Assembly: GCA_902585365.1 (NCBI GenBank)
Contig: CACIDF010000005.1
Location: 1-64,000 of the forward strand
Reading direction: 5' to 3'
Length of the DNA stretch: 64,000 nt
From: an uncultured Pelagibacteraceae bacterium
Lineage (GTDB): Bacteria > Pseudomonadota > Alphaproteobacteria > Pelagibacterales > Pelagibacteraceae
Below the pieces are notes generated by a model. It ran no database searches. It worked only from the letters and a program-made list of their open reading frames with translations, and was not told where the DNA came from. Of this stretch, positions 1 through 64,000 are shown in pieces. A program made the translations under genes and the position numbers. How positions within the stretch are numbered: position 1 is the stretch's first letter; the number at the start of each line of letters is the position of its first letter.

Positions 1-223
1 GCCACAAGGTCTCGTAATTATTCATTCTATGATATCTTATTAATAAATCTTGGATAGTATTGTTCAAAGCATGCCCCATATGTAAGCTTCCAGTTACATT
101 AGGTGGTGGTATTACAATTGAATATTTTTTCTTATTTTTTTTTGGTTTAAAAAGTTGTTTTTTTTCCCAATAGGAATAAATCTTATTTTCTACCTTTGTG
201 TGTATATATTTTTCTGAACTCAT
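1..223 (-). CDS. valS: Valyl-tRNA synthetase, N-terminal fragment
   Basis: This is the first 74 codons of a class I aminoacyl-tRNA synthetase that charges tRNA-Val in the cytoplasm; the gene runs off the left window edge. Translating the minus strand from the ATG at 223 gives a short basic leader, then [16 protein letters not shown], the ValRS form of the class I HIGH motif that binds ATP, followed by [11 protein letters not shown]. That block separates ValRS from IleRS and LeuRS. The upstream region (224-341) is shared with a divergent tRNA-Cys gene. Only the fragment can be seen, so completeness and the editing domain cannot be judged. Confidence 0.93.
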
Positions 224-341
224 TAGTGATTTATAGTTTATAATTCAATAAACACATTAAACAACAATCAAAATTAGATTGAATTTGATAGAATATTTCA
301 TATATAAACATCAAATAGATTGTTTTGTTAATCATTTATAC

Positions 342-415
342 GGTAACGTGGCGGAATGGTTACGCAGAGGATTGCAAATCCTTGTATCCCGGTTCGATTC
401 CGGGCGTTACCTCCA
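342..415 (+). tRNA. tRNA-Cys (anticodon GCA)
   Basis: The acceptor stem GGTAACG (342-348) pairs with CGTTACC (405-411), followed by discriminator T and an encoded CCA (413-415). The anticodon arm reads GGATTGCAAATCC with loop TTGCAAA, giving anticodon GCA. The T arm has GGTTCGATTCC. The gene is divergent from valS and followed 51 nt later by tRNA-Asn on the same strand. Confidence 0.97.
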
Positions 416-466
416 AAAAAAAGAGTTGTTTTAACCTCAAAAAAAAGTAAATTTTGATTTTTACAT

Positions 467-542
467 TCCTCGGTAGCTCAGTTGGTAGAGCAGTTGACTG
501 TTAATCAATTGGTCGCAGGTTCGAGTCCTGCCCGAGGAGCCA
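467..542 (+). tRNA. tRNA-Asn (anticodon GTT)
   Basis: The acceptor stem TCCTCGG (467-473) pairs with CCGAGGA (532-538), then G and encoded CCA. The anticodon stem TTGA/TCAA carries loop CTGTTAA with anticodon GTT. D arm AGCTCAGTTGGTAGAGC and T arm AGGTTCGAGTCCT are canonical. Probably co-transcribed with the upstream tRNA-Cys. Confidence 0.97.
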
Positions 543-544
543 GA

Positions 545-916
545 CTATCCCGTCTTAGCTACTTTGTTGACTACAGTATCCAAACTTTTAGTAAATTTAA
601 TCTTCTGATCATTAGAAAGTTCCGAATAAACTTTTAATAAAAAATTATAATTTATACTTAAATGACCTTCTTTAATTTTTTCAGCATTTATTAAGTATTC
701 TGAAAAATCTTCGAAAAAATAACTTATTGGAACCTTTAAATAGTTAGAAAGTTGCAACAATCTCATTGAACTAACACCATTTGTTCCTTTTTCGTATTTT
801 TGAATTTGTTGAAATGTAACGTTGATCGCTTTAGCTACTTTAGTTTGAGTTAAACCTAATGCTAAGCGTCTTAACTTAAGCTTGCTACCTAAGTGTTTAT
901 TAAAATTATCTTCCAT
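545..916 (-). CDS. XRE-family helix-turn-helix transcriptional regulator
   Basis: This 123-residue cytoplasmic DNA-binding protein has an N-terminal XRE/cro HTH at about residues 9-68. The LRRLALGLTQTKVAKAINVT segment is the first part of the HTH, QQIQKYEKGTNGVSS is the recognition helix and following turn, and VPISYFFED closes the domain. The C-terminal half (about 70-123) is short and has no recognised domain. The arrangement matches a small XRE group widespread in alphaproteobacteria, relatives of the rhizobial PraR type, but the target genes here are unknown. It lies 149 nt downstream of aapP on the same strand and could be read through or use its own promoter in 917-1065. Its stop is only 2 nt from the end of tRNA-Asn on the other strand. 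The family call is firm; the function is not. Confidence 0.85.
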   Translation of the reverse strand: MEDNFNKHLGSKLKLRRLALGLTQTKVAKAINVTFQQIQKYEKGTNGVSSMRLLQLSNYLKVPISYFFEDFSEYLINAEKIKEGHLSINYNFLLKVYSELSNDQKIKFTKSLDTVVNKVAKTG

Positions 917-1042
917 TAAGACCCCTCGTAAAAAAGATAATTGAACTCTATCCTGAAGGTTTATGCAAGCACAAAAAAAATTATTTTTAGGTGTATTATG
1001 GGGCTTGACAATCTGAAAAATCTAAAAAATTGCTATGAAAAA

Positions 1043-1062
1043 TAAGGTATTTTTAGTCCTTA
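1043..1062 (-). terminator. Weak terminator-like hairpin after aapP
   Basis: Just after the aapP stop, on the minus strand, TAAGG and CCTTA can pair across a 10-nt AT-rich loop, followed by ATTTTT. The stem is only 5 bp, so this is a weak candidate for the end of the aapJQMP transcript. Confidence 0.3.
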
Positions 1063-1065
1063 AAA

Positions 1066-1800
1066 TTATAAAATTTGACTTAAAAACAGCTTTGTACGAT
1101 CACTTTTTGGGTTTGCAAAAAATTCTTTAGTTGTATTTTTTTCAACAATCATACCTTCATCCATAAAAATTACTTCATCTGCTACTTCTTTAGCAAATCC
1201 CATTTCATGTGTAACTACAATCATTGTCATTCCACCTTTTGCTAGGTTTACCATTGCATCTAAAACCTCTTTAATCATCTCCGGATCTAATGCAGAAGTA
1301 GGTTCATCAAATAACATTATTTTTGGCTCCATACATAATGCTCTTGCAATAGCAGATCTTTGTTGTTGTCCACCAGATAATTGACCAGGAAATTTATAAG
1401 CTTGATCAGCTATTTGAACTTGCTCTAATTGTTTTAAAGCTAATTCTTCTGCCTTCTTTTTTGGCATTTTCTTCACCCAAATGGGAGCTAATGTACAATT
1501 ATCTAATATTGATAAATGTGGAAATAAGTTAAATTGTTGAAAAACCATTCCAACTTCAGCTCTAATTTCCTCAATATTCTTTGTATTTTCATTTAATTCA
1601 TTACCATCAACAATTATTGTACCTTCTTGATGTTCTTCAAGTCTATTTATACATCTTATTAAGGTAGATTTTCCTGATCCTGATGGACCACAAACAACAA
1701 TTTTTTGTTTTGGTTTAACGTCTAAATTTATATTTTTTAGTACCTGAAAGTCACCAAACCACTTATTTACATCATTGATTTTAATTATTGGTTCAGACAT
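1066..1800 (-). CDS. aapP: General L-amino-acid ABC transporter, ATP-binding subunit
   Basis: The 244-residue ATPase of a polar amino-acid uptake transporter (AapP/YhdZ, GlnQ-like) hydrolyses ATP on the cytoplasmic face to drive import. Visible motifs are Walker [10 protein letters not shown] (about residues 39-47), Q-loop [14 protein letters not shown] signature [15 protein letters not shown], Walker [15 protein letters not shown] and the H-loop VTHEMGFA. Length is typical. It is the last gene of aapJ-aapQ-aapM-aapP, with no nucleotide between its start and the aapM stop, so translation is probably coupled. In characterised relatives (Rhizobium AapJQMP) the system has broad amino-acid specificity; which substrates apply here is inference. 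Confidence 0.96.
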
Positions 1801-3069
1801 TTATCTCTCAGTTTTATATTTTTGTTCAAGATTATAACTATATTTACTCATTGCATAGCAAATTATCCAAAAAATGATGGCTGCAAAAATATAGCCTTCC
1901 ATTGCAAATCCAAGCCATTTAGGATTAGTTTTTGCAAGAGCAAGCATTCCTGCAATCTCAGCTAAGCCAACAACAAATATTAATGGCGTATCTTTAACTA
2001 AAGCTAAAAATGTATTTGCTATACCTGGTATTACTAATTTTAAAGCTTGTGGAAGAATAACAAAAATATGCATTTTCCAATAACCCATACCCAATGATTT
2101 TGCTGCATCGTATTGGCCTCTTGGTAATGCTTGCAGTCCTCCTCTTATAACCTCTGCACAATAAGCCGCTTCAAATAAAGTAATTGCAATAATTACTCTT
2201 ACAAGTTTGTCCATAAAAAAGTCCTCAGGTAAAAACATAGGAAACATCACTGAAGACATAAATAATACTGTTATTAAAGGAACACCTCTCCAAAATTCGA
2301 TATAACAAATAGAAACATATTTAACTGCTGGTAAGTTTGATCTTCTTCCTAACGCAAGGATCATGCCCAGCGGAAAACAGAAAATTAAACAAAAAAATGA
2401 AACAATAAAAGTTAACGATAGTCCTCCCCAAGCACCTGTCTCAACCCAAACTAATCCAAAAGCACCGCCAGAAATTAAATAATAAATTATTAAAAAAGCG
2501 ATTATTGGATAAATCACGACATAATAAAGAGCTAAATATTTTTTTAAATTTTCTTTAAAAAAGTAACCAACAAAGCCTAAAGCAATAACTAAAATAAATG
2601 CTGAATTAATTCTCCAATGAAGCTCATTTGGATACATTCCATACATAAATCTTTTAAACCATACTTTAATGTAAGTCCAACAAGCACCAGTTCCAGTACA
2701 TGCTGCTTTAGTATCACCAGAAATATTTGCATCAAGAACCATCCAACTTAACGCAGGAGGAATTGCTTTTAAGACAGTAAAAATGATTAATAATGTTAGT
2801 AAGGCATTAAAATTAGACGGGTTAATATGTTTATTAATGTTATCTACTAATTTAATACCGCTATATTCCATTCTTATAAATGAAAGACCTACAAATCCGA
2901 TAATTAATGGAAAAAATAAGTTTAAATTTCCTGGTAAAAAAGAAGTAATATTTAAATCGAAAAAAGAATAAACAAAAACATCAAATATAGCTAAAGAGAG
3001 TAAAAATGAGCCTATATAAATGTTTGTTATAGGGTTGCTGGTTTTAATCTTTGATAAACTTATGTTCAT
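1801..3069 (-). CDS. aapM: General L-amino-acid ABC transporter, permease subunit AapM
   Basis: This 422-residue inner-membrane permease belongs to the HisMQ family. Several N-terminal membrane segments precede the conserved permease core in the last 200 residues, which begins around SLTFIVSFFCLIFCFPLG and contains the EAA-loop region EVIRGGLQALPRGQYDAAKS that docks on the ATPase. The long N-terminal extension with its hydrophilic insert is typical of the AapM/YhdY branch rather than short glutamine-type permeases. It follows aapQ with a 1-nt gap and directly abuts aapP. It pairs with AapQ to form the membrane channel. Confidence 0.95.
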   Translation of the reverse strand: MNISLSKIKTSNPITNIYIGSFLLSLAIFDVFVYSFFDLNITSFLPGNLNLFFPLIIGFVGLSFIRMEYSGIKLVDNINKHINPSNFNALLTLLIIFTVLKAIPPALSWMVLDANISGDTKAACTGTGACWTYIKVWFKRFMYGMYPNELHWRINSAFILVIALGFVGYFFKENLKKYLALYYVVIYPIIAFLIIYYLISGGAFGLVWVETGAWGGLSLTFIVSFFCLIFCFPLGMILALGRRSNLPAVKYVSICYIEFWRGVPLITVLFMSSVMFPMFLPEDFFMDKLVRVIIAITLFEAAYCAEVIRGGLQALPRGQYDAAKSLGMGYWKMHIFVILPQALKLVIPGIANTFLALVKDTPLIFVVGLAEIAGMLALAKTNPKWLGFAMEGYIFAAIIFWIICYAMSKYSYNLEQKYKTER

Positions 3070-3070
3070 T

Positions 3071-4222
3071 TTATTTTTCTTTAATTTCTATTCTTTTATT
3101 GTACCAATTCATCAAAGCTGCAATTGACAAACTTATTGTTAAATAAGTTAACATTGTAATTCCTACAATCTCGATAGCTTTTCCAGTTTGCATTAATGCT
3201 GTTCCTGCAAAAACTAATACTAAATCTGGATACGCGATAGCAGCTGCTAAGGATGAGTTTTTTGTTAAATTTAAATATTGGTTAGTGGTTGGTGGTATTA
3301 TTATTCTTAAAGCTTGAGGCATGATTACTAATTTTAAAATTTGATTTGGGTTTAATCCTACTGATGCAGCGGCCTCTTTTTGTCCTTTACTTATACCTTG
3401 AATTCCTGCTCTTACACATTCAGCAACAAATGTTGATGTATATAAAGACAAGGCAACTACTAATGCAATTAATTCAGGTGGTAATGCAATTCCACCTTCA
3501 AATATAAAAGATGTTTGAGCTAGTTGTTTTAAAACAGGTAACTCAAAATCAAGTTTAACGCCGCCTATTAGAAATGATAACAAAGGCAAAATAATCAATA
3601 ATCCTATCGAAATATAGAAAACAGGTAATTGTTTACCTTCTCTTTCTTGAAGTTTTCTTGCATAAATTCTTATAAAAATTATTGAAACTATTGCAGCTAT
3701 CAAACACGATAAAAACACGTTTAAATTTTCCCATATCATTGATGGTATGTAATAACCTTTTATTGTCATATAAGTTACACCAAACCACGGCTCTGCAGTT
3801 TCTGGTAAAGGTAATGCTCTTAAAGCAGCGTAATACCAAAAGAATATTTGTAACAATAACGGTATGTTTCTAAAAAACTCTACATACCAAGCGGCAGAAT
3901 TTCTAATAAGAAAATTTTGAGATAGCCTTGCAACACCAATTATAACACCTAAAATTGTACAAAATATTATTCCTAAAAAAGATACTAGAAGTGTGTTTAA
4001 TAAAGCTACTACATAAGCCCATGCATAAGAGTCTTGACCATCATAGTCGAGCAATGTGAACTGCATATCAAAAGATGCTTCTTGTTTTAGAAAACCAAAG
4101 CCAAAATCTATACCCCTGTTATCCATGTTGACTTGAGCATTAATGGTAAAGAAACCAAATATTAAGATTACAAAAAGAATCGTTAAGATTTGTGGTATGA
4201 GTTTTTTAATTTTGTTGTTCAT
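3071..4222 (-). CDS. aapQ: General L-amino-acid ABC transporter, permease subunit AapQ
   Basis: This 383-residue inner-membrane permease is the partner of AapM. The N-terminal membrane helix is followed by a periplasmic stretch with RGIDFGFGFLKQEASFD, a signature of the AapQ/YhdX branch. The HisMQ core follows, with the EAA loop at ECVRAGIQGISKGQKEAAAS near residues 265-285. It is the first permease gene after aapJ, but is separated from it by 62 nt holding a strong hairpin with a T-tract, so its expression is probably lower than that of the binding protein. Several other frames also stay open across 3633-3873, but they look like shadows of this gene. Confidence 0.95.
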   Translation of the reverse strand: MNNKIKKLIPQILTILFVILIFGFFTINAQVNMDNRGIDFGFGFLKQEASFDMQFTLLDYDGQDSYAWAYVVALLNTLLVSFLGIIFCTILGVIIGVARLSQNFLIRNSAAWYVEFFRNIPLLLQIFFWYYAALRALPLPETAEPWFGVTYMTIKGYYIPSMIWENLNVFLSCLIAAIVSIIFIRIYARKLQEREGKQLPVFYISIGLLIILPLLSFLIGGVKLDFELPVLKQLAQTSFIFEGGIALPPELIALVVALSLYTSTFVAECVRAGIQGISKGQKEAAASVGLNPNQILKLVIMPQALRIIIPPTTNQYLNLTKNSSLAAAIAYPDLVLVFAGTALMQTGKAIEIVGITMLTYLTISLSIAALMNWYNKRIEIKEK

Positions 4223-4238
4223 TAACTCTATATATAAA

Positions 4239-4267
4239 AAAAGGGCTAGAAAAATCTAGCCCTTTTT
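4239..4267 (-). terminator. Intercistronic terminator-like hairpin between aapJ and aapQ
   Basis: An 11-12 bp stem, AAAGGGCTAGA paired with TCTAGCCCTTT around a 4-nt A/T loop, lies 18 nt past the aapJ stop. On the minus strand it is followed by a run of seven T. This has the form of an intrinsic terminator. Because aapQ, aapM and aapP follow without any other obvious promoter, it probably acts as a partial terminator or mRNA-stabilising stem that raises binding protein over membrane subunits, as known for many ABC operons. The regulatory role is inference. Confidence 0.8.
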
Positions 4268-4284
4268 GAAGATTTTAAAAGAAA

Positions 4285-5322
4285 TTATCTTGCTGGTGGA
4301 ACGTATAAAATTCCGCCTTTTGTCCAAAGTTGATTTGGACCTCTATCTGGTAAAATACCAGTGTCAGCTATATTTCTTTTATAACTTTCACCATAGTTAC
4401 CAACTTGCTTGATAATTCTTAGGTTCCACTCGTTATCTAAACCGAATGCTGCACCCATTTCACCTTCAGCTCCAACTAATCTTTTGATTGCTGGGTTATC
4501 TGAAGTTTTCATAGAGTCAGCGTTTGCAGAAGTAATTCCATACTCTTCTGCTTCGATCATAGTATTCAAAGACCATCTTACAATGTCTTCCCATACAGCA
4601 TCACCTTGTCTTACAACTGGTCCTAAAGGCTCTTTAGAAATAGTTTCTGGTAATACAATGTGCTCATTTGGGTTTTTCATTTTAGTTCTTTGAGCTGCTA
4701 AACCTGATTTGTCAGTTGTGTAAGTATCACATCTTCCAGCATCATATGCAGCAACAACCTCGTCAGCCTTTTCAAAAGCTACTGGCTCATATTTAATTCC
4801 TTTTGAGTTAAAGAAATCTCTCATATTAAGCTCAGTTGTTGTACCAATGTTAGTACAAGCTGAAATACCATCTTTAAATTGGCTTGTTGAAGTTATTCCA
4901 GAGCTTTTTCTGACCATGAAACCTTGGCCATCATAGAAGTTTACTCCTACGAAAGTAAGTCCAATGTCAGCATCTCTAGATAGTGTCCAAGTAGTGTTTC
5001 TTGATAAAATATCAATTTCACCTGATGTTAAAGCTGTAAATCTTTCTTTAGCACTTAGTGGAGTGAATTTTACTTTATTCGCATCACCAAGAACTGCAGC
5101 AGCAACAGCTCTGCAAACATCAACGTCTATTCCAGTCCAATTTCCAGATGCATCTGCATTTGAAAAACCTGGTAGACCTTGTGAAACACCACATCTAACA
5201 AAACCCTTTTTTTGAGTGTTTTTTAGAGTTTTTGACTTTTTAGCCATTGCCTCTGTTGTAAAAGCAAACACAACAGCGATCATTGCTACTAAAGAAGTCA
5301 ATTGTTTTAAGTGTTTAAACAT
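4285..5322 (-). CDS. aapJ: General L-amino-acid ABC transporter, periplasmic binding protein
   Basis: This 345-residue solute-binding protein of family 3 captures amino acids in the periplasm and delivers them to AapQM. I chose the ATG at 5322 (protein start MFKHLKQL) because an AGAGGAAAT ribosome site sits just upstream and the signal peptide then has the right form: basic start, hydrophobic VAMIAVVFAFTTEA core, cleavage near AMA/KK. An upstream in-frame start 42 nt earlier would bury the signal. The mature part shows RCGVSQGLPGFS, WTGIDVDVCRAVAAAVLGD and SRNTTWTLSRD, typical of AapJ/YhdW. It is first in aapJQMP. In SAR11 such binding proteins are among the most abundant proteins; that is general knowledge, not seen here. 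Confidence 0.96.
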   Translation of the reverse strand: MFKHLKQLTSLVAMIAVVFAFTTEAMAKKSKTLKNTQKKGFVRCGVSQGLPGFSNADASGNWTGIDVDVCRAVAAAVLGDANKVKFTPLSAKERFTALTSGEIDILSRNTTWTLSRDADIGLTFVGVNFYDGQGFMVRKSSGITSTSQFKDGISACTNIGTTTELNMRDFFNSKGIKYEPVAFEKADEVVAAYDAGRCDTYTTDKSGLAAQRTKMKNPNEHIVLPETISKEPLGPVVRQGDAVWEDIVRWSLNTMIEAEEYGITSANADSMKTSDNPAIKRLVGAEGEMGAAFGLDNEWNLRIIKQVGNYGESYKRNIADTGILPDRGPNQLWTKGGILYVPPAR

Positions 5323-5341
5323 ATATTTCCTCTTATGTTGT

Positions 5342-5359
5342 TTATTTGTTAACAAATAA
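5342..5359 (-). promoter_or_regulatory. 18-bp perfect palindrome upstream of aapJ
   Basis: TTATTTGTTAACAAATAA is a perfect 18-bp palindrome whose near edge is 19 nt from the aapJ start codon. It could be an operator for a dimeric repressor or form a hairpin in the 5' leader. No regulator can be assigned from sequence. Confidence 0.45.
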
Positions 5360-5377
5360 TTCAAAATAAATTTTTGA

Positions 5378-5440
5378 ATTAACTAAGTTAATCATTTAAA
5401 TAAAACTTGATCAACGTAAATCAAATAACTTTCGTGATCA
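5378..5440 (-). promoter_or_regulatory. Cluster of inverted repeats in the aapJ promoter region
   Basis: Two further inverted repeats follow the 18-bp palindrome. ATTAAC-TAA-GTTAAT lies at 5378-5392. A longer-spaced pair lies at 5407-5416 (TTGATCAACG) and 5433-5441 (CGTGATCAA), which are near-complementary to each other, and the left copy contains its own TTGATCAA palindrome. A promoter must lie here because tRNA-Arg is the next gene upstream, but I could not pick a convincing -35/-10 pair. Confidence 0.35.
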
Positions 5441-5493
5441 AAATGTCACTAATTATTAATCAAAAATTAGTCAAAACAACCTAAGGTAGAAAT

Positions 5494-5570
5494 TGGCGCG
5501 CCCTGAAGGATTCGAACCTCCGACCCACGGTTTAGAAAACCGTTGCTCTATCCAGCTGAGCTAAGGGCGC
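5494..5570 (-). tRNA. tRNA-Arg (anticodon TCT)
   Basis: On the minus strand the acceptor GCGCCCT (from 5570) pairs with AGGGCGC, then discriminator G and an encoded CCA ending at 5494. The anticodon stem ACGGT/ACCGT carries loop TTTCTAA, anticodon TCT, which reads AGA and AGG. T arm GGAGGTTCGAATCCTTC is canonical. It lies directly downstream of trkH on the same strand. Confidence 0.97.
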
Positions 5571-5577
5571 AATTGAA

Positions 5578-5596
5578 TAAGTATTTATAATACTTA
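5578..5596 (-). terminator. AT-rich hairpin between trkH and tRNA-Arg
   Basis: TAAGTATT and AATACTTA form an 8-bp stem with a 3-nt loop directly after the trkH stop codon and 7 nt before the tRNA-Arg 5' end. There is no clean T-tract, so it may be a weak terminator, an mRNA 3' end stem, or a processing signal that frees the tRNA from a trkH read-through transcript. Confidence 0.35.
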
Positions 5597-5597
5597 A

Positions 5598-7001
5598 TTA
5601 AGTTTTAAAAAAGAACTTTTTACTGATTATTAATATAGATATTAGTTCAACTCTACCGATTATCATAAAAAACATTAATGATAGTTTTGAAAATAATGAT
5701 AAATCGTAAAAAGTAAAATTATCAATACCTGAGGTGAATGAGTTAACTGTATTCATTAAAGTTAATATTGATAGTCTAAATGCATCTTCACTATTAATGC
5801 CAGAAATAGTCAACATTAAAGACAATATCGATAATGATAAAATAAAAATTATGACTGATACAAAATATTTATAAAAATCATCATTTGAGAAACTTAAGTC
5901 AAAAAAAGATAATTTATTTGTGAATAAACTTTTAGGTTTTGAATGAGAAACTAGTTCATTAATTGAAAATTTGAATAATAAAAGTAATTTAAAAAATCTT
6001 ATACCTGAGCTTGTTGAAAAGAAAGAACCCCCTATAATTATTAAGATTAGAAAAATAAAAGACAAATCTTTAGGAACATTAAGAGAAAAACCAATGTTTG
6101 AAATGGAGCTACAAATAGCAAGTAAAATTGATGAGAAATTATCGTCAATGTTTAAAAAAAGGAAAAAGAAACTTACTAAGAAAATTAAATACAAACCTAA
6201 ATATAAATCTTCTAAAAAAAAGTTAATATTTCTTCTATGAAAAAAAACTAAATTATAAGTAAAAAAAAGACTAAAAAAAGATACCAACATCATTACAGAT
6301 AATACAATTTCTTTAAATTTAGTATTAATAATTATATCTAAATTATTTACAGGCATAAAACCACCTGATGAAATTAGAGTTAATGACAAATTAAATGAGT
6401 TAAAAGCCCTTAAATCGGATAAGTATAAAACTATAAAAATCGTAATTGTTAATATTAAGTAAACAATGCTAATTTTAAAACATTGTTTAATAGTTTCGTT
6501 AGAGTTAAAATTTATGAAATTTGTTAAGGATTTTTTTAAGTTTTTGTCAAATATATCAATTAAAAGTATTATCGATATCAAAAAATACAACCCCCCTAAC
6601 CATTGTGTAGACGATCTCCATAATAATAAACTTTCATCTAAATGTTTAAGATTGTTAAATATTGTAAAACCTGTTGATGTAAAACCAGATATGGCTTCAA
6701 AGTACGAGTCTATGAAACTAATCTTATTAATAATGAGATAATATGGTATTGAAAGTAATATAGGCAATATAAAATAACCTAATACAACAGTTAATATTTT
6801 TTGGTATATTGATATTTTTTTTATATTTTTTTTATTAAAAAAAGCAACTGACCCTAATAATAATGAAACTATAAAGGTAAAAATAAAGTTATCAATATTA
6901 AGATATAATTTAAAATAATAACAATACAAAATATTTAAAAAAGACAATACAGAAATAAATAAAGAGAATATACCTAAGTATAAATGAGTAAAATTAATCA
7001 T
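5598..7001 (-). CDS. trkH: Trk potassium uptake protein TrkH (membrane subunit)
   Basis: This 467-residue inner-membrane potassium channel subunit has about ten strongly hydrophobic segments spread over its length. Pore-type repeats can be read as EAISGFTSTGFTIFNN (about residue 104), TLISSGGFMPVNN, and GGSFFSTSSGIRFFK, each with the Gly/Ser/Thr-rich selectivity turn of the TrkH/KtrB superfamily. Its start follows the trkA stop with no gap. In alphaproteobacteria trkH often precedes hfq; here tRNA-Arg comes next instead. Slightly short against the usual 480-500 residues. Confidence 0.94.
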   Translation of the reverse strand: MINFTHLYLGIFSLFISVLSFLNILYCYYFKLYLNIDNFIFTFIVSLLLGSVAFFNKKNIKKISIYQKILTVVLGYFILPILLSIPYYLIINKISFIDSYFEAISGFTSTGFTIFNNLKHLDESLLLWRSSTQWLGGLYFLISIILLIDIFDKNLKKSLTNFINFNSNETIKQCFKISIVYLILTITIFIVLYLSDLRAFNSFNLSLTLISSGGFMPVNNLDIIINTKFKEIVLSVMMLVSFFSLFFTYNLVFFHRRNINFFLEDLYLGLYLIFLVSFFFLFLNIDDNFSSILLAICSSISNIGFSLNVPKDLSFIFLILIIIGGSFFSTSSGIRFFKLLLLFKFSINELVSHSKPKSLFTNKLSFFDLSFSNDDFYKYFVSVIIFILSLSILSLMLTISGINSEDAFRLSILTLMNTVNSFTSGIDNFTFYDLSLFSKLSLMFFMIIGRVELISILIISKKFFFKT

Positions 7002-8375
7002 TTATATTGAGCTTATTTGAAAAAGTCTTTCTACTAAAGGAAGTTGATCTCGCTTAGCTAAAAAAACTACTATATCTTTTTTCTCAAAAATAAATTTTGA
7101 TGTTGGAATTATAACATCATCTTTTCTTAAAATAGCCCCTATTCTTATATCATCAGGTAAATTTGAATTTTTTAACTCTTTGTTTATTAGTTCTGAAGAA
7201 TCAATAATTTCTGCCTCTATTACCTCAAATTCACCATTTAAAATTGTATATGCTGTTTCAATTGTTCCTTTATGGACATGTTTTAAAATACTGGAAACTG
7301 TATTCATTCTAGGATCAATTAAATCGTCTATCTTTAAGGAATTTTGTAAGAGTGAATAATTTGGTTTATTGATCAAAGCCATTGTTCTTTTATCTTTTGA
7401 AAATTTTTCAACAAGAACACTTACCATCAAATTATCTTCATCATCATTGGTTAATGCTAGAACAGTCTCGGCATCTTCTATATTTGCTTCTTTCAAAACG
7501 TCTTCATCAAGACCATTTCCATTTATTACAAGTGAGTTATTTAGGTTATTAGCTATATGCTCAGCTCTTTCTTTGTTTTTTTCTACTATTTTAATTCTAA
7601 CAGCATCCATTGAATTTTCTAAATTTTTTGCAAGATTAAATCCAATATTACCTCCACCAATAATAAGGAACTTGTTTGATATTTTTTCATCATGACCAAA
7701 AGCATCTAAAGTTAATTGCATTTGAGAAGAATTAATTATCACGTATGCCTTATCTAGTTTTTTCATGACATCCTTTTTTTTTAGAAATATGAATTTTTCA
7801 TTTCTAATTACACCAAGTATATTTGCTTCAAGTTTAGAAAATTTTTTAGTTATGTCCTCTAATTTAATATCTATAAGAGGGCAATTATCATCGACATCTA
7901 TTTCTAATAATCTTATTTTATTATCTGCAAAAGTAACATTATCAAGTGCTCCTGGAGCTTCTAACTTTCTTTGAATAGATTTAGCAATCTCAACCTCGGG
8001 TGATATAATTACGTCGATTGGTAGATTGTCTATGCTATAAATTTTAGAGAATTTTGTATCTAAATATTCTTGAGATCTAATTCTTGCAATCTTTTTTGAA
8101 ATTTTAAACACAGAAAATGCAATCTGGCAAATCAACATATTTATTTCATCACTTCTGGTAACTGCTATAATCATGTCAGCCTCCTCAGCATTTGCTTTCT
8201 CAAGAACGGTTGGAAAAGTTGCCTTTCCGACTATAGATTTTACATCTAAATCCTCGTTTATTTTTTGGATATCCTCACTAGACTGATCTATTACAGTTAT
8301 CGAATGGTCTTGCTCAGAGAGAAGTTTAGCTATTGTATAGCCAACTCTACCAGCTCCACAAATTATAATATTCAT
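7002..8375 (-). CDS. trkA: Trk system potassium uptake regulator TrkA
   Basis: This 457-residue cytoplasmic NAD(H)-binding gating protein controls TrkH. It carries two RCK modules: the first begins with the Rossmann motif IICGAGRVGYTIAKLL at the N-terminus, the second with LIIGGGNIGFNLAKNL near residue 237. Each is followed by a TrkA-C domain, the last ending around residue 450 with KKDIVVFLAKRDQLP. This tandem arrangement and length are those of full TrkA. It overlaps ntrX by 1 nt and abuts trkH, so potassium uptake is co-transcribed with the NtrYX two-component system, as in other alphaproteobacteria. Confidence 0.96.
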   Translation of the reverse strand: MNIIICGAGRVGYTIAKLLSEQDHSITVIDQSSEDIQKINEDLDVKSIVGKATFPTVLEKANAEEADMIIAVTRSDEINMLICQIAFSVFKISKKIARIRSQEYLDTKFSKIYSIDNLPIDVIISPEVEIAKSIQRKLEAPGALDNVTFADNKIRLLEIDVDDNCPLIDIKLEDITKKFSKLEANILGVIRNEKFIFLKKKDVMKKLDKAYVIINSSQMQLTLDAFGHDEKISNKFLIIGGGNIGFNLAKNLENSMDAVRIKIVEKNKERAEHIANNLNNSLVINGNGLDEDVLKEANIEDAETVLALTNDDEDNLMVSVLVEKFSKDKRTMALINKPNYSLLQNSLKIDDLIDPRMNTVSSILKHVHKGTIETAYTILNGEFEVIEAEIIDSSELINKELKNSNLPDDIRIGAILRKDDVIIPTSKFIFEKKDIVVFLAKRDQLPLVERLFQISSI

Positions 8376-9727
8376 TAATTTAAATCCTTTACACCAAGAT
8401 CTTTTAACTTTCTATGTAAAGCAGAACGCTCCATTCCCACAAATTTAGCTGTTTTTGAGACATTACCTCCAAATTTTTTAAGTTGAGTAGTTAAATAATC
8501 TTTTTCAAAATTTTCTCTCGCTTCTTTAAGAGGTACAGAAAAATTACTTTCGCTATAAACTTCGTCTTCCTCCTGCTTAATTGACTCCTTTATTATTGCA
8601 GATATTTTATCATTATTATTATTTGCTAAAATAGCAACACGCTCGATTAAATTTCTTAATTCCCTAACATTTCCTGGCCAAGTGTGATTAATAAGATATG
8701 AATTATCTCCTCTAATATTCAATTTTTTTAAGTTATAAGAACTGGATATTTTATTTGAAAAATAATCTACTAATAGAGGAATATCCTCTACTCTTTTAGA
8801 TAAAGGTTCAATTATTATTTGAAATACATTTAGTCTATAGAATAAATCTTCATGAAAATTTCCAAGTTTTATTTCGTTAATTATGTTTTTACTCGATGTG
8901 CAAATTATTCGCACATCAACTTTTACATCATGGTTACCATTTATTCTTTTAAATTTTTGATCTGTCAAAACTCTAAGAATTTTCGACTGGGTTTCTAATG
9001 GAATTTCAGAAATTTCATCAATTAATAAAGTTCCACCAGTTGCTTTTTCTAATGAACCATAAGAAATCGATCCATTGTCTTTTTCTTCACCAAATAATTC
9101 GGATTCGTATTTTTTTACATCAAGTAGCGCGCCATTTAAGATTACAAAAGGATATTTATTTCTCTTAGATAATTTATGAATTTTTCTTGCTACTAATTCC
9201 TTTCCTGATCCCGTTGGACCAAGGATAAAGACTCTACTGTCTGAGTTTGATAGCTTTTCAATTTGTTCCTTTATTTTTAAAATATTTGAACTATTTCCGA
9301 TTAATTCAAATGAATGAAATAACTTCGTTTCAAGCTCTTTATTCTGATTTTTTAAGTTAAAGTTTTCTACTGCCCGGTTAACAAAATTCATTAGTCTGTC
9401 CTGGTCAAAAGGTTTTTCTATAAATTCAAAAGCACCGTTTTTTAAAGATTTAATAGCCATTTCAATATTAGCGTGTCCGGAAATTATAATTACGGGAATA
9501 TCTTTATTTTTTTTTTTAATATGAGAAAGAAGTTCGATACCATCATTATCACCCTTATCAAGCTTTACATCAATTATTGCTACATCTGGTAATTTTTTAT
9601 CTATTTCTTTAAGAGCTTGATTGTAATTTGCTGCAACTCTAGTTTTATATCCAGTCTCATTTATTAAATCTCTGATAATATTTCTAATATCAGGATTGTC
9701 ATCGATAATTAATATTTCAGCTGACAT
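8375..9727 (-). CDS. ntrX: NtrX response regulator (AAA+ domain without GAFTGA motif)
   Basis: This 450-residue response regulator has three domains. The receiver (1-120) has acidic D9/D10, phospho-acceptor D53 in IIDVKL and the conserved Lys in EKPFD. The AAA+ domain (about 140-370) has Walker A GPTGSGKE and Walker B GGTLLIDEI. The Fis-type HTH at the C-terminus includes NVSKTAKFVGMERSALHRKL. Where sigma-54 activators carry GAFTGA after ELFG-EK, this protein reads ELFGEEKDNGSISYGS, so the sigma-54 contact loop is absent. It probably regulates conventional promoters or represses. It overlaps ntrY by 11 nt and trkA by 1 nt. Targets are unknown here; family roles include nitrogen, redox and envelope control. 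Confidence 0.95.
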   Translation of the reverse strand: MSAEILIIDDNPDIRNIIRDLINETGYKTRVAANYNQALKEIDKKLPDVAIIDVKLDKGDNDGIELLSHIKKKNKDIPVIIISGHANIEMAIKSLKNGAFEFIEKPFDQDRLMNFVNRAVENFNLKNQNKELETKLFHSFELIGNSSNILKIKEQIEKLSNSDSRVFILGPTGSGKELVARKIHKLSKRNKYPFVILNGALLDVKKYESELFGEEKDNGSISYGSLEKATGGTLLIDEISEIPLETQSKILRVLTDQKFKRINGNHDVKVDVRIICTSSKNIINEIKLGNFHEDLFYRLNVFQIIIEPLSKRVEDIPLLVDYFSNKISSSYNLKKLNIRGDNSYLINHTWPGNVRELRNLIERVAILANNNNDKISAIIKESIKQEEDEVYSESNFSVPLKEARENFEKDYLTTQLKKFGGNVSKTAKFVGMERSALHRKLKDLGVKDLN

Positions 9728-11501
9728 TTATTTTTGGAAAAATTATTTTAATTTTTGCACCTTTATTGTAGTTTAAAAATTCAATAGTACCATTATGATC
9801 ATTTATTATTTTTACAACTATTGACAAACCAAGACCACTGCCATTTTTTTTTGTAGTAAAATATGGTTTAGATATTTCCGGTAAATTTGTAATATTAAAT
9901 CCAGTACCATTATCAATAATTAAGATTTCTATATAATCATTAATTTGACCAATTTCTATAATGATTTTTTTAATAAATTCATTGTTTTTTTGATATTTTT
10001 CATTCAAACTTTCTATGGAATTTTTAATTAAATTAACAAAGACACGACTGATTTGCTCTCTATCTGCCTTAATTAAAATATTATCATCACAATTGAATTC
10101 TATTTGAATAGTATCATCATTTATTTTCATTAGTTTTAAACAATCCTCAACAATCTTTTTTAAATTAGTTTTTTTAAAAATTGGTTTAGGCATTCTTGCA
10201 AAATCTGAAAATTCATTTACTAACTTTTCAATCAATTTTACTTGTTTGTTAATAGTTTTGACTTTTTCATTAAAAGATATTTTATTATTTGCATCTAAAA
10301 AATCTGAATATTTATTCTTCAAACTGTCAATTATTAATTGAATTGGTGTTAAAGGATTTTTTATTTCATGTGCAATTTTTCTTGCAACATTTTCCCATGC
10401 ATCGTGTCTTTCATTTGCTAATAATTTATTTTGCTGAGTTTTTAGTCTATCAATCATTAAATTAAAGTTTTTGTTTAGTTTTTCTAATTCTTTATCAGTT
10501 TTAATTTCTGGAACTTTTGAATTTAAATTGCCTTTACCAATACTGTTTGATGCAGAAATAAGATTATTAATTGATACAAAAAATCTTGATGAAAAACGTA
10601 TTGCTATTGAAATAGATAAAAACAACAACAGTGTAACCACGATCATATAAATTATTGCAAATGAAATTTTAATTCCTGTTCTTTTTTCCTGAACTGTATA
10701 ATAAAAACTAATAGCATCTTTTGACTCAGTAAGATACCTTGATATTTTTGGATCTAAAAATTTTACAACATATACAAATGTGTTGTCATAATTTGTCAAT
10801 CTCATTAGTGCAGCAGAAGTATTTTCATAAGCATTAAGTATTTTTAATGGCCTATCGTCATTCTGAACCATTTTAAGTGCTTCTTTAGATGGAGGTTGGT
10901 ATAAATTTTTTCTTATATAATTAGATAAAATTAATTTACCTTCACTATTAACTAGAAATATCCCATCTAGATCTCTAATGATTTTTTGTGTATTCAAAAA
11001 ATTAGTGAATTGTTTTTTATTGTTTTCAAAAATATTAATATTTTTATTTAAATCAAAAGCCACCAAGACTATATCTGACTCAATTTTATTTCTTACATCG
11101 ATAACGTAGTTTTGAGCGATACGATAAGAGTTGTCTACTGCTGTTGTGATCTTTTTATCAAAATATTTTTCTACTGCAAAAGAAAATAAGAAAAGAGAGA
11201 AGGCTGATATAAGTATAGACGGTATAAGTGTGAATAATGAAAAAAAGGCAATATACTTTCTGTTGGCTTTAGATCCCTCTACGACTATTTCACTTTTTAT
11301 TGAATTTTTGACTTCTAGAAAAATAAATAAAAAAAATATTATTAATAAAACAATATTAGACAATAAAAGATATTGTAAATTCTCATCATTAAGTTTAATG
11401 AAACTTTTATCTAAAAAAGTTAAAAAGGTTATAAAACCTAATAATAATGTGATAAAAAAAATTACAACTATAAATAAGTTTTTTTTAATGAAATTTAGCA
11501 T
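9717..11501 (-). CDS. ntrY: NtrY sensor histidine kinase, PAS-less form
   Basis: This membrane histidine kinase of about 594 residues is the partner of NtrX. Two N-terminal membrane helices and a third near residues 85-115 precede an extracytoplasmic region to about 270. Then come a membrane helix near 280-305, a HAMP segment, and a DHp helix with the phospho-acceptor His in ARKIAHEIKNPLTP (about residue 378). The HATPase domain has NLIKNSIESL (N box), IIDNGTGF and GSGLGLSIV. The PAS domain usually found between HAMP and DHp is missing. I chose the ATG at 11501 over a TTG 9 nt upstream. It is divergent from ispDF with only 30 nt between the two starts. Confidence 0.94.
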   Translation of the reverse strand: MLNFIKKNLFIVVIFFITLLLGFITFLTFLDKSFIKLNDENLQYLLLSNIVLLIIFFLFIFLEVKNSIKSEIVVEGSKANRKYIAFFSLFTLIPSILISAFSLFLFSFAVEKYFDKKITTAVDNSYRIAQNYVIDVRNKIESDIVLVAFDLNKNINIFENNKKQFTNFLNTQKIIRDLDGIFLVNSEGKLILSNYIRKNLYQPPSKEALKMVQNDDRPLKILNAYENTSAALMRLTNYDNTFVYVVKFLDPKISRYLTESKDAISFYYTVQEKRTGIKISFAIIYMIVVTLLLFLSISIAIRFSSRFFVSINNLISASNSIGKGNLNSKVPEIKTDKELEKLNKNFNLMIDRLKTQQNKLLANERHDAWENVARKIAHEIKNPLTPIQLIIDSLKNKYSDFLDANNKISFNEKVKTINKQVKLIEKLVNEFSDFARMPKPIFKKTNLKKIVEDCLKLMKINDDTIQIEFNCDDNILIKADREQISRVFVNLIKNSIESLNEKYQKNNEFIKKIIIEIGQINDYIEILIIDNGTGFNITNLPEISKPYFTTKKNGSGLGLSIVVKIINDHNGTIEFLNYNKGAKIKIIFPKINVS

Positions 11502-11531
11502 TATGTTCAAAATAAAAATTCATAAAATTAA

Positions 11532-12647
11532 ATGAATAACTGTTTTATAATATTAGCTGCTGGAAAAAGTAATAGATTTAAATCTAAAACCCCAAAACCG
11601 TTTATTCAATATAATGGTGATATACTAATTAAACATTCTATAAATAAGGCAATTTTATCGAAAAAATTCTCAAAAATAGTGGTTGCCGTTAATAAAAAAC
11701 ACAAAAAATACCTCAAAAAAATAAAATTAAATAAAGTACAATTCGTTAATGGAGGTAAAACTAGAGCTGATTCTGCAAGAAATTGTCTTAATTATGTAAA
11801 AAAATATAAACCAAAATATGTATTTATCCATGATGCTGCAAGACCAAATTTTTCAGTAAATTTAATAATTAAATTATTAAAAGCTTTAAAATTTAATGAT
11901 GGAGCTATTCCTGTCATTCAAAGTATTGACACTCCAAAACTAAAAAATAATACAAAGATACATAACCTAAACAGAAAAAAAATTTTTTTTTCTCAAACGC
12001 CCCAGGCATTTAGATACAAAGTTCTTATGGAATTTCAAAATAAAGTAGATGAAGAAACTACGGATGATTCGAGTCTTTTAATCAACGCAAATAAAAAAAT
12101 TAAATTAATTAAAGGTGAAGAGACAAATAATAAAATAACTACTTTAGAAGACACAACAGAAAACAAAGTATTTTATGGGATTGGTTTTGATGTGCATAGA
12201 TTAGTTCCAGGAAGAAAAATGTATCTTGGTGGAATTAAAGTTAAATCAAAATTAGGTACATTGGGCCACTCAGATGGCGATCCTATTCTTCATGCTATAA
12301 CAGATGCAATTCTAGGTGCATGCAGGATGGGAGACATAGGAGAAAGATTCTCAGATAAAAGTAAGAAATATAAAGATATAAGATCCAGTATATTATTAAA
12401 TAAAGTCATAAAAGATATTAAATCAAAAAATTTTGATATAAATAATATTGATATAAATGTTATTACTCAAACACCTAAACTGAAAAAACTTAAAAAAAAA
12501 ATAATTTTATCAATCTCTAAATTATGTAAGATTAATAAGAATAAGATAAATTTAAAAGGGAAAACTGCTGAAAAACTCGGTGTTATAGGTAAAGAAAAAG
12601 CAATTGCCTGTGAAGTAATCACATCAATAAAAAAAAATTATGATTAA
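11532..12647 (+). CDS. ispDF: Bifunctional IspD/IspF, MEP isoprenoid pathway
   Basis: This 371-residue fusion carries two non-consecutive steps of the MEP pathway. The N-terminal IspD part (1 to about 210) makes CDP-methylerythritol; it shows ILAAGKSNRFKSKTPKPF and VFIHDAARPN. The C-terminal IspF part (from about 216) forms the cyclodiphosphate; it shows GIGFDVHRLVPGRKMYLGG with metal ligands Asp and His, LGHSDGDPILHAITDA and MGDIGERFSD. The fused form is common in alphaproteobacteria. It is first of ispDF-pgpA-cinA and overlaps pgpA by 8 nt. It feeds IPP toward UppS (at 36229) and ubiquinone, and shares the pathway with Dxr (at 34413). Confidence 0.96.
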   Translation: MNNCFIILAAGKSNRFKSKTPKPFIQYNGDILIKHSINKAILSKKFSKIVVAVNKKHKKYLKKIKLNKVQFVNGGKTRADSARNCLNYVKKYKPKYVFIHDAARPNFSVNLIIKLLKALKFNDGAIPVIQSIDTPKLKNNTKIHNLNRKKIFFSQTPQAFRYKVLMEFQNKVDEETTDDSSLLINANKKIKLIKGEETNNKITTLEDTTENKVFYGIGFDVHRLVPGRKMYLGGIKVKSKLGTLGHSDGDPILHAITDAILGACRMGDIGERFSDKSKKYKDIRSSILLNKVIKDIKSKNFDINNIDINVITQTPKLKKLKKKIILSISKLCKINKNKINLKGKTAEKLGVIGKEKAIACEVITSIKKNYD

Positions 12648-13140
12648 AAAATCAGGCAAATTAATTTTAACTATGTTTAATATAGGTAAGTTAGGAAAGT
12701 TCCCAGGAACTATTGCCTCAGCTATTACCTCATTTCTTTATATATTTTTTTTTTATTTTAAAGTTCACTATTTGACTTTATTTTTAATTTTTTTACTTCT
12801 TTTGTTAGTGTCTATTTATTTTATAAATCTTTTAAAGGATGAATTTGAAGAAATAGACTCGAAAGAAATTGTAATTGATGAATATTTAGGTCAATCTATA
12901 CCAATATTATTTTTTTATGTAATTTTATTTGAAGCATCAGTATCAATAAATTTTTTTATGATAATAGTATTGATTTCATTCATTGGTTTTAGGTTTTTTG
13001 ATATTTTTAAACCCTATCCTATAAGTTATATAGACGATAATTATAAAAATGGTTTTGGTGTTGTATTTGATGATATTGTAGCAGGAATTTTTACGACCAT
13101 TGTATTGCATATATTTATTATTATTTATGATAAATTCTAA
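12640..13140 (+). CDS. pgpA: Phosphatidylglycerophosphatase A
   Basis: This 166-residue inner-membrane phosphatase removes the terminal phosphate of phosphatidylglycerophosphate to give phosphatidylglycerol. PgpA family marks are GKLGKFPGTIAS near the start, the acidic DEYLGQSIP motif in the middle and RFFDIFKPYPISYIDD followed by GFGVVFDDIVAG near the end, with hydrophobic helices between. Length is normal. It overlaps ispDF by 8 nt and cinA by 14 nt, suggesting coupled translation. Confidence 0.94.
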   Translation: MIKKSGKLILTMFNIGKLGKFPGTIASAITSFLYIFFFYFKVHYLTLFLIFLLLLLVSIYFINLLKDEFEEIDSKEIVIDEYLGQSIPILFFYVILFEASVSINFFMIIVLISFIGFRFFDIFKPYPISYIDDNYKNGFGVVFDDIVAGIFTTIVLHIFIIIYDKF

Positions 13141-13597
13141 AAAATTAATAAATTTATTAAAAAAAAAGAAACTTAAGATTAGTTTTGCTGAGTCTTGTAC
13201 AGGTGGGCTAATGTCAAGTGTTATTACATCTAACAGTGGTTCATCAAAAGTTTTTGATTTGGGACTTGTGACTTACTCAAATCAAGCTAAGCAAAAAATA
13301 CTTAAAGTCCCAAATAAAGTTATAAAAAAATATGGTGCGGTTAGCGTTCAATGTTGTTTATCTATGGTAAATAATTTAAGCAAAATTAGTAATAGTCATA
13401 TAAACATTTCTATAACAGGTATTGCAGGACCAAAAGGTGGTACAAGAAAAAAGCCTGTTGGATTGGTTTTTATTGGATTAAAATTTAAAAAGAAAATATT
13501 TGTAAATAAGTATTTATTTAAAAATAAATCGAGAATAAATTTTCAAAAAATAACTGTTAATAATGTTATAAAAACAGTTTTATCTGTTGTTAAATAA
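13127..13597 (+). CDS. cinA: CinA C-terminal domain protein (nicotinamide-nucleotide amidase type)
   Basis: This protein of about 156 residues consists of a lone CinA C-terminal domain, the PncC-type amidase that hydrolyses nicotinamide mononucleotide to NaMN and ammonia in pyridine nucleotide recycling. Key marks are FAESCTGGLMSSVIT with the catalytic Ser region, GLVTYSNQAK and SITGIAGPKGG followed by KPVGLVFIGL. The ATG at 13127 is chosen because it starts the conserved domain; an earlier start would extend further into pgpA. Its 3' end overlaps the convergent ratA gene by 18 nt. Amidase activity is inferred from the family. Confidence 0.9.
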   Translation: MINSKKLINLLKKKKLKISFAESCTGGLMSSVITSNSGSSKVFDLGLVTYSNQAKQKILKVPNKVIKKYGAVSVQCCLSMVNNLSKISNSHINISITGIAGPKGGTRKKPVGLVFIGLKFKKKIFVNKYLFKNKSRINFQKITVNNVIKTVLSVVK

Positions 13598-14029
13598 CTC
13601 TTCTGCTCTTTTTTGAAAAGCATCGGCTATTTTATCGAGGCCGTACTTAAAAGATTTGGACATCAAAATATTAAGAAATTTATTTTTTAATTCAAAATCA
13701 ACATCAAATGAAACTTCAGTTAATTTACCTGTTTTTTTAAATTGCCATTTATTATCAAGATATTTTAGAGGACCATCTATATTTTTAACAAGTATAATAT
13801 CATCTTTTTTAATATACTTTACATCACTTTTATAAGTATCCTTAAATGGTCCTTTGCCAATTGTTAAGTCTGCTATAATTAATTGATTGTCATTATCCAG
13901 ATTTTTTTCATAAATTTTTGCATTTAAACAATAAGGGATAAATTTTGGATAATCTTCAATATTTAAGACAAGATTAATTAAATCTTCTTTTGAACAATTA
14001 ATGGTTCTCTTTACTGATGCTTTTGGCAT
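13580..14029 (-). CDS. ratA: RatA/COQ10-type START-domain protein
   Basis: This 149-residue protein is made of a single polyketide cyclase/START-like domain of the RatA/Coq10 group. Recognisable parts are the opening [18 protein letters not shown], the turn [15 protein letters not shown] and [16 protein letters not shown]. Mitochondrial Coq10 binds ubiquinone and supports respiration; E. coli RatA was described as a ribosome-associated toxin. In alphaproteobacteria the gene sits next to lipA, as here, and a ubiquinone-chaperone role is the more likely reading. Its start lies inside lipA (32-nt overlap), and its 3' end overlaps the convergent cinA by 18 nt. There is no antitoxin gene beside it. 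Confidence 0.85.
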
Positions 14030-14948
14030 TAATTAGTTTTCTATTTTTCTTTAAAAGAGCAAAATCTTCATCAGCATGATATGAAGATCTGGTTAATGGT
14101 GATGATGAAACTAATAAAAATCCTTTAGCTTTGGCAATGGTCTCCAAGTCTTTAAATTCAATTGGATCATAATATCTTTGCAAAGGAAAATGTTTTACTG
14201 ATGGTTGTAAATATTGACCAACAGTTAAAAAATCAACTTTAGCAGATCTCAAGTCATCCATGACTTGAATAATTTCGTCTTTGGTTTCACCCATACCAAC
14301 CATAATTCCAGATTTTGTAAATATATTTTCATCAACTATTTTTGCATTTTTTAGTAAGTCAAGTGATGCGAAATATCTAGAACCAGGTCTAACTTTTAAA
14401 TATAAACTTGGGACAGTTTCGATATTATGGTTGAATACATCTGGTTTTGCATCTAAAACTTTTTTATAAGCTTCACCTTTTCTAAGAAAATCAGGGGTTA
14501 AGACTTCAATAGTTGTATTAGGATTTTCTTTTCTTGTTTCTATAATGGTTTCATAAAAATGATTTGATCCTCCATCATCTAAATCATCTCTATCGACTGA
14601 AGTTATAACAACATGTTTCAAATTAAGTTTTTTAACAGCTAGAGATATTTTTTTTGGTTCCAAAGGATCTAGTTTATTCGGCCTTCCTGTTTTTACATCA
14701 CAAAACGCACAAGCTCTTGTGCAAGTGTCTCCCATAATCATAAATGTTGCGTGCCTTTTGCTCCAGCATTCAGTAATATTTGGGCAATTGGCTTCTTGGC
14801 AGACTGTGACTAGGTTGTTTTGATTTACAACTCTTTTTGTTAAGAAAAATTCGCGGCTATTGGTAAGTTTTGATCTAATCCATTCAGGTTTTTTTTTAAT
14901 TGGATTAATAGGGTTTCTTTGTTTTTCAGGATGTCTAAATTTACTCAT
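13998..14948 (-). CDS. lipA: Lipoyl synthase
   Basis: This 316-residue radical SAM enzyme inserts two sulfurs into octanoyl-protein to make lipoate for 2-oxoacid dehydrogenases and glycine cleavage. Both iron-sulfur sites are visible: the auxiliary cluster cysteines in [13 protein letters not shown] and the radical SAM CxxxCxxC in CTRACAFC. The C-terminal Ser ligand motif RSSYHADE is present, and [11 protein letters not shown] is a family signature. It overlaps ftsB by 8 nt upstream and ratA by 32 nt downstream. In related genomes pdhABC and lpd usually lie between ftsB and lipA; here they do not. Confidence 0.97.
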
Positions 14949-15237
14949 TTTTAATTATATAAACTGTTTCACCTTTTTTACCTAATAAAAATTTGTCACG
15001 TAACAAAATCTCAATATAATCAGTATCTAAATTATCACTTAAAAGAATATTTAATTTTTCTAATTCTTCAATTTCTTGTCTAATTAATTTTTCTTCATTT
15101 TTAAGGTTAGTTAAATAATTTTTTTTTTCAAAATATGAAAATAAACCTCTATTTCCACCAAGAAGATTTAAAATGAAGTATAAAATTAATAAAATAGGAA
15201 TAATAAATAGAATTTTGTCTTTAATCTTTTTTATCAT
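14941..15237 (-). CDS. ftsB: FtsB/DivIC-family septum formation protein
   Basis: This 98-residue bitopic membrane protein has a short cytoplasmic basic start, one membrane helix (about residues 9-28) and a coiled coil (about 40-70, with [19 protein letters not shown]). A C-terminal segment with [20 protein letters not shown] is the FtsB/DivIC consensus. It links divisome subunits FtsQ and FtsL at the septum. Its position directly after eno (4-nt overlap) is a conserved gene pair. The later overlap with lipA (8 nt) is peculiar to this streamlined order. Confidence 0.9.
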
Positions 15238-16490
15238 TTTAATCTCACCATATTATTTTTACTAGTTATTTCTTGTTCTATTCTTAACAATTGATTGTAT
15301 TTTGCAACTCTTTCTGATCTGCATAAAGAGCCCGTTTTTATTTGTGATGAATTAGTTCCTACTGCTAAATCAGATATAAATGTATCTTCAGAATCACCAG
15401 ATCTATGAGAAATAATTGTTTGGTATCCAATTTTTTGTGCAAATTTAATTACTTCTAGTGTTTCCGTTACAGTGCCTATTTGATTAAGTTTTATTAAAAT
15501 TGAATTAGAAGATTGACTTATAAAACCTTTTTTTAATCTTTGTAAGTTTGTAACATACAGATCATCACCAACGATCTGAATGCCTTTTTCTCTTTTTGTT
15601 AATTCAGACCATGCTTTCCAATCATTTTCAGCAAAAGGATCCTCAATTGATTTTATTTTAAATTTCCTAATAATTTTCATATAGCCTTCTATAGATTTTC
15701 TTACAGAGGTATATTTATTTGAGTGTATTGAGTAATTACCATTTTTATATAATTCGTTAGCAGCAACGTCTAAACATATAGAAACATCCCTTCCATTGAC
15801 ATAACCTGACTTTTTAATTGACTTTATTATTAAATTTAAAGCATCTTCGTTTTTATTAATCATTGGTGCAAATCCACCTTCGTCGCCTACAGCTGTAGAA
15901 TGTTTTTCATCTTTAATTAATTTTTTGAGATTTTGAATTACCAAAAAACAGATATTCATAGCTTCAGAAAAAGTTTTCGCCTTATCTGGTCTAATCATAA
16001 ATTCTTGAATTCTGAGACCATTATTAGCATGAGCACCACCATTAATTATATTCATTAATGGAAACGGTAGTTTAAAATTTTTTTTTATGAAAAAATTTTT
16101 ATATAAAGGAATATTTTTGATTTTTGCTGATAATTTTTTAACAGCCATAGATACTGAAAGTATAGAGTTTGCACCCAGCTTGGTTTTTTGTTTTGTGCCA
16201 TCTAATTTTATTAATATTGAATCTATTAGTTCTTGATTGTGAATGTTTTTTTTCAAAATTTTTTTTGAAATTATTTTATTAACAAAATAAACAGCTTTAA
16301 AAACACTTTTTCCTAAATATTTTTTATTTTTTTTATCCCTTTTTTCATATGCTTCATAAGTTCCAGTTGATGCACCAGATGGACATATTGCTTTGGAAGA
16401 AATATTTCTACAAAAAACTTCAGTCTCAATTGTTGGAAATCCACGGCTATCGAAAACTTGTCTTGCTACAACTTTCGTGATTTTAGCCAT
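15234..16490 (-). CDS. eno: Enolase
   Basis: This 418-residue enzyme interconverts 2-phosphoglycerate and phosphoenolpyruvate in glycolysis and gluconeogenesis. Visible marks are VFDSRGFPTIETEV near the start, CPSGASTGTYEA (loop 1), NIINGGAHANNGLRIQEFMI, VGDEGGFAPM, SIEDPFAENDW, and the signature ILIKLNQIGTVTETLEV followed by SHRSGDSEDTFISDLAVG, which carry the metal ligands and catalytic Lys. It follows kdsA with a 10-nt gap; PEP produced here is also a substrate of KdsA. Confidence 0.97.
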   Translation of the reverse strand: MAKITKVVARQVFDSRGFPTIETEVFCRNISSKAICPSGASTGTYEAYEKRDKKNKKYLGKSVFKAVYFVNKIISKKILKKNIHNQELIDSILIKLDGTKQKTKLGANSILSVSMAVKKLSAKIKNIPLYKNFFIKKNFKLPFPLMNIINGGAHANNGLRIQEFMIRPDKAKTFSEAMNICFLVIQNLKKLIKDEKHSTAVGDEGGFAPMINKNEDALNLIIKSIKKSGYVNGRDVSICLDVAANELYKNGNYSIHSNKYTSVRKSIEGYMKIIRKFKIKSIEDPFAENDWKAWSELTKREKGIQIVGDDLYVTNLQRLKKGFISQSSNSILIKLNQIGTVTETLEVIKFAQKIGYQTIISHRSGDSEDTFISDLAVGTNSSQIKTGSLCRSERVAKYNQLLRIEQEITSKNNMVRLK

Positions 16491-16500
16491 AATTTATTTT

Positions 16501-17325
16501 TTAATTTTTTATCAGTTTATCTATTTGAACTAATTTATCTAATAAAGTATCTAACTCATTTAGAGGAATCATATTTGGTCCATCTGAGGGAGCGTTATCT
16601 GGATCTTGATGTGTCTCTATAAACACAGCAGCAACTCCTACTGCAACCGCAGCTCTTGATAAATGCGAAACAAACTCTCGTTCACCACCGCTTTTATTTC
16701 CTAATCCACCAGGTTGTTGAACTGAATGAGTTGCATCAAAAACTATAGGATAACCTAGTTTTGACATTATAGGCAAAGATCTCATATCTGACACCAAAGT
16801 GTTATAGCCAAAGCTTGCTCCTCTTTCGGTTATTAAAATATTGTTATTACCAGAGTCAGAAATTTTTTTCGTAACATTATTCATATCCCATGGAGCTAAA
16901 AATTGTCCTTTTTTAACATTAATAATTTTTTTTGTTTTGGCTGCAGCAACTAGTAAATCGGTTTGTCTGCATAAAAAAGCTGGAATTTGAATTATATCAA
17001 CATGTTTAGCCACAGCTGAACATTGATCTACACTATGAACATCTGTTAAAATTGGTACTCCTAAATTTTTTTTTATTTTATCAAAAACTGGTAAAGAGTT
17101 TTCTAAACCTGCGCCTCTTTTTCCTTTTAAACTTGTCCTATTAGCCTTATCAAAAGAAGTTTTATAAACAAATCCTAAATTGTGTTTTTTCGCGATCTCC
17201 CCTATTTTGCCTGCCATATCCAACGCGTGTTGCTCAGTTTCTAATTGGCATGGACCTGCAATAAGACAAATTTGTTTGTCGTTAGATATTTGAATATTGT
17301 TGCAATTAATTGTTAGATTTTTCAT
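16501..17325 (-). CDS. kdsA: 3-deoxy-D-manno-octulosonate 8-phosphate synthase
   Basis: This 274-residue aldolase condenses arabinose 5-phosphate with phosphoenolpyruvate to give KDO-8-phosphate for the lipopolysaccharide core. KdsA marks include LIAGPCQLETEQHALDMA, YKTSFDKANRTS, PILTDVHSVDQC, QIPAFLCRQTDLL, VKKGQFLAPWDM and FDATHSVQQPGG. The ATG at 17325 is preferred over a GTG 18 nt upstream; either way it overlaps the 3' end of pyrG (20 nt). Its presence, with the lpx genes at 27-31 kb, shows that LPS with KDO is made. Confidence 0.96.
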   Translation of the reverse strand: MKNLTINCNNIQISNDKQICLIAGPCQLETEQHALDMAGKIGEIAKKHNLGFVYKTSFDKANRTSLKGKRGAGLENSLPVFDKIKKNLGVPILTDVHSVDQCSAVAKHVDIIQIPAFLCRQTDLLVAAAKTKKIINVKKGQFLAPWDMNNVTKKISDSGNNNILITERGASFGYNTLVSDMRSLPIMSKLGYPIVFDATHSVQQPGGLGNKSGGEREFVSHLSRAAVAVGVAAVFIETHQDPDNAPSDGPNMIPLNELDTLLDKLVQIDKLIKN

Positions 17326-18940
17326 TATTTTTTTTTGCTGCACTGATAAAAGATGAGAATAAAGGATGTGGATCTAAAGGTCTAGATTTAAATTCAGGAT
17401 GAAATTGAACTCCAATAAACCAAGGGTGATTTTTTAATTCAATTATTTCAGGTAAATTATTATCTGGTGACAAACCTGAAAATAACATACCTTTTTTTTC
17501 AAATTTCTTTTTCATCTTAATATTAACCTCGTATCGGTGTCTGTGTCTCTCATGAATAATTTTAGATTTATAAATATCTTTTATTTGTGAATTGTGTTGT
17601 AATTTTGCTGTATATAAACCTAAACGCATAGTTCCACCTAATTTAGCAGAAGTTCCTTTAACAATTTTGCCATTTTTGCTCCACTCTTCGATTAAGCCAA
17701 CAACTGGAAAACATTTTCTATCTAATTCACTAGACCCTGCTTTTTTTATTTTTAAAACATTTCTCGCAAACTCTATTACAGCCATTTGCATACCAAAACA
17801 TATACCAAGAAAAGGTATATTATTTTTTCTTGCATAATTTATACACGCAATTTTACCTTCTGTGCCTCTTTTTCCAAAGCCGCCTGGTATCAAAATTCCA
17901 GATGCATCAATTAATTTTTTTCTAATTTCTGATACTTTAAGTTTATCTGCCTCAATTCTTTTTATTTTTATTTTTACCTTATTTTTTATTCCGCCATGAA
18001 CTAAAGCCTCATCTAAAGATTTATATGCATCTTTTAAGTCCACGTATTTACCAACAATTGCAATATTTATTACTTTTAAATTTTTATCAGTTACAATTTT
18101 TGTTACGTTTTTCCATGGAAATAGATTAATTTTTTTTTTTGGTTTTATTTTAAAATATTTTAAAACTTGTTTATCCAAACCTTCATTATAAAAACTTATT
18201 GGTGCTTCATAAATAGTTTTTACATCAACTGTTTCTATAACTCTCTCTATTGGAATATTGCAAAATAGAGATATTTTTTTTCTTTGATCTAATGGTATTG
18301 ATTGTTGTGATCTACAAATGATAATATCTGGTTGTATACCTATGCTTCTTAATTCTTTTACTGAATGTTGAGTTGGTTTTGTTTTAATTTCATCCGAAGA
18401 TTTTAAAAATGGCACTAGCGTTAAATGAACAAACAAAGTTTTCTCTTTTCCAATATCGTTAGAAAATTGTCTAATAGCCTCTAAAAAAGGTAAACTCTCA
18501 ATATCCCCTACGGTTCCACCTATTTCACAAATAACAAAATCTTCATCTTTAATATCTTTTTTAATAAACTGTTTAATTCTTTCTGTAACATGCGGTATAA
18601 CCTGTACAGTTTTTCCTAAATAGTCTCCCATACGCTCTTTGGAAATTATATCGCTATAAATTTTTCCAGTTGTAATATTATCACTTTTTTTTGCAGATAT
18701 ATTTGTAAATCTTTCATAATGACCAAGATCTAAGTCGGTTTCAGCTCCATCGTCAGTAACAAAAACTTCGCCATGCTGAAATGGACTCATTGTGCCAGGA
18801 TCAACATTTAAATAAGGATCCATTTTTCTAATTCTTACTTTGTAACCTTGAGATTTGAGTAAATATCCTAGTGAAGCAGATGATAATCCTTTTCCAAGAG
18901 AAGAAACCACGCCGCCAGTGACAAAAATGAATCGCGCCAT
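17306..18940 (-). CDS. pyrG: CTP synthase
   Basis: This 544-residue enzyme aminates UTP to CTP using glutamine. The N-terminal synthetase domain (1 to about 265) has VTGGVVSSLGKGLSSASLG, KMDPYLNVDPGTMSPFQHGE and EIGGTVGDIES. The C-terminal class I glutamine amidotransferase has the oxyanion strip ILIPGGFGKRG, nucleophile Cys in FLGICFGMQMAVIE and the His/Glu pair in GVQFHPEF. Length is that of the family. The order secG-pyrG-kdsA-eno is conserved in alphaproteobacteria. Confidence 0.97.
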   Translation of the reverse strand: MARFIFVTGGVVSSLGKGLSSASLGYLLKSQGYKVRIRKMDPYLNVDPGTMSPFQHGEVFVTDDGAETDLDLGHYERFTNISAKKSDNITTGKIYSDIISKERMGDYLGKTVQVIPHVTERIKQFIKKDIKDEDFVICEIGGTVGDIESLPFLEAIRQFSNDIGKEKTLFVHLTLVPFLKSSDEIKTKPTQHSVKELRSIGIQPDIIICRSQQSIPLDQRKKISLFCNIPIERVIETVDVKTIYEAPISFYNEGLDKQVLKYFKIKPKKKINLFPWKNVTKIVTDKNLKVINIAIVGKYVDLKDAYKSLDEALVHGGIKNKVKIKIKRIEADKLKVSEIRKKLIDASGILIPGGFGKRGTEGKIACINYARKNNIPFLGICFGMQMAVIEFARNVLKIKKAGSSELDRKCFPVVGLIEEWSKNGKIVKGTSAKLGGTMRLGLYTAKLQHNSQIKDIYKSKIIHERHRHRYEVNIKMKKKFEKKGMLFSGLSPDNNLPEIIELKNHPWFIGVQFHPEFKSRPLDPHPLFSSFISAAKKNNEKSNN

Positions 18941-18984
18941 GGAATTATGTTATAGCTCTTATTAGCAAAAATTAAAAGTATTAA

Positions 18985-19287
18985 TTAATTATTTTGGGGA
19001 ATCTTAGGAGCGTCACTATCAGTATTTTGCTCAATTTTATCCAATAAAGATTTCTCAGGTTCTAATTCTTTATTTGAGAGAATAGTTAGACACAAACTAC
19101 AGATTATAAATAAAGTTGCTACTATCGCAGTGGCTTTGGTGAAAAAATTACTGCTTGATCTTGAAAACATATAATTTTCTTGACTAACTCCAATACCTAA
19201 TGCACCACCCTCTGATTGTTGGAATAGGACAAGTATAACCAATATTATAGCAAGTATTATATTTATTGTGAGTAATATATTTTCCAT
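18985..19287 (-). CDS. secG: Preprotein translocase subunit SecG
   Basis: This 100-residue inner-membrane protein has two membrane helices (about 4-24 and 54-75) around the SecG loop VLFQQSEGGALGIG and FFTKATAI. It assists SecYE in protein export. The acidic C-terminal tail (about 77-100) is low in complexity. It lies 5 nt after tpiA and 44 nt before pyrG. Confidence 0.92.
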   Translation of the reverse strand: MENILLTINIILAIILVILVLFQQSEGGALGIGVSQENYMFSRSSSNFFTKATAIVATLFIICSLCLTILSNKELEPEKSLLDKIEQNTDSDAPKIPQNN

Positions 19288-19292
19288 GACGT

Positions 19293-20042
19293 TTAATTAA
19301 TTGTTTTTTTAATTATATCAATAAATTTTTTAGAATTTTGCGACGCTCCTCCTATCAAAAAACCATTTATTTCCTTAATTTGTTTTAAATTATTTATGTT
19401 TTGGTTGTTTACTGATCCTCCATAAATAATTTTTGTTTTGTGGTTTTTAAATTTATTCTTAATAATTTTTTTAATATTAATTACCTGTTTTGTTAATTCT
19501 TTATTTGTTAAAACTTTTCCAGTGCCAATAGACCAAACAGGTTCATATGCAAAAATAATTTTATCAATTTTTTTAATTTTTTTTAATCCCAGATCGATTT
19601 GCTGTTTTAAAATTTTATCAGTTTTTTTATTTTTTTTTTCAAATAAATTTTCTCCGATACAAAAAATTACATTTAAGTTATTCAAAATTGCACTATGAAT
19701 TTTTTTATTGATTTGAGTATTAGTTTCTCCATTAGATCTGTTTTCAGAGTGACCAATTATAACATACTTGGCACCTAATTTTTTTATCATAGTAGAGCTA
19801 ATTGATCCTGTGTAAGGCCCGGTATTTATTTCGTAATGACAATTCTGAGCGCCAACATCTAAATTGGTTTTCCTAGTTTTAATAACAAAGTAGTTTAGAA
19901 GCGTATATGGAGGACAATAAATAATTTTTGCATTTTTATAATTCTTTTTTTTGCTCAAATTTATGACACTTTCTATAGATTTCACTGAATTTAAATTTCC
20001 AAACATTTTCCAGTTTGCAATGAATAATATTTTGTTTGTCAT
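19293..20042 (-). CDS. tpiA: Triosephosphate isomerase
   Basis: This 249-residue TIM barrel interconverts dihydroxyacetone phosphate and glyceraldehyde 3-phosphate. Catalytic Lys is in ANWKMFGN, His in VIIGHSENR (most homologues have SERR; here Asn replaces one Arg), and Glu in FAYEPVWSIGTGK. The phosphate loop GGSVN and GGAS are present near the end. It is first in the minus-strand tpiA-secG-pyrG-kdsA-eno run and divergent from the SurA/PpiD-like gene over a 56-nt spacer that must hold both promoters. Confidence 0.96.
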   Translation of the reverse strand: MTNKILFIANWKMFGNLNSVKSIESVINLSKKKNYKNAKIIYCPPYTLLNYFVIKTRKTNLDVGAQNCHYEINTGPYTGSISSTMIKKLGAKYVIIGHSENRSNGETNTQINKKIHSAILNNLNVIFCIGENLFEKKNKKTDKILKQQIDLGLKKIKKIDKIIFAYEPVWSIGTGKVLTNKELTKQVINIKKIIKNKFKNHKTKIIYGGSVNNQNINNLKQIKEINGFLIGGASQNSKKFIDIIKKTIN

Positions 20043-20098
20043 AGTATTAAATATAATTTATAGATTTGTTTTTATAGTTCAATATTTTATCATATGTT

Positions 20099-21514
20099 AT
20101 GTTAAATAAACTCAGAAATTTCACTAAAACTAAATTGGCTACAGTATTAATAGGCATAATAATAATTCCTTTTGTCTTTTGGGGCATGGGAGGAGTTTTT
20201 CAAGGTGGTAATACCAATAACATAGCGAAGATTAAAAACGTAAATATTTCAACTGAAGATTTTTTTGATCACATAAGATCTCTTGGAATTAATGAAGAAA
20301 TCATTAGTAAAAACATTGAAAATAATATTCTCACAGAAATTTTGAATGATCTTTTGGCAAAAAAATTTATTGAATTAGAAATTAAAAAACTTGGTATTAA
20401 TATAAATGACAAAAGTTTGCTTTTAATTATTAAAAATAATAAAAACTTTTTAGATGATAATAAAAAATTTAGTAGACTTAAGTATGAAAAATTTCTTTTA
20501 GAGAATAATATTACCGCTTCAGAATTTGAAAAAAGATTAAAAAAAAGAGAATTAGAAAAAATTCTTTTTAATTATTATAGCTCAGGCTTATATATTCCAG
20601 AATATCTGATAAAATATTTTAATTACAGTAAAAATAGAAGCATTGATGTTAAATATGTTTCTTTGGAAAGTAATTATAAAAAAAAGGAAGAATTCAATGA
20701 AACAGATATTAAGAATTATATTGAAACGAATAAAGACGATTTAAAAGTTGATTTTGTTGATGTTAAATACGTAAAACTAACACCCGAAATTTTAACAGGA
20801 TCATCAGATTATAATGAAGGTTACTATGAAATAATAGACAAAATAGAAAACGAGATATTTAATAAAAACAGTTTAGAAGAACTGCTAAGTGAATATGAAG
20901 GAATTAAAATAAATGAAATTAAGGAGTTAAGTCAAAAAAATGTAGACACCGATTTACAAGATATTTTTAATTATAAAGAAAGTGACCAAATACAAATTTT
21001 GGATAAAGAGGATTATTTCATAATCTTTAAAAATGAAAATTATAGGCAGAAAATCCCAAAAGTAGACAAAAACTTTTCAGCTGAAATAAAAGAAATTTTA
21101 TACAAGGAAAATAGGTACAATTATAATCAGAAATTATTTTCGAAAATTAGTGCTAATAAATTTAACGATGATGATTTTAATAATTCAGTTAAGAATAAAA
21201 ATGAATATAAAAAAGCTCAAATTAAATCTATAAAAGATAACAATACTTTTGAGATAAATTCAGTAGAATTAATTTATTCAATGCCAATTAATAGTTTTAT
21301 GCTAGTGACTGATGATAAAGAAACAGTATATCTTTTGAAAATTTTAGGAATAAAAAACATTGATTTTAAGAGTGGTGATAAAGAAATTTTTTTAAAAACT
21401 AAGGAAAAAATTAAGGATGAGATATATTCATCTTATGATCAATTTTTAAATCAAAATTATAAAGTTGAAATAAATTATAATACTCTAGAGAGAACAGAAA
21501 ATTATTTTAAATAA
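20099..21514 (+). CDS. SurA/PpiD-like periplasmic folding factor
   Basis: This 471-residue membrane-anchored protein has one N-terminal helix (about 14-32, LATVLIGIIIIPFVFWGMGG), then a SurA N-type domain (about 40-170) with repeated ILNDLLAKKFIELEIKKLGI-like helices. A charged region follows, and VDVKYVKLTPEI resembles the strand that opens the parvulin-like section of alphaproteobacterial PpiD. I do not see a clear active-site consensus for a parvulin domain, and the protein is short against the usual 600 or more residues, so isomerase activity is doubtful. The gene directly precedes trpE (1-nt overlap), a neighbourhood conserved in alphaproteobacteria. Probable role: chaperone for outer-membrane or periplasmic proteins. 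Confidence 0.8.
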   Translation: MLNKLRNFTKTKLATVLIGIIIIPFVFWGMGGVFQGGNTNNIAKIKNVNISTEDFFDHIRSLGINEEIISKNIENNILTEILNDLLAKKFIELEIKKLGININDKSLLLIIKNNKNFLDDNKKFSRLKYEKFLLENNITASEFEKRLKKRELEKILFNYYSSGLYIPEYLIKYFNYSKNRSIDVKYVSLESNYKKKEEFNETDIKNYIETNKDDLKVDFVDVKYVKLTPEILTGSSDYNEGYYEIIDKIENEIFNKNSLEELLSEYEGIKINEIKELSQKNVDTDLQDIFNYKESDQIQILDKEDYFIIFKNENYRQKIPKVDKNFSAEIKEILYKENRYNYNQKLFSKISANKFNDDDFNNSVKNKNEYKKAQIKSIKDNNTFEINSVELIYSMPINSFMLVTDDKETVYLLKILGIKNIDFKSGDKEIFLKTKEKIKDEIYSSYDQFLNQNYKVEINYNTLERTENYFK

Positions 21515-22965
21515 TGCTTAATATTAAATTTGAAAAGTTTAAAAAAACGCATAAAAAAAAAATTAACCAGGTTTTATATTATGAGTTAAAGTCGAATAAT
21601 TCTAGAGAGGTTGAAAACTTAATAAATAATTTTTTACAAGATAAAAATAGTTTTATTTTTGAGTCTGTCGAAAAAGGAATAATAAAAGGTAGATACACAA
21701 TATTTGGGAAAAATCCAGATAAAATATGGGAATTTAACAATAAAAATATTTATTACTTAGACAAAAATAAGAAAAAAAAAATCAAAGGTGATCCTGTTAA
21801 AATCATAAACAATATTATTAAAAATTTTAACTTTAAAACTCCAAAAAAATTGCCACCATTATGTAGTTTGTTAGCCGGCTATTTTTCTTATGATACAATA
21901 AGATATTTTGAAAAAATCAAAGATACTTGTATCGATGATCTTAAAATACCAGATATTAGAATAATGCGACCAACTACTCTAGTAATACACGATAACTTAA
22001 AAAAAAAAATTTTTTTTATTAAAAATTGTTTTTCAGATAAAAAAATTTCTAATTACGAAAAGAAGTATACAGATATTCAGGATGAACTTAATAATTTAAT
22101 TATTCAATCAAAAATATCTGCAAGTTACAAAGATAGAAATTTGGTAAAAAAAACCATTAAGTCAAATATTTCAAAAAAACAGTTTTTGGAAAATGTTAAA
22201 AAGGCAAAAAAATACATTCAAATTGGTGACATATTTCAAGTTGTTTTAAGTCAACGTTTTGAAACAAAGTTGACGAAAAAACCCCTTAGCATTTATAAAA
22301 GATTAAGATTGACAAATCCGTCCCCTTTTATGTTTTATTTTAACTTTAACGATTTTCAAATTATTGGCGCAAGTCCTGAAATCTTAGTTAGACTAAGAAA
22401 TAATAAAGTTACAATTAGGCCAATAGCGGGAACAAGGCCTCGTGGGAAAAATCTTAGTGAAGATAATTTTTATAAAATGGATCTTTTATCAGATAAAAAA
22501 GAAATTTCCGAACATCTTATGCTGTTAGATTTAGGGAGAAATGATATTGGGAAAATTTCTAAAATAAATACAGTAAAAGTTACAGAACAATTTAAAATCG
22601 AGAAATATTCACATGTAATGCATATTGTTTCAAATGTGACGGGCGAATTTGATAAAAAAAGATCAAAATATGATACACTGATGGCGGGCTTTCCAGCAGG
22701 TACTGTATCAGGTGCACCAAAAATAAGAGCTATGGAAATTATTGATGAATTAGAAAAAAATAAAAGAAAAATTTATGCTGGGGGAATCGGTTATTTTTCT
22801 GCTAACGGTGACTTTGATACTTGTATCGCCTTAAGAACAGCTTTAGCTAAAAATGGAAAATATTATGTACAAGCTGGAGCAGGTATTGTTGCTGATAGTA
22901 TTCCAGAAAAAGAATTTCAGGAAACAGTAAATAAATCTAAAGCTTTAATCAAGGCTCTCGATTAA
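21514..22965 (+). CDS. trpE: Anthranilate synthase component I
   Basis: This 483-residue chorismate-using enzyme makes anthranilate, the first committed step of tryptophan synthesis, with ammonia supplied by TrpG. The catalytic half shows GDIFQVVLSQRFE, GASPEILVRL, RPIAGTRPRGK, DLGRNDIGKISK, YSHVMHIVSNVTGE, FPAGTVSGAPKIRAMEIIDE and YAGGIGYFSANGDFDTCIALR. In the N-terminal part ESVEKGIIKGRYTIFG stands where the feedback-inhibition motif lies. It abuts trpG with no gap. I saw no leader-peptide attenuator; the overlap with the upstream gene leaves no room for one. Confidence 0.96.
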   Translation: MLNIKFEKFKKTHKKKINQVLYYELKSNNSREVENLINNFLQDKNSFIFESVEKGIIKGRYTIFGKNPDKIWEFNNKNIYYLDKNKKKKIKGDPVKIINNIIKNFNFKTPKKLPPLCSLLAGYFSYDTIRYFEKIKDTCIDDLKIPDIRIMRPTTLVIHDNLKKKIFFIKNCFSDKKISNYEKKYTDIQDELNNLIIQSKISASYKDRNLVKKTIKSNISKKQFLENVKKAKKYIQIGDIFQVVLSQRFETKLTKKPLSIYKRLRLTNPSPFMFYFNFNDFQIIGASPEILVRLRNNKVTIRPIAGTRPRGKNLSEDNFYKMDLLSDKKEISEHLMLLDLGRNDIGKISKINTVKVTEQFKIEKYSHVMHIVSNVTGEFDKKRSKYDTLMAGFPAGTVSGAPKIRAMEIIDELEKNKRKIYAGGIGYFSANGDFDTCIALRTALAKNGKYYVQAGAGIVADSIPEKEFQETVNKSKALIKALD

Positions 22966-23541
22966 ATGAAGATTGTATTAATAGATAATTACGATAGTTT
23001 TACTTATAACCTTTACCATTATATTTCTCAATTAAAGTGTAAAGTTGAGGTTTACAGAAATGATAAAATTGATGCAAACACAATTTTAAGAAAAAAATTT
23101 AAAAAAATTGTTATATCACCTGGACCTGGTAATCCAAGTCAATCAGGTAACTGTCTAAAGATAGTGAGATCAATTTATAAAAAAATACCAATATTAGGTG
23201 TTTGCTTAGGTCACCAGATTATTGGTCAAGTTTTTGGTTCGAAAATAGTTCAGGCAAGAAAACTTATGCATGGTAAGACAAGTCTTATAGTTTCAAAACA
23301 AAAAGGAATTTTGAGGAATTTACCTAAGAATTTTGAGGCCACAAGATATCATAGTTTAATCGTAGATAAAAAAACCTTATCAAAAGAGCTTGAAATCACA
23401 GCGGAAACAAAGGATGGGCTAATAATGGGTATTCAACATAAAAAATTTAATATACATGGTGTACAATTTCATCCTGAAAGTATTAAAACAAAATTAGGTA
23501 TTAAAATATTAAAAAATTTTATTGATTTAAAAAATTCATGA
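22966..23541 (+). CDS. trpG: Anthranilate synthase component II (glutamine amidotransferase)
   Basis: This 191-residue class I glutamine amidotransferase supplies ammonia to TrpE. It starts with IDNYDSFTYNLYHYI, has the oxyanion motif ISPGPGNPSQSG, nucleophile Cys in ILGVCLGHQIIGQVFG and the His-Glu pair in GVQFHPESI. The same subunit type can serve PabB for folate synthesis, but the trpE-trpG-trpD-trpC context favours tryptophan. Overlaps trpD by 4 nt. Confidence 0.95.
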   Translation: MKIVLIDNYDSFTYNLYHYISQLKCKVEVYRNDKIDANTILRKKFKKIVISPGPGNPSQSGNCLKIVRSIYKKIPILGVCLGHQIIGQVFGSKIVQARKLMHGKTSLIVSKQKGILRNLPKNFEATRYHSLIVDKKTLSKELEITAETKDGLIMGIQHKKFNIHGVQFHPESIKTKLGIKILKNFIDLKNS

Positions 23542-24530
23542 AACATTTTATAGAAAAAATAAAGAAAAGAGAAAATTTATCTTTTGAGGAGAGTAAATCA
23601 GCTTTTAAATTATTAATGGAAGGTAAAGCAAATGAGCAAGATATTTTTGACTTTCTAACATTTTTATCAGCAAAAGGTGAGGCCTCAGATGAAATTGCAG
23701 GTGGTGTTTACATTCTCCGAGAAAAATCCAAAAGAGTTAATGTTGATAATTGTATTGATACTTGTGGAACTGGTGGTGATGGCATGAATACATTAAATAT
23801 ATCAACAGCATCTGCATTATTGCTAGCAAGTATGGGAATTAAAGTTGCAAAACATGGTAATAAAGCTGTCTCCTCAAAATGTGGATCGGGAGATGTTTTA
23901 GAGGCATTAAATATAAACATTAATTTTGAAACAGAAGATATTGAAACTCAAATAAATAAAAATAATTTTGGGTTCATGTTCGCACCTAATTATCATAGTG
24001 CAATGAGGTTTGTAGGGCCGACTAGAAAAAAAATAGGTAAAAGGACTATATTTAATATGATTGGTCCTTTAAGTAGTCCTGCTTTAGTAAAAAGACAAGT
24101 AGTTGGAGTTTTTGAAAATAAACTTCTAAAAATTTTTGCAAATGCTTTAAATAATTTAGATATTAAATTTGCATGGATTGTAAATAGCGAAGACGGTTTA
24201 GATGAAATTTCACCATATGCAAAAACAAATGTCATCCAATTAAAAGATAATAAAATTTCTGAAATTACTATTGATCCAAAAGAATTAAATATTAATGCAG
24301 ATAACTTTGAAAATATTGTCGGAAATGATGCAAAATTTAACGCAGATAAGTTAATCAATATATTTAAAGGTGAAGACAATGATTTTTCTAAGGCTGTATG
24401 TCTAAATGCAGCCGCAGGTTTAATTGTATCGGAAAAATATGATGATTTTAAATTAGCTTATAACTACTCAAGAGATTTTATAAAGTCAGGAAAGTCTTAT
24501 AAACATTTAATAAAAATCCAAAATGGCTGA
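23538..24530 (+). CDS. trpD: Anthranilate phosphoribosyltransferase
   Basis: This 330-residue enzyme transfers phosphoribosyl from PRPP to anthranilate. The PRPP-binding glycine loop CGTGGDGMNTLNIST, KHGNKAVSSKCGSGDVLEAL, the FAPNYHSAMRFVGPTRKKIG segment and NMIGPLSSPA are all present in the family order. Overlaps trpG (4 nt) and trpC (8 nt). The trpF, trpB and trpA genes needed to finish the pathway are not in this window. Confidence 0.96.
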   Translation: MKHFIEKIKKRENLSFEESKSAFKLLMEGKANEQDIFDFLTFLSAKGEASDEIAGGVYILREKSKRVNVDNCIDTCGTGGDGMNTLNISTASALLLASMGIKVAKHGNKAVSSKCGSGDVLEALNININFETEDIETQINKNNFGFMFAPNYHSAMRFVGPTRKKIGKRTIFNMIGPLSSPALVKRQVVGVFENKLLKIFANALNNLDIKFAWIVNSEDGLDEISPYAKTNVIQLKDNKISEITIDPKELNINADNFENIVGNDAKFNADKLINIFKGEDNDFSKAVCLNAAAGLIVSEKYDDFKLAYNYSRDFIKSGKSYKHLIKIQNG

Positions 24531-25314
24531 TAATATTCTTGAAAAAATAATTAAAAAGAAAATCGAGAAAATTGAAAATTTAAAAAAAACTACAAAATTA
24601 GAGACTTTAATTGAGTCAATAGATAAAAATAACTCTTTTATAAACTTTAAAGATAAAATTCAAAAAAATATAAATAATAGAAAATTATCTATTATTGCTG
24701 AAATAAAGAAAGCAAGCCCATCTGCTGGTATAATTATTAAAGATTATAATCCAGTAGAAATAGCTAATACTTACAATCAAAATAAAGTAACCTGTTTGTC
24801 TGTTTTAACTGAAGAAGACTTTTTTTTAGGAAACCTAATACATATTAGTAAAATTAAAGAAAAAATTAAATTACCAATACTTTGTAAAGATTTCTTTGTT
24901 GATAAATTTCAAGTTCCTTTAGCTAAAAGTTATGGAGCCGATGCAATACTAATTATAATGGCTGGTGTCAGTGAAACTTTAGCAAATGAGTTATATGAGG
25001 AAGCAATAAAATTAAATATGACTGTAATTGTTGAGGTTCATACAGTTGAGGAAGCTAAACAAGCACTAAACTTTAAAAATGCTCTTATAGGGATTAATAA
25101 TAGAAACCTTAAAACTTTAAAAACTGACATAAATACAACTTTTGATATTCATGATGTTTTGAAAAATCATTCTGCGCCACTAATATCTGAGAGTGGCATT
25201 AAAACGAAAGAAGAGCTATTGGAACTATCTGACAAAACATCGATTAAAACTTTTTTAATTGGTGAATCACTTTTAAAAAATTTAGATAATAATTCTATTT
25301 TTTCAGTTCTTTAG
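24523..25314 (+). CDS. trpC: Indole-3-glycerol-phosphate synthase
   Basis: This 263-residue TIM barrel closes the indole ring from the carboxyphenylamino-deoxyribulose intermediate. Marks include IIAEIKKASPSAGII with catalytic Lys, VLTEEDFFLGNL, LPILCKDFFVDKFQV with the second Lys, VEVHTVEEA, GINNRNLKTLKTD and ISESGIKTKEEL. It is monofunctional, without a fused TrpF. It is last of the trp group; an 88-nt spacer with SOS boxes separates it from lexA. Confidence 0.96.
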   Translation: MADNILEKIIKKKIEKIENLKKTTKLETLIESIDKNNSFINFKDKIQKNINNRKLSIIAEIKKASPSAGIIIKDYNPVEIANTYNQNKVTCLSVLTEEDFFLGNLIHISKIKEKIKLPILCKDFFVDKFQVPLAKSYGADAILIIMAGVSETLANELYEEAIKLNMTVIVEVHTVEEAKQALNFKNALIGINNRNLKTLKTDINTTFDIHDVLKNHSAPLISESGIKTKEELLELSDKTSIKTFLIGESLLKNLDNNSIFSVL

Positions 25315-25363
25315 GTAAATAATCCCTAATTTGCTAATATTTTTAACTATTGTTAATTGTAGA

Positions 25364-25378
25364 GAACTTTTATAGAAC
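25364..25378 (+). promoter_or_regulatory. LexA-binding site (SOS box), perfect direct repeat
   Basis: GAAC-N7-GAAC with spacer TTTTATA lies 24 nt before the lexA start codon. It matches exactly the direct-repeat SOS box known for alphaproteobacterial LexA (written GTTC-N7-GTTC on the other strand). Its position over the likely lexA promoter implies autoregulation. Confidence 0.8.
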
Positions 25379-25385
25379 ATTATTT

Positions 25386-25400
25386 GTACGATATTTGTTC
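25386..25400 (-). promoter_or_regulatory. Second, imperfect SOS box before lexA
   Basis: GTAC-N7-GTTC is a 7-of-8 match to GTTC-N7-GTTC. It begins 7 nt after the first box, is oriented oppositely and ends 2 nt before the lexA ATG. A second LexA dimer here would tighten repression. Confidence 0.5.
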
Positions 25401-25402
25401 TT

Positions 25403-26074
25403 ATGCTGACAAAAAAACAAAAAAATTTATTAATGTTTATCAACAAGAAGTTGAGAAGTTCTGGCGTATCTCCTTCTTATGAGGAGATGAAAGAAACGTT
25501 AAATTTGAAGTCAAAATCTGGGATTCATCGTTTAATAAGTGCCTTGGAAGAAAGAGGTTTTATAAAAAGATTAGCACATAAAGCTAGAGCATTAGAGGTT
25601 GTTAAGCTACCTGAAACTGCATCTGCAAATGATATTTATAACTCTTTTTCACCTAGTGTAATAAAAGGTGGTTTAGATGAAGGAGGTATAGAAAAAAATG
25701 AAGTTCCTGTCCTCGGTCAAATAGCTGCAGGAACGCCAGTTGAAGCAATACAAAATGAGGTTTCGAGAGTTCCTTTACCTAATAATATTGAAAAAAATGG
25801 AGAGTATTTTGGTTTGAAAGTTCAAGGTGACTCAATGATCGAAGCGGGTATTAGTGAGGGTGATACGGTAATTGTTAAAAAAACAGATACAGCAGAAAAT
25901 GGAAAAATTGTTGTTGCTTTAATTGATGACCATGAAGCTATGCTTAAAAGAATAAGAAGAAAAGGAAAAACAATAGCACTTGAGAGTGCAAACAAAAATT
26001 ATGAGACCAAAATCTTTGGTCCAGATAGAGTAAAAGTACAGGGTGTTCTAGTATCTTTGTATAGAAACTTCTAA
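25403..26074 (+). CDS. lexA: LexA repressor, SOS regulator
   Basis: This 223-residue repressor of DNA-damage genes cleaves itself when RecA is activated. The winged helix at the N-terminus has [20 protein letters not shown] and [13 protein letters not shown]. The S24 peptidase half has the Ala109-Gly110 cleavage site in GQIAAGTP, catalytic Ser144 in [10 protein letters not shown] and catalytic Lys182 in AMLKRI. All parts needed for autocleavage are present. Two SOS boxes overlap its promoter. It lies 22 nt before gltX; in many alphaproteobacteria moaC/moeA and comEC surround lexA, but not here. Confidence 0.97.
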
Positions 26075-26096
26075 AAAAATAGTTTACTAATATTAA

Positions 26097-27494
26097 ATGT
26101 CAAAAGTAGCAACTAGATTTGCTCCATCTCCGACGGGGCCATTGCATATAGGTGGAGTTCGAACAGCTTTATTTAACTGGCTATATTCAAAAAATCAAAA
26201 TGGTAATTTTTTTTTAAGAATTGAAGATACTGATAAAGAAAGATCCAAAGAGGAATATAGAAAACAAATTATTAATTCACTAAAATGGATAGGTATAAAC
26301 TTTGATGGAGAGGAATATGTACAATCAAAAAAAATAGATAATCATATTAAAGTTGCCCATGAATTATTAAATAAAGGTAGTGCTTATAAATGTTATTGTT
26401 CATCCGAGGAAATTGAGGAACAAAAAAAGAGTGCTAAACAAAAAAAAATTCCATATATTTACGATAGAAAATGGAGAGATAAAAAAGAAACTGATGCTCC
26501 TAAAGACATAAAACCAGTAATAAGATTTAAAAGTAAAATAGAAGGAACATCTATATTAAAAGATTTAGTCCAAGGAGATATTGAAATTGATAATAATACG
26601 ATCGAAGATTTTGTAATCTTAAGAAATGATGGCACTCCGACATATAATTTATCAGCAGCAGTGGATGACCATCAAATGAATATGTCACACATAATTAGAG
26701 GGGATGATCATAAGATAAATACTTTTAAACAAATTCAAATTTACCAAGCCATGAAATGGGAAATACCTTCTTTTGCTCATATACCATTAATACATACAAT
26801 AGATGGAAAAAAGCTATCTAAACGAGACAAAGCCTCAACTTTAGATGATTATTCTAAGATTGGTATTATGCCTGATGCTCTTAGAAATTATCTTCTTAGA
26901 CTAGGATGGTCTTATCAAGATAAAGAAATATTCACTTTAGATGAAAGTATTAAATATTTTAACCTTGAAGGTATAGGTAAATCTCCGTCTAAGCTGGATA
27001 TGAGCAGAATTCTATCTATGAACGAACACTACATTAAGAACATGAATGAAAATGACTTATTCAATCAGCTGATTGAATACTGTAATAAATTTAAGAAAGA
27101 AATAAAAACCGATAAAAAAGATAAAATAAGAAAATCACTGTCGTTTTTAAAAAATAAAGCGAAAACTTTGGAAGATATATTTATCAATGGTCAGTATATA
27201 ATTGCTGATGAAGTAATTTTTAATCAAGATGATATTAAATTAATTGATGAAAAGGCAAAAAAGGTAATTACTGATTTTAAAGCCCAATTTGAAAAGATAG
27301 ATCAACCTAGCAGAAAATTTTTAGAACCAGTTATTAATGGTCTTATAAAATCTAATAACACAAATTTTAAGGGTGTTGGCCAACCTTTAAGAATAGTATT
27401 AACTGGTTCAAAATTTGGACCCGGAATATATGATATTATATTGTCTTTAGGAAAAAAAGAGGTTCAAAAAAGATTAGACGCCAAGATAGCTTGA
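26097..27494 (+). CDS. gltX: Glutamyl-tRNA synthetase
   Basis: This 465-residue class I synthetase charges tRNA-Glu. It has RFAPSPTGPLHIGGVRTALFNW (HIGH-type) at the N-terminus, FLRIEDTDKERS, IIRGDDHKINTFKQIQIY and the KMSKS-type loop GKKLSKRDKA. The C-terminal anticodon-binding helical region ends with LRIVLTGSKFGPGIYDII. Many alphaproteobacteria have two GltX copies, one also charging tRNA-Gln; from this copy alone specificity cannot be settled. The 3' end overlaps the convergent lpxB by 21 nt, with no terminator between them. Confidence 0.96.
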   Translation: MSKVATRFAPSPTGPLHIGGVRTALFNWLYSKNQNGNFFLRIEDTDKERSKEEYRKQIINSLKWIGINFDGEEYVQSKKIDNHIKVAHELLNKGSAYKCYCSSEEIEEQKKSAKQKKIPYIYDRKWRDKKETDAPKDIKPVIRFKSKIEGTSILKDLVQGDIEIDNNTIEDFVILRNDGTPTYNLSAAVDDHQMNMSHIIRGDDHKINTFKQIQIYQAMKWEIPSFAHIPLIHTIDGKKLSKRDKASTLDDYSKIGIMPDALRNYLLRLGWSYQDKEIFTLDESIKYFNLEGIGKSPSKLDMSRILSMNEHYIKNMNENDLFNQLIEYCNKFKKEIKTDKKDKIRKSLSFLKNKAKTLEDIFINGQYIIADEVIFNQDDIKLIDEKAKKVITDFKAQFEKIDQPSRKFLEPVINGLIKSNNTNFKGVGQPLRIVLTGSKFGPGIYDIILSLGKKEVQKRLDAKIA

Positions 27495-28610
27495 AACTAC
27501 AGCAGCAGCTTCAGCGGACGAAGAGGTTTTAGATTTGATTTCATTTAATGTATTACTAACATCATAAATTTGTTTTTTAATAAGTTCTGGTTTTTTTAGA
27601 AAATAAACGACAGATCTAAAGATTTCTTTTGAATTACATTCATTTTGAATTAATTCAGGTATTATTTCTTTTTGGTTAATAATATTAATTATATTAGCGA
27701 ATTTTACTTTAACTAAAAATTTTACAATAAAAAAATTTATCAAATTCATTTTATAAATAATAATTGATGGTACTTTTGAATTACAAATCTCTAAAGAAAC
27801 AGTGCCGGATTTAGCGACTGCAAATACAGATTTTGACAATATTTGAGATTTAATATTTTCATCCGATATAACGTCAACATTAATTAATTTTTTTTTTTTT
27901 AATTCATCTTTTATTAAATTTTTATTTTGGTCAGTTGCATGAAAAACAAAATAATATTGATTAAATTTTTCATTCATTAGTTTGATAAAATTTAATAATA
28001 TTGGTAATAATATATTTGTTTCTGATGTTCGGCTTCCAGCAAATAAGGATATTATTTTTTTATCGTTTTTTATTAAATTAGATAAATCAGTCTTAATATT
28101 TTCTTTATTTTCGAGTAATGGATGGCCCACAAAAGTGTTTTTGATGTTTTCTTTATCAAAGTATTTTTTTTCAAAATTGAATAGTAAAAGAATATGGTCT
28201 AAAAATTTTTTAAATTTTTTAACTCTTCCCTCTCTCCAGACCCATACTTGAGGAGCAACATAGTGAATGGTTTTAATCTTGGGATTATTTTTTTTAACTT
28301 TTTCAGCAACTCTTAAAGTAAAATCTGGACTATCCACACTTAGTAATATGTCAGGATTGAATTCAATTATTTTTTTTACAGTGGTATTAATTTTTTTTCT
28401 GATTTTTAATATATTTAAAATAACGCTAGTAAAACCAATGTAAGTTATTTCTTTAAGATCATAAATAGATTTGACACCTTGTGAATTTAAATAATAACCG
28501 CCAACACTTAAGTATTCTATATTGGAATGATTTTGTTTAAGTTTAGCAACTACTGTTGATGCCAATTTATCTCCCGAAGGTTCGCCAGTTAAGATAAAAA
28601 TTTTTTTCAT
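27474..28610 (-). CDS. lpxB: Lipid A disaccharide synthase
   Basis: This 378-residue GT19 glycosyltransferase joins UDP-diacylglucosamine and lipid X to form the lipid A disaccharide at the inner membrane. Visible marks are ILTGEPSGDKLASTVV at the start, SVDSPDFTLRVAEKVK, HYVAPQVWVWREGRVKK, FVGHPLLE and SLFAGSRTSETN. The later motif AKSGTVSLEIC plus VPSIIIYKMN form the nucleotide-sugar site. Last gene of the lpxD-lpxA-lpxI-lpxB group (4-nt overlap with lpxI) and convergent with gltX. gltA, often next to lpxB in relatives, is absent. Confidence 0.96.
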   Translation of the reverse strand: MKKIFILTGEPSGDKLASTVVAKLKQNHSNIEYLSVGGYYLNSQGVKSIYDLKEITYIGFTSVILNILKIRKKINTTVKKIIEFNPDILLSVDSPDFTLRVAEKVKKNNPKIKTIHYVAPQVWVWREGRVKKFKKFLDHILLLFNFEKKYFDKENIKNTFVGHPLLENKENIKTDLSNLIKNDKKIISLFAGSRTSETNILLPILLNFIKLMNEKFNQYYFVFHATDQNKNLIKDELKKKKLINVDVISDENIKSQILSKSVFAVAKSGTVSLEICNSKVPSIIIYKMNLINFFIVKFLVKVKFANIINIINQKEIIPELIQNECNSKEIFRSVVYFLKKPELIKKQIYDVSNTLNEIKSKTSSSAEAAAVVSSYLGV

Positions 28611-29401
28611 TTTACAGATATAAACATCCTATTTTTATTGGCAAAGCTAATACATTTGTTTTTATCCAAAAAAATGTGTCGCTTGTTTTTTACAACAATT
28701 CCTTTTAACCCAGCAGTTTTGCTTTGTTTCATTGTTTTTAAACCAACTGTAGGTAGATCAATTCTAAGGTCTTGTTTTTTCTTTGGAAATTTAACCATAA
28801 CTCCATGATTTTTAAATTTTTTGTTTCTGCTTTTTTCTAACATTTTTTTAGTGCCGCTTTTGCTTTCTATTGAAACAACTTTATTGTTTCTTACTACAAC
28901 ACCTTGACTAAAATTATATTGTTTTAAACTATTTAATGTTTTAATTGCTTTTTTGATATCCAATTTATCTTGTTTATTTGGTTTAATTTTTGAATAATTG
29001 CCTTTTTTAAGTGTTAACTCCGGATTAAATTTAAGTGAGTTTTCAGTTTTAATTTGATTTTGTGCTAATATTTTTATAATTTCTTTAAGAATTGCAGCAT
29101 CCCCAAGTTTGGATGCTTTTATTATTCTTGGAATATAATAAACACCTTTAAGATCTAGCTTTAATTTAGAAAGGTTTGGTTTATTGACTTTTCCAGCAAA
29201 TAACACATTTTTACAATTATTTTTCTTCAGAATATTAATAATTTTACCAAATTGGCCTAGAGAAACAGAATAAGTTTTTTTATTTTGTCTAAATTTTTTA
29301 GTTTTTGATAAATCTATGATTAAATATTTTATTTTTTTTTTCTTTATAGTTTTAAGAATTTGATTTGGAAAATCGGTATCGCCAAAAATTAATCCTATCA
29401 T
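28607..29401 (-). CDS. lpxI: UDP-2,3-diacylglucosamine pyrophosphatase LpxI
   Basis: This 264-residue enzyme (formerly DUF1009) hydrolyses UDP-2,3-diacylglucosamine to lipid X and UMP, the step done by LpxH in enterics. The N-terminal nucleotide-binding half begins IGLIFGDTDFPNQIL. The C-terminal half contains QGVVVRNNKVVSIESKSGT and the catalytic block RIDLPTVGLKTM followed by GLKGIVV. The chain is highly basic. Its location between lpxA and lpxB confirms the role. Alphaproteobacteria typically use LpxI. Confidence 0.93.
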   Translation of the reverse strand: MIGLIFGDTDFPNQILKTIKKKKIKYLIIDLSKTKKFRQNKKTYSVSLGQFGKIINILKKNNCKNVLFAGKVNKPNLSKLKLDLKGVYYIPRIIKASKLGDAAILKEIIKILAQNQIKTENSLKFNPELTLKKGNYSKIKPNKQDKLDIKKAIKTLNSLKQYNFSQGVVVRNNKVVSIESKSGTKKMLEKSRNKKFKNHGVMVKFPKKKQDLRIDLPTVGLKTMKQSKTAGLKGIVVKNKRHIFLDKNKCISFANKNRMFISVK

Positions 29402-29402
29402 T

Positions 29403-30182
29403 TTATGAAAAAGGTGTGCAAATAGATCTTTTTTTGTCTTTAGTAATAAAGTTAATCACATCTTTTACCAAAGAATTTTCTTTAAAAACGCCATTTAATT
29501 TATCAATATTTTCATTAATGTTTTTTGATGCAAATATTTTCTTATAAGCCTCCGACAATTCCATTATTATTTTATTTTCAAATTTTGCTCTTCTTAAACC
29601 AATTAAGTTTAACCCTTGTAAAACATTCCTATTTCCCGTTGAAAGGCCATAAGGAATAACATCATTTAAAACTCCTGTCATACCTCCTATCATAGCCATT
29701 TTACCTATTCTTGTGAATTGTTGAACTGCGGAATTTCCTCCTATAACGACACTATCATCAATAATAACATGTCCTCCTAATGGAACATTGTTTGCTATGA
29801 TAACATTATTACCTACCATACAGTCGTGCGCAACATGAGAAGAGATCATAAAAAGACAATTATCTCCAATTTTTGTTGATCCACCTCCACCAACTGTCCC
29901 TGGATTTACGGTTACATATTCTCTAAATTTATTATTATTTCCAATAATTAACTTGGTATCTTCACCGTTATATTTTAAATCTTGTGGATCATTACCTATA
30001 GATGCAAAAGGATAAAATTTATTTCCACTTCCAATTCTAGTATTTCCAACAATGTTTACATGGGAATGAATAACAACATCTTCACCTATTTCAACATTTG
30101 GACCAATCACACTAAAGGGACCAACGCTAACACTTGAATCAACTTTAGCATTTTTATCTACTATTGCAGTTTTATGTATCAT
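29403..30182 (-). CDS. lpxA: UDP-N-acetylglucosamine acyltransferase LpxA
   Basis: This 259-residue left-handed beta-helix enzyme transfers 3-hydroxyacyl from ACP to UDP-GlcNAc, the first step of lipid A synthesis. Hexapeptide repeats run from residue 2 to about 185 (for example VGPFSVIGPNVEIG). The catalytic His is in SSHVAHDCMVGNN, the GGHVIIDDSVVIGG coils follow, and NVLQGLNLIGLRRA marks the start of the helical C-terminal domain. Overlaps lpxD by 4 nt. Confidence 0.96.
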   Translation of the reverse strand: MIHKTAIVDKNAKVDSSVSVGPFSVIGPNVEIGEDVVIHSHVNIVGNTRIGSGNKFYPFASIGNDPQDLKYNGEDTKLIIGNNNKFREYVTVNPGTVGGGGSTKIGDNCLFMISSHVAHDCMVGNNVIIANNVPLGGHVIIDDSVVIGGNSAVQQFTRIGKMAMIGGMTGVLNDVIPYGLSTGNRNVLQGLNLIGLRRAKFENKIIMELSEAYKKIFASKNINENIDKLNGVFKENSLVKDVINFITKDKKRSICTPFS

Positions 30183-31156
30183 TTATTTTCTCTTAAAAAA
30201 TTTTTTAAGTTTTTTGCTGGATACCCCATTACTTTAGTATTGTCAGGAATATCTTTTATTACTCCACTACCTCCACCAATTTGAACATTATTACCTATTT
30301 TAAGATGACCTGAAATTCCAGCTTGACCACCTATCATAACATTATTCCCTATAACCGAACTTCCAGCAAATCCTACTTGACCAGCTATTATACAATTTTC
30401 ACCTATCTTTACATTGTGAGCAATATGGATTTGGTTGTCTAAAAAGGTATTTTTTCCGATCACTGTATTAGAGAGTGATCCACGGTCAATTGTTGAACTA
30501 CAACCTATTTCAACATTATCCTCAATAATAACTACACCAATTTGTGGGTATCTAAAATTAGCTTTTTTGTTAGGAAAAAAGCCAAAACCTTTTTTACCTA
30601 TTATGCACCCATCTAAGATATGAACATTATTTTTAATTAATGAGTTTCTAATTATAACATTTGAACCAATTGTACAGTTATCACCAATTGATACATTGGT
30701 TTCAATAATAGAATTATGTCCAATTAAACAATTAGATCCAATTTTAACATTCTTGCCAATTAAAACATTTCTTCCAAATTTTACTTTATTTTTAAATTGT
30801 ATATTTTCAATTTTTTCAACATTAACGTCAAAATCATCTGTAACAGAATTTGGATAAAATTTTTTAGTTATTTTAGCAACATCTAATAAAATTTTATCTG
30901 AAATTATTGATTTGCAAGTAGTTGGTAATAGTGATTTTAAATTTTCACTGGTCACACAAAATGATGCATTTGTAGATTTAGCAAGTTCACCATACTTTTT
31001 TGAATGTAAAAAAGTCATGTCACCTTTTTTTGACGAACTTAAATCTTTAATATCATTTATTTTTTCGTCTGGAAAAGATGAGTCTTTTATAGATATCAAT
31101 TTGAGTAAATCATTAATTTCGTAAGGTCCTGTGTTTTTAAAAAAAGGATTTTTCAT
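30179..31156 (-). CDS. lpxD: UDP-3-O-acylglucosamine N-acyltransferase LpxD
   Basis: This enzyme of about 325 residues adds the N-linked hydroxyacyl chain, third step of lipid A synthesis. An N-terminal uridine-binding domain with KGDMTFLHSKKYGEL precedes many hexapeptide repeats (IGKNVKIGSNCLIGHN and similar). The signature GKKGFGFFPN and catalytic His in IHIAHNVKIGENC are visible. The ATG at 31156 starts MKNPFFKNTGPY; a TTG 18 nt upstream is less likely. It sits between fabZ and lpxA, reversed relative to the usual lpxD-fabZ-lpxA order, after a 54-nt gap that is large for this operon. Confidence 0.95.
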   Translation of the reverse strand: MKNPFFKNTGPYEINDLLKLISIKDSSFPDEKINDIKDLSSSKKGDMTFLHSKKYGELAKSTNASFCVTSENLKSLLPTTCKSIISDKILLDVAKITKKFYPNSVTDDFDVNVEKIENIQFKNKVKFGRNVLIGKNVKIGSNCLIGHNSIIETNVSIGDNCTIGSNVIIRNSLIKNNVHILDGCIIGKKGFGFFPNKKANFRYPQIGVVIIEDNVEIGCSSTIDRGSLSNTVIGKNTFLDNQIHIAHNVKIGENCIIAGQVGFAGSSVIGNNVMIGGQAGISGHLKIGNNVQIGGGSGVIKDIPDNTKVMGYPAKNLKNFLRENK

Positions 31157-31210
31157 TAGTAAGTTTAATATCAAAACTTACTTTAAATGCTTATCAAGAT
31201 TTATTGCTAA

Positions 31211-31657
31211 TTATTTCCTATCGACAATTGTTGCAGACCACACGGCATCAGCCATTTTTATATTTTGAACAAATGCTTCTCCTTTGTATTTCCATACGCG
31301 TCCATGTGATCTAATTGCTTCAATTTTTAACTCCAATTTACAATCGGGTAAAACTGGGTTTCTAAATCTAGCTTTTTCAACATTCATCAAATATACTAAT
31401 TTGTTTTCATAAGTCTCTTTATCTAATCCATGAGCAGTTAATGCAGCGGCAGCTTGCCCGAAAGCCTCGACTATTAAAACACCAGGCATAACAGGTTGGC
31501 CTGGAAAATGTCCTTGAACAAAAAAACTATCTTTTTTTACATTAACTATTGCAGTTGCTGAAAATAACTTTTTAATATCAACTAGTTCATCAATTAATAA
31601 CATAGGTTCTCTATGTGGTAACAAATTTTCTATATCTTTTTTCGATAAAGTAGTCAT
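31211..31657 (-). CDS. fabZ: 3-hydroxyacyl-ACP dehydratase FabZ
   Basis: This 148-residue hot-dog fold enzyme dehydrates 3-hydroxyacyl-ACP in fatty-acid elongation, competing with LpxA/LpxD for the same substrates. The catalytic pair is His50 in GHFPGQPVMPG and Glu64 in LIVEAFGQAAA. LLPHREPMLLIDEL and FRNPVLPDCKLEL are further marks. It lies 3 nt after ompH and before lpxD, in the reverse order from most proteobacteria. Confidence 0.96.
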   Translation of the reverse strand: MTTLSKKDIENLLPHREPMLLIDELVDIKKLFSATAIVNVKKDSFFVQGHFPGQPVMPGVLIVEAFGQAAAALTAHGLDKETYENKLVYLMNVEKARFRNPVLPDCKLELKIEAIRSHGRVWKYKGEAFVQNIKMADAVWSATIVDRK

Positions 31658-31660
31658 ATT

Positions 31661-32182
31661 TTAATTAACTTTGATATCTTTAATTTCCTTATTTGTTAAT
31701 GATAATATTTCATCAGTTATTTCAATTTCTTTCTTTCCCATAATAATATTTTTTTTTTGTAGTATTAAACTTATTGAGTTTTTTTTTGCATATTCTTTTA
31801 GAATTGGTGATAATTTAGAAATTAATTTATTAGTAGCGCCTATCCTCAATTTATTTATATTATCTCTTGATTTAACTTGTTCTCTTTGAAAATTAATAAT
31901 TTCCGATCTAAGACTAGTAAGCTCTTTTTGAAAATCTTCCTGACTCATAATATTTTTTTGGGCTATTATTTTTTTTTCTTTTTTTTTTAAAATTTCGTCG
32001 TTTTTTTTAAATTTTTCTAAATCTTTATTATAAATTTTTTCAAGTTGGTTTTTTATAGATTTACCTGCGATAGATTCCTGCATTATTTTATCTACATTTA
32101 AATAAACAATTTTTTGTTCATCAGCTAATGAGGAGAAAATTATTAAAAAAAAAAAGATAACTATTAAAAATCTTTTTAGCAT
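31661..32182 (-). CDS. skp: OmpH/Skp-family periplasmic chaperone
   Basis: This 173-residue protein has an N-terminal signal peptide (about 1-20, FLIVIFFFLIIFSSLA) and a long lysine/glutamate-rich coiled coil (about 40-125) of the OmpH type, with IVYLNVDKIMQESIAGK at the start of the mature form. Such trimeric proteins hold unfolded outer-membrane proteins for BamA. Its 1-nt overlap with bamA supports this. Identity is from domain shape and context more than from residues. Confidence 0.85.
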   Translation of the reverse strand: MLKRFLIVIFFFLIIFSSLADEQKIVYLNVDKIMQESIAGKSIKNQLEKIYNKDLEKFKKNDEILKKKEKKIIAQKNIMSQEDFQKELTSLRSEIINFQREQVKSRDNINKLRIGATNKLISKLSPILKEYAKKNSISLILQKKNIIMGKKEIEITDEILSLTNKEIKDIKVN

Positions 32183-34416
32183 TAAAAAGTTGTTCCAATA
32201 TTAAATTGAAAACCTTCAAACTCATCTGTACTTTTTTTTTGGAGTGCATGAGAAAAAGTTAAATTTAAAGGCCCTACTGGCGTCCACCACTCAACACCTG
32301 CTCCTGTTGAAACTCTTAAATAATTAGAATCGTCAAAATCTGATGATCTATAATCTGTACCCCAAACATTTCCAAAATCTAAAAAATAATTGAATTCGAA
32401 ATTTTGAAGATTTGGCGCTACCATAGGAAGATTGCTTGTAAAACTTAAAGCTGCTGCGTAATTTCCTCCAACATGGTCGTCCCCTTGATCAACTGGTCCT
32501 ATTCTGCCTGGTTTAAAACCTCTTAGTCTTTTTCTTGGTAGTCCAATTCTTTCTGATATTCTAACATCATCAGATAAGCCGGTAGTATTTTTTAAGAACA
32601 AACCAACACTTGCCGTTGTTTCAGATATGGTTAAGTAATGATCATAAACGTATCCTGATGTAATAGTATTGCTTTCTGAAATTAATGGTAAAGTTTGAAA
32701 AAATTGACTTCTAAATCCATCTGATGTTTGAAATCTTTGATTTCTTACATCATAATCAAACGCATATCCTATATTAGACGTAAAATAATTACCCTCTTGT
32801 TTTTTTATAGAATTGCTAGCCAAAGAATTTGTTTCTAATTTTTCTGCAACAGTTTTAAATGAGGGACTGAAAAATAAATTATCGTATTGCTCAAATTTAG
32901 TCCCAAAGCTAAATCCAGCTTCACTAGAATCATATCCACTGTCATCCATTTTATCATTATTAATAGCAAAAAAACTTGTTGATAGTGATTTTTCAGTATA
33001 ATTAAAATTAGGATTATTAACTGTAAACTCTCCTTTTACTCTTTCTTCACTTAAAGACAAAGACGACACAAGACCAATACCTCTACCCATAAAGTTTTTT
33101 TCAGAGACAGAAAATCCTATTGTTCCACCATCATTTCCAACACCCGCAGAAGCTAAAATTTCACCTGTTGGTTTTTCCTCAACCGTAATTTTAATATTTT
33201 TTTGTTGGGAATTATCAATAGAGATAATTTCGTCTTTTACATCACCAAATATTCGTAAGGCTTTCAAATTATTTATAGATTTAGCATGTAATAATTTATT
33301 AAAAGGATCGCCCTCGTCAACCTCGAGCTGGTTTCTAATTACTTTTTCTTCAGTGATATTATTACCAAATATGTCTATTCTATTTACAAAAAACTTGTCA
33401 CTTTCTATAACTGTAAATTTTAAATCTAACTTATCATTATTCACTTCATCAATTTCTATTGTTGCGTCAATAAAATCATAAAGTCTTGAAACTGAAATTT
33501 TATCAATTTCTTTAATTACTTTATTTATTTCATTTAATGAATATTTTTTATCCTTAAGGTCTTCTATAGAATTTGTAACTTCTTTAAAATCTTTAGGATC
33601 ATAATCAATTGGTATATCAAGTGTAGCGTTATTTATGGTATATCTATTTCCAGAATTAATATTATATATTAGCTCAAAAAAGTTATCGTTAAAAATTGCT
33701 GAGGAACTTTCTATTTCAACATTATAATAACCTTTATTTAAATAATAATTTTTTAATAGTCTCTTATCTAGCTCAATTCTATTAACATCCAAGTACTTTT
33801 TTTTACTTATAAACTTCCAAAACTTGTTTTCTTCACTTACAATTACACTTCTTAATTTTCTATCTTTATAAAATTTATCTCCTGTAAATTTAATATTTTT
33901 TATTAAAGCTTTTTCACCAGTTTCAATAACATAGATAAGATCTACTGTGTCATTTGTATTTTCTTTAATTTTGACTTCAACTGTAGCAAAGTAATATCCA
34001 GATCTACTAAGAGAATTTTTTATTAAAACAACATCTTGTTCTGCAGTAAATTTATCAAATGGACTTTTATCTTTAAGATTTAATCCTTTTAAAATTCTTT
34101 CTGTGTTTTCTTTTGAAGCTACACCTTCCAAAACAATTGTTTGAATAATTTTTTTTTCTTTAACGTTAATTATAAGAACATTATTTTCAACTTTTAATTT
34201 AATATCAGAAAAAAAATTTGTATTATATAAATCGCCTAATATTTGATTAATTTCGTTCTCTGTATAATCTTTACCTAATTTAATATTACCAAATGCTAAG
34301 ACACTTTCCTTACTTACTCTTTTATTATTTTCTAATTTAATATCATTTATAATTTCAGATTTGGCTGAAAATAATATAAAATTTAACAATAGCAGTGCTA
34401 AAAGAATTTTTTTCAT
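32182..34416 (-). CDS. bamA: Outer membrane assembly factor BamA
   Basis: This 744-residue Omp85 protein inserts beta-barrel proteins into the outer membrane. A signal peptide (about 1-20) is followed by five POTRA domains (about 22-420) and a 16-strand barrel. The FKPGRIGPVD segment carries the conserved loop 6 RGF-type motif (LRGFKPGR). The chain ends in Phe after FQFNIGTT, the usual C-terminal beta-signal. It starts inside the dxr stop (4-nt overlap), so the rseP protease gene usually found between dxr and bamA is missing here. Confidence 0.96.
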   Translation of the reverse strand: MKKILLALLLLNFILFSAKSEIINDIKLENNKRVSKESVLAFGNIKLGKDYTENEINQILGDLYNTNFFSDIKLKVENNVLIINVKEKKIIQTIVLEGVASKENTERILKGLNLKDKSPFDKFTAEQDVVLIKNSLSRSGYYFATVEVKIKENTNDTVDLIYVIETGEKALIKNIKFTGDKFYKDRKLRSVIVSEENKFWKFISKKKYLDVNRIELDKRLLKNYYLNKGYYNVEIESSSAIFNDNFFELIYNINSGNRYTINNATLDIPIDYDPKDFKEVTNSIEDLKDKKYSLNEINKVIKEIDKISVSRLYDFIDATIEIDEVNNDKLDLKFTVIESDKFFVNRIDIFGNNITEEKVIRNQLEVDEGDPFNKLLHAKSINNLKALRIFGDVKDEIISIDNSQQKNIKITVEEKPTGEILASAGVGNDGGTIGFSVSEKNFMGRGIGLVSSLSLSEERVKGEFTVNNPNFNYTEKSLSTSFFAINNDKMDDSGYDSSEAGFSFGTKFEQYDNLFFSPSFKTVAEKLETNSLASNSIKKQEGNYFTSNIGYAFDYDVRNQRFQTSDGFRSQFFQTLPLISESNTITSGYVYDHYLTISETTASVGLFLKNTTGLSDDVRISERIGLPRKRLRGFKPGRIGPVDQGDDHVGGNYAAALSFTSNLPMVAPNLQNFEFNYFLDFGNVWGTDYRSSDFDDSNYLRVSTGAGVEWWTPVGPLNLTFSHALQKKSTDEFEGFQFNIGTTF

Positions 34417-35579
34417 CTTTGTTGGGATATTACACTTAAAGATTTTGTTTTCAATCTTACAAACTCATTTAATTTTTCAATTTGTGTCAAATTATTCAGC
34501 TTTTTTTGCCTGTATTTTAAGAAATCTTTATGGCTAATGATTTGCTTAAGTTTGGTAGAAATTTCATCAAAACTTATCTTATTTTTTAAAAATAGGTCTA
34601 CCAATTCATCGTTGACTGATACTAACAAAGTTTCAAATAAAGTATCATTTTTTGGTACAAAATTTAAAATTTTTACTAAAGGATATTTTTTTAAATTTAC
34701 TAAATTTAAATTTAAATCATTTAGTAATTTAAAGTTTATTTTTGAAGATTTAATTTTATAATTCTTATTATTGTATAATGTATTAAAAATTGGAATTTTC
34801 ATATCGGTATCGTGAGCAACTAATTTGATCAAACCATTATTAAATTTAATGATAGCATGCACATAGGATTTTGGATGTATTAATATTTTAAATTTACTTA
34901 AATCAATTGAAAAAATTTTTTTTGCTTCAATAACTTCGAATACTTTATTCATTAAAGTCGCAGAGTCAGTGGAAATTTTTTTGCCCATTTTCCAATTAGG
35001 ATGGTTAGTTGCTAATTTAGGTGTCTTTTTAATTTTTTTGTTTTTTAAATTTAAAAAAGGACCCCCAGATGCTGTAATAATTACTTGATCTATAATTTCT
35101 GGATTAACATTTTTTATTTCAGACCATATAGAGAAATGCTCAGAGTCTACAGGTATAAATTTTGTTTTGTGTTTATCAATTTCTTTTTTTATTAAACTCC
35201 AGCCACAAATAATCGACTCTTTATTAGCAATTGCAATTATTTTAGTTTTTTTAATAATTTTAATGGTTGGTTTTAAGCCATCAAACCCAGATATTGAACT
35301 CATTGTATAATCTAATTTAGAATTAATCATTTTATCAATTTTACTCAAATCATTAATTATATTAACTTTTTTAAATTTTTTTTTTAAAATTTGGTAGCTC
35401 TTTTTGTTTGTAACAATTACATTTTTTACTTTAAACTCTTTAATTTGTTTTGAAAGTAACTTATAGTTTTTATTTGCCGTTAGAAGTAAAATTTTAAAAT
35501 TTTTTTTATCTTTTCTCACTATATCAATTGTTTGTTTTCCTATTGAGCCAGTCGATCCTAAAATTGCAATTTTTTTCAT
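34413..35579 (-). CDS. dxr: 1-deoxy-D-xylulose 5-phosphate reductoisomerase
   Basis: This 388-residue NADPH enzyme makes methylerythritol 4-phosphate, the second MEP step. The N-terminal dinucleotide motif is AILGSTGSIGKQTIDIV; AIANKESIICGW, PVDSEHFSIW, ITASGGPF, NHPNWKMGKKISTDSATLMNK and IHPKSYVHAII follow in family order and contain the metal and substrate ligands. It overlaps cdsA by 1 nt and bamA by 4 nt. With ispDF at 11.5 kb this shows the MEP route is used. Confidence 0.97.
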   Translation of the reverse strand: MKKIAILGSTGSIGKQTIDIVRKDKKNFKILLLTANKNYKLLSKQIKEFKVKNVIVTNKKSYQILKKKFKKVNIINDLSKIDKMINSKLDYTMSSISGFDGLKPTIKIIKKTKIIAIANKESIICGWSLIKKEIDKHKTKFIPVDSEHFSIWSEIKNVNPEIIDQVIITASGGPFLNLKNKKIKKTPKLATNHPNWKMGKKISTDSATLMNKVFEVIEAKKIFSIDLSKFKILIHPKSYVHAIIKFNNGLIKLVAHDTDMKIPIFNTLYNNKNYKIKSSKINFKLLNDLNLNLVNLKKYPLVKILNFVPKNDTLFETLLVSVNDELVDLFLKNKISFDEISTKLKQIISHKDFLKYRQKKLNNLTQIEKLNEFVRLKTKSLSVISQQR

Positions 35580-36232
35580 TAATTAATAATTTTAAAGATT
35601 AAATACGATGCAGGAAAAGCAAAAATCATTCCATCTATTCTATCAAGTAGACCACCGTGTCCAGGAATTATTTTTCCAGAATTCTTTATTTTAGATCTTC
35701 TTTTAAAAAAGGATATTAGTATGTCACCGAATTGGCTAACAAAAGATATAAAAATGATAAAAATAAAATTATAAATATTAAATATTTCAAATCTATCAAT
35801 AATGTAATAATCATAATAGTTTAGAAAAAAGGTAGCTGTAAAAATTGATAGCAAAAATGCACCGATCATACCCGCATATGTTTTATTTGGACTAATTTTG
35901 GTCAGTTTAGGACCTTTAAATATTTTACCAAATACATAACCTCCTATGTCAGTAGATATACAAATTATTAATATTAAAAGAAAAAATAAATATTGAGCAT
36001 CACCATGATTACGTAAAAGATAAATAATATAGAAAGAGGCTATTATATAAATAAGTCCAAAGATATTGTAATTTTTTCCTTTACTCATTAATTGCCATTC
36101 ATATAGAGAAATAATTGAGCAAATTAATATCAAAGAATTAAATAAAAATGATCCTTTAATTATAAAAAAAATTACGATAGGAAGCAAAATAATTGAACTT
36201 AATATTCTTTTAAAAAACTCATTTTTCATCAA
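35579..36232 (-). CDS. cdsA: Phosphatidate cytidylyltransferase
   Basis: This 217-residue inner-membrane enzyme makes CDP-diacylglycerol from phosphatidate and CTP, the branch point for phospholipids. About six hydrophobic segments precede the family signature near the C-terminus: SFFKRRSKIKNSGKIIPGHG followed by GLLDRIDGMIF. Shorter than the usual 260-285 residues, apparently trimmed in the N-terminal membrane region. Overlaps uppS by 4 nt. CTP comes from PyrG, also in this window. Confidence 0.94.
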   Translation of the reverse strand: MMKNEFFKRILSSIILLPIVIFFIIKGSFLFNSLILICSIISLYEWQLMSKGKNYNIFGLIYIIASFYIIYLLRNHGDAQYLFFLLILIICISTDIGGYVFGKIFKGPKLTKISPNKTYAGMIGAFLLSIFTATFFLNYYDYYIIDRFEIFNIYNFIFIIFISFVSQFGDILISFFKRRSKIKNSGKIIPGHGGLLDRIDGMIFAFPASYLIFKIIN

Positions 36233-36903
36233 ATTTTTCCAAAGTTTCGTTTAGTTTTTTTAAACATATTTAAAATTTTAATATAATCTTTTTCATTAAA
36301 ATCTGGCCATAATTTTTTTTCAAAAAAAATTTCAGAATATGCTAATTGCCAAAGAAGAAAGTTACTTAATCTTTTTCTATTTCCCGTACGTATTAATATA
36401 TCTGGATCAGGTATATTTTGAGTATAAAGATTTTTTGAAATATTTTTTTCATTAATTTTTAATTTCTTTATTTTTAAATAATTTACAGTATTAATTATCT
36501 CACTTTTAGAACCATAGTTTAATGCTAAATTTATTTGCATTCGTTTATTTGACGACGTTAGCTTTTCAGAAAAATTAAGCAATTTATTTAATTTTTTATC
36601 AAATTTTTTTTTTCCAATTATATATAATTTGATTTTTTTATTATTAAGTTCTTCTATTTTACTTGATAAAAAACTATCTAATAGAGAAAATAGATAATTT
36701 ATTTCATTCTTTGGCCTTTTCCAGTTTTCTGTGGAAAAAGCGTATAGTGTTAAATACCTAATCCTTTTTTTTAAACTTTCCTTGATAATTTTTTCTACGG
36801 TTTTAATACCTGCTTTATGTCCAAAATTTCTTGATTTACCTCTATTTATTCCCCAACGACCATTACCATCCATAATAATAGCAACATGCTTAATCGGGTT
36901 CAT
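36229..36903 (-). CDS. uppS: Undecaprenyl diphosphate synthase
   Basis: This 224-residue cis-prenyltransferase extends farnesyl diphosphate with IPP to the C55 carrier used for peptidoglycan and LPS. The P-loop region HVAIIMDGNGRWG with catalytic Asp, GHKAGIKTVEKI, LYAFSTENWKRPKNEI, LALNYGSKSEI and DILIRTGNRKRLSNFLLWQ are present. Overlaps frr and cdsA by 4 nt each. Confidence 0.96.
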   Translation of the reverse strand: MNPIKHVAIIMDGNGRWGINRGKSRNFGHKAGIKTVEKIIKESLKKRIRYLTLYAFSTENWKRPKNEINYLFSLLDSFLSSKIEELNNKKIKLYIIGKKKFDKKLNKLLNFSEKLTSSNKRMQINLALNYGSKSEIINTVNYLKIKKLKINEKNISKNLYTQNIPDPDILIRTGNRKRLSNFLLWQLAYSEIFFEKKLWPDFNEKDYIKILNMFKKTKRNFGKI

Positions 36904-37451
36904 ATAGTCATTATTTCTTTTTCTTTTGAAAAAACTTTATCATCTATTAATTTAATATGTTCGTCTGTTAAACTTTGTATTTCTTTTTCTTTTTTTTTTT
37001 CATCATCCTCTGAGATTTCTTTGTTTTTTAATATTGATTTAAGGCTATCATTTGCCTCTCGTCTAATATTTCTTATAGAGACTTTACATTTTTCACCCAT
37101 TGTCTTTACTATTTTTTTCATCTCATTTCTTCTCTCTTCACTAAGGTCTGGTATTGGTAGCCTGATTAATTGTCCATCAATTTGAGGGTTCAATCCAAGT
37201 TCTGATTTTTTAATTGAAGAATCTATTAAATTAACATTATTTAAGTCCCAAACTTGAATATTAATCATTCTTGGTTCTGGGGTAGTAATAGTCCCTAACT
37301 GATTTATTGGCATTTTTTGACCATAAACATCAACTTTTACTAAATCTAACATACTTGCATTTGCTCTTCCTGTTCTCAATGAACTTAATTCTTTATTAAA
37401 AACTTCAATAGTTTTACTCATTTTTTGTTTATAATTTTCTGTAACAAACAT
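36900..37451 (-). CDS. frr: Ribosome recycling factor
   Basis: This 183-residue factor splits post-termination ribosomes with EF-G. The family pattern is clear: SSLRTGRANASMLDLVKVDVYG, PINQLGTITTPEPRMI, RLPIPDLSEERR and VSIRNIRREAND. Length is typical. It follows the tsf stop with zero spacing; pyrH, which usually lies between, is not here. Confidence 0.96.
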   Translation of the reverse strand: MFVTENYKQKMSKTIEVFNKELSSLRTGRANASMLDLVKVDVYGQKMPINQLGTITTPEPRMINIQVWDLNNVNLIDSSIKKSELGLNPQIDGQLIRLPIPDLSEERRNEMKKIVKTMGEKCKVSIRNIRREANDSLKSILKNKEISEDDEKKKEKEIQSLTDEHIKLIDDKVFSKEKEIMTI

Positions 37452-38303
37452 CTACTCTCCAATTTTTATTCTTAAAAAGTCGTTTATTTTTAGACCATCA
37501 ATATTTAGTTCTTTAATAATATCTTTTACTTTTTTTTTTGGTTCCATAACCCATTGTTGATTTAATAAGGAGTTATCTTCCTTAAATTTTTTAACTTTAC
37601 CTAAACTAATTTTTTTAACTATATCCTCAGGTTTTCCTAAATTCTTTAGTTCTTCATTAATTAGCTGCTCTTCTTTTTTTAAAACGTCTTGATCTATACC
37701 CTCAACATCAATGGCTAGAGGGTTTGATGCTGCAATATGCATACTGAGCTGTTTACCAAACGTCTTTAAATCATCAGAATCATCATTAGTATCAACTGAA
37801 ACTAAAACACCTAATTTTGATAGATTGTCTTTTACTACTGTATGATGATATTTGAAAATCTTTGTATTTGTTTGATTTAAAGTTTTGGATCTGCCAAGTG
37901 TAATTTTTTCACCTATCTTTGAAATTTGTGCTAATAAATTATCCTCAACAGTATTACCATTTTTCATTTTTGAAGATAAAAGTTTTTCTCTATTAGATTT
38001 AACTTTGTTGTTTAAGTCGGCTAATTCTTTTGCAAAAATTATAAAATCCTCATTTTTTGCAACAAAATCTGTCTCACAATTAATTTCTAAGATAGACGAA
38101 TTTTGATTATCTTCAGAAATAGCTATAACACCCTCGTTGGCAGATCTTGACATTTTCTTAGAAGCTTTTGATATACCTTTGACTCTCAATATTTCAACTG
38201 CTTTATCGATGTCATCTTTGGACTCATCTAAAGCAGAGCTGCAATCTTTAAAACCGGCTCCACTTAAAGATCGTAATTTTTTAATTTTTTCAATATCAGC
38301 CAT
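37452..38303 (-). CDS. tsf: Elongation factor Ts
   Basis: This 283-residue nucleotide-exchange factor recharges EF-Tu. The N-terminal UBA-like domain reads [20 protein letters not shown] (most homologues have TGAGMMDCK). [13 protein letters not shown] is the core signature, and [11 protein letters not shown] lies in the dimerisation part. It follows rpsB after 10 nt and is probably controlled with it. Confidence 0.96.
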
Positions 38304-38313
38304 TTTTGAAAAT

Positions 38314-39078
38314 TTAATTTAACTTTTTTATTGAAGTAGAGTTATCGTTTTTTTTTGGCTTTTGTTCTATTTTCTTCTCTTCCTCTTTTGGAGCTTCTTT
38401 TTTTGCGTTATTTACAGTCTCTTTAATTAGGCTACAATAAAGGTCAATTGATCTCCTTGCATCATCGTTTCCAGGTATTGGAAAATCTATCCCGTCTGGA
38501 TCTGAATTAGTATCTAAAATTGCTATGATTGGAATATTTAACTTAATAGATTCTTTAATGGCTAAAGACTCATAATTTGTATCTATAATAAAAACTAAAT
38601 CCGGAATTTTTTTCATTTCGGAAATGCCACCTAATGATCTTTGAAGTTTGTCTCTTTGTATTCCCATCTTTAAGAGTTCTTTTTTTGTAAAACCCCTGTT
38701 CTCAGCTTTTAAGTCTATATCTATTTTTTGAAGCTTTTTTATTGAATTAGAAATTGTTCCCCAATTTGTTAGCATGCCACCAAGCCATCTATAATTAACA
38801 TAATATTGTCCAGTATTCTTAGCCAATTCAGCAATTGATTCTGATGCTTGTTTTTTAGTAGAGATGAATAATATTTTCCCATTATTAGCAATTACTTCAT
38901 AAATTTTTTGCAATGCTTTATTTGTTAATTCTAATGTTTGAGTTAAATCAATAATATGAACAGAGTCTCTCTTTCCAAAAATATACTTTTTCATTTTTGG
39001 ATTCCATCTAAGAGTTTTGTGACCTAAATGGACGCCTGCCTCTAGTAATTGTTCAATTGATAAATTTGGTATCTTCAT
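38314..39078 (-). CDS. rpsB: 30S ribosomal protein S2
   Basis: This 254-residue small-subunit protein starts [20 protein letters not shown] and shows [63 protein letters not shown] and [15 protein letters not shown]. The C-terminal 30 residues are a lysine/glutamate tail. First gene of a 13-gene run to lpxB. A structured leader lies upstream (39083-39160). Confidence 0.97.
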
Positions 39079-39082
39079 ATTT

Positions 39083-39160
39083 TTTCCCGGTTATTCCGCC
39101 ACAATTATTTCCACTTAAGGACCGGAGGTATAAAACCACTAACTGTGTGAGTTTTTTATG
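39083..39160 (-). promoter_or_regulatory. Structured 5' leader of rpsB, possible S2 autoregulatory element
   Basis: On the minus strand two hairpins can be drawn in the 123-nt spacer before rpsB. The first, at 39132-39155, pairs AAAAC with GTTTT and CAC with GTG around loop ACAGTTA, with one bulged T. The second encloses 39087-39125, with CCGGT pairing ACCGG and closing an internal purine-rich loop GGAAATAATTGTGGCGGAAT. The second ends at GGGAAAAA, the ribosome site 7 nt before the ATG. In gammaproteobacteria rpsB-tsf is known to be repressed by S2 at a structured leader; a similar role here is inference. Confidence 0.5.
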
Positions 39161-39201
39161 AATGTTAATATTAATTTTATTAATTAAAGGCAAGTAATTT
39201 A

Positions 39202-42200
39202 TTAAAAAATAGATGTAGAAATACCTTGATTTTTAATGGAATTTAAAATGTTTTTATCCACAAAACGCTTATTTTTCAATTTGAATGTATATTTTTTATT
39301 ATTTTCAGAAAGTTCGAACAAAACTTCAACGTTCCCTTTATTGTTTAAAATTTTCGACAAAATATCCAGGTCTGAAAAATTGTTAATTTTTATTTTTAGA
39401 TTATTAATTGGTTTATTCAAAATATCATCTAAAGGTATAATTTTTTTAACATTAACTCTAATTTTTTGATCTACGTCATTTTGATTTTTAAATAAAGTTA
39501 TAATAACAGATTTACCTTCCTTGATATTTTCTCTATTTAATTCAAAAATATCTGAAAAAACAAATAATTCAAAAATGCTACCTAGATCTGAAAACTTAAT
39601 TATTGCGTAAGGTGTTCCTTTTTGAGTTTTTTTTTCCTGAATTTTTAAAATTGTTGCCGCAACCATATTCTCTGAATTATTTTTTTTACTAATAAAATCA
39701 GAGTATTTTTCAATATTGTATTCAGTAAATATATCCTTATACTGATTCAAAGGATGGTCTGAAAGATAAAAACCCACAGTTTCGAATTCTTTCAACATTT
39801 TATCTTGAAAACTCCACTCCGGTAAATCTACAAGAATTCCTAGATTATTAAAATTATCTTTATCAGCAAATAATTCGATTTGATTTTGCAGTTTATTCTC
39901 AAATAAATTTTTTGATTTAAGTATCATATTAGGTATAGACTCGTAAAAAGCCCTTCTGTTATTAGAAATACTATCAAATGCACCAGCTTTAGCCAGACCT
40001 TCTAATTGTAATTTATTTATATCTTTAGGGTTTACTCTCTTAAGGAAATCTGAGATAGATTTAAATTTCCCATTATCCTCTCGTTCTTTAATAATATTTG
40101 AAACAGCCTCATAACCAACATTCTTTATAGCTCCTAATGCATAATAAAAATTATTATTATTAGAATAAAAATCTGGAAAACATTCGTTTATATCTGGTCT
40201 AATTATATTAATATTTAATCTTTTTATCTCCTCACAAAATTCACTTAACTTTTTTTGATTAGACAATTCCATAGACATAGATGCAGCAAAGAATTCCTCT
40301 GGAAAGTATGTTTTTAAATATGCTGTTTGATAAGCAATTATTGCATAAGCTGCTGCATGGCTTTTATTAAAACCATATTCAGCAAATGGCTCTATTTTCA
40401 AAAAAATTCCGGCTGCTATGTCTTTACTTATTCCATTTTTATAAGCGCCCTCGACAAATCTGGTTTTTTGTCTTTCTAACTCAGCTCTTTTTTTTTTACC
40501 CATAGCTCTTCTCAGGAAATCTGCCTCACTAGCAGTAAACCCTGAAAGTTCTTGAGCAATTTGCATAACCTGTTCTTGATATATAATTACACCATAAGTT
40601 GGTTTTAATATTTTTTCTAATTTTGGATGTAGGTAATCCGGTTTTTTTAAACCGTGCTTGCAATCATTATAAATCGGTATATTGCTCATTGGACCTGGTC
40701 TGTACAATGCTACTAGGGCTATAATATCTTCAAGATGATTAGGCTTCATTTGTGTTAATGCTTCTCGCATACCTGAGCTCTCTAGCTGAAACAAACCAAC
40801 TGTTTTGCCACTAGATAAAAGTTCAAATACTTTATGATCATCATATTTAATATTTTTGATATCAAAATCTTTATGTTTATTTTGTAGTAGTATTTGTGTT
40901 TTATTTATAACTGTTAAAGTTTTTAAACCTAAAAAGTCAAATTTAATTAGTCCTGCGTTTTCTGCAGAATACATGTCGAATTGTGTTGAGGGTAATAATA
41001 AATTTGAAGATGGATCTTTATAAAGTGGTACGGTTTCAGAAAGATCCTTATCAGCGATTACTACACCTGCTGCATGTGTAGCAAAGTTACGATTTAACCC
41101 TTCTAATTTTAGTGATAAACTAATTAGGCGCTCTACTCTTTTGTCTTCCTTTATAAGTTTTTGGAGCTTTGGTTCTGAATTAATACACTGATTTAAATTC
41201 ATTGGTCTTGATGGATCGAATGGTATCATTTTGCAAATACTATCTACAAATCCATAAGGCAAACCCATAACACGACCCACATCTCTTATAACCATTCTCG
41301 CTTTTAGTTTTCCAAAAGTAATAATATGTGCAACAGATCCTGGATATTTATTTTTCAAATATTCAAAAACTAAATCTCGTTTTTCCTCACAAAAGTCTAT
41401 ATCAAAATCAGGCATAGAAATTCTATCAGGGTTGAGAAATCTCTCGAAAATTAAATCAAACTTTAATGGGTCAACGTCTGTAATAGATAAGCACCAAGCA
41501 ACTAGTGAACCAGCTCCCGAACCTCTACCTGGTCCTACAGGAATACCCTTATTTTTTGCCCATTTTATGTAATCAGAAACAATTAAAAAATAACTAGCAT
41601 AGTTCATTTTGCAAATTATATTAATTTCGTGATCAAGCCTCTTTTGATATTCATTAAGCTTAAAACCAGATTTTTCTTCGTCAATGTTTTTAAACCTTTC
41701 TTTTAAGCCTTCCTGAGCATTTTTTTTTAGAATTTCGTCAGGTGTAAAATTTTTTTCAGATCCAATATTTGGTAACAAGGGTTTTGAAGTAACAGGTCTA
41801 TAACTGCATCTAAGATGTAAATTAAAATTATTTTCTAATGCCTCTGGTAGATCAGAAAATAATTTATTCATCTCATCGTTGTTTTTAAAATAATGATTAC
41901 TTGAAAATTTAATTCTATTCTTATCGTTTATATAATTTTTTTTTCCAATACACATTAATACATCGTGTGCATCATGTAATTCTCTCTCTAAATAATAAAC
42001 TTCATGTGAAGCAATAATCGGTATATCTAATTCTCGAGACAAACTTAGATTAAATATTTCTAAATCTTTCTCGTTAACATCATTATGTCTTTGAATTTCT
42101 ATGTAAAAATTATTTTGAAGTAATTTTTTTAAAAAAATATAAATTTCTTTAATCTCATGTCGCCTATCCCTTTTAAATAATTCACCAACTAAACTATTTA

Positions 42201-42600
42201 AACCACCTAGAGTTACTATTAAACCGTCTTTGTATTGTTTAAGATCATTAAATTCGCAGAATGGTTCATTAAAATCTTTATGTTTAAGGTATGAACGTGA
42301 AGATAATTTAACCATATTTTTGTACCCTAAATCATTCTTTGCAATTATAGGCATTAAGCCTGTCAGTTCTTTATATTTAAATTTGATTTGGGAACCTATA
42401 ATTGGTTGAGTTTTAGATTTTGATACTGTTTCAGAAAACTCTAACGCTCCACACAAATTAGAAGTATCTGAGATACCTATTGATTTTATTTTATTATTTT
42501 TACAAAATTTTTCTAGATCTTCAATTTTTATTGCACCTTCACAAATAGAATATTGGGTGTGTAATTTATAATGATTGAAAGATTTTTTAATTTCTTGCAT
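39202..42600 (-). CDS. dnaE: DNA polymerase III subunit alpha
   Basis: This replicative C-family polymerase has about 1132 residues. The N-terminal PHP domain begins NHYKLHTQYSICEGAIKIED; the palm carries VGPGRGSGAGSLVAWCL and catalytic acidic residues in PDFDIDFCEE. Later marks include ATHAAGVVIAD, LIKFDFLGLKTLTVI, ALYRPGPM, YGVIIYQEQVMQIAQELSGF and EYGFNKSHAAAYA. An OB fold lies near the C-terminus (KKTQKGTPYAIIKFSD). I chose the ATG at 42600 (MQEIKKSF); another ATG 21 nt upstream is possible. It is last in the nuoA-dnaE run and overlaps lolD by 14 nt. Confidence 0.97.
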   Translation of the reverse strand: MQEIKKSFNHYKLHTQYSICEGAIKIEDLEKFCKNNKIKSIGISDTSNLCGALEFSETVSKSKTQPIIGSQIKFKYKELTGLMPIIAKNDLGYKNMVKLSSRSYLKHKDFNEPFCEFNDLKQYKDGLIVTLGGLNSLVGELFKRDRRHEIKEIYIFLKKLLQNNFYIEIQRHNDVNEKDLEIFNLSLSRELDIPIIASHEVYYLERELHDAHDVLMCIGKKNYINDKNRIKFSSNHYFKNNDEMNKLFSDLPEALENNFNLHLRCSYRPVTSKPLLPNIGSEKNFTPDEILKKNAQEGLKERFKNIDEEKSGFKLNEYQKRLDHEINIICKMNYASYFLIVSDYIKWAKNKGIPVGPGRGSGAGSLVAWCLSITDVDPLKFDLIFERFLNPDRISMPDFDIDFCEEKRDLVFEYLKNKYPGSVAHIITFGKLKARMVIRDVGRVMGLPYGFVDSICKMIPFDPSRPMNLNQCINSEPKLQKLIKEDKRVERLISLSLKLEGLNRNFATHAAGVVIADKDLSETVPLYKDPSSNLLLPSTQFDMYSAENAGLIKFDFLGLKTLTVINKTQILLQNKHKDFDIKNIKYDDHKVFELLSSGKTVGLFQLESSGMREALTQMKPNHLEDIIALVALYRPGPMSNIPIYNDCKHGLKKPDYLHPKLEKILKPTYGVIIYQEQVMQIAQELSGFTASEADFLRRAMGKKKRAELERQKTRFVEGAYKNGISKDIAAGIFLKIEPFAEYGFNKSHAAAYAIIAYQTAYLKTYFPEEFFAASMSMELSNQKKLSEFCEEIKRLNINIIRPDINECFPDFYSNNNNFYYALGAIKNVGYEAVSNIIKEREDNGKFKSISDFLKRVNPKDINKLQLEGLAKAGAFDSISNNRRAFYESIPNMILKSKNLFENKLQNQIELFADKDNFNNLGILVDLPEWSFQDKMLKEFETVGFYLSDHPLNQYKDIFTEYNIEKYSDFISKKNNSENMVAATILKIQEKKTQKGTPYAIIKFSDLGSIFELFVFSDIFELNRENIKEGKSVIITLFKNQNDVDQKIRVNVKKIIPLDDILNKPINNLKIKINNFSDLDILSKILNNKGNVEVLFELSENNKKYTFKLKNKRFVDKNILNSIKNQGISTSIF

Positions 42601-43267
42601 TGATGCTAGATACTCTACCATCAATTAAACTCAATTTACAATCAGACATATCGGCAAAATATCTATTATGGGTTGCAAATATAATTATTCTTTTTTTATT
42701 TTTAAGATTGAATAGTAATTTGAATATATCTTTTGCATTTTTATGATCTAAGTTTCCTGTAGGTTCGTCTGCTAAAATTATATCAGGCGAATTTATTAAT
42801 GCTCTTGAAATAGCGATTCTTTGAGATTCGCCTCCAGATAACTCGTTCGGGAAATGTTTTAATCTTTTATTCAATCCAACTCTACTAATCATATTTTTTG
42901 CGTCCAACATAGCTTTTTTTAAATTATTATCTAAAGATAATCTTGCTAGATAAACATTTTCTAAAGCCGTAAAATCTGACAATAAATTCTTATCTTGATA
43001 AATTATACCAATTTTCCTTGATCTTATATTGTCTCTTTCATCGTTGTTATCATTAATTTTATAATTATTAAATTTTATAAAACCGCTTGATGGTTTATCT
43101 ATTAAAGAAATTAAATTTAATAAAGTTGATTTTCCAGAGCCAGATGGTCCAATTAGAGAATATATTTTACCTGGTTTAAATATAAAGTTTATATTTTTTA
43201 ATACCTCAATCTTCTTTGATGAAAAATAATTTTTGTAAATATTTTTAAGTTCAATCATATTATTCAT
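42587..43267 (-). CDS. lolD: Lipoprotein-releasing system ATP-binding protein LolD
   Basis: This 226-residue ABC ATPase powers extraction of lipoproteins from the inner membrane toward the LolA carrier. Walker A is [12 protein letters not shown]-loop GIIYQDKNLLSDF, signature LSGGESQRIAISRAL, Walker B IILADEPTGNLDHK, H-loop FATHN. The LolD-type NELSGGE spacing and GNLD distinguish it from uptake ATPases. An alternative ATG 9 nt downstream (MIELKN) would remove the 8-nt overlap with lolC. Confidence 0.95.
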   Translation of the reverse strand: MNNMIELKNIYKNYFSSKKIEVLKNINFIFKPGKIYSLIGPSGSGKSTLLNLISLIDKPSSGFIKFNNYKINDNNDERDNIRSRKIGIIYQDKNLLSDFTALENVYLARLSLDNNLKKAMLDAKNMISRVGLNKRLKHFPNELSGGESQRIAISRALINSPDIILADEPTGNLDHKNAKDIFKLLFNLKNKKRIIIFATHNRYFADMSDCKLSLIDGRVSSINARN

Positions 43268-44489
43268 ATTTAAGGGATTTAATTGTATCTAATTTTGAAG
43301 CTTTAATCGCAGGAAATAAAGAAACTAAACAAGTTGATACAATTGAACAAATTGAAATTAAAAATACTGATTTTAAATCTATCTCGTAAGGCATTGTGCT
43401 TAAAAAATATATTTCTTCAGGAAATAAAGTTATATTGAATAAATTACTTACAAGTTGTCTGATATTTTCTATATAAATTGAGAATACAATTCCTAGAATA
43501 ACACCAAAAATTGTAGCACTGCAACCAATAATAAATCCAACTAAGAAGAAAATTTTTCTTATAGATTTATTTTTTACTCCAATAGACTTTAAAATTGCAA
43601 TTTCTCTGGTTTTGTTTTTTACTAAAATTGTTAATCCAGAAATTATATTAAATGCAGCTACAATGATTATAAGAGATAAAATAATAAACATAACATTTCT
43701 CTCTACTTTTAAAGCCGAGAAAAGTGGTTTATTTAAATCTGACCATGTATAAATTAAATTATTAGGAAAAAGTTTAATTAAATTTTTTTTTATTTTAACT
43801 ATATCTGTTGGATCTTTAAAATAAATTTCTAGAAACCTGCTGTCTGGTTTCAAATTCAATTGATTTTCCAAATCCTCAATATTTACGAAGGCAATGTTTT
43901 TATCAAAATCACCAAAACCACTATTATAAAAAGAAATAATTTTAAAAGTTTTTTGTTTTGGTAATGATCCGACAAGAGTTTCTTCAAAAGATGAAAAAAT
44001 TAAACTTAATTTATCACCGATTTTTAAATCAAGGTCATAACCCATTTCTCGACTAATTGAAATTTCATCTTTATCCAAAGTTTTAGAACCTGAGAAGTCC
44101 TTGTTTTTTACTATATTAAGGCTTTGAAATTCGTCTTTTTTGTATCCTCTTAACAAAACTCCTTTGGTAATTTTCTCATTAATTATAATACCCTCACCAT
44201 TGTTACTTATCAGGAACCCATCAATCTGACTTTTTAAATTAGAATTATCTATTTTTTTTAAATTAAATAGACCGTCATAACTTTGAATCGTAGCATGAGA
44301 ATTAAATCCATTTATTTTTTTTATAAGATCAGATCTAAAACCATTCATTACGGACATTACAATAATTAAAACCGCTACACCTAGACTAATACCAATAAAT
44401 GAGAATATTGTAATAATATTTAAAAAACCGTCTTTCTTTCTGGTTTTTAAATATCTAAATGTTATTTCTTTTTCTAGGTTTGAGATCAA
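43260..44489 (-). CDS. lolC: Lipoprotein-releasing system permease LolC/LolE
   Basis: This 409-residue inner-membrane permease of the MacB/FtsX fold has an N-terminal helix after FRYLKTRKKDGFLNIITIFS, a long periplasmic domain (about 50-265) and three C-terminal helices. Signatures are GISLGVAVLIIVMSVMNGF and EIAILKSIGVKNKSIRKIFF. Alphaproteobacteria usually carry one such gene, so it probably forms a homodimer with LolD. Overlaps proS by 4 nt. Confidence 0.94.
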   Translation of the reverse strand: MISNLEKEITFRYLKTRKKDGFLNIITIFSFIGISLGVAVLIIVMSVMNGFRSDLIKKINGFNSHATIQSYDGLFNLKKIDNSNLKSQIDGFLISNNGEGIIINEKITKGVLLRGYKKDEFQSLNIVKNKDFSGSKTLDKDEISISREMGYDLDLKIGDKLSLIFSSFEETLVGSLPKQKTFKIISFYNSGFGDFDKNIAFVNIEDLENQLNLKPDSRFLEIYFKDPTDIVKIKKNLIKLFPNNLIYTWSDLNKPLFSALKVERNVMFIILSLIIIVAAFNIISGLTILVKNKTREIAILKSIGVKNKSIRKIFFLVGFIIGCSATIFGVILGIVFSIYIENIRQLVSNLFNITLFPEEIYFLSTMPYEIDLKSVFLISICSIVSTCLVSLFPAIKASKLDTIKSLKYE

Positions 44490-45814
44490 TTTTCTTTTTT
44501 TGAATTTATAGTCTTTATTAAATCGTCTATTTTTAATTTAGATGAAGCTTCGCCAACTTTTTTAAATTCAAGCATTTCATCATCAGATTTATTCCCTAAA
44601 AGTATTTGAAAAGGAACACCAATAAGATTAAACTTTTTCATTTTTGAAGAAAAGTTCTCCTCTGTATCATCAATTATTGCATCAATATTTCTCTCTTTAA
44701 GTTTTTTAAATATATTAATAGATTTTTCTAAATTTGTTTTATCATTTTTAGAAACTAATGGTAAAATCGCACATTCATATGGTGCTACATTTATTGGCCA
44801 ATTCATGTTCTCATTTTTCTCATCAAATTTAGCCTCTATTATGGCACCAACTAATCTTGAAACTCCAACACCATAAGATCCCATTTTTACGAAGACTTTT
44901 TTACCATTGTGATCTACAGATGCATTCATTGGTTTAGAATATTTATCACCAAAATAAAATATATGTCCAACTTCTATACCTTTTGTCTCTAATTGATTTT
45001 CTTTTGTGACTAATTTGTCAAATTCAGCTTTATTGAATTTTTCGTCTGTAACTGCATAAAAATTTTCAAATTTTTTTCTTAAATTTGTTAATGATTTTTT
45101 TTCTAACGTGCAATCTGAATGATCAACGTCAAATATATTTTTATCAGTATAAATTTTACTTTCACCTGTTTCAGCTAAAATAATAAATTCATGTGATAAA
45201 TTACCTCCTATAGGACCTGTATCTGCTGCCATTGGGATTGCCTTTAAATCTAGTCTTTTAAAAGTTTTAAGATATGATAAAAAAAATTTATTATAAGAAT
45301 GTTCACCTAAATCGTCACTAAGATCAAAAGAATAGGCATCCTTCATATAAAACTCTCTACAACGCATTATCCCAAATCTTGGTCGCAATTCATCTCTGAA
45401 CTTCCATTGAATATGATACAAAAGTTGTGGTAAAGATTTATATGACTTTATACTATTTCTGAAAATATCAGTTATTAATTCTTCATTAGTTGGCCCATAT
45501 AACATTTCTCTTTTTTGTCTATCTGTAATTCTTAACATTTCCTCTCCATAATCTTCATATCTACCACTCTCTTTCCAAATTTCACTGGATTGTATAGTTG
45601 GCATTAATATTTCTTGTGCAAAAATTTTATTTTGTTCCTCCCTTACAATATTTTCTATTTTTTTCATCACTTTGAAACCTAAAGGTAACCAAGAATATAT
45701 ACCTGCAGAAGATTGTTTTATCATTCCTGTTCTTAACATTAATTTGTGTGATTTAATTTTTGCCTCAGAGGGATAATTTTTTAAAATAGGAATTAATAAA
45801 GTAGAAAAAAACAT
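44486..45814 (-). CDS. proS: Prolyl-tRNA synthetase, short form without editing insertion
   Basis: This 442-residue class II synthetase charges tRNA-Pro. Motif 1 lies around GIYSWLPLGFKVMKKIE, motif 2 at QWKFRDELRPRFGIMRCREF and motif 3 near GSYGVGVSRLVGAIIE. The large editing insertion (about 180 residues) found in E. coli ProRS between motifs 2 and 3 is replaced by a short linker (about residues 205-285). This is the alphaproteobacterial type, which relies on separate YbaK/ProXp proteins to clear Ala-tRNA-Pro. Overlaps the DUF1467 gene by 1 nt and lolC by 4 nt. Confidence 0.96.
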   Translation of the reverse strand: MFFSTLLIPILKNYPSEAKIKSHKLMLRTGMIKQSSAGIYSWLPLGFKVMKKIENIVREEQNKIFAQEILMPTIQSSEIWKESGRYEDYGEEMLRITDRQKREMLYGPTNEELITDIFRNSIKSYKSLPQLLYHIQWKFRDELRPRFGIMRCREFYMKDAYSFDLSDDLGEHSYNKFFLSYLKTFKRLDLKAIPMAADTGPIGGNLSHEFIILAETGESKIYTDKNIFDVDHSDCTLEKKSLTNLRKKFENFYAVTDEKFNKAEFDKLVTKENQLETKGIEVGHIFYFGDKYSKPMNASVDHNGKKVFVKMGSYGVGVSRLVGAIIEAKFDEKNENMNWPINVAPYECAILPLVSKNDKTNLEKSINIFKKLKERNIDAIIDDTEENFSSKMKKFNLIGVPFQILLGNKSDDEMLEFKKVGEASSKLKIDDLIKTINSKKEN

Positions 45815-46059
45815 TACGAAATAAACCTTCTTAAATTAAGGTAATCATACTTCACTAACATAAATATACCTATAAAAATAATTGAGGTTATTATGGTTGT
45901 ATAAATTATTTTTTTGATAATTTTAGGATTTTCAGGCGATCCTTTATCTACACCTTCAACCATTTCCTTGTGTTTTCTATCAACATCTATTGGTAATAAT
46001 GAAAAAAAAATGATCCACCAAATTAAAACAAAAATTATAAGCGAACCAGTAATACTCAT
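45814..46059 (-). CDS. DUF1467 family membrane protein
   Basis: This 81-residue protein of unknown function has two membrane helices (about 5-25 and 51-70). The segment WWIIFFSLLPIDVDRKHKEM and VEGVDKGSPENPKI between the helices fit the DUF1467 pattern. The gene typically sits immediately before proS in alphaproteobacteria, as here (1-nt overlap). No catalytic residues stand out. Confidence 0.85.
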   Translation of the reverse strand: MSITGSLIIFVLIWWIIFFSLLPIDVDRKHKEMVEGVDKGSPENPKIIKKIIYTTIITSIIFIGIFMLVKYDYLNLRRFIS

Positions 46060-46060
46060 A

Positions 46061-47719
46061 TTAAATATTAACTAAATTTATATTAGTAAATGGTCTTTTT
46101 CCTACTTGCTCTTTAGTAAACTTTCTGCAAACTGTTTTTAGTGCATTAATCGCATTTTCCTCTTGTTTTGTATTATTCAATGCGAATGATCTTGCTGTTT
46201 TATTTATTTCTTTTTCCAGTCCGAATTTAAATTCTTCTAAATTTTCTATTGGTAGTCCCTTTGCTGATATAACAGGTGAATCGTATATATTACCTTTGTT
46301 ATTCACTAAAATTGTTACCTCAAGACTACCGTTAATAGATAAATTTTTTCTCTCTTTTATTGATCTAGAGTCCTCAAAAACACTTATATCACCGTCTACA
46401 TAAAGTTTGCCTGATGGTGCTTTATCAAATACTTCGGGTTTTTCACATGGCGCAATTTTAATTATATCTCCGTTTTTTACTTTTATCGGGTATGGAACAT
46501 TCATTTCTTTAGCAAACGAAAGGTGTTCAAGAATATGTCTATGTTCTCCGTGAACTGGTATTACAGATTTCGGTTTAATCCAATTGTACATATCTTTAAG
46601 ATCATCTCTATTTGGATGGCCTGATACATGTACAAACTCATTTTCTTCAGTAATAACTTCCACACCTTCTAAAACTAAAGTATTGTGTAATTTTGAGAGT
46701 TTTTTTTCATTACCAGGTATTATTTTTGAAGAAAATATTACAGTATCATCTTTTTCAATAAATACATCTGGATGAGTATAATTTGATATTCTATTCATAG
46801 CTCCCATTGGCTCACCTTGGCTACCTGTGCAAAGATAAATTATTTTGTCTCTTGATATTTTTTTTACATCTCTCGGATCGATTGGATCAATCACATTTTT
46901 TAAATATCCACATTGTCTTGCTGCTTTATAAATACGGTGCATTGATCTCCCAACTAATGAAATTTGTCTACCAGTTTTTTCTGCACAATAAAATATTGTT
47001 TCCATCCTTGCTACGTTAGATGCAAAAGAGGTTACAATGACTCTTTTTTTAAGTCTTTCAATTATTTTTAATAAACTTTTTCTTACACTTAATTCAGATC
47101 CTGACCTACCAATGCTAAAGACGTTTGTAGAGTCACAAATCATTGTTAATACACCTTCTTTTCCAATTAATTTTAGCTTATCTGAGTCTATTTTTTTTCC
47201 TATTAAAGGATCTGGATCACACTTCCAATCACCAGTGTGAAGAACATTTCCTAAAGGTGTTTTTATTCTTAATCCATTTGGTTCAAGAATTGAGTGTGTT
47301 AATGTTATAAAATCAATTTCAAAATTCTCTAAATTAATTTTTCCATTAAGTTGAACAATGTTAAGATAAGTTGTTATATCGATATTTTTTTCTCTAAATT
47401 TTTCTACTACAAGAGCAGCAGTAAAGGGAGTTGCAAAAATTTTACAATTTAACTTTGGCCATATTTGAGTAATAGCTCCTATATGATCTTCGTGAGCATG
47501 TGTTAGAACTATAGCTAATAAGGACTCTTTTTTATCAATGATAAATCCAGGATCTGGATATATTAAATCTATACCTGGAATACTCTCATCTGCAAAGGTA
47601 ACACCAATGTCAACTATAATCCATTTGTGTTCCCCAGGTTTACCAAAGCCAAACAAATTCATATTCATGCCTATTTCACCTGATCCACCAAGAGGACAAA
47701 AAATTAATTCATCTTTCAT
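46061..47719 (-). CDS. rnj: Ribonuclease J
   Basis: This 552-residue metallo-beta-lactamase/beta-CASP ribonuclease is involved in RNA maturation and decay and has combined 5' exo and endo activity in characterised members. The metal site HAHEDHIGAI is near residue 76. HTGDWKCDP, DSTNVFSIGRSGSE and VSGHPNRDDL lie in order, and the beta-CASP His is in IPVHGEHRHIL. A C-terminal domain starts around 440. Relatives carry it in the same place after coaX. Overlaps coaX by 4 nt. Confidence 0.95.
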   Translation of the reverse strand: MKDELIFCPLGGSGEIGMNMNLFGFGKPGEHKWIIVDIGVTFADESIPGIDLIYPDPGFIIDKKESLLAIVLTHAHEDHIGAITQIWPKLNCKIFATPFTAALVVEKFREKNIDITTYLNIVQLNGKINLENFEIDFITLTHSILEPNGLRIKTPLGNVLHTGDWKCDPDPLIGKKIDSDKLKLIGKEGVLTMICDSTNVFSIGRSGSELSVRKSLLKIIERLKKRVIVTSFASNVARMETIFYCAEKTGRQISLVGRSMHRIYKAARQCGYLKNVIDPIDPRDVKKISRDKIIYLCTGSQGEPMGAMNRISNYTHPDVFIEKDDTVIFSSKIIPGNEKKLSKLHNTLVLEGVEVITEENEFVHVSGHPNRDDLKDMYNWIKPKSVIPVHGEHRHILEHLSFAKEMNVPYPIKVKNGDIIKIAPCEKPEVFDKAPSGKLYVDGDISVFEDSRSIKERKNLSINGSLEVTILVNNKGNIYDSPVISAKGLPIENLEEFKFGLEKEINKTARSFALNNTKQEENAINALKTVCRKFTKEQVGKRPFTNINLVNI

Positions 47720-48456
47720 AAATTAAAATGTTTTGAAACTTTAATTAAACCATTAATTGTTAGATTTTTATCTATAGTAACTTTATCTTTTATATCTTTA
47801 TTAAATAAGTGTGCAAGACCACCTGTGAAAACTATTTTATATTTTTGATTAGTTTTTTTTTTAATTTTTGAAATTATACCATTAATTAAACCATTATATC
47901 CCCAAAAAAAACCAGACAGGACTGCTTGCTCTGTATTTTTTCCAATTATAGATTTTGATTTATTTAATTCAATTTTTGGAATTAAGCTTGCTTTTTTAAT
48001 CAAATTATCTAGTGACAAAGTTACACCTGGAGCAATTACTCCCCCTAAATAATCATTTTTCTTAATTACATCAAAAGTAGTAGCAGTTCCAAAATCAACA
48101 ACGATAAAATTTGTATTTTTACTCATTACACTTATTGCGTTGGCTAAACGATCAGATCCAATTTCTTTCTTGTTGACTTTAATGTTTATTAGTCTTGTTA
48201 AATTTAATTTCTTTAATTCGACACAATTAACTTTATATAAATTATAAAAAATCTTTTTAATTTGAGTAAAGGTTTTTGGTACTACACTGCTTATAACCGC
48301 ATTCTTAAGATAAATTTTTTTTCGCAAAAAATTAAACTTATTTCTTATAATTTTTTTGTTAAGCGAATCTGTTTTGAATAAATATTTTTTTTTTAAACCA
48401 TTATAAAAAAAACATATTTTTACTTCTGTATTTCCTATATCACCTACAATAATCAT
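47716..48456 (-). CDS. coaX: Type III pantothenate kinase
   Basis: This 246-residue ASKHA-fold kinase phosphorylates pantothenate, first step of coenzyme A synthesis. Visible motifs: VGDIGNTEVKICFF (phosphate 1), GSDRLANAISVM, FIVVDFGTATTFDVI (phosphate 2), GGVIAPGVTLSLDNL and IVFTGGLAHLF. Length is typical. It lies between birA and rnj with 4-nt overlaps on both sides. Confidence 0.95.
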   Translation of the reverse strand: MIIVGDIGNTEVKICFFYNGLKKKYLFKTDSLNKKIIRNKFNFLRKKIYLKNAVISSVVPKTFTQIKKIFYNLYKVNCVELKKLNLTRLINIKVNKKEIGSDRLANAISVMSKNTNFIVVDFGTATTFDVIKKNDYLGGVIAPGVTLSLDNLIKKASLIPKIELNKSKSIIGKNTEQAVLSGFFWGYNGLINGIISKIKKKTNQKYKIVFTGGLAHLFNKDIKDKVTIDKNLTINGLIKVSKHFNL

Positions 48457-48965
48457 TTTATTTTTATATCAAAAGCTTTGATAATTTTATTTAATAATTT
48501 AGTTTTACTAACTCTTTTGTTGGTTACCTCATTTAAATTAGTAGTTGGATAATCTCTTATATTAGGTGAACTAACTATATTTATTCCAATTCCAATAACT
48601 AAAAATTTTAAATCATTATAAAATAGAGTTTCATTTAAAATCCCACAAATCTTTTTTTTGTTTACTGTAATATCATTAGGGCTTTTAATTTTTATTTTTG
48701 ATTTTATATAATTGGACAATATTTTTTTTATTATTCTTAAATTGCTAATAACTAATCTTGAGGTTTGTATTTTTTTGTTAATAATAAAAAATATACTAAA
48801 AAATAAATTTCCTTTATTAGAAATCCATTTTTTACCATGCTGACCCCTACCACGTGTTTGTTTATCAGAAATAATAACACCTGATTTATAACCTTGTCTA
48901 ATTTTTTGCATCGCAATATCATTTGTACTTGAAACTTTTTTATATTTAAATTTTTTTAAAACCAT
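48453..48965 (-). CDS. birA: Biotin-protein ligase, minimal catalytic form
   Basis: This protein of about 170 residues attaches biotin to carrier proteins such as acetyl-CoA carboxylase. Catalytic-domain motifs are VSSTNDIAMQ, SDKQTRGRGQHGKKW, NLFFSIFF, KSPNDITVNKKKICGIL (the usual Trp of KWPND is Ser) and FLVIGIGINIV. There is no N-terminal DNA-binding domain, so it cannot act as a bio repressor. The SH3-like C-terminal domain is also absent: the chain ends soon after LLNKIIKAFD, 60-90 residues short of typical alphaproteobacterial BirA. The ATG at 48965 overlaps the nuoN stop by 1 nt. Confidence 0.9.
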   Translation of the reverse strand: MVLKKFKYKKVSSTNDIAMQKIRQGYKSGVIISDKQTRGRGQHGKKWISNKGNLFFSIFFIINKKIQTSRLVISNLRIIKKILSNYIKSKIKIKSPNDITVNKKKICGILNETLFYNDLKFLVIGIGINIVSSPNIRDYPTTNLNEVTNKRVSKTKLLNKIIKAFDIKIK

Positions 48966-50377
48966 CAAATAACTAAAATATTTGTTATATATTTATTTAA
49001 GAAATTTGGATTTAAAAAATACATTAATATTGCTGATGTTGACAAAATTAATGTTAGCTTTAATCCTAAGCTCATTGAAGTATCAAATTTTTCTTGTTCT
49101 GGGTCAAAGTAAATTATTTTTATAACTCTTAAATAATAAAAAGCAGCTATTACGGTTGCCAGTAATCCTATAATTGCTAAAAAATACATTTCTTTTTGTA
49201 TTACTGCCATAAAAATATAAAATTTTGCAAAGAAACCTGCAAGTGGCGGTATTCCAGCAAGTGAAAATAATATTATTAAAAAACTTAAAGCTAGAATAGG
49301 ATGTTTTTTTGAAAGACCTGATAAATCTTCAATGTTTTCGTAAAATTTATCTTTTCTTTTCAACATGAAAAGGCAGCTAAAGAATGCAAGGTTCATAATT
49401 AAATAAATAATTAAATAAATTATTGAACTTTGAATACCCTGGTTAGTACCCGTAGTTAAGCCTGCTAATGCATAACCCATATGACTGATTGAGCTATAAG
49501 CTATAAGTCTTTTAAGATTTTTCTGACCAATAGCGGCTACTGCACCTAAAATCATCGATGCAATTGATAAAAATATAATTATGGCCTGCCACTCCTCGAA
49601 GAGATTTATAAATGGACCATATAAAAATTTTATAAAAACCGTAAGAGCTGCTATTTTCGGTAAAATTGCAAATAACACAGTTACAGAGGTTGGTGAACCT
49701 TGATAAACATCAGGAGCCCACATATGAAAAGGGACAGCGGAAATTTTAAATGCTAAACCAACAATTACAAAAACCATACCAAAAATAACTCCGTATTCAA
49801 AATTAAAATTCTGAGATATTTCATTAAAATTAGTCGAATTAGAAAAACCATAAATTAATGAGCAACCATATAAAAGTAAACCTGATGATAAAGCACTTAA
49901 AACAAAGTACTTTAATCCTGACTCTGATGATAAAATATTGTCTCTATTAAAAGATGCTAACACATATAATGCGAGAGATTGTAATTCTAAACCTATATAA
50001 AATACAATGAGATCGTTTGAGCTTATCATCACCAGCATACCGAGTAACGAACATAAAATTAATATTGGGTATTCAATTTTAAGTATATTGTTAATTCTGA
50101 CATAATTATATGAACAAAGCATTACAAAGAAAGCTGAAATCATAATTATTGATTTTATAAATAAAGACAGCTGATCTACCAAATAACTATTATTAAAAAG
50201 AAAGATTGTTTGCGCTATATTAATGTTTAAATTAATCGCGAGAGATACCAATATAATTAGGCAAGAGAAGTAAAAAATAATTTTAGAACTATTGTTTTTG
50301 AAAACTCCTAAAACTAAAAGCGCCATCACGCTTAATGAAATAAATAGCTCAGGGATTATAAAATATAAGTTATTCAT
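48965..50377 (-). CDS. nuoN: NADH-quinone oxidoreductase subunit N
   Basis: This 470-residue antiporter-like proton-pumping subunit of complex I has about 14 membrane helices. Typical blocks are GLELQSLALYVLASF with the key Glu, SGLKYFVLSALSSGLLLYG, FKISAVPFHMWAPDVYQGSP, LKRLIAYSSISHMGYALAGL and LAGIPPLAGFFAKFYIF. Last of the 14 nuo genes; overlaps nuoM by 4 nt. Confidence 0.97.
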   Translation of the reverse strand: MNNLYFIIPELFISLSVMALLVLGVFKNNSSKIIFYFSCLIILVSLAINLNINIAQTIFLFNNSYLVDQLSLFIKSIIMISAFFVMLCSYNYVRINNILKIEYPILILCSLLGMLVMISSNDLIVFYIGLELQSLALYVLASFNRDNILSSESGLKYFVLSALSSGLLLYGCSLIYGFSNSTNFNEISQNFNFEYGVIFGMVFVIVGLAFKISAVPFHMWAPDVYQGSPTSVTVLFAILPKIAALTVFIKFLYGPFINLFEEWQAIIIFLSIASMILGAVAAIGQKNLKRLIAYSSISHMGYALAGLTTGTNQGIQSSIIYLIIYLIMNLAFFSCLFMLKRKDKFYENIEDLSGLSKKHPILALSFLIILFSLAGIPPLAGFFAKFYIFMAVIQKEMYFLAIIGLLATVIAAFYYLRVIKIIYFDPEQEKFDTSMSLGLKLTLILSTSAILMYFLNPNFLNKYITNILVI

Positions 50378-51870
50378 TTGATTTTTTCTGTTAAACTTAA
50401 TTCTGTGGGTATATTAAGAGTATTTATAAAATTATCTATTGATGTAGCATATGTTTTGATTAAAGGCTCTGGATAAAAACCAAAAACTATTATTAAAATA
50501 GCTAGCGAAGACAAAATTACTGTTTCATATTTGTTTAAATCTAACATTTTTTTTACATCAATTGTTTTTAATAAATTCCCGAAAACAATTCTTTTGTATA
50601 ACCATAACATATAAGCAGCGCCAAGTATTACTCCAACACTTGCAATAGCTGCTGTTATAATACTTTTTTTAAACGTTCCCATTAAAACTAAAAATTCTCC
50701 AATAAATCCACTTGTTCCAGGTAAACCCAAAGCTCCAAGAGTAAATATCATCATCACTATTGCGTATTTAGGCATTATATTTACAAGCCCAGAGAAATCT
50801 TTAATTTGTCTAGTTTTTAATCTGTCATAAACAACACCAACAGATAAAAACAAAGCAGCTGAAATTAAACCATGACTAATCATCTGAAAAATACTTCCCT
50901 CAATTCCTTGTTGTGTAAATGTAAAAATACCAAGTGTTACAAAACCCATGTGTGCAACTGATGAATACGCAATAAGCTTTTTCATATCTTCTTGCATTAA
51001 GGCAACCAGCGAGGTGTAAATTATTGCTATTAAACTTAATGAGTAGACCAATGGCACAAAATAAATTGATGCTAAAGGAAATAAACCTACAGAAAACCTT
51101 ATAAAACCATAACCAGCCATTTTTAGCAGGATAGCAGCAAGTAAAACTGAACCAGCAGTAGGTGCCTCTACGTGTGCATCAGGCAACCATGTGTGTACAG
51201 GCCACATTGGAGTTTTCACTGCAAAAGAAGAAAAAAATGCTAGCCATAATAATTTTTGATATTCTTCCTGAATCCCTAATTCATATAATTTTTCAACATC
51301 AGTTGTTCCACTTATCCAATAAATCGCAATAATTGCTACTAACATTAAAACAGATCCAACTAATGTAAAAAGGAAAAATTTAAATGCAGAATAAACTCTT
51401 CTATTTCCACCCCATATTCCAATAATTAAAAACATTGGAATAAGACCACCTTCAAAGAATAAATAAAAAATTACCAAGTCTAATGAACAAAATACTCCAA
51501 TCATTAACGTTTCCATGATTAAAATTGCTATTAAAAACTCCTTTAATCTGTAAGTTATTGTAGAATTAACTGATATTACACAAATTGGAGTTATAAAGGT
51601 TGTAAGAATTACAAATAAGATAGATATACCATCTATACCGACTTTATAATTTATAAATCCTTCAATCCAAATTCTATTTTCTACAAACTGAAATGTCGAT
51701 ATTGATGGATCAAAAATTTTCCAAAGATAGATTGACAAGAAAAAATTTGCAAAAGTAATAAATAAAGCAACATATTTAAGACTGGTATTTTTTTCTGAAG
51801 ATCTAATAAATATTAAAAATAAAGAACCAATAAGTGGTAAAATTATTAAAGAAGAAAGAATTGGAAACAT
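50374..51870 (-). CDS. nuoM: NADH-quinone oxidoreductase subunit M
   Basis: This 498-residue antiporter-like subunit of the complex I membrane arm is identified by FFEGGLIPMFLIIGIWGG (essential Glu), FFSSFAVKTPMWPVHTWLPD, HVEAPTAGSVLLAAILLKMAG, MKKLIAYSSVAHMGFVTLGI and GLPGTSGFIGEFLVLMG. About 14 membrane helices. Follows nuoL with a 2-nt gap. Confidence 0.97.
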   Translation of the reverse strand: MFPILSSLIILPLIGSLFLIFIRSSEKNTSLKYVALFITFANFFLSIYLWKIFDPSISTFQFVENRIWIEGFINYKVGIDGISILFVILTTFITPICVISVNSTITYRLKEFLIAILIMETLMIGVFCSLDLVIFYLFFEGGLIPMFLIIGIWGGNRRVYSAFKFFLFTLVGSVLMLVAIIAIYWISGTTDVEKLYELGIQEEYQKLLWLAFFSSFAVKTPMWPVHTWLPDAHVEAPTAGSVLLAAILLKMAGYGFIRFSVGLFPLASIYFVPLVYSLSLIAIIYTSLVALMQEDMKKLIAYSSVAHMGFVTLGIFTFTQQGIEGSIFQMISHGLISAALFLSVGVVYDRLKTRQIKDFSGLVNIMPKYAIVMMIFTLGALGLPGTSGFIGEFLVLMGTFKKSIITAAIASVGVILGAAYMLWLYKRIVFGNLLKTIDVKKMLDLNKYETVILSSLAILIIVFGFYPEPLIKTYATSIDNFINTLNIPTELSLTEKIK

Positions 51871-51872
51871 GT

Positions 51873-53786
51873 TTATTTAATAATTAAAAATGTTAATAAA
51901 ATTGAAAAACCCAACAACATTATGAAGGCATATTGATAAATAAATCCACTTTGGAGTTTGACTGCATACAAGGAAAATTTTTTAATAATATTTGAGATAC
52001 CATCGGGACCAAATCTATCAATAATTAAATTATCTATTTTTCTCCAAAAAAAGTTACCTAAATTCTTAAATGATTTAACAAATATAAAATCATAGAGTTC
52101 ATCGAAATACCATTTTTTTTTCAAGAAAACATATAATGGGTAATTAATTTTTACAATTTGCTCAATAATTAATTTTTTCTTTAAAAATAAATAATAAGAA
52201 AATGGAATAGATATGATTACAAATGATGGAGTAAGTAATAAAAACCATAAAGGCGGATGGTCTTTGCTCAACGGTTCTAAAAACATTATTGAGTCTTTCC
52301 AAAATAATTGGCTACTTTCGGCTCCAATAAATATTTCTTTAAAAAACACTCCAGAAAATAAAGCACCAACAGATAATAAAAACAGTGGTATCAACATAAT
52401 TAAAGGTGATTCATGTAAATCTTTAATATTTAGCTTGTTGTTATTAAAGCTACCGTGAAAAGTTAAAAATATTAATCTCCATGAATAAATTGAGGTAAAA
52501 ATTGCAGTGATTACACCTATCGCTGCTGCATAATTACTTAAACTTCCTTTCTCAAGATAAGCAAATTCTATAATTGCATCCTTTGAATAAAAGCCTGACA
52601 AAAAGGGAAAGCCGGTTAATGCTAGTGTACCTATAATCATCATTAAATATGTAAAGGGCAATTTTCTCCAAACGCCACCCATATTTTTAATATCTTGTTC
52701 ATTTTGAAATGAGTGGATCACGGAACCAGCTCCTAAAAATAATAAAGCTTTAAAAAATGCGTGAGTAAATAAATGAAACATTGCAACATTGTATGCGCCA
52801 ACTCCTGCTGCAAAAAACATGTATCCTAATTGACTACATGTTGAATAAGCAATTATTTTTTTAATATCATTTTGCACTAAAGCTACGGTAGCTGCAAAAA
52901 ACGCAGTTGACATTCCAATTAATGTAACAATTTCTAAACCTAATGGAGACAATTCATAAATTGGTGAACATCTCACAACCAAAAAAACACCAGCTGTCAC
53001 CATAGTTGCTGCATGAATCAAAGCAGAAACTGGGGTGGGACCCTCCATTGCATCTGGTAACCACGTATGAAGAAAGATTTGAGCTGATTTGCCCATTGCT
53101 CCAATAAACAATAGTATACAAATTAAATCAATTGCAACGAAATTAAACCCAAGAAAATTAATTTTTTCGGATACCAGAGTTGGAATTAAATTGAATACCT
53201 CTGTGTAATTAATAGTGCCAAAATAATAAAATATTAAAAAAATACCTAATGCTAGCCCAAAGTCTCCTACTCTGTTAACAAGAAAAGCTTTTATTGCTGC
53301 ATTATTTGCGCTTTGTTTTTTAAACCAAAAACCAATCAAAAAATAAGAGCACACACCAACTCCCTCCCAACCAAAAAAGAGTTGTAAAAAATTGTCTGAC
53401 GTTACCAACATTAACATTGAGAAAGTAAATAAAGATAAATATGACATAAATCTTGGTTTATGAGGATCGTGATGCATATATCCAATTGAGTAAATATGTA
53501 CGAGTGAAGATATAAAAGTAACGACTACTAACATTACAGATGATAATGGATCAATTTTAATTGACCAATTAACCTCTAGTGTTCCAGAACTAATCCACGA
53601 CGAAATAATTATATTTGAATTATAATCATTGATCATCACATTGTAAAAAATATAGATTGAAAAAATTGCAGAAATAGAAACAAATAGACTCGTTAAAATT
53701 TCAGAAAATCTGTTACCTAATTTGTTTCCAAAAAAACCAGAGATAATTGCTGCTATCAGTGGAAGAAAAATTATTAAAATTTCCAT
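51873..53786 (-). CDS. nuoL: NADH-quinone oxidoreductase subunit L
   Basis: This 637-residue distal antiporter-like subunit of complex I carries the long lateral helix in its C-terminal part. Marks are FFGWEGVGVCSYFLIGFW, VNRVGDFGLALGIF, MGKSAQIFLHTWLPDAMEGP, TPVSALIHAATMVTAGVFLV, DIKKIIAYSTCSQLGYMFFA and GFPFLSGFYSKDAI. Gap of 1 nt after nuoK. Confidence 0.97.
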   Translation of the reverse strand: MEILIIFLPLIAAIISGFFGNKLGNRFSEILTSLFVSISAIFSIYIFYNVMINDYNSNIIISSWISSGTLEVNWSIKIDPLSSVMLVVVTFISSLVHIYSIGYMHHDPHKPRFMSYLSLFTFSMLMLVTSDNFLQLFFGWEGVGVCSYFLIGFWFKKQSANNAAIKAFLVNRVGDFGLALGIFLIFYYFGTINYTEVFNLIPTLVSEKINFLGFNFVAIDLICILLFIGAMGKSAQIFLHTWLPDAMEGPTPVSALIHAATMVTAGVFLVVRCSPIYELSPLGLEIVTLIGMSTAFFAATVALVQNDIKKIIAYSTCSQLGYMFFAAGVGAYNVAMFHLFTHAFFKALLFLGAGSVIHSFQNEQDIKNMGGVWRKLPFTYLMMIIGTLALTGFPFLSGFYSKDAIIEFAYLEKGSLSNYAAAIGVITAIFTSIYSWRLIFLTFHGSFNNNKLNIKDLHESPLIMLIPLFLLSVGALFSGVFFKEIFIGAESSQLFWKDSIMFLEPLSKDHPPLWFLLLTPSFVIISIPFSYYLFLKKKLIIEQIVKINYPLYVFLKKKWYFDELYDFIFVKSFKNLGNFFWRKIDNLIIDRFGPDGISNIIKKFSLYAVKLQSGFIYQYAFIMLLGFSILLTFLIIK

Positions 53787-53787
53787 T

Positions 53788-54099
53788 TTATCCTTTAAGA
53801 TTATCTATTTCTTCAACTCTGATCGTGCCTGAATTTCTATAATAAACAACTATTATAGCTAAACCTATCGCAGCCTCTGCCGCAGCAACTGTTAATATAA
53901 ATAAAGTAAAAATTTGACCACTTAAATCGTTCAAAAAAATAGAAAAGGAAACTAAATTTATATTTACAGCTAATAAGATTAATTCAATACTCATTAGTAT
54001 TACTATTACATTTTTTCTATTTAGAAAAATTCCAACTACGCCAATTGTGAAAATAACTGCACCGAGTGTTAGATAATGTCCAATTCCAATATCAAACAT
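53788..54099 (-). CDS. nuoK: NADH-quinone oxidoreductase subunit K
   Basis: This 103-residue, three-helix subunit of the complex I membrane arm shows [20 protein letters not shown], the conserved Glu in [15 protein letters not shown] and [17 protein letters not shown] with the second conserved Glu. Overlaps nuoJ by 8 nt. Confidence 0.96.
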
Positions 54100-54724
54100 C
54101 TATTTTGACTCCCGCTTTATTTTTGACATTTACAAGTTCTACTCCATCGTTTTTTTCTCTTGAAATTTGGCTGATATAACTCTGTCTTTTTAAACCAGAT
54201 CGCTGTCTAAATGTTAAAACTATTGCACCAATCATCGCAACTAACAAAATCATTCCAGAAAGTTGAAATAAGTGTATATAATCTGTATATAGCACGTTGC
54301 CTATTGAGTGAGTATTTGTAACACCACTTGTTGAAAGATTTATAAAATCATTTGTTAAATCAGGCTTTAACTTCCATCCACCAATTACAATTAATAGTTC
54401 AAAGAAAATTATTAAACTTACAATCATTCCTACCGGAATATGTTTACTTCCAGAAGTAGCGCCAAACCATTGATTTTTTTGCTGGGCAACATTCAACATC
54501 ATAACTACAAATAAAAATAAAACAGCAACTGCGCCTACATAAACAATCAACATTATCATTCCAAGAAATTCTGCACCTATCAAAATAAATAAGCAAGAAA
54601 TACTAATAAAATCTAAAATTAAAAAAAAAACTGAGTGAACTGTGTTTTTTGAGGCCGTTACCATTATTGCTGATACAATTGCAATTAACGAAAATATATA
54701 AAAAAAAAATGTGTGAGCTGGCAT
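54092..54724 (-). CDS. nuoJ: NADH-quinone oxidoreductase subunit J
   Basis: This 210-residue membrane-arm subunit has about five helices. The core [20 protein letters not shown] forms the pi-bulge helix and FVVMMLN follows. A periplasmic stretch and the last helix at [20 protein letters not shown] come before a hydrophilic tail. Follows nuoI after 8 nt. Confidence 0.95.
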
Positions 54725-54732
54725 GTAAATAA

Positions 54733-55218
54733 TTATCTGTGTGGATTATCTGCTTTAATATTTGCGGCTAATACACTTTCCCACCTATCTCCATTTTCAA
54801 GAAGTTTTTCTTTTGTGTAGTATAATTCTTCTCTTGTTTCTGTTGCGAATTCAAAATTTGGGCCTTGTACAATTGCATCAACAGGACAAGACTCTTCGCA
54901 TAAACCACAGTAAATACATTTTAACATATCAATATCATATCTTGTGGTCTTTCTACTGCCATCTTCTCGTTCACTTGATTCTATGGTAATTGCTTGAGCA
55001 GGACAAACAGCTTCACATAACTTACATGCGATACATCTTTCTTCTCCATTAGGATATCTTCTTAGAGCATGCTCTCCTCTAAATCTTGGGCTTATTTTAC
55101 CTTTTTCGAATGGGTAGTTAATAGTTTTCTTCGGTTTAAACATTTCCTTGATTGCAATTATTAAACCTCTCAAAAAGTCAAACATAAAAACAGTTTTTAA
55201 AAATCTTGATATTTTCAT
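54733..55218 (-). CDS. nuoI: NADH-quinone oxidoreductase subunit I
   Basis: This 161-residue ferredoxin-like subunit carries clusters N6a and N6b between the peripheral arm and quinone site. Two CxxCxxCxxxCP motifs are complete: [12 protein letters not shown] and [29 protein letters not shown] precedes the first. The length is the short alphaproteobacterial form. Confidence 0.97.
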
Positions 55219-55220
55219 AA

Positions 55221-56219
55221 TTAATTTTTTGGTAATAAATCAAAATACATCAAATAACCTGAAGTTAAAACAACCCAAATTAATGAAATTGGTAAAAATA
55301 CTTTCCATCCTAGTCTCATAAGTTGATCATATCTATATCTTGGCACAATAGCTTTAACTAAAGCAAATAAAACAAATAAAAAAAGTATTTTTATAATCAG
55401 CCACAGTGGATCTGGAATCATTGTGAAAGGAAAAATATCTAAAGGTGAAAGCCAACCACCTAAAAACAGTATAGAGCCTAACGCACACATTAATAAAATG
55501 TTTGCATACTCGCCTAACCAAAACATTGCATACATCATTCCTGAATATTCTGTTTGGTAACCAGAAACTAACTCAGCTTCTGCTTCAGGCAAATCAAATG
55601 GTGGTCGATTTGTTTCTGCAAGTGCGGAAATAAAAAAAATGACAAACATGGGAAAAAGAGGGACTACAAACCATATTTTTTCTTGAGCTAAAACAATGTC
55701 ACCTAAATTTAAAGAACCTACGCATAATAATACATTTATTATAATTACCCCTATAGACACTTCATAAGAAACCATTTGTGCTGCAGATCTAATTGAACCT
55801 AAAAAAGGATATTTTGAATTTGATGCCCAGCCACCCATTATAATTCCATACACACCTAGCGATGAGATTGCAAAAATGTACAATATTCCAACATTAATAT
55901 CTGCTAATACAAAATCCTCACTGAACGGAATTACTGCCCAAGCGACCAGGGCTAGGGTCATAGTAACCACAGGTGCAAGGATAAAAATAATTTTATTTGA
56001 ACTTGCTGGTATTATTATTTCTTTGAATATATATTTTAAAGCATCGGCTAGAGATTGAAGTAGACCAAATGGACCAACAACGTTTGGGCCTTTTCTTTTT
56101 TGAACAAAAGCCCAAATACGCCTATCTAACCATACGATCATTGCAACCGAAACTAATACTGGCAATAAGAGAAACAAAATTTTATAAGTTTCTGAAAATA
56201 AGATATTTAAATACTCCAC
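55221..56219 (-). CDS. nuoH: NADH-quinone oxidoreductase subunit H
   Basis: This subunit of about 332 residues forms most of the quinone-binding chamber. Marks are [72 protein letters not shown] and [19 protein letters not shown]. The start is taken as GTG at 56219, five nt after an AGAAGG ribosome site and 1 nt after the nuoG stop. An ATG at 56273 would give 18 extra polar residues without family support and overlap nuoG by 53 nt. Confidence 0.93.
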
Positions 56220-56220
56220 T

Positions 56221-58242
56221 CTATCCTTCTGTCCCCGTCTTTTTTGGTTTAGTTCTAATATTTCTACACTCATTCATAGTTTTTGAAGATCTAGCAATTA
56301 CATTTGAATGATAATAATCTATAGGCAAGGTAAATATCTTTTCACTTATATATTTTTCTTTAAATAAACTTGATAATTCATTTTTCTTACTAAAACTAAG
56401 GTAATTATGCATTGCACTCAATAGTTCATTTTTATCCTTAAACAGAATATCGTTGTGAACTAGTTTAGATATTTCATTTATTATTACCCAATCTTCCTTT
56501 GCTTCTCCGGGAGGATAAGATGCTTTAAAAGCCATCTGCAATTTTCCCTCTAGATTTGTAAAATATCCATCTTGCTCTGTAAACGCAGCTCCTGGAAGTA
56601 TAAGATCTGCCATTTCAGCACCTTTGTCTCCATGACTTCCTATGTAAACTATAAATTCATTTTTTTTAGTAAATGAGAAATTATCTTGTCCGATTAAAAA
56701 TATTAATTCAAAAAAATTATTATTAATTTTTTCTAAAGTATCATTTGTTTTAGATACAATATCTAAATCAAATGAGCCAACTGTTGAGGCATTCGAGTGA
56801 ATAATATTTAGTGAGTTCCATTCTTCGTTAATTTTATTATTTTCATTTAAAAATTTTTTAAAACCTTCGAACATATATTTAGATGAATTCAATGTAAGAG
56901 CAGACTCACCAAATATTACTAAAGGATATTTCGCATTTTTTATCTTTTTTGAAATATCGCTATTATTTTCAATTATTTTTTTAACTTCATCTGTTGAGTT
57001 TGAAAGTACTTTATAGGGGTATGTGAGATCACCTAAATCTCCTAAAGAAAAAATTTCTGTATCATTTTTTAAAAAAGATTTTCTAATTCTAGCATTCAAC
57101 ATTGTAGCTTCGTACCTTGGGTTGGTGCCAATCAGTAAAATCAGGTCACTTTTTTCTATACCCTTGATCTCAGAATTAAAAAGGTAGTTTTTTCTGCTAT
57201 TTAAATTTATATAAATATTTTTTTCTCTAGACTCTAAGTCTTTAGATTTTAAAACTTTTTGAAACAATTCTTTACATGCAAATAATGTTTCCATATTTGT
57301 AAGATCACCAGTTAAACCAGCTATTTTTTCGGGATTTGTTGAGTTTATTTTATTTTTTAATATTTTAAGTGCCTCGGTCCAGCTAATTTTATTAAAATTA
57401 TTTCCTTTTTTGACATAGGGAACATCTAATCTTTGGTATTTTAAACCATCACATGCATATCTAGTTTTATCCGAAATCCATTCTTCATTAATATCCTCAT
57501 TTATTTTTGGTAAAATCCTTTTTACTTCCCACCCGTAAGTATCAACACGTATGTTAGAACCAACGGCATCCATAACATCAACAGTCTCTGTTTTTTTTAG
57601 TTCCCAAGGTCTGGCTTCAAACACATAAGGTTTTGAGGTAAGAGCCCCAACCGGACATAAATCTATAACATTTGCAGAAAGTTCAGACTCCATAGCTTTT
57701 TCTAAATATGTTGTAATTTGCATATCTTCACCTCTGCCAATAGCTCCAATTTCCGGAACGCCCGCTACCTCAGTTGCAAATCTTACACAGCGAGTACAAT
57801 GTATACATCTTGTCATCTGAGTTTTTATTAGTGGACCCATATATTTTTCAGGTACAAACCTCTTATTTTCTTTAAATCTTGATTTATCAATTCCATAAAA
57901 CATAGATTGATCTTGCAAATCACATTCTCCGCCTTGATCACAAACTGGACAATCCAAGGGGTGATTAGCCAAAAGAAATTCCATTACTCCTTTTCTAGCC
58001 TTTTCAACAAGTTTTGTATTTGTTTTAATATTCATTCCCTCCGTAACTGGCATAGCACATGAGGCAACGGGTTTTCTTGATTTTTCAATTTCTACCAAGC
58101 ACATTCTGCAGTTTCCAGCAATTGATAGTTTTTCGTGATAACAAAACCTTGGTATTTCAGCACCTGCTATTTCACATGCCTGTAAAACTGTTAGGCCTTC
58201 CTCTACTTCGATATCAATATCATTAACTTTAACCTTTAACAT
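56221..58242 (-). CDS. nuoG: NADH-quinone oxidoreductase subunit G
   Basis: This 673-residue iron-sulfur subunit of the peripheral arm starts with a [2Fe-2S] ferredoxin domain ([20 protein letters not shown]). The HxxxCxxC-type 4Fe-4S site [18 protein letters not shown] follows, then [16 protein letters not shown] with [14 protein letters not shown]. The molybdopterin-oxidoreductase-like domain from about 215 onward no longer binds cofactor in this family. The length is the alphaproteobacterial form, shorter than the about 900 residues of E. coli. Overlaps nuoF by 14 nt. Confidence 0.96.
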
Positions 58243-59572
58243 TTTTAATATCTTCTTCTAACATATGTTGATCAATTAAATATGGAATATTTTTGTTATC
58301 TTTAACTAATGGGTCAAAATTATTTCTCTCAATGATCTCTTTTTTAAAATGTCTCAACAAACCTTGGACGGGCCAGGCTGAACCTTCACCAAAAGCACAA
58401 ATAGTATGACCTTCAATTTGTTTAGTAACATCGGAAAGCATATTAACTTCATCTTTGGATGCTTCGCCTTTTGCCATCCTCTCCAAAATTCTCCACATCC
58501 AACCTGAGCCTTCTCTGCATGGCGTGCACTGTCCGCAACTTTCATGTTTATAAAATCTGGCTATTCTAGCCATACATTTAATAATATCTTGATCTTTATT
58601 TATAACAATAACCCCTGCAGTTCCTAAACCACTTTTATTTTCTACTAATGAATCAAAGTCCATGGTTATATTTTCACTTATTTCTTTGCTTAACATTGGC
58701 ATTGAAGAGCCTCCTGGAATAACAGCTTGTAAATTATCCCATCCACCAACAACCCCACCTGCATGTTTTTCTATTAAGTCTTTTAATTTAATACCCATTT
58801 CTTCTTCAACATTACATGGGCTGTTAACATTACCTGAAATACAAAATATTTTTGTCCCAGTGTTTTTTGGTTTGCCCAAAGATGCAAACCAATTTGACCC
58901 TTTTCTTAATATTGTGGGTACAACAGCTATAGTTTCAACGTTATTTATGATTGTAGGACATCCATATAATCCCACTAAAGCAGGAAAAGGCGGTTTTAAC
59001 CTTGGTTGTCCCTTGTTTCCTTCAATACTTTCTAAAAGGGCTGTTTCTTCACCACAAATATATGCACCCGCTCCGTAGTGGATATAAATATCAAGTTCCC
59101 ATCCAGTGCCTGATGAATTCTTACCAATAAGATTAGCTTTATAAGCTTCATCAATCGCTGATTGCAGCTTTGCACCTTCATTATAATATTCTCCTCTTAA
59201 ATAAATATAGCATTTGTGAGCATTAACTGCGTATGATGCAATTAAACAGCCTTCAATTAATTTATGAGGTTCAAATCTTAAAATATCCCTATCTTTACAT
59301 GTACCAGGTTCAGATTCATCGGCATTTATAACTAAGTAATGAGGTTTGGTGCCAACTTTTTTTGGTGCAAAGGACCATTTTAAACCAGTTGGAAATCCCG
59401 CACCACCTCTGCCTCTTAACTCCGATTTTTTTACTTCTTCTATAATCCAATCTTGCCCCTTAGAACATATTTCCTTAGTATTAGACCAATCACCTCTTTT
59501 TTTTGCTGACTCTAAATCAGCACCCAAATCATTGTATAAATTTTTAAAAATTCTATCTTTGTCTTCAAGCAT
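58229..59572 (-). CDS. nuoF: NADH-quinone oxidoreductase subunit F
   Basis: This 447-residue subunit binds FMN and NADH and holds cluster N3. Visible: [17 protein letters not shown] (FMN/NADH glycine-rich loop), [34 protein letters not shown] and [14 protein letters not shown] with the later [16 protein letters not shown] Cys as the fourth ligand. Overlaps nuoE by 8 nt and nuoG by 14 nt. Confidence 0.97.
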
Positions 59573-60173
59573 TCTTATTTTCCAGTAAAGTTTGTCTGTT
59601 TTTTTCAGGCTCAGAATTTACTCTTCCACGATAGGAACCTGCTTTAGGTTTTTTATCTTTTAGTATATCTTTAACTATACTTTCAAACTGTTTTGTATTT
59701 AAATCCTCATAATAATCGTCATTAATTTGTGCCATAGGAGCACTTATACAGGCGCCTAAACATTCAACTTCAGTCCAAGAGCAATTTTTGTTACCTGAAA
59801 GCTCGTTTTCTTTTTCAGAAATATTTTTTTTACAAACATCAACAAGTTTATATGCTCCTCTTATCATGCATGGTGTTGTTGTACAGATTTGTATAAAATA
59901 TTTTCCGACAGGGGCTAAATTATACATTGAGTAGAAGGTTGCAACTTCATAAACATTTATATAAGAAATCTCCAGATATTTAGCTATATATTTCATAGCA
60001 GCTAAAGGTATCCAATTATTATTTTGTTTTTGCGCTAAATAAAGTAGTGCCATAACAGCACTCTTTTTTTTTCCAGTAGGGTAATTTGAAACTACTTTTT
60101 TAGCTAAATCTAAGTTCTCATCACTAAATTTAAATTTATCTGGTTGCTCCTTAGAAACCTTTTTTAAACTCAT
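59565..60173 (-). CDS. nuoE: NADH-quinone oxidoreductase subunit E
   Basis: This 202-residue thioredoxin-like subunit with [2Fe-2S] cluster N1a has its ligands in [10 protein letters not shown] and [12 protein letters not shown], the C-x4-C and C-x3-C pairs of the family. An N-terminal helical bundle includes [20 protein letters not shown] and [12 protein letters not shown]. The C-terminal tail (about 170-202) is polar and low in conservation. Overlaps nuoD by 4 nt. Confidence 0.96.
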
Positions 60174-61345
60174 CGATCAATCTCTCCAAAAACTATGTCC
60201 AAAGAGCCTAAAACAGCTGGAACGTCAGCTAGCATGTGTCCCTTGATTAGGTAATCCATCGCTTGCAGATGCGAAAACCCTGGGGCTCTAATTTTACATT
60301 TATACGGTCTATTAGTTCCGTCTGAAATTAAATAAACTCCAAATTCACCCTTTGGTGCCTCAACAGCAGTATAAATTTCATCTTTTTTTACTCTATAACC
60401 CTCAGTAAACAATTTAAAATGATGGATGAGAGCTTCCATTGATTGTTTAATTTCTTTTTTTGGCGGAGGTGTAAGTTTATTATCCATTGATTTAACAGGA
60501 CCTTTTGGAAGGTTTTTTAAACATTGTTCAATAATTTTTACACTTTCCCTCATTTCTTCAATTCTACACAAATACCTATCGTAACAATCTCCATTTTTGC
60601 CAATTGGTATTTTAAAATCTATTTGTTCATAGCAATCATAAGGTTGTGATTTTCTTAAATCCCAGGGTATTCCTGAACCTCTTAGCATTACCCCTGAAAA
60701 GGAATAATTTAGTGCATCTTCTTTAGTGACAATGCCGATATCAACATTTCTTTGTTTAAATATTCTGTTATCTGTTAACAAAGTTTCTAGATCATCAATT
60801 ATTTTAGGGAATGTTTTACAAAAGTCTAATATATCTTTATCTAAACCTCTTGGTAAATCTTTATGAACACCACCTGGTCTGAAATAATTAGCATGTAATC
60901 TCGAACCAGAAACTCTTTCATAAAAACCCATTAATTTTTCTCTTTCTTCAAATCCCCATAGAGAAGGTGTTAAAGCTCCGACATCAAGTGCTTGTGTGGT
61001 AATGTTTAAAATATGACTTAAAATTCTGCCAATTTCACAAAATATTACTCTAATATACTGACCTCTAATTGGAACCTCAACATCCATAATTTTTTCTATT
61101 GCAAGGGCAAATGCATGCTCTTGGTTCATTGGAGCGACATAATCAAGTCGATCAAAATAAGGTATAGCTTGCGAGTAAGTCTTATTTTCAATTAATTTTT
61201 CAGTACCTCTATGTAATAATCCTATATGTGGATCTGCTTTTTCCACTATTTCACCGTCTAATTCCAATATTAATCTTAAAACACCGTGAGCAGCAGGATG
61301 CTGGGGGCCAAAATTTAAATTAAGGGTTTTTTTTTCTTTAGTCAT
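60170..61345 (-). CDS. nuoD: NADH-quinone oxidoreductase subunit D
   Basis: This 49-kDa-type subunit of about 391 residues lines the quinone pocket. Start [20 protein letters not shown] at the ATG 61345 is chosen over a TTG 78 nt upstream, because the conserved domain begins there and the ATGACTAA overlap with nuoC (8 nt) is typical of this operon. The quinone-pocket His is in [10 protein letters not shown]. Other marks are [63 protein letters not shown] and [13 protein letters not shown] at the C-terminus. Confidence 0.96.
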
Positions 61346-61931
61346 TTTTTTTTTGAACTTCTTTAATATATTCTGTGCCCTCCCAAGGGCTTGCATAATC
61401 AAAATTTCTATAATTTTGCTCAAGTTTTACGGGTTCATAGACAACTTTTTTCTTTTCTTCACTATATCTAACTTCTGAGTGGCCGGTAATAGGAAAATCT
61501 TTTCTCAATGGATGTCCTGAAAAACCATAATCGGTAAGTATTCTTCTTAAATCAGGATGATCATTAAATTTAATACCGTACATATCAAAAACTTCTCTTT
61601 CCATCCAATTTGCTGATGGAAAAATTTTCGTTAGGGAGTTAACAACTTCTTTTTCATTGATACTAAAAGTTATATTAATCCTATGGTTATATTCGTGACT
61701 TAACAATAAATAAATCATTTTAAATCTATTTTCACTACCAATATAATCAACTGCTGTAATATCTATTAATTGTCTAAATTTAGTTGAATTATTTTTTTTT
61801 AAAAAAATGACAACATCCAATAGTGACTCCTTATCTATTTGAATTTCAAGTTGCTGATGATTAATTCGTGATGAATTAATTTTTGTAGTTAATTCAGAAT
61901 TTATTTTTTTTTCTAGGTTTATTAAAGACAT
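61338..61931 (-). CDS. nuoC: NADH-quinone oxidoreductase subunit C
   Basis: This 30-kDa-type subunit of about 197 residues belongs to the peripheral arm. The ATG at 61931 follows the nuoB stop by 1 nt; an upstream GTG lies inside nuoB. Family marks are [54 protein letters not shown] and [13 protein letters not shown] and D are separate genes, unlike the fused NuoCD of enterics. Confidence 0.96.
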
Positions 61932-61932
61932 T

Positions 61933-62454
61933 TTATCTTTGTAAAGATCCACGATTTCTTATTTTTTTTTGAAGTTGTAAAATTCCGTACAATAGTGCTT
62001 CGGCTGAAGGTGGACATCCAGGTACATATATATCAACTGGAACTATTCTGTCACAACCTCTAACAACTGAATAAGAGTAATGATAGTATCCTCCTCCATT
62101 CGCACAGCTTCCCATAGAAATTACATATCTTGGTTCAGGCATTTGATCATAAACTTTTCTTAATGCTGGTGCCATTTTGTTCGTTAAAGTACCTGCAACT
62201 ATCATAACATCTGATTGCCTAGGTGATGCTCTAGGAGCTGCACCAAATCTTTCAAGATCATATCTGGGCATAGATGTCTGCATCATTTCTACTGCACAAC
62301 ATGCAAGACCAAATGTCATCCAATGGAGTGATCCAGAGCGTGCCCAATTAATCAAATTATCCATCGATGTAGTTATAAAACCCTTGTCAGCAAATTCTTT
62401 TGCAAGACTCTTAAATTCTTCAGGAATCTGTTTTTCTCTGTCTGTTAAATCCAT
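61933..62454 (-). CDS. nuoB: NADH-quinone oxidoreductase subunit B
   Basis: This 173-residue PSST-type subunit holds cluster N2, last in the electron chain to quinone. Ligands are the vicinal pair in [11 protein letters not shown], then [20 protein letters not shown] and [19 protein letters not shown]. Gap of 1 nt after nuoA. Confidence 0.97.
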
Positions 62455-62455
62455 A

Positions 62456-62824
62456 TTATTCCCAATCTAACGCACCTTTCTTCCATTCATAAATAAAACC
62501 AATGGTCAAAATAAATAAAAACAACATCATTGAAAAGAAACCAAATAACCCTATGTTACCTAAAGTTATCGCCCACGGAAATAGAAATGCTATCTCTAAA
62601 TCAAAAATAATAAATAAAATCGCTACTAAATAAAACCTAATATCAAATTCCATTCTAGAATCGTTAAATGGTTCAAAACCACACTCATAAGCAGATAATT
62701 TTTCTGGATCAGGATTTTTTGGCGAAAAAGCAAAATTTAATATAAGAAAACCTAAGCTCAATATTAATGCGATAGCCAAAAAAATTATTATAGTTAAATA
62801 ATTATTTAAAAAATCTAAAGACAT
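62456..62824 (-). CDS. nuoA: NADH-quinone oxidoreductase subunit A
   Basis: This 122-residue, three-helix membrane subunit shows [23 protein letters not shown] split by the quinone-gating loop Cys, and [20 protein letters not shown] with two acidic residues. First gene of a run of 22 genes without a gap over 8 nt. A 104-nt spacer to tRNA-Asp holds the likely promoter. Confidence 0.96.
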
Positions 62825-62910
62825 ATCATTTATATATAATTTTTTTTACTAAATGAAAGTGCAGTTACGTCACGTTTTTATTGGCTTATTTACTGTAAGA
62901 TTTAGTTAGT

Positions 62911-62925
62911 TGATAATAGTTATCA
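62911..62925 (-). repeat. Inverted repeat between tRNA-Asp and nuoA
   Basis: TGATAA-TAG-TTATCA is a 6-bp inverted repeat 4 nt past the 3' end of tRNA-Asp. It may be a short tRNA 3' stem or an operator for nuoA. It lacks a T-tract, so it is a poor intrinsic terminator. Confidence 0.35.
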
Positions 62926-62928
62926 TTA

Positions 62929-63005
62929 TGGCGGGAGTGACGGGACTCGAACCCGCGACCTATCGCGTGACAGGCGATCGCTCTAACCAACTGAGCTACA
63001 CCCCC
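62929..63005 (-). tRNA. tRNA-Asp (anticodon GTC)
   Basis: Acceptor GGGGGTG (from 63005) pairs with CACTCCC with one G-U pair, then G and encoded CCA. Anticodon stem ATCGC/GCGAT has loop CTGTCAC, anticodon GTC. T arm GCGGGTTCGAGTCCCGT is canonical. The order lon-tRNA-Val-tRNA-Asp-nuoA is conserved in alphaproteobacteria. Confidence 0.97.
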
Positions 63006-63017
63006 CTAAAATTTTTT

Positions 63018-63093
63018 TGGTGGGCAGTAAAGGACTCGAACCTTTGACCCCCTCGGTGTAAACGAGATGCTCTACCAACTGAGCTAACCGCCC
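63018..63093 (-). tRNA. tRNA-Val (anticodon TAC)
   Basis: Acceptor GGGCGGT (from 63093) pairs with ACTGCCC with one G-U pair, then A and encoded CCA. Anticodon loop TTTACAC gives anticodon TAC. T arm AAAGGTTCGAGTCCTTT is canonical. It lies 12 nt upstream of tRNA-Asp and is probably co-transcribed. Confidence 0.97.
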
Positions 63094-63142
63094 CCAAAGA
63101 AATGTCCTTTTACAATAGTGTTGATACAATGTAAATTATAAT

Positions 63143-64000
63143 TTATTGAATACTCGCGGGAGTTTTTTCACTTTTTTTGTTGTCGGATATACTATCAACT
63201 TCAACCCATTCGACTGATTTCAGATCTTTTGTTAAAGCTATTTTTAAAACTTCATCAGCTGTTTCAACAGTGGTAATCTTTATATCATCTTTTACTTTTT
63301 TTGGTATATCAGCTAAATCTTTATTATTCTCTTTCGGAATTAAAACTTCATTTATCCCAGCTCTATGAGCAGCAAGTAATTTTTCTTTTAATCCGCCAAT
63401 CGGTAAAACTTGTCCTGTGATAGTCACCTCACCTGTCATTGCAATGTCTTTATTTATTGGAATTTTAGTTATTGAAGAAACTATTGAGGTAACCATAGCA
63501 ATACCAGCAGATGGACCATCCTTTGGTGTTGCACCTTCAGGTACATGAATATGAAAATCCTTTTTTTCAAAAGTCGGCGGTATAATACCAAAATCTAAAC
63601 ACTTTGATCTTACATAGGATTTTGCAGCTTTAACTGACTCTTGCATAACATCACCTAATTTTCCTGTAATTTGCATTCTACCTTTTCCTGGCATATTGAC
63701 AGTTTCAATTTTTAAAATTTCACCACCAAATTCAGTCCAAGCCAAACCAGTAACTACACCAACTTTATTTGTATCTTCGATTTCACCAAACTTAAATTTT
63801 CTTACACCTAAAAAGTCTGATAAATTTTTACTATCAACTTTTACTGCCTCAGACTCTTTATTAACAACTTTTTTAACGACTTTTCTAGATATTTTAGATA
63901 TTTCTCTTTCTAAATTTCTAACTCCAGACTCTTTAGTATAATATCTTATTACATCTTTAATCGTAGTTCATTTCTCCCTCTTTAACCCCATTATCTTTAA
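63143..64000 (-). CDS. lon: ATP-dependent protease Lon, C-terminal part, with reading-frame break
   Basis: This is the 3' portion of Lon, which degrades misfolded and regulatory proteins. The end of the AAA+ module (YTKESGVRNLEREISKISRK) is followed by the linker FLGVRKFKFG and the protease domain. VTGLAWTEFGGEIL opens the protease domain; catalytic Ser is in PKDGPSAGIAM and catalytic Lys in PIGGLKEKLLAAH. Near 63957-63962 the frame breaks. Upstream codons read KDNGVKEGEMNYD and then meet TAA, while the downstream frame resumes at IKDVIRYY. Compared with E. coli Lon about three residues are missing there, as if about 11 nt were lost. It is either a real mutation or a sequence error. The gene continues beyond the window. 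Confidence 0.9.

Follow-up and report, generated by a model that had tools for sequence, protein, structure and literature searches.

The structured RNA closest to the element considered here is the rpsB motif, which Meyer et al. (2009, BMC Genomics 10:268) described from the dnaE-rpsB spacer of Candidatus Pelagibacter ubique. The text on this motif in that paper presents a helix P1 capped by P2 and P3, with a pseudoknot between the junction J2-3 and a 3' extension of P1; for Cand. P. ubique it gives a P2 of 3 bp, a P3 of 2 bp and a spacer of 129 nt. The same RNA was met in strain HIMB5, as mentioned in a passage of a 2019 paper. In E. coli, according to the relevant lines of a review, the rpsB leader is repressed by S2 in a manner that requires S1, and the operator does not include the ribosome site.

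This E. coli rpsB-tsf leader (Rfam RF00127, t44) and the SAR11 leaders described below have in common a helix ending in GUGG-N-GG and followed by UAACC, as well as a potential pseudoknot (GGGGU able to pair with ACCCC in E. coli). The E. coli leader differs in that its ACCCC strand ends 24 nt before the AUG, with a GAGG of its own in between. RF01815, the rpsB family of Rfam, gives no match in E. coli, and t44 gives none in the genome under study, nor in a permissive scan of its dnaE-rpsB spacer, so that homology of the two leaders rests on shared anatomy.

The rpsB leader and its known relatives

The window analysed here is a stretch of 64,000 nucleotides from an uncultured Pelagibacteraceae bacterium. 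A first-pass annotation, made from the sequence of the window alone, had pointed to a 123-nt spacer ahead of rpsB and had proposed that it forms an S2 autoregulatory leader of two hairpins. The spacer is present, running from dnaE to rpsB (Table 1). Covariation, the place before rpsB and a published family all bear out a structured cis-regulatory rpsB leader; the two-hairpin fold finds no such support, and the element was already on record in this clade.

Table 1. Features of the rpsB leader and its surroundings, with positions in the window.
Feature	Position	Strand	Evidence or remark
dnaE	39202-42624	-	
dnaE-rpsB spacer	39079-39201	-	123 nt
Promoter-like pair, TTGCCT (39193-39188), 17 nt, TATTAA (39170-39165)	39165-39193	-	8/12 matches
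P1, 5' strand, CUCACACAGUU, unpaired A at 39148	39141-39151	-	compensatory changes, RF01815 alignment
P2, 3 bp, GGU (39137-39135) with ACC (39129-39127)	39127-39137	-	74.1% of cells paired
Pseudoknot, 5' strand, CCGGU, junction J2-3	39121-39125	-	CCGGT in 101/101 leaders
P3, 2 bp, CC (39120-39119) with GG (39112-39111)	39111-39120	-	70.2% of cells paired
P1, 3' strand, AAUUGUGGCG	39097-39106	-	compensatory changes; RNAalifold
Pseudoknot, 3' strand, ACCGG	39087-39091	-	ACCGG in 100/101 leaders; 8 nt ahead of the ATG start codon
rpsB, ribosomal protein S2, 254 aa	38314-39078	-	TIGR01011, E = 1.8e-93
12 genes downstream of rpsB: tsf, frr, uppS, cdsA, dxr, bamA, Skp-like, fabZ, lpxD, lpxA, lpxI, lpxB	27474-38303	-	

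At curated cut-offs, Rfam reports only tRNAs in the window. In a permissive search of positions 38980-39300, RF01815, which we take to derive from the 2009 description of the motif, matched over its full length (1-132) at 39151-39069 with 31.1 bits (E = 1.5e-4), under its gathering score of 40. Three further families, rli34 and, on the opposite strand, rimP and RAGATH-12, gave matches at the spacer under their cut-offs (E of at least 2.5), which were taken as chance. The leader element ahead of rpsB is already published in SAR11, to which HIMB5 presumably belongs as well. It has in common with the published motif the gene, the dnaE-rpsB spacer, the P1/P2/P3 arrangement, the J2-3 pseudoknot, the 3-bp P2 and the 2-bp P3. 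It differs in its score: among the genome under study and its relatives, 22 of 61 genomes match RF01815 at E <= 0.001 and none exceeds the gathering cut-off, whereas across the class 117 of 190 genomes match and 48 pass. The gathering score thus shuts out all SAR11 members seen, though the motif was described from SAR11.

A covariance model (R1) constructed from 47 SAR11 leaders in this analysis matches 164 of 197 Pelagibacterales genomes, with a single site per genome among the matches listed, a tally that is partly by construction as the model was made from leaders of the genomes searched. A protein search for rpsB in genomes drawn the same way also gives 164 of 197, and the two sets, compared by eye among the matches listed, agree. 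There are 33 genomes without a match in either search, of which 15 have a rated completeness of at least 90% and low contamination. The ten highest-scoring R1 sites all end at the rpsB start codon. This larger sample confirms a leader that was originally described from a single SAR11 genome.

The leader is conserved, covaries and is located directly ahead of rpsB. We consider it probable that it represents the rpsB motif as it occurs in SAR11, and that excess S2 binds its pseudoknot fold, blocks initiation and thereby lowers S2 and the products of the downstream genes; S2 as the ligand, repression, the occlusion step and the effect on the downstream run are what we infer for it. A general translation enhancer or an mRNA stability element that does not sense S2 appears unlikely, as it is at odds with the single site per genome among the matches listed, with the position of all ten inspected sites at the start of rpsB, and with the repression by S2 that the review text reports for the E. 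coli counterpart.

Fold of the leader

Comparison across SAR11 was based on the window and 100 of the 163 other rpsB-bearing genomes, hand-picked for spread. The resulting 101 leaders include 90 that are distinct from P1 onward, 47 of which were aligned. By these comparisons the leader fold is predicted to be a pseudoknot, made of P1, small P2 and P3 helices and the CCGGU/ACCGG pairing, and not a pair of hairpins.

The 5' strand of P1 was located by an xxCAC anchor (CGCAC in 79 leaders, ATCAC in 13, CTCAC in 6 and AACAC in 3), which determines or restricts the five leading letters of that strand; the unpaired A of P1 is found in 101/101 leaders, but it is part of this anchor. When sequence anchors and constant offsets, rather than a fit to pairs, defined the columns, P1 showed 128 cells in which both partners had changed among the 90 distinct leaders, against a mean of 46.8 and a maximum of 65 in shuffles that leave the relatedness of the sequences in place, and 86.9% of its cells paired, compared to 76.0% after shuffling. 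This count, which takes in two poorly kept inner positions, does not rise above shuffles in how many pairs have two-sided changes (9 of 12, reached by 177 of 1000 shuffles) or in how many pair types occur (22, reached by 386 of 1000). In the 47-row alignment, 94.7% of P1 cells are paired, with 66 two-sided cells versus 21.4 in shuffles and two-sided changes in 7 of 10 pairs, a number reached by 33 of 500 shuffles. The full structure, for the same 47 distinct leaders, is paired in 90.1% of its cells and changed on both sides in 11 of 20 pairs, with 79 two-sided cells versus 24.7 shuffled and only 29-47% of cells paired in slid registers; two rows (L104 and L107) are off by one column at the pseudoknot and were counted as unpaired there. 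RNAalifold, unaided, recovers 9 of the 10 pairs in P1. The single mismatch in P1 of the genome under study is U39150 x C39098.

P2 and P3 are the weak helices of a three-stem junction. Two-sided changes occur in all three pairs of P2, where the columns are unsure since the length of P2 varies, and in one cell of P3. In one SAR11 leader (L081:205-303) the P2 region exceeds that of the window by about 20 nt.

The first-pass annotation had drawn instead an upstream stem at 39132-39155 and, next to it, a stem closed by CCGGT/ACCGG, and had suggested covariance analysis of the rpsB leaders of Pelagibacterales. Such analysis reveals compensatory change in P1 and leaves the upstream stem at the level of shuffles, with 10 two-sided cells compared to 8.1 and with slid registers scoring as high on covariation. 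All 8 pairs of this stem form in only one of the 90 distinct leaders, that of the window itself, and at least 7 in 17 of 90. The proportion of its cells that are paired drops from 75% in the genus of the window to 44% among the remaining members of its family, and is down to 29% in the other family. The upstream stem, which shares bases with the conserved and covarying P1 and competes with it, was rejected on conservation, and the two-hairpin architecture is not confirmed.

That two independent hairpins regulate initiation is therefore very improbable, even though at least 7 of the 8 stem pairs are available in those 17 leaders and both hairpins are part of the nested fold of lowest energy for the leader in the window. 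With the upstream stem this fold reaches -13.7 kcal/mol, against -10.1 for the form with P1 when the pseudoknot helix is left unpaired, a difference of 3.6 kcal/mol that covers nested helices. Nested folding yields the upstream stem because a nested structure can hold either P1 or the CCGGT/ACCGG helix, not both. Furthermore, the folding energy is no better than that of shuffles, of which 177/200 fold at least as well as the leader and 438/500 at least as well as the 123-nt spacer, and it therefore gives clear support to neither drawing, the support being comparative. Single-sequence folding energy, which ranks the nested fold ahead of P1 when the pseudoknot is left out, was accordingly set aside as uninformative evidence. 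The structure of the leader exceeds chance by covariation, and not by energy.

The pseudoknot helix

The pairing of CCGGT with ACCGG had been rightly recognised in the earlier annotation, and its 5 bp are possible in 100 of the 101 SAR11 leaders, with CCGGT in 101/101 and ACCGG in 100/101 (ACCGA in the remaining one). Since P1 is conserved, this helix is a pseudoknot and not the closing stem of a hairpin, which corrects the fold in the window. Within Pelagibacterales it is near invariant, hence without covariation inside the order; two-sided changes were found only outside Pelagibacterales.

For comparison, 90 of the 115 RF01815 hits outside Pelagibacterales were taken from other alphaproteobacteria (the best 30 by score and 60 hand-picked), a set biased to leaders visible to Rfam. 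Start codons, assigned by script, were found in 82 of these; the exact 5-bp pseudoknot is present in 79 and the other three have ACTGG. A t44 set was assembled from E. coli and 26 hits from the same phylum, of which 14/27 pass the exact 5-bp search and 22/27 a looser signature. The pairs are CCGGT/ACCGG in 77 and CTGGT/ACCAG in 2 of the 79 other alphaproteobacterial leaders, and GGGGT/ACCCC in 9, CGGGT/ACCCG in 3 and TGGGT/ACCCA in 2 of the 14 t44 leaders, but the script required perfect complements, which in part builds these pairings in, and it may in some leaders have chosen the wrong copy. E. coli, for instance, has two GGGGU copies, of which the script used the later and the family layout implies the earlier.

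Distance to the start codon and proposed mechanism

In SAR11, the gap between ACCGG and the AUG is 6-10 nt in 101/101 leaders. A separate GGAG, GAGG, AGGA or AAGG inside this gap is found in only 3 of them, and a GGAG overlapping the pseudoknot strand itself in 18. The other alphaproteobacterial leaders have a median gap of 17 nt (9-24 nt) and a separate Shine-Dalgarno sequence in 70/79, and the t44 set has gaps of 8-24 nt and a separate Shine-Dalgarno sequence in 14/14. Short gaps are also seen outside SAR11, i.e. 9-11 nt in 5/79 other alphaproteobacteria and 8 nt in 1/14 of the t44 set, and the layout is therefore fixed in SAR11 rather than unique there. The lack of a separate Shine-Dalgarno sequence in 98/101 SAR11 leaders is a further difference from the rpsB motif as published, the point being absent from the rpsB text of Meyer et al. 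(2009). The 3' end of the 16S rRNA in the genome of the window has the usual CCTCC. Motifs resembling Shine-Dalgarno sequences are weakly enriched in the window, before 8 of 61 open reading frames versus 3-6 of 61 at four control offsets, with start codons chosen mechanically; this scarcity makes their lack before rpsB less striking than it appears.

The place of the pseudoknot strand, where a Shine-Dalgarno sequence would be expected, makes direct occlusion of the ribosome landing site by the folded leader plausible. The leader would form P1, topped by the short helices P2 and P3, and CCGGU in J2-3 would pair with ACCGG beyond P1 to form the pseudoknot. By analogy with E. coli, S2 in excess over 30S subunits would bind this fold and stabilise it. 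The folded form would then bar the 30S subunit from the start codon, because ACCGG occupies the place of the Shine-Dalgarno sequence, and less S2 would be made, as well as less of the products of the genes behind it, through coupling or mRNA decay. It is tempting to go one step further and to speculate that the S2 operator has been merged with the ribosome-binding site in Pelagibacterales, with ACCGG replacing the Shine-Dalgarno sequence and S2 repressing by direct occlusion. This proposal is tentative, and we hold it to be somewhat doubtful. The ribosome site lies outside the operator in E. coli and S1 is needed there, and occlusion may therefore not be the mode of the family. If the two were merged, the repression step would differ from that in E. 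coli, where the review passage puts the ribosome site outside the operator, and genome streamlining would have fused operator and initiation signal. No mention of such a merged site in SAR11 was found in the portions of the open-licence literature that bear on it. The layout suggests a testable difference in S2 feedback in streamlined genomes with little Shine-Dalgarno signal.

Transcription of the leader and the downstream genes

The promoter-like pair in the spacer (Table 1) would start a transcript about 7 nt before P1. Pairs scoring at least 8 occur in 67 of the 90 distinct leaders versus 28% of mononucleotide shuffles, at scattered distances of 2-37 nt from P1; a stricter promoter scan does not report the TTGCCT/TATTAA pair. 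The leader may thus start its own transcript.

No terminator-like site was detected in 39000-39400. A small RNA in place of a leader might be envisaged, given that Rfam types both RF01815 and RF00127 as sRNA and that tff is annotated at this place in E. coli, but the element ends 8 nt ahead of the AUG, is linked to rpsB at all ten sites inspected and has no terminator-like site in that interval, which makes this reading highly improbable. Transcription attenuation within the leader is the least credible of the explanations considered, again in view of the missing terminator-like site in 39000-39400.

The leader, read as an S2-responsive element, precedes 13 consecutive genes on the minus strand, starting with rpsB and including bamA and lipid A genes, in agreement with the earlier annotation. 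Family matches in NCBIfam were obtained for 9 of the first 10 genes of the run (rpsB, tsf, frr, uppS, cdsA, dxr, bamA, fabZ and lpxD), those of cdsA and dxr being under the curated cut-offs. The eighth gene has no NCBIfam match and is presumably Skp-like, and we take the last three to be lpxA, lpxI and lpxB. Junctions from rpsB to lpxB are at most 10 nt or overlapping, except for 36 nt before lpxD. This spacing suggests that the 13 genes form one transcript, in which case S2 level would perhaps reach the whole run, BamA and lipid A genes included, and ribosome supply would be tied to envelope genes.

Gene order within the run departs from the usual one at two points. The usual order is rpsB-tsf-pyrH-frr, and pyrH (UMP kinase) is missing between tsf and frr (37451-37452). 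A search with TIGR02075 in 33 Pelagibacterales genomes gave matches over the cut-off in all three genomes of one family (f2) and weak ones only in the 30 of the other (f1), the genome under study included; the weak matches, mostly in frames of about 370-425 aa, were taken for other amino-acid kinases. For the UMP-CMP kinase family no match over the cut-off was obtained in any of the 33 genomes, and the weaker matches probably represent adenylate kinase, for which they were taken. The second point concerns rseP, which often sits between dxr and bamA and is not located there in the window (34413-34416). TIGR00054, which we take to be RseP, is over the cut-off in 29 of the 33 genomes, the four others being the three of family f2 and one further genome (G071). 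Loss of rseP, suspected from gene order, was rejected, as TIGR00054 has a match elsewhere in the genome of the window (G000:C23:5289-6371).
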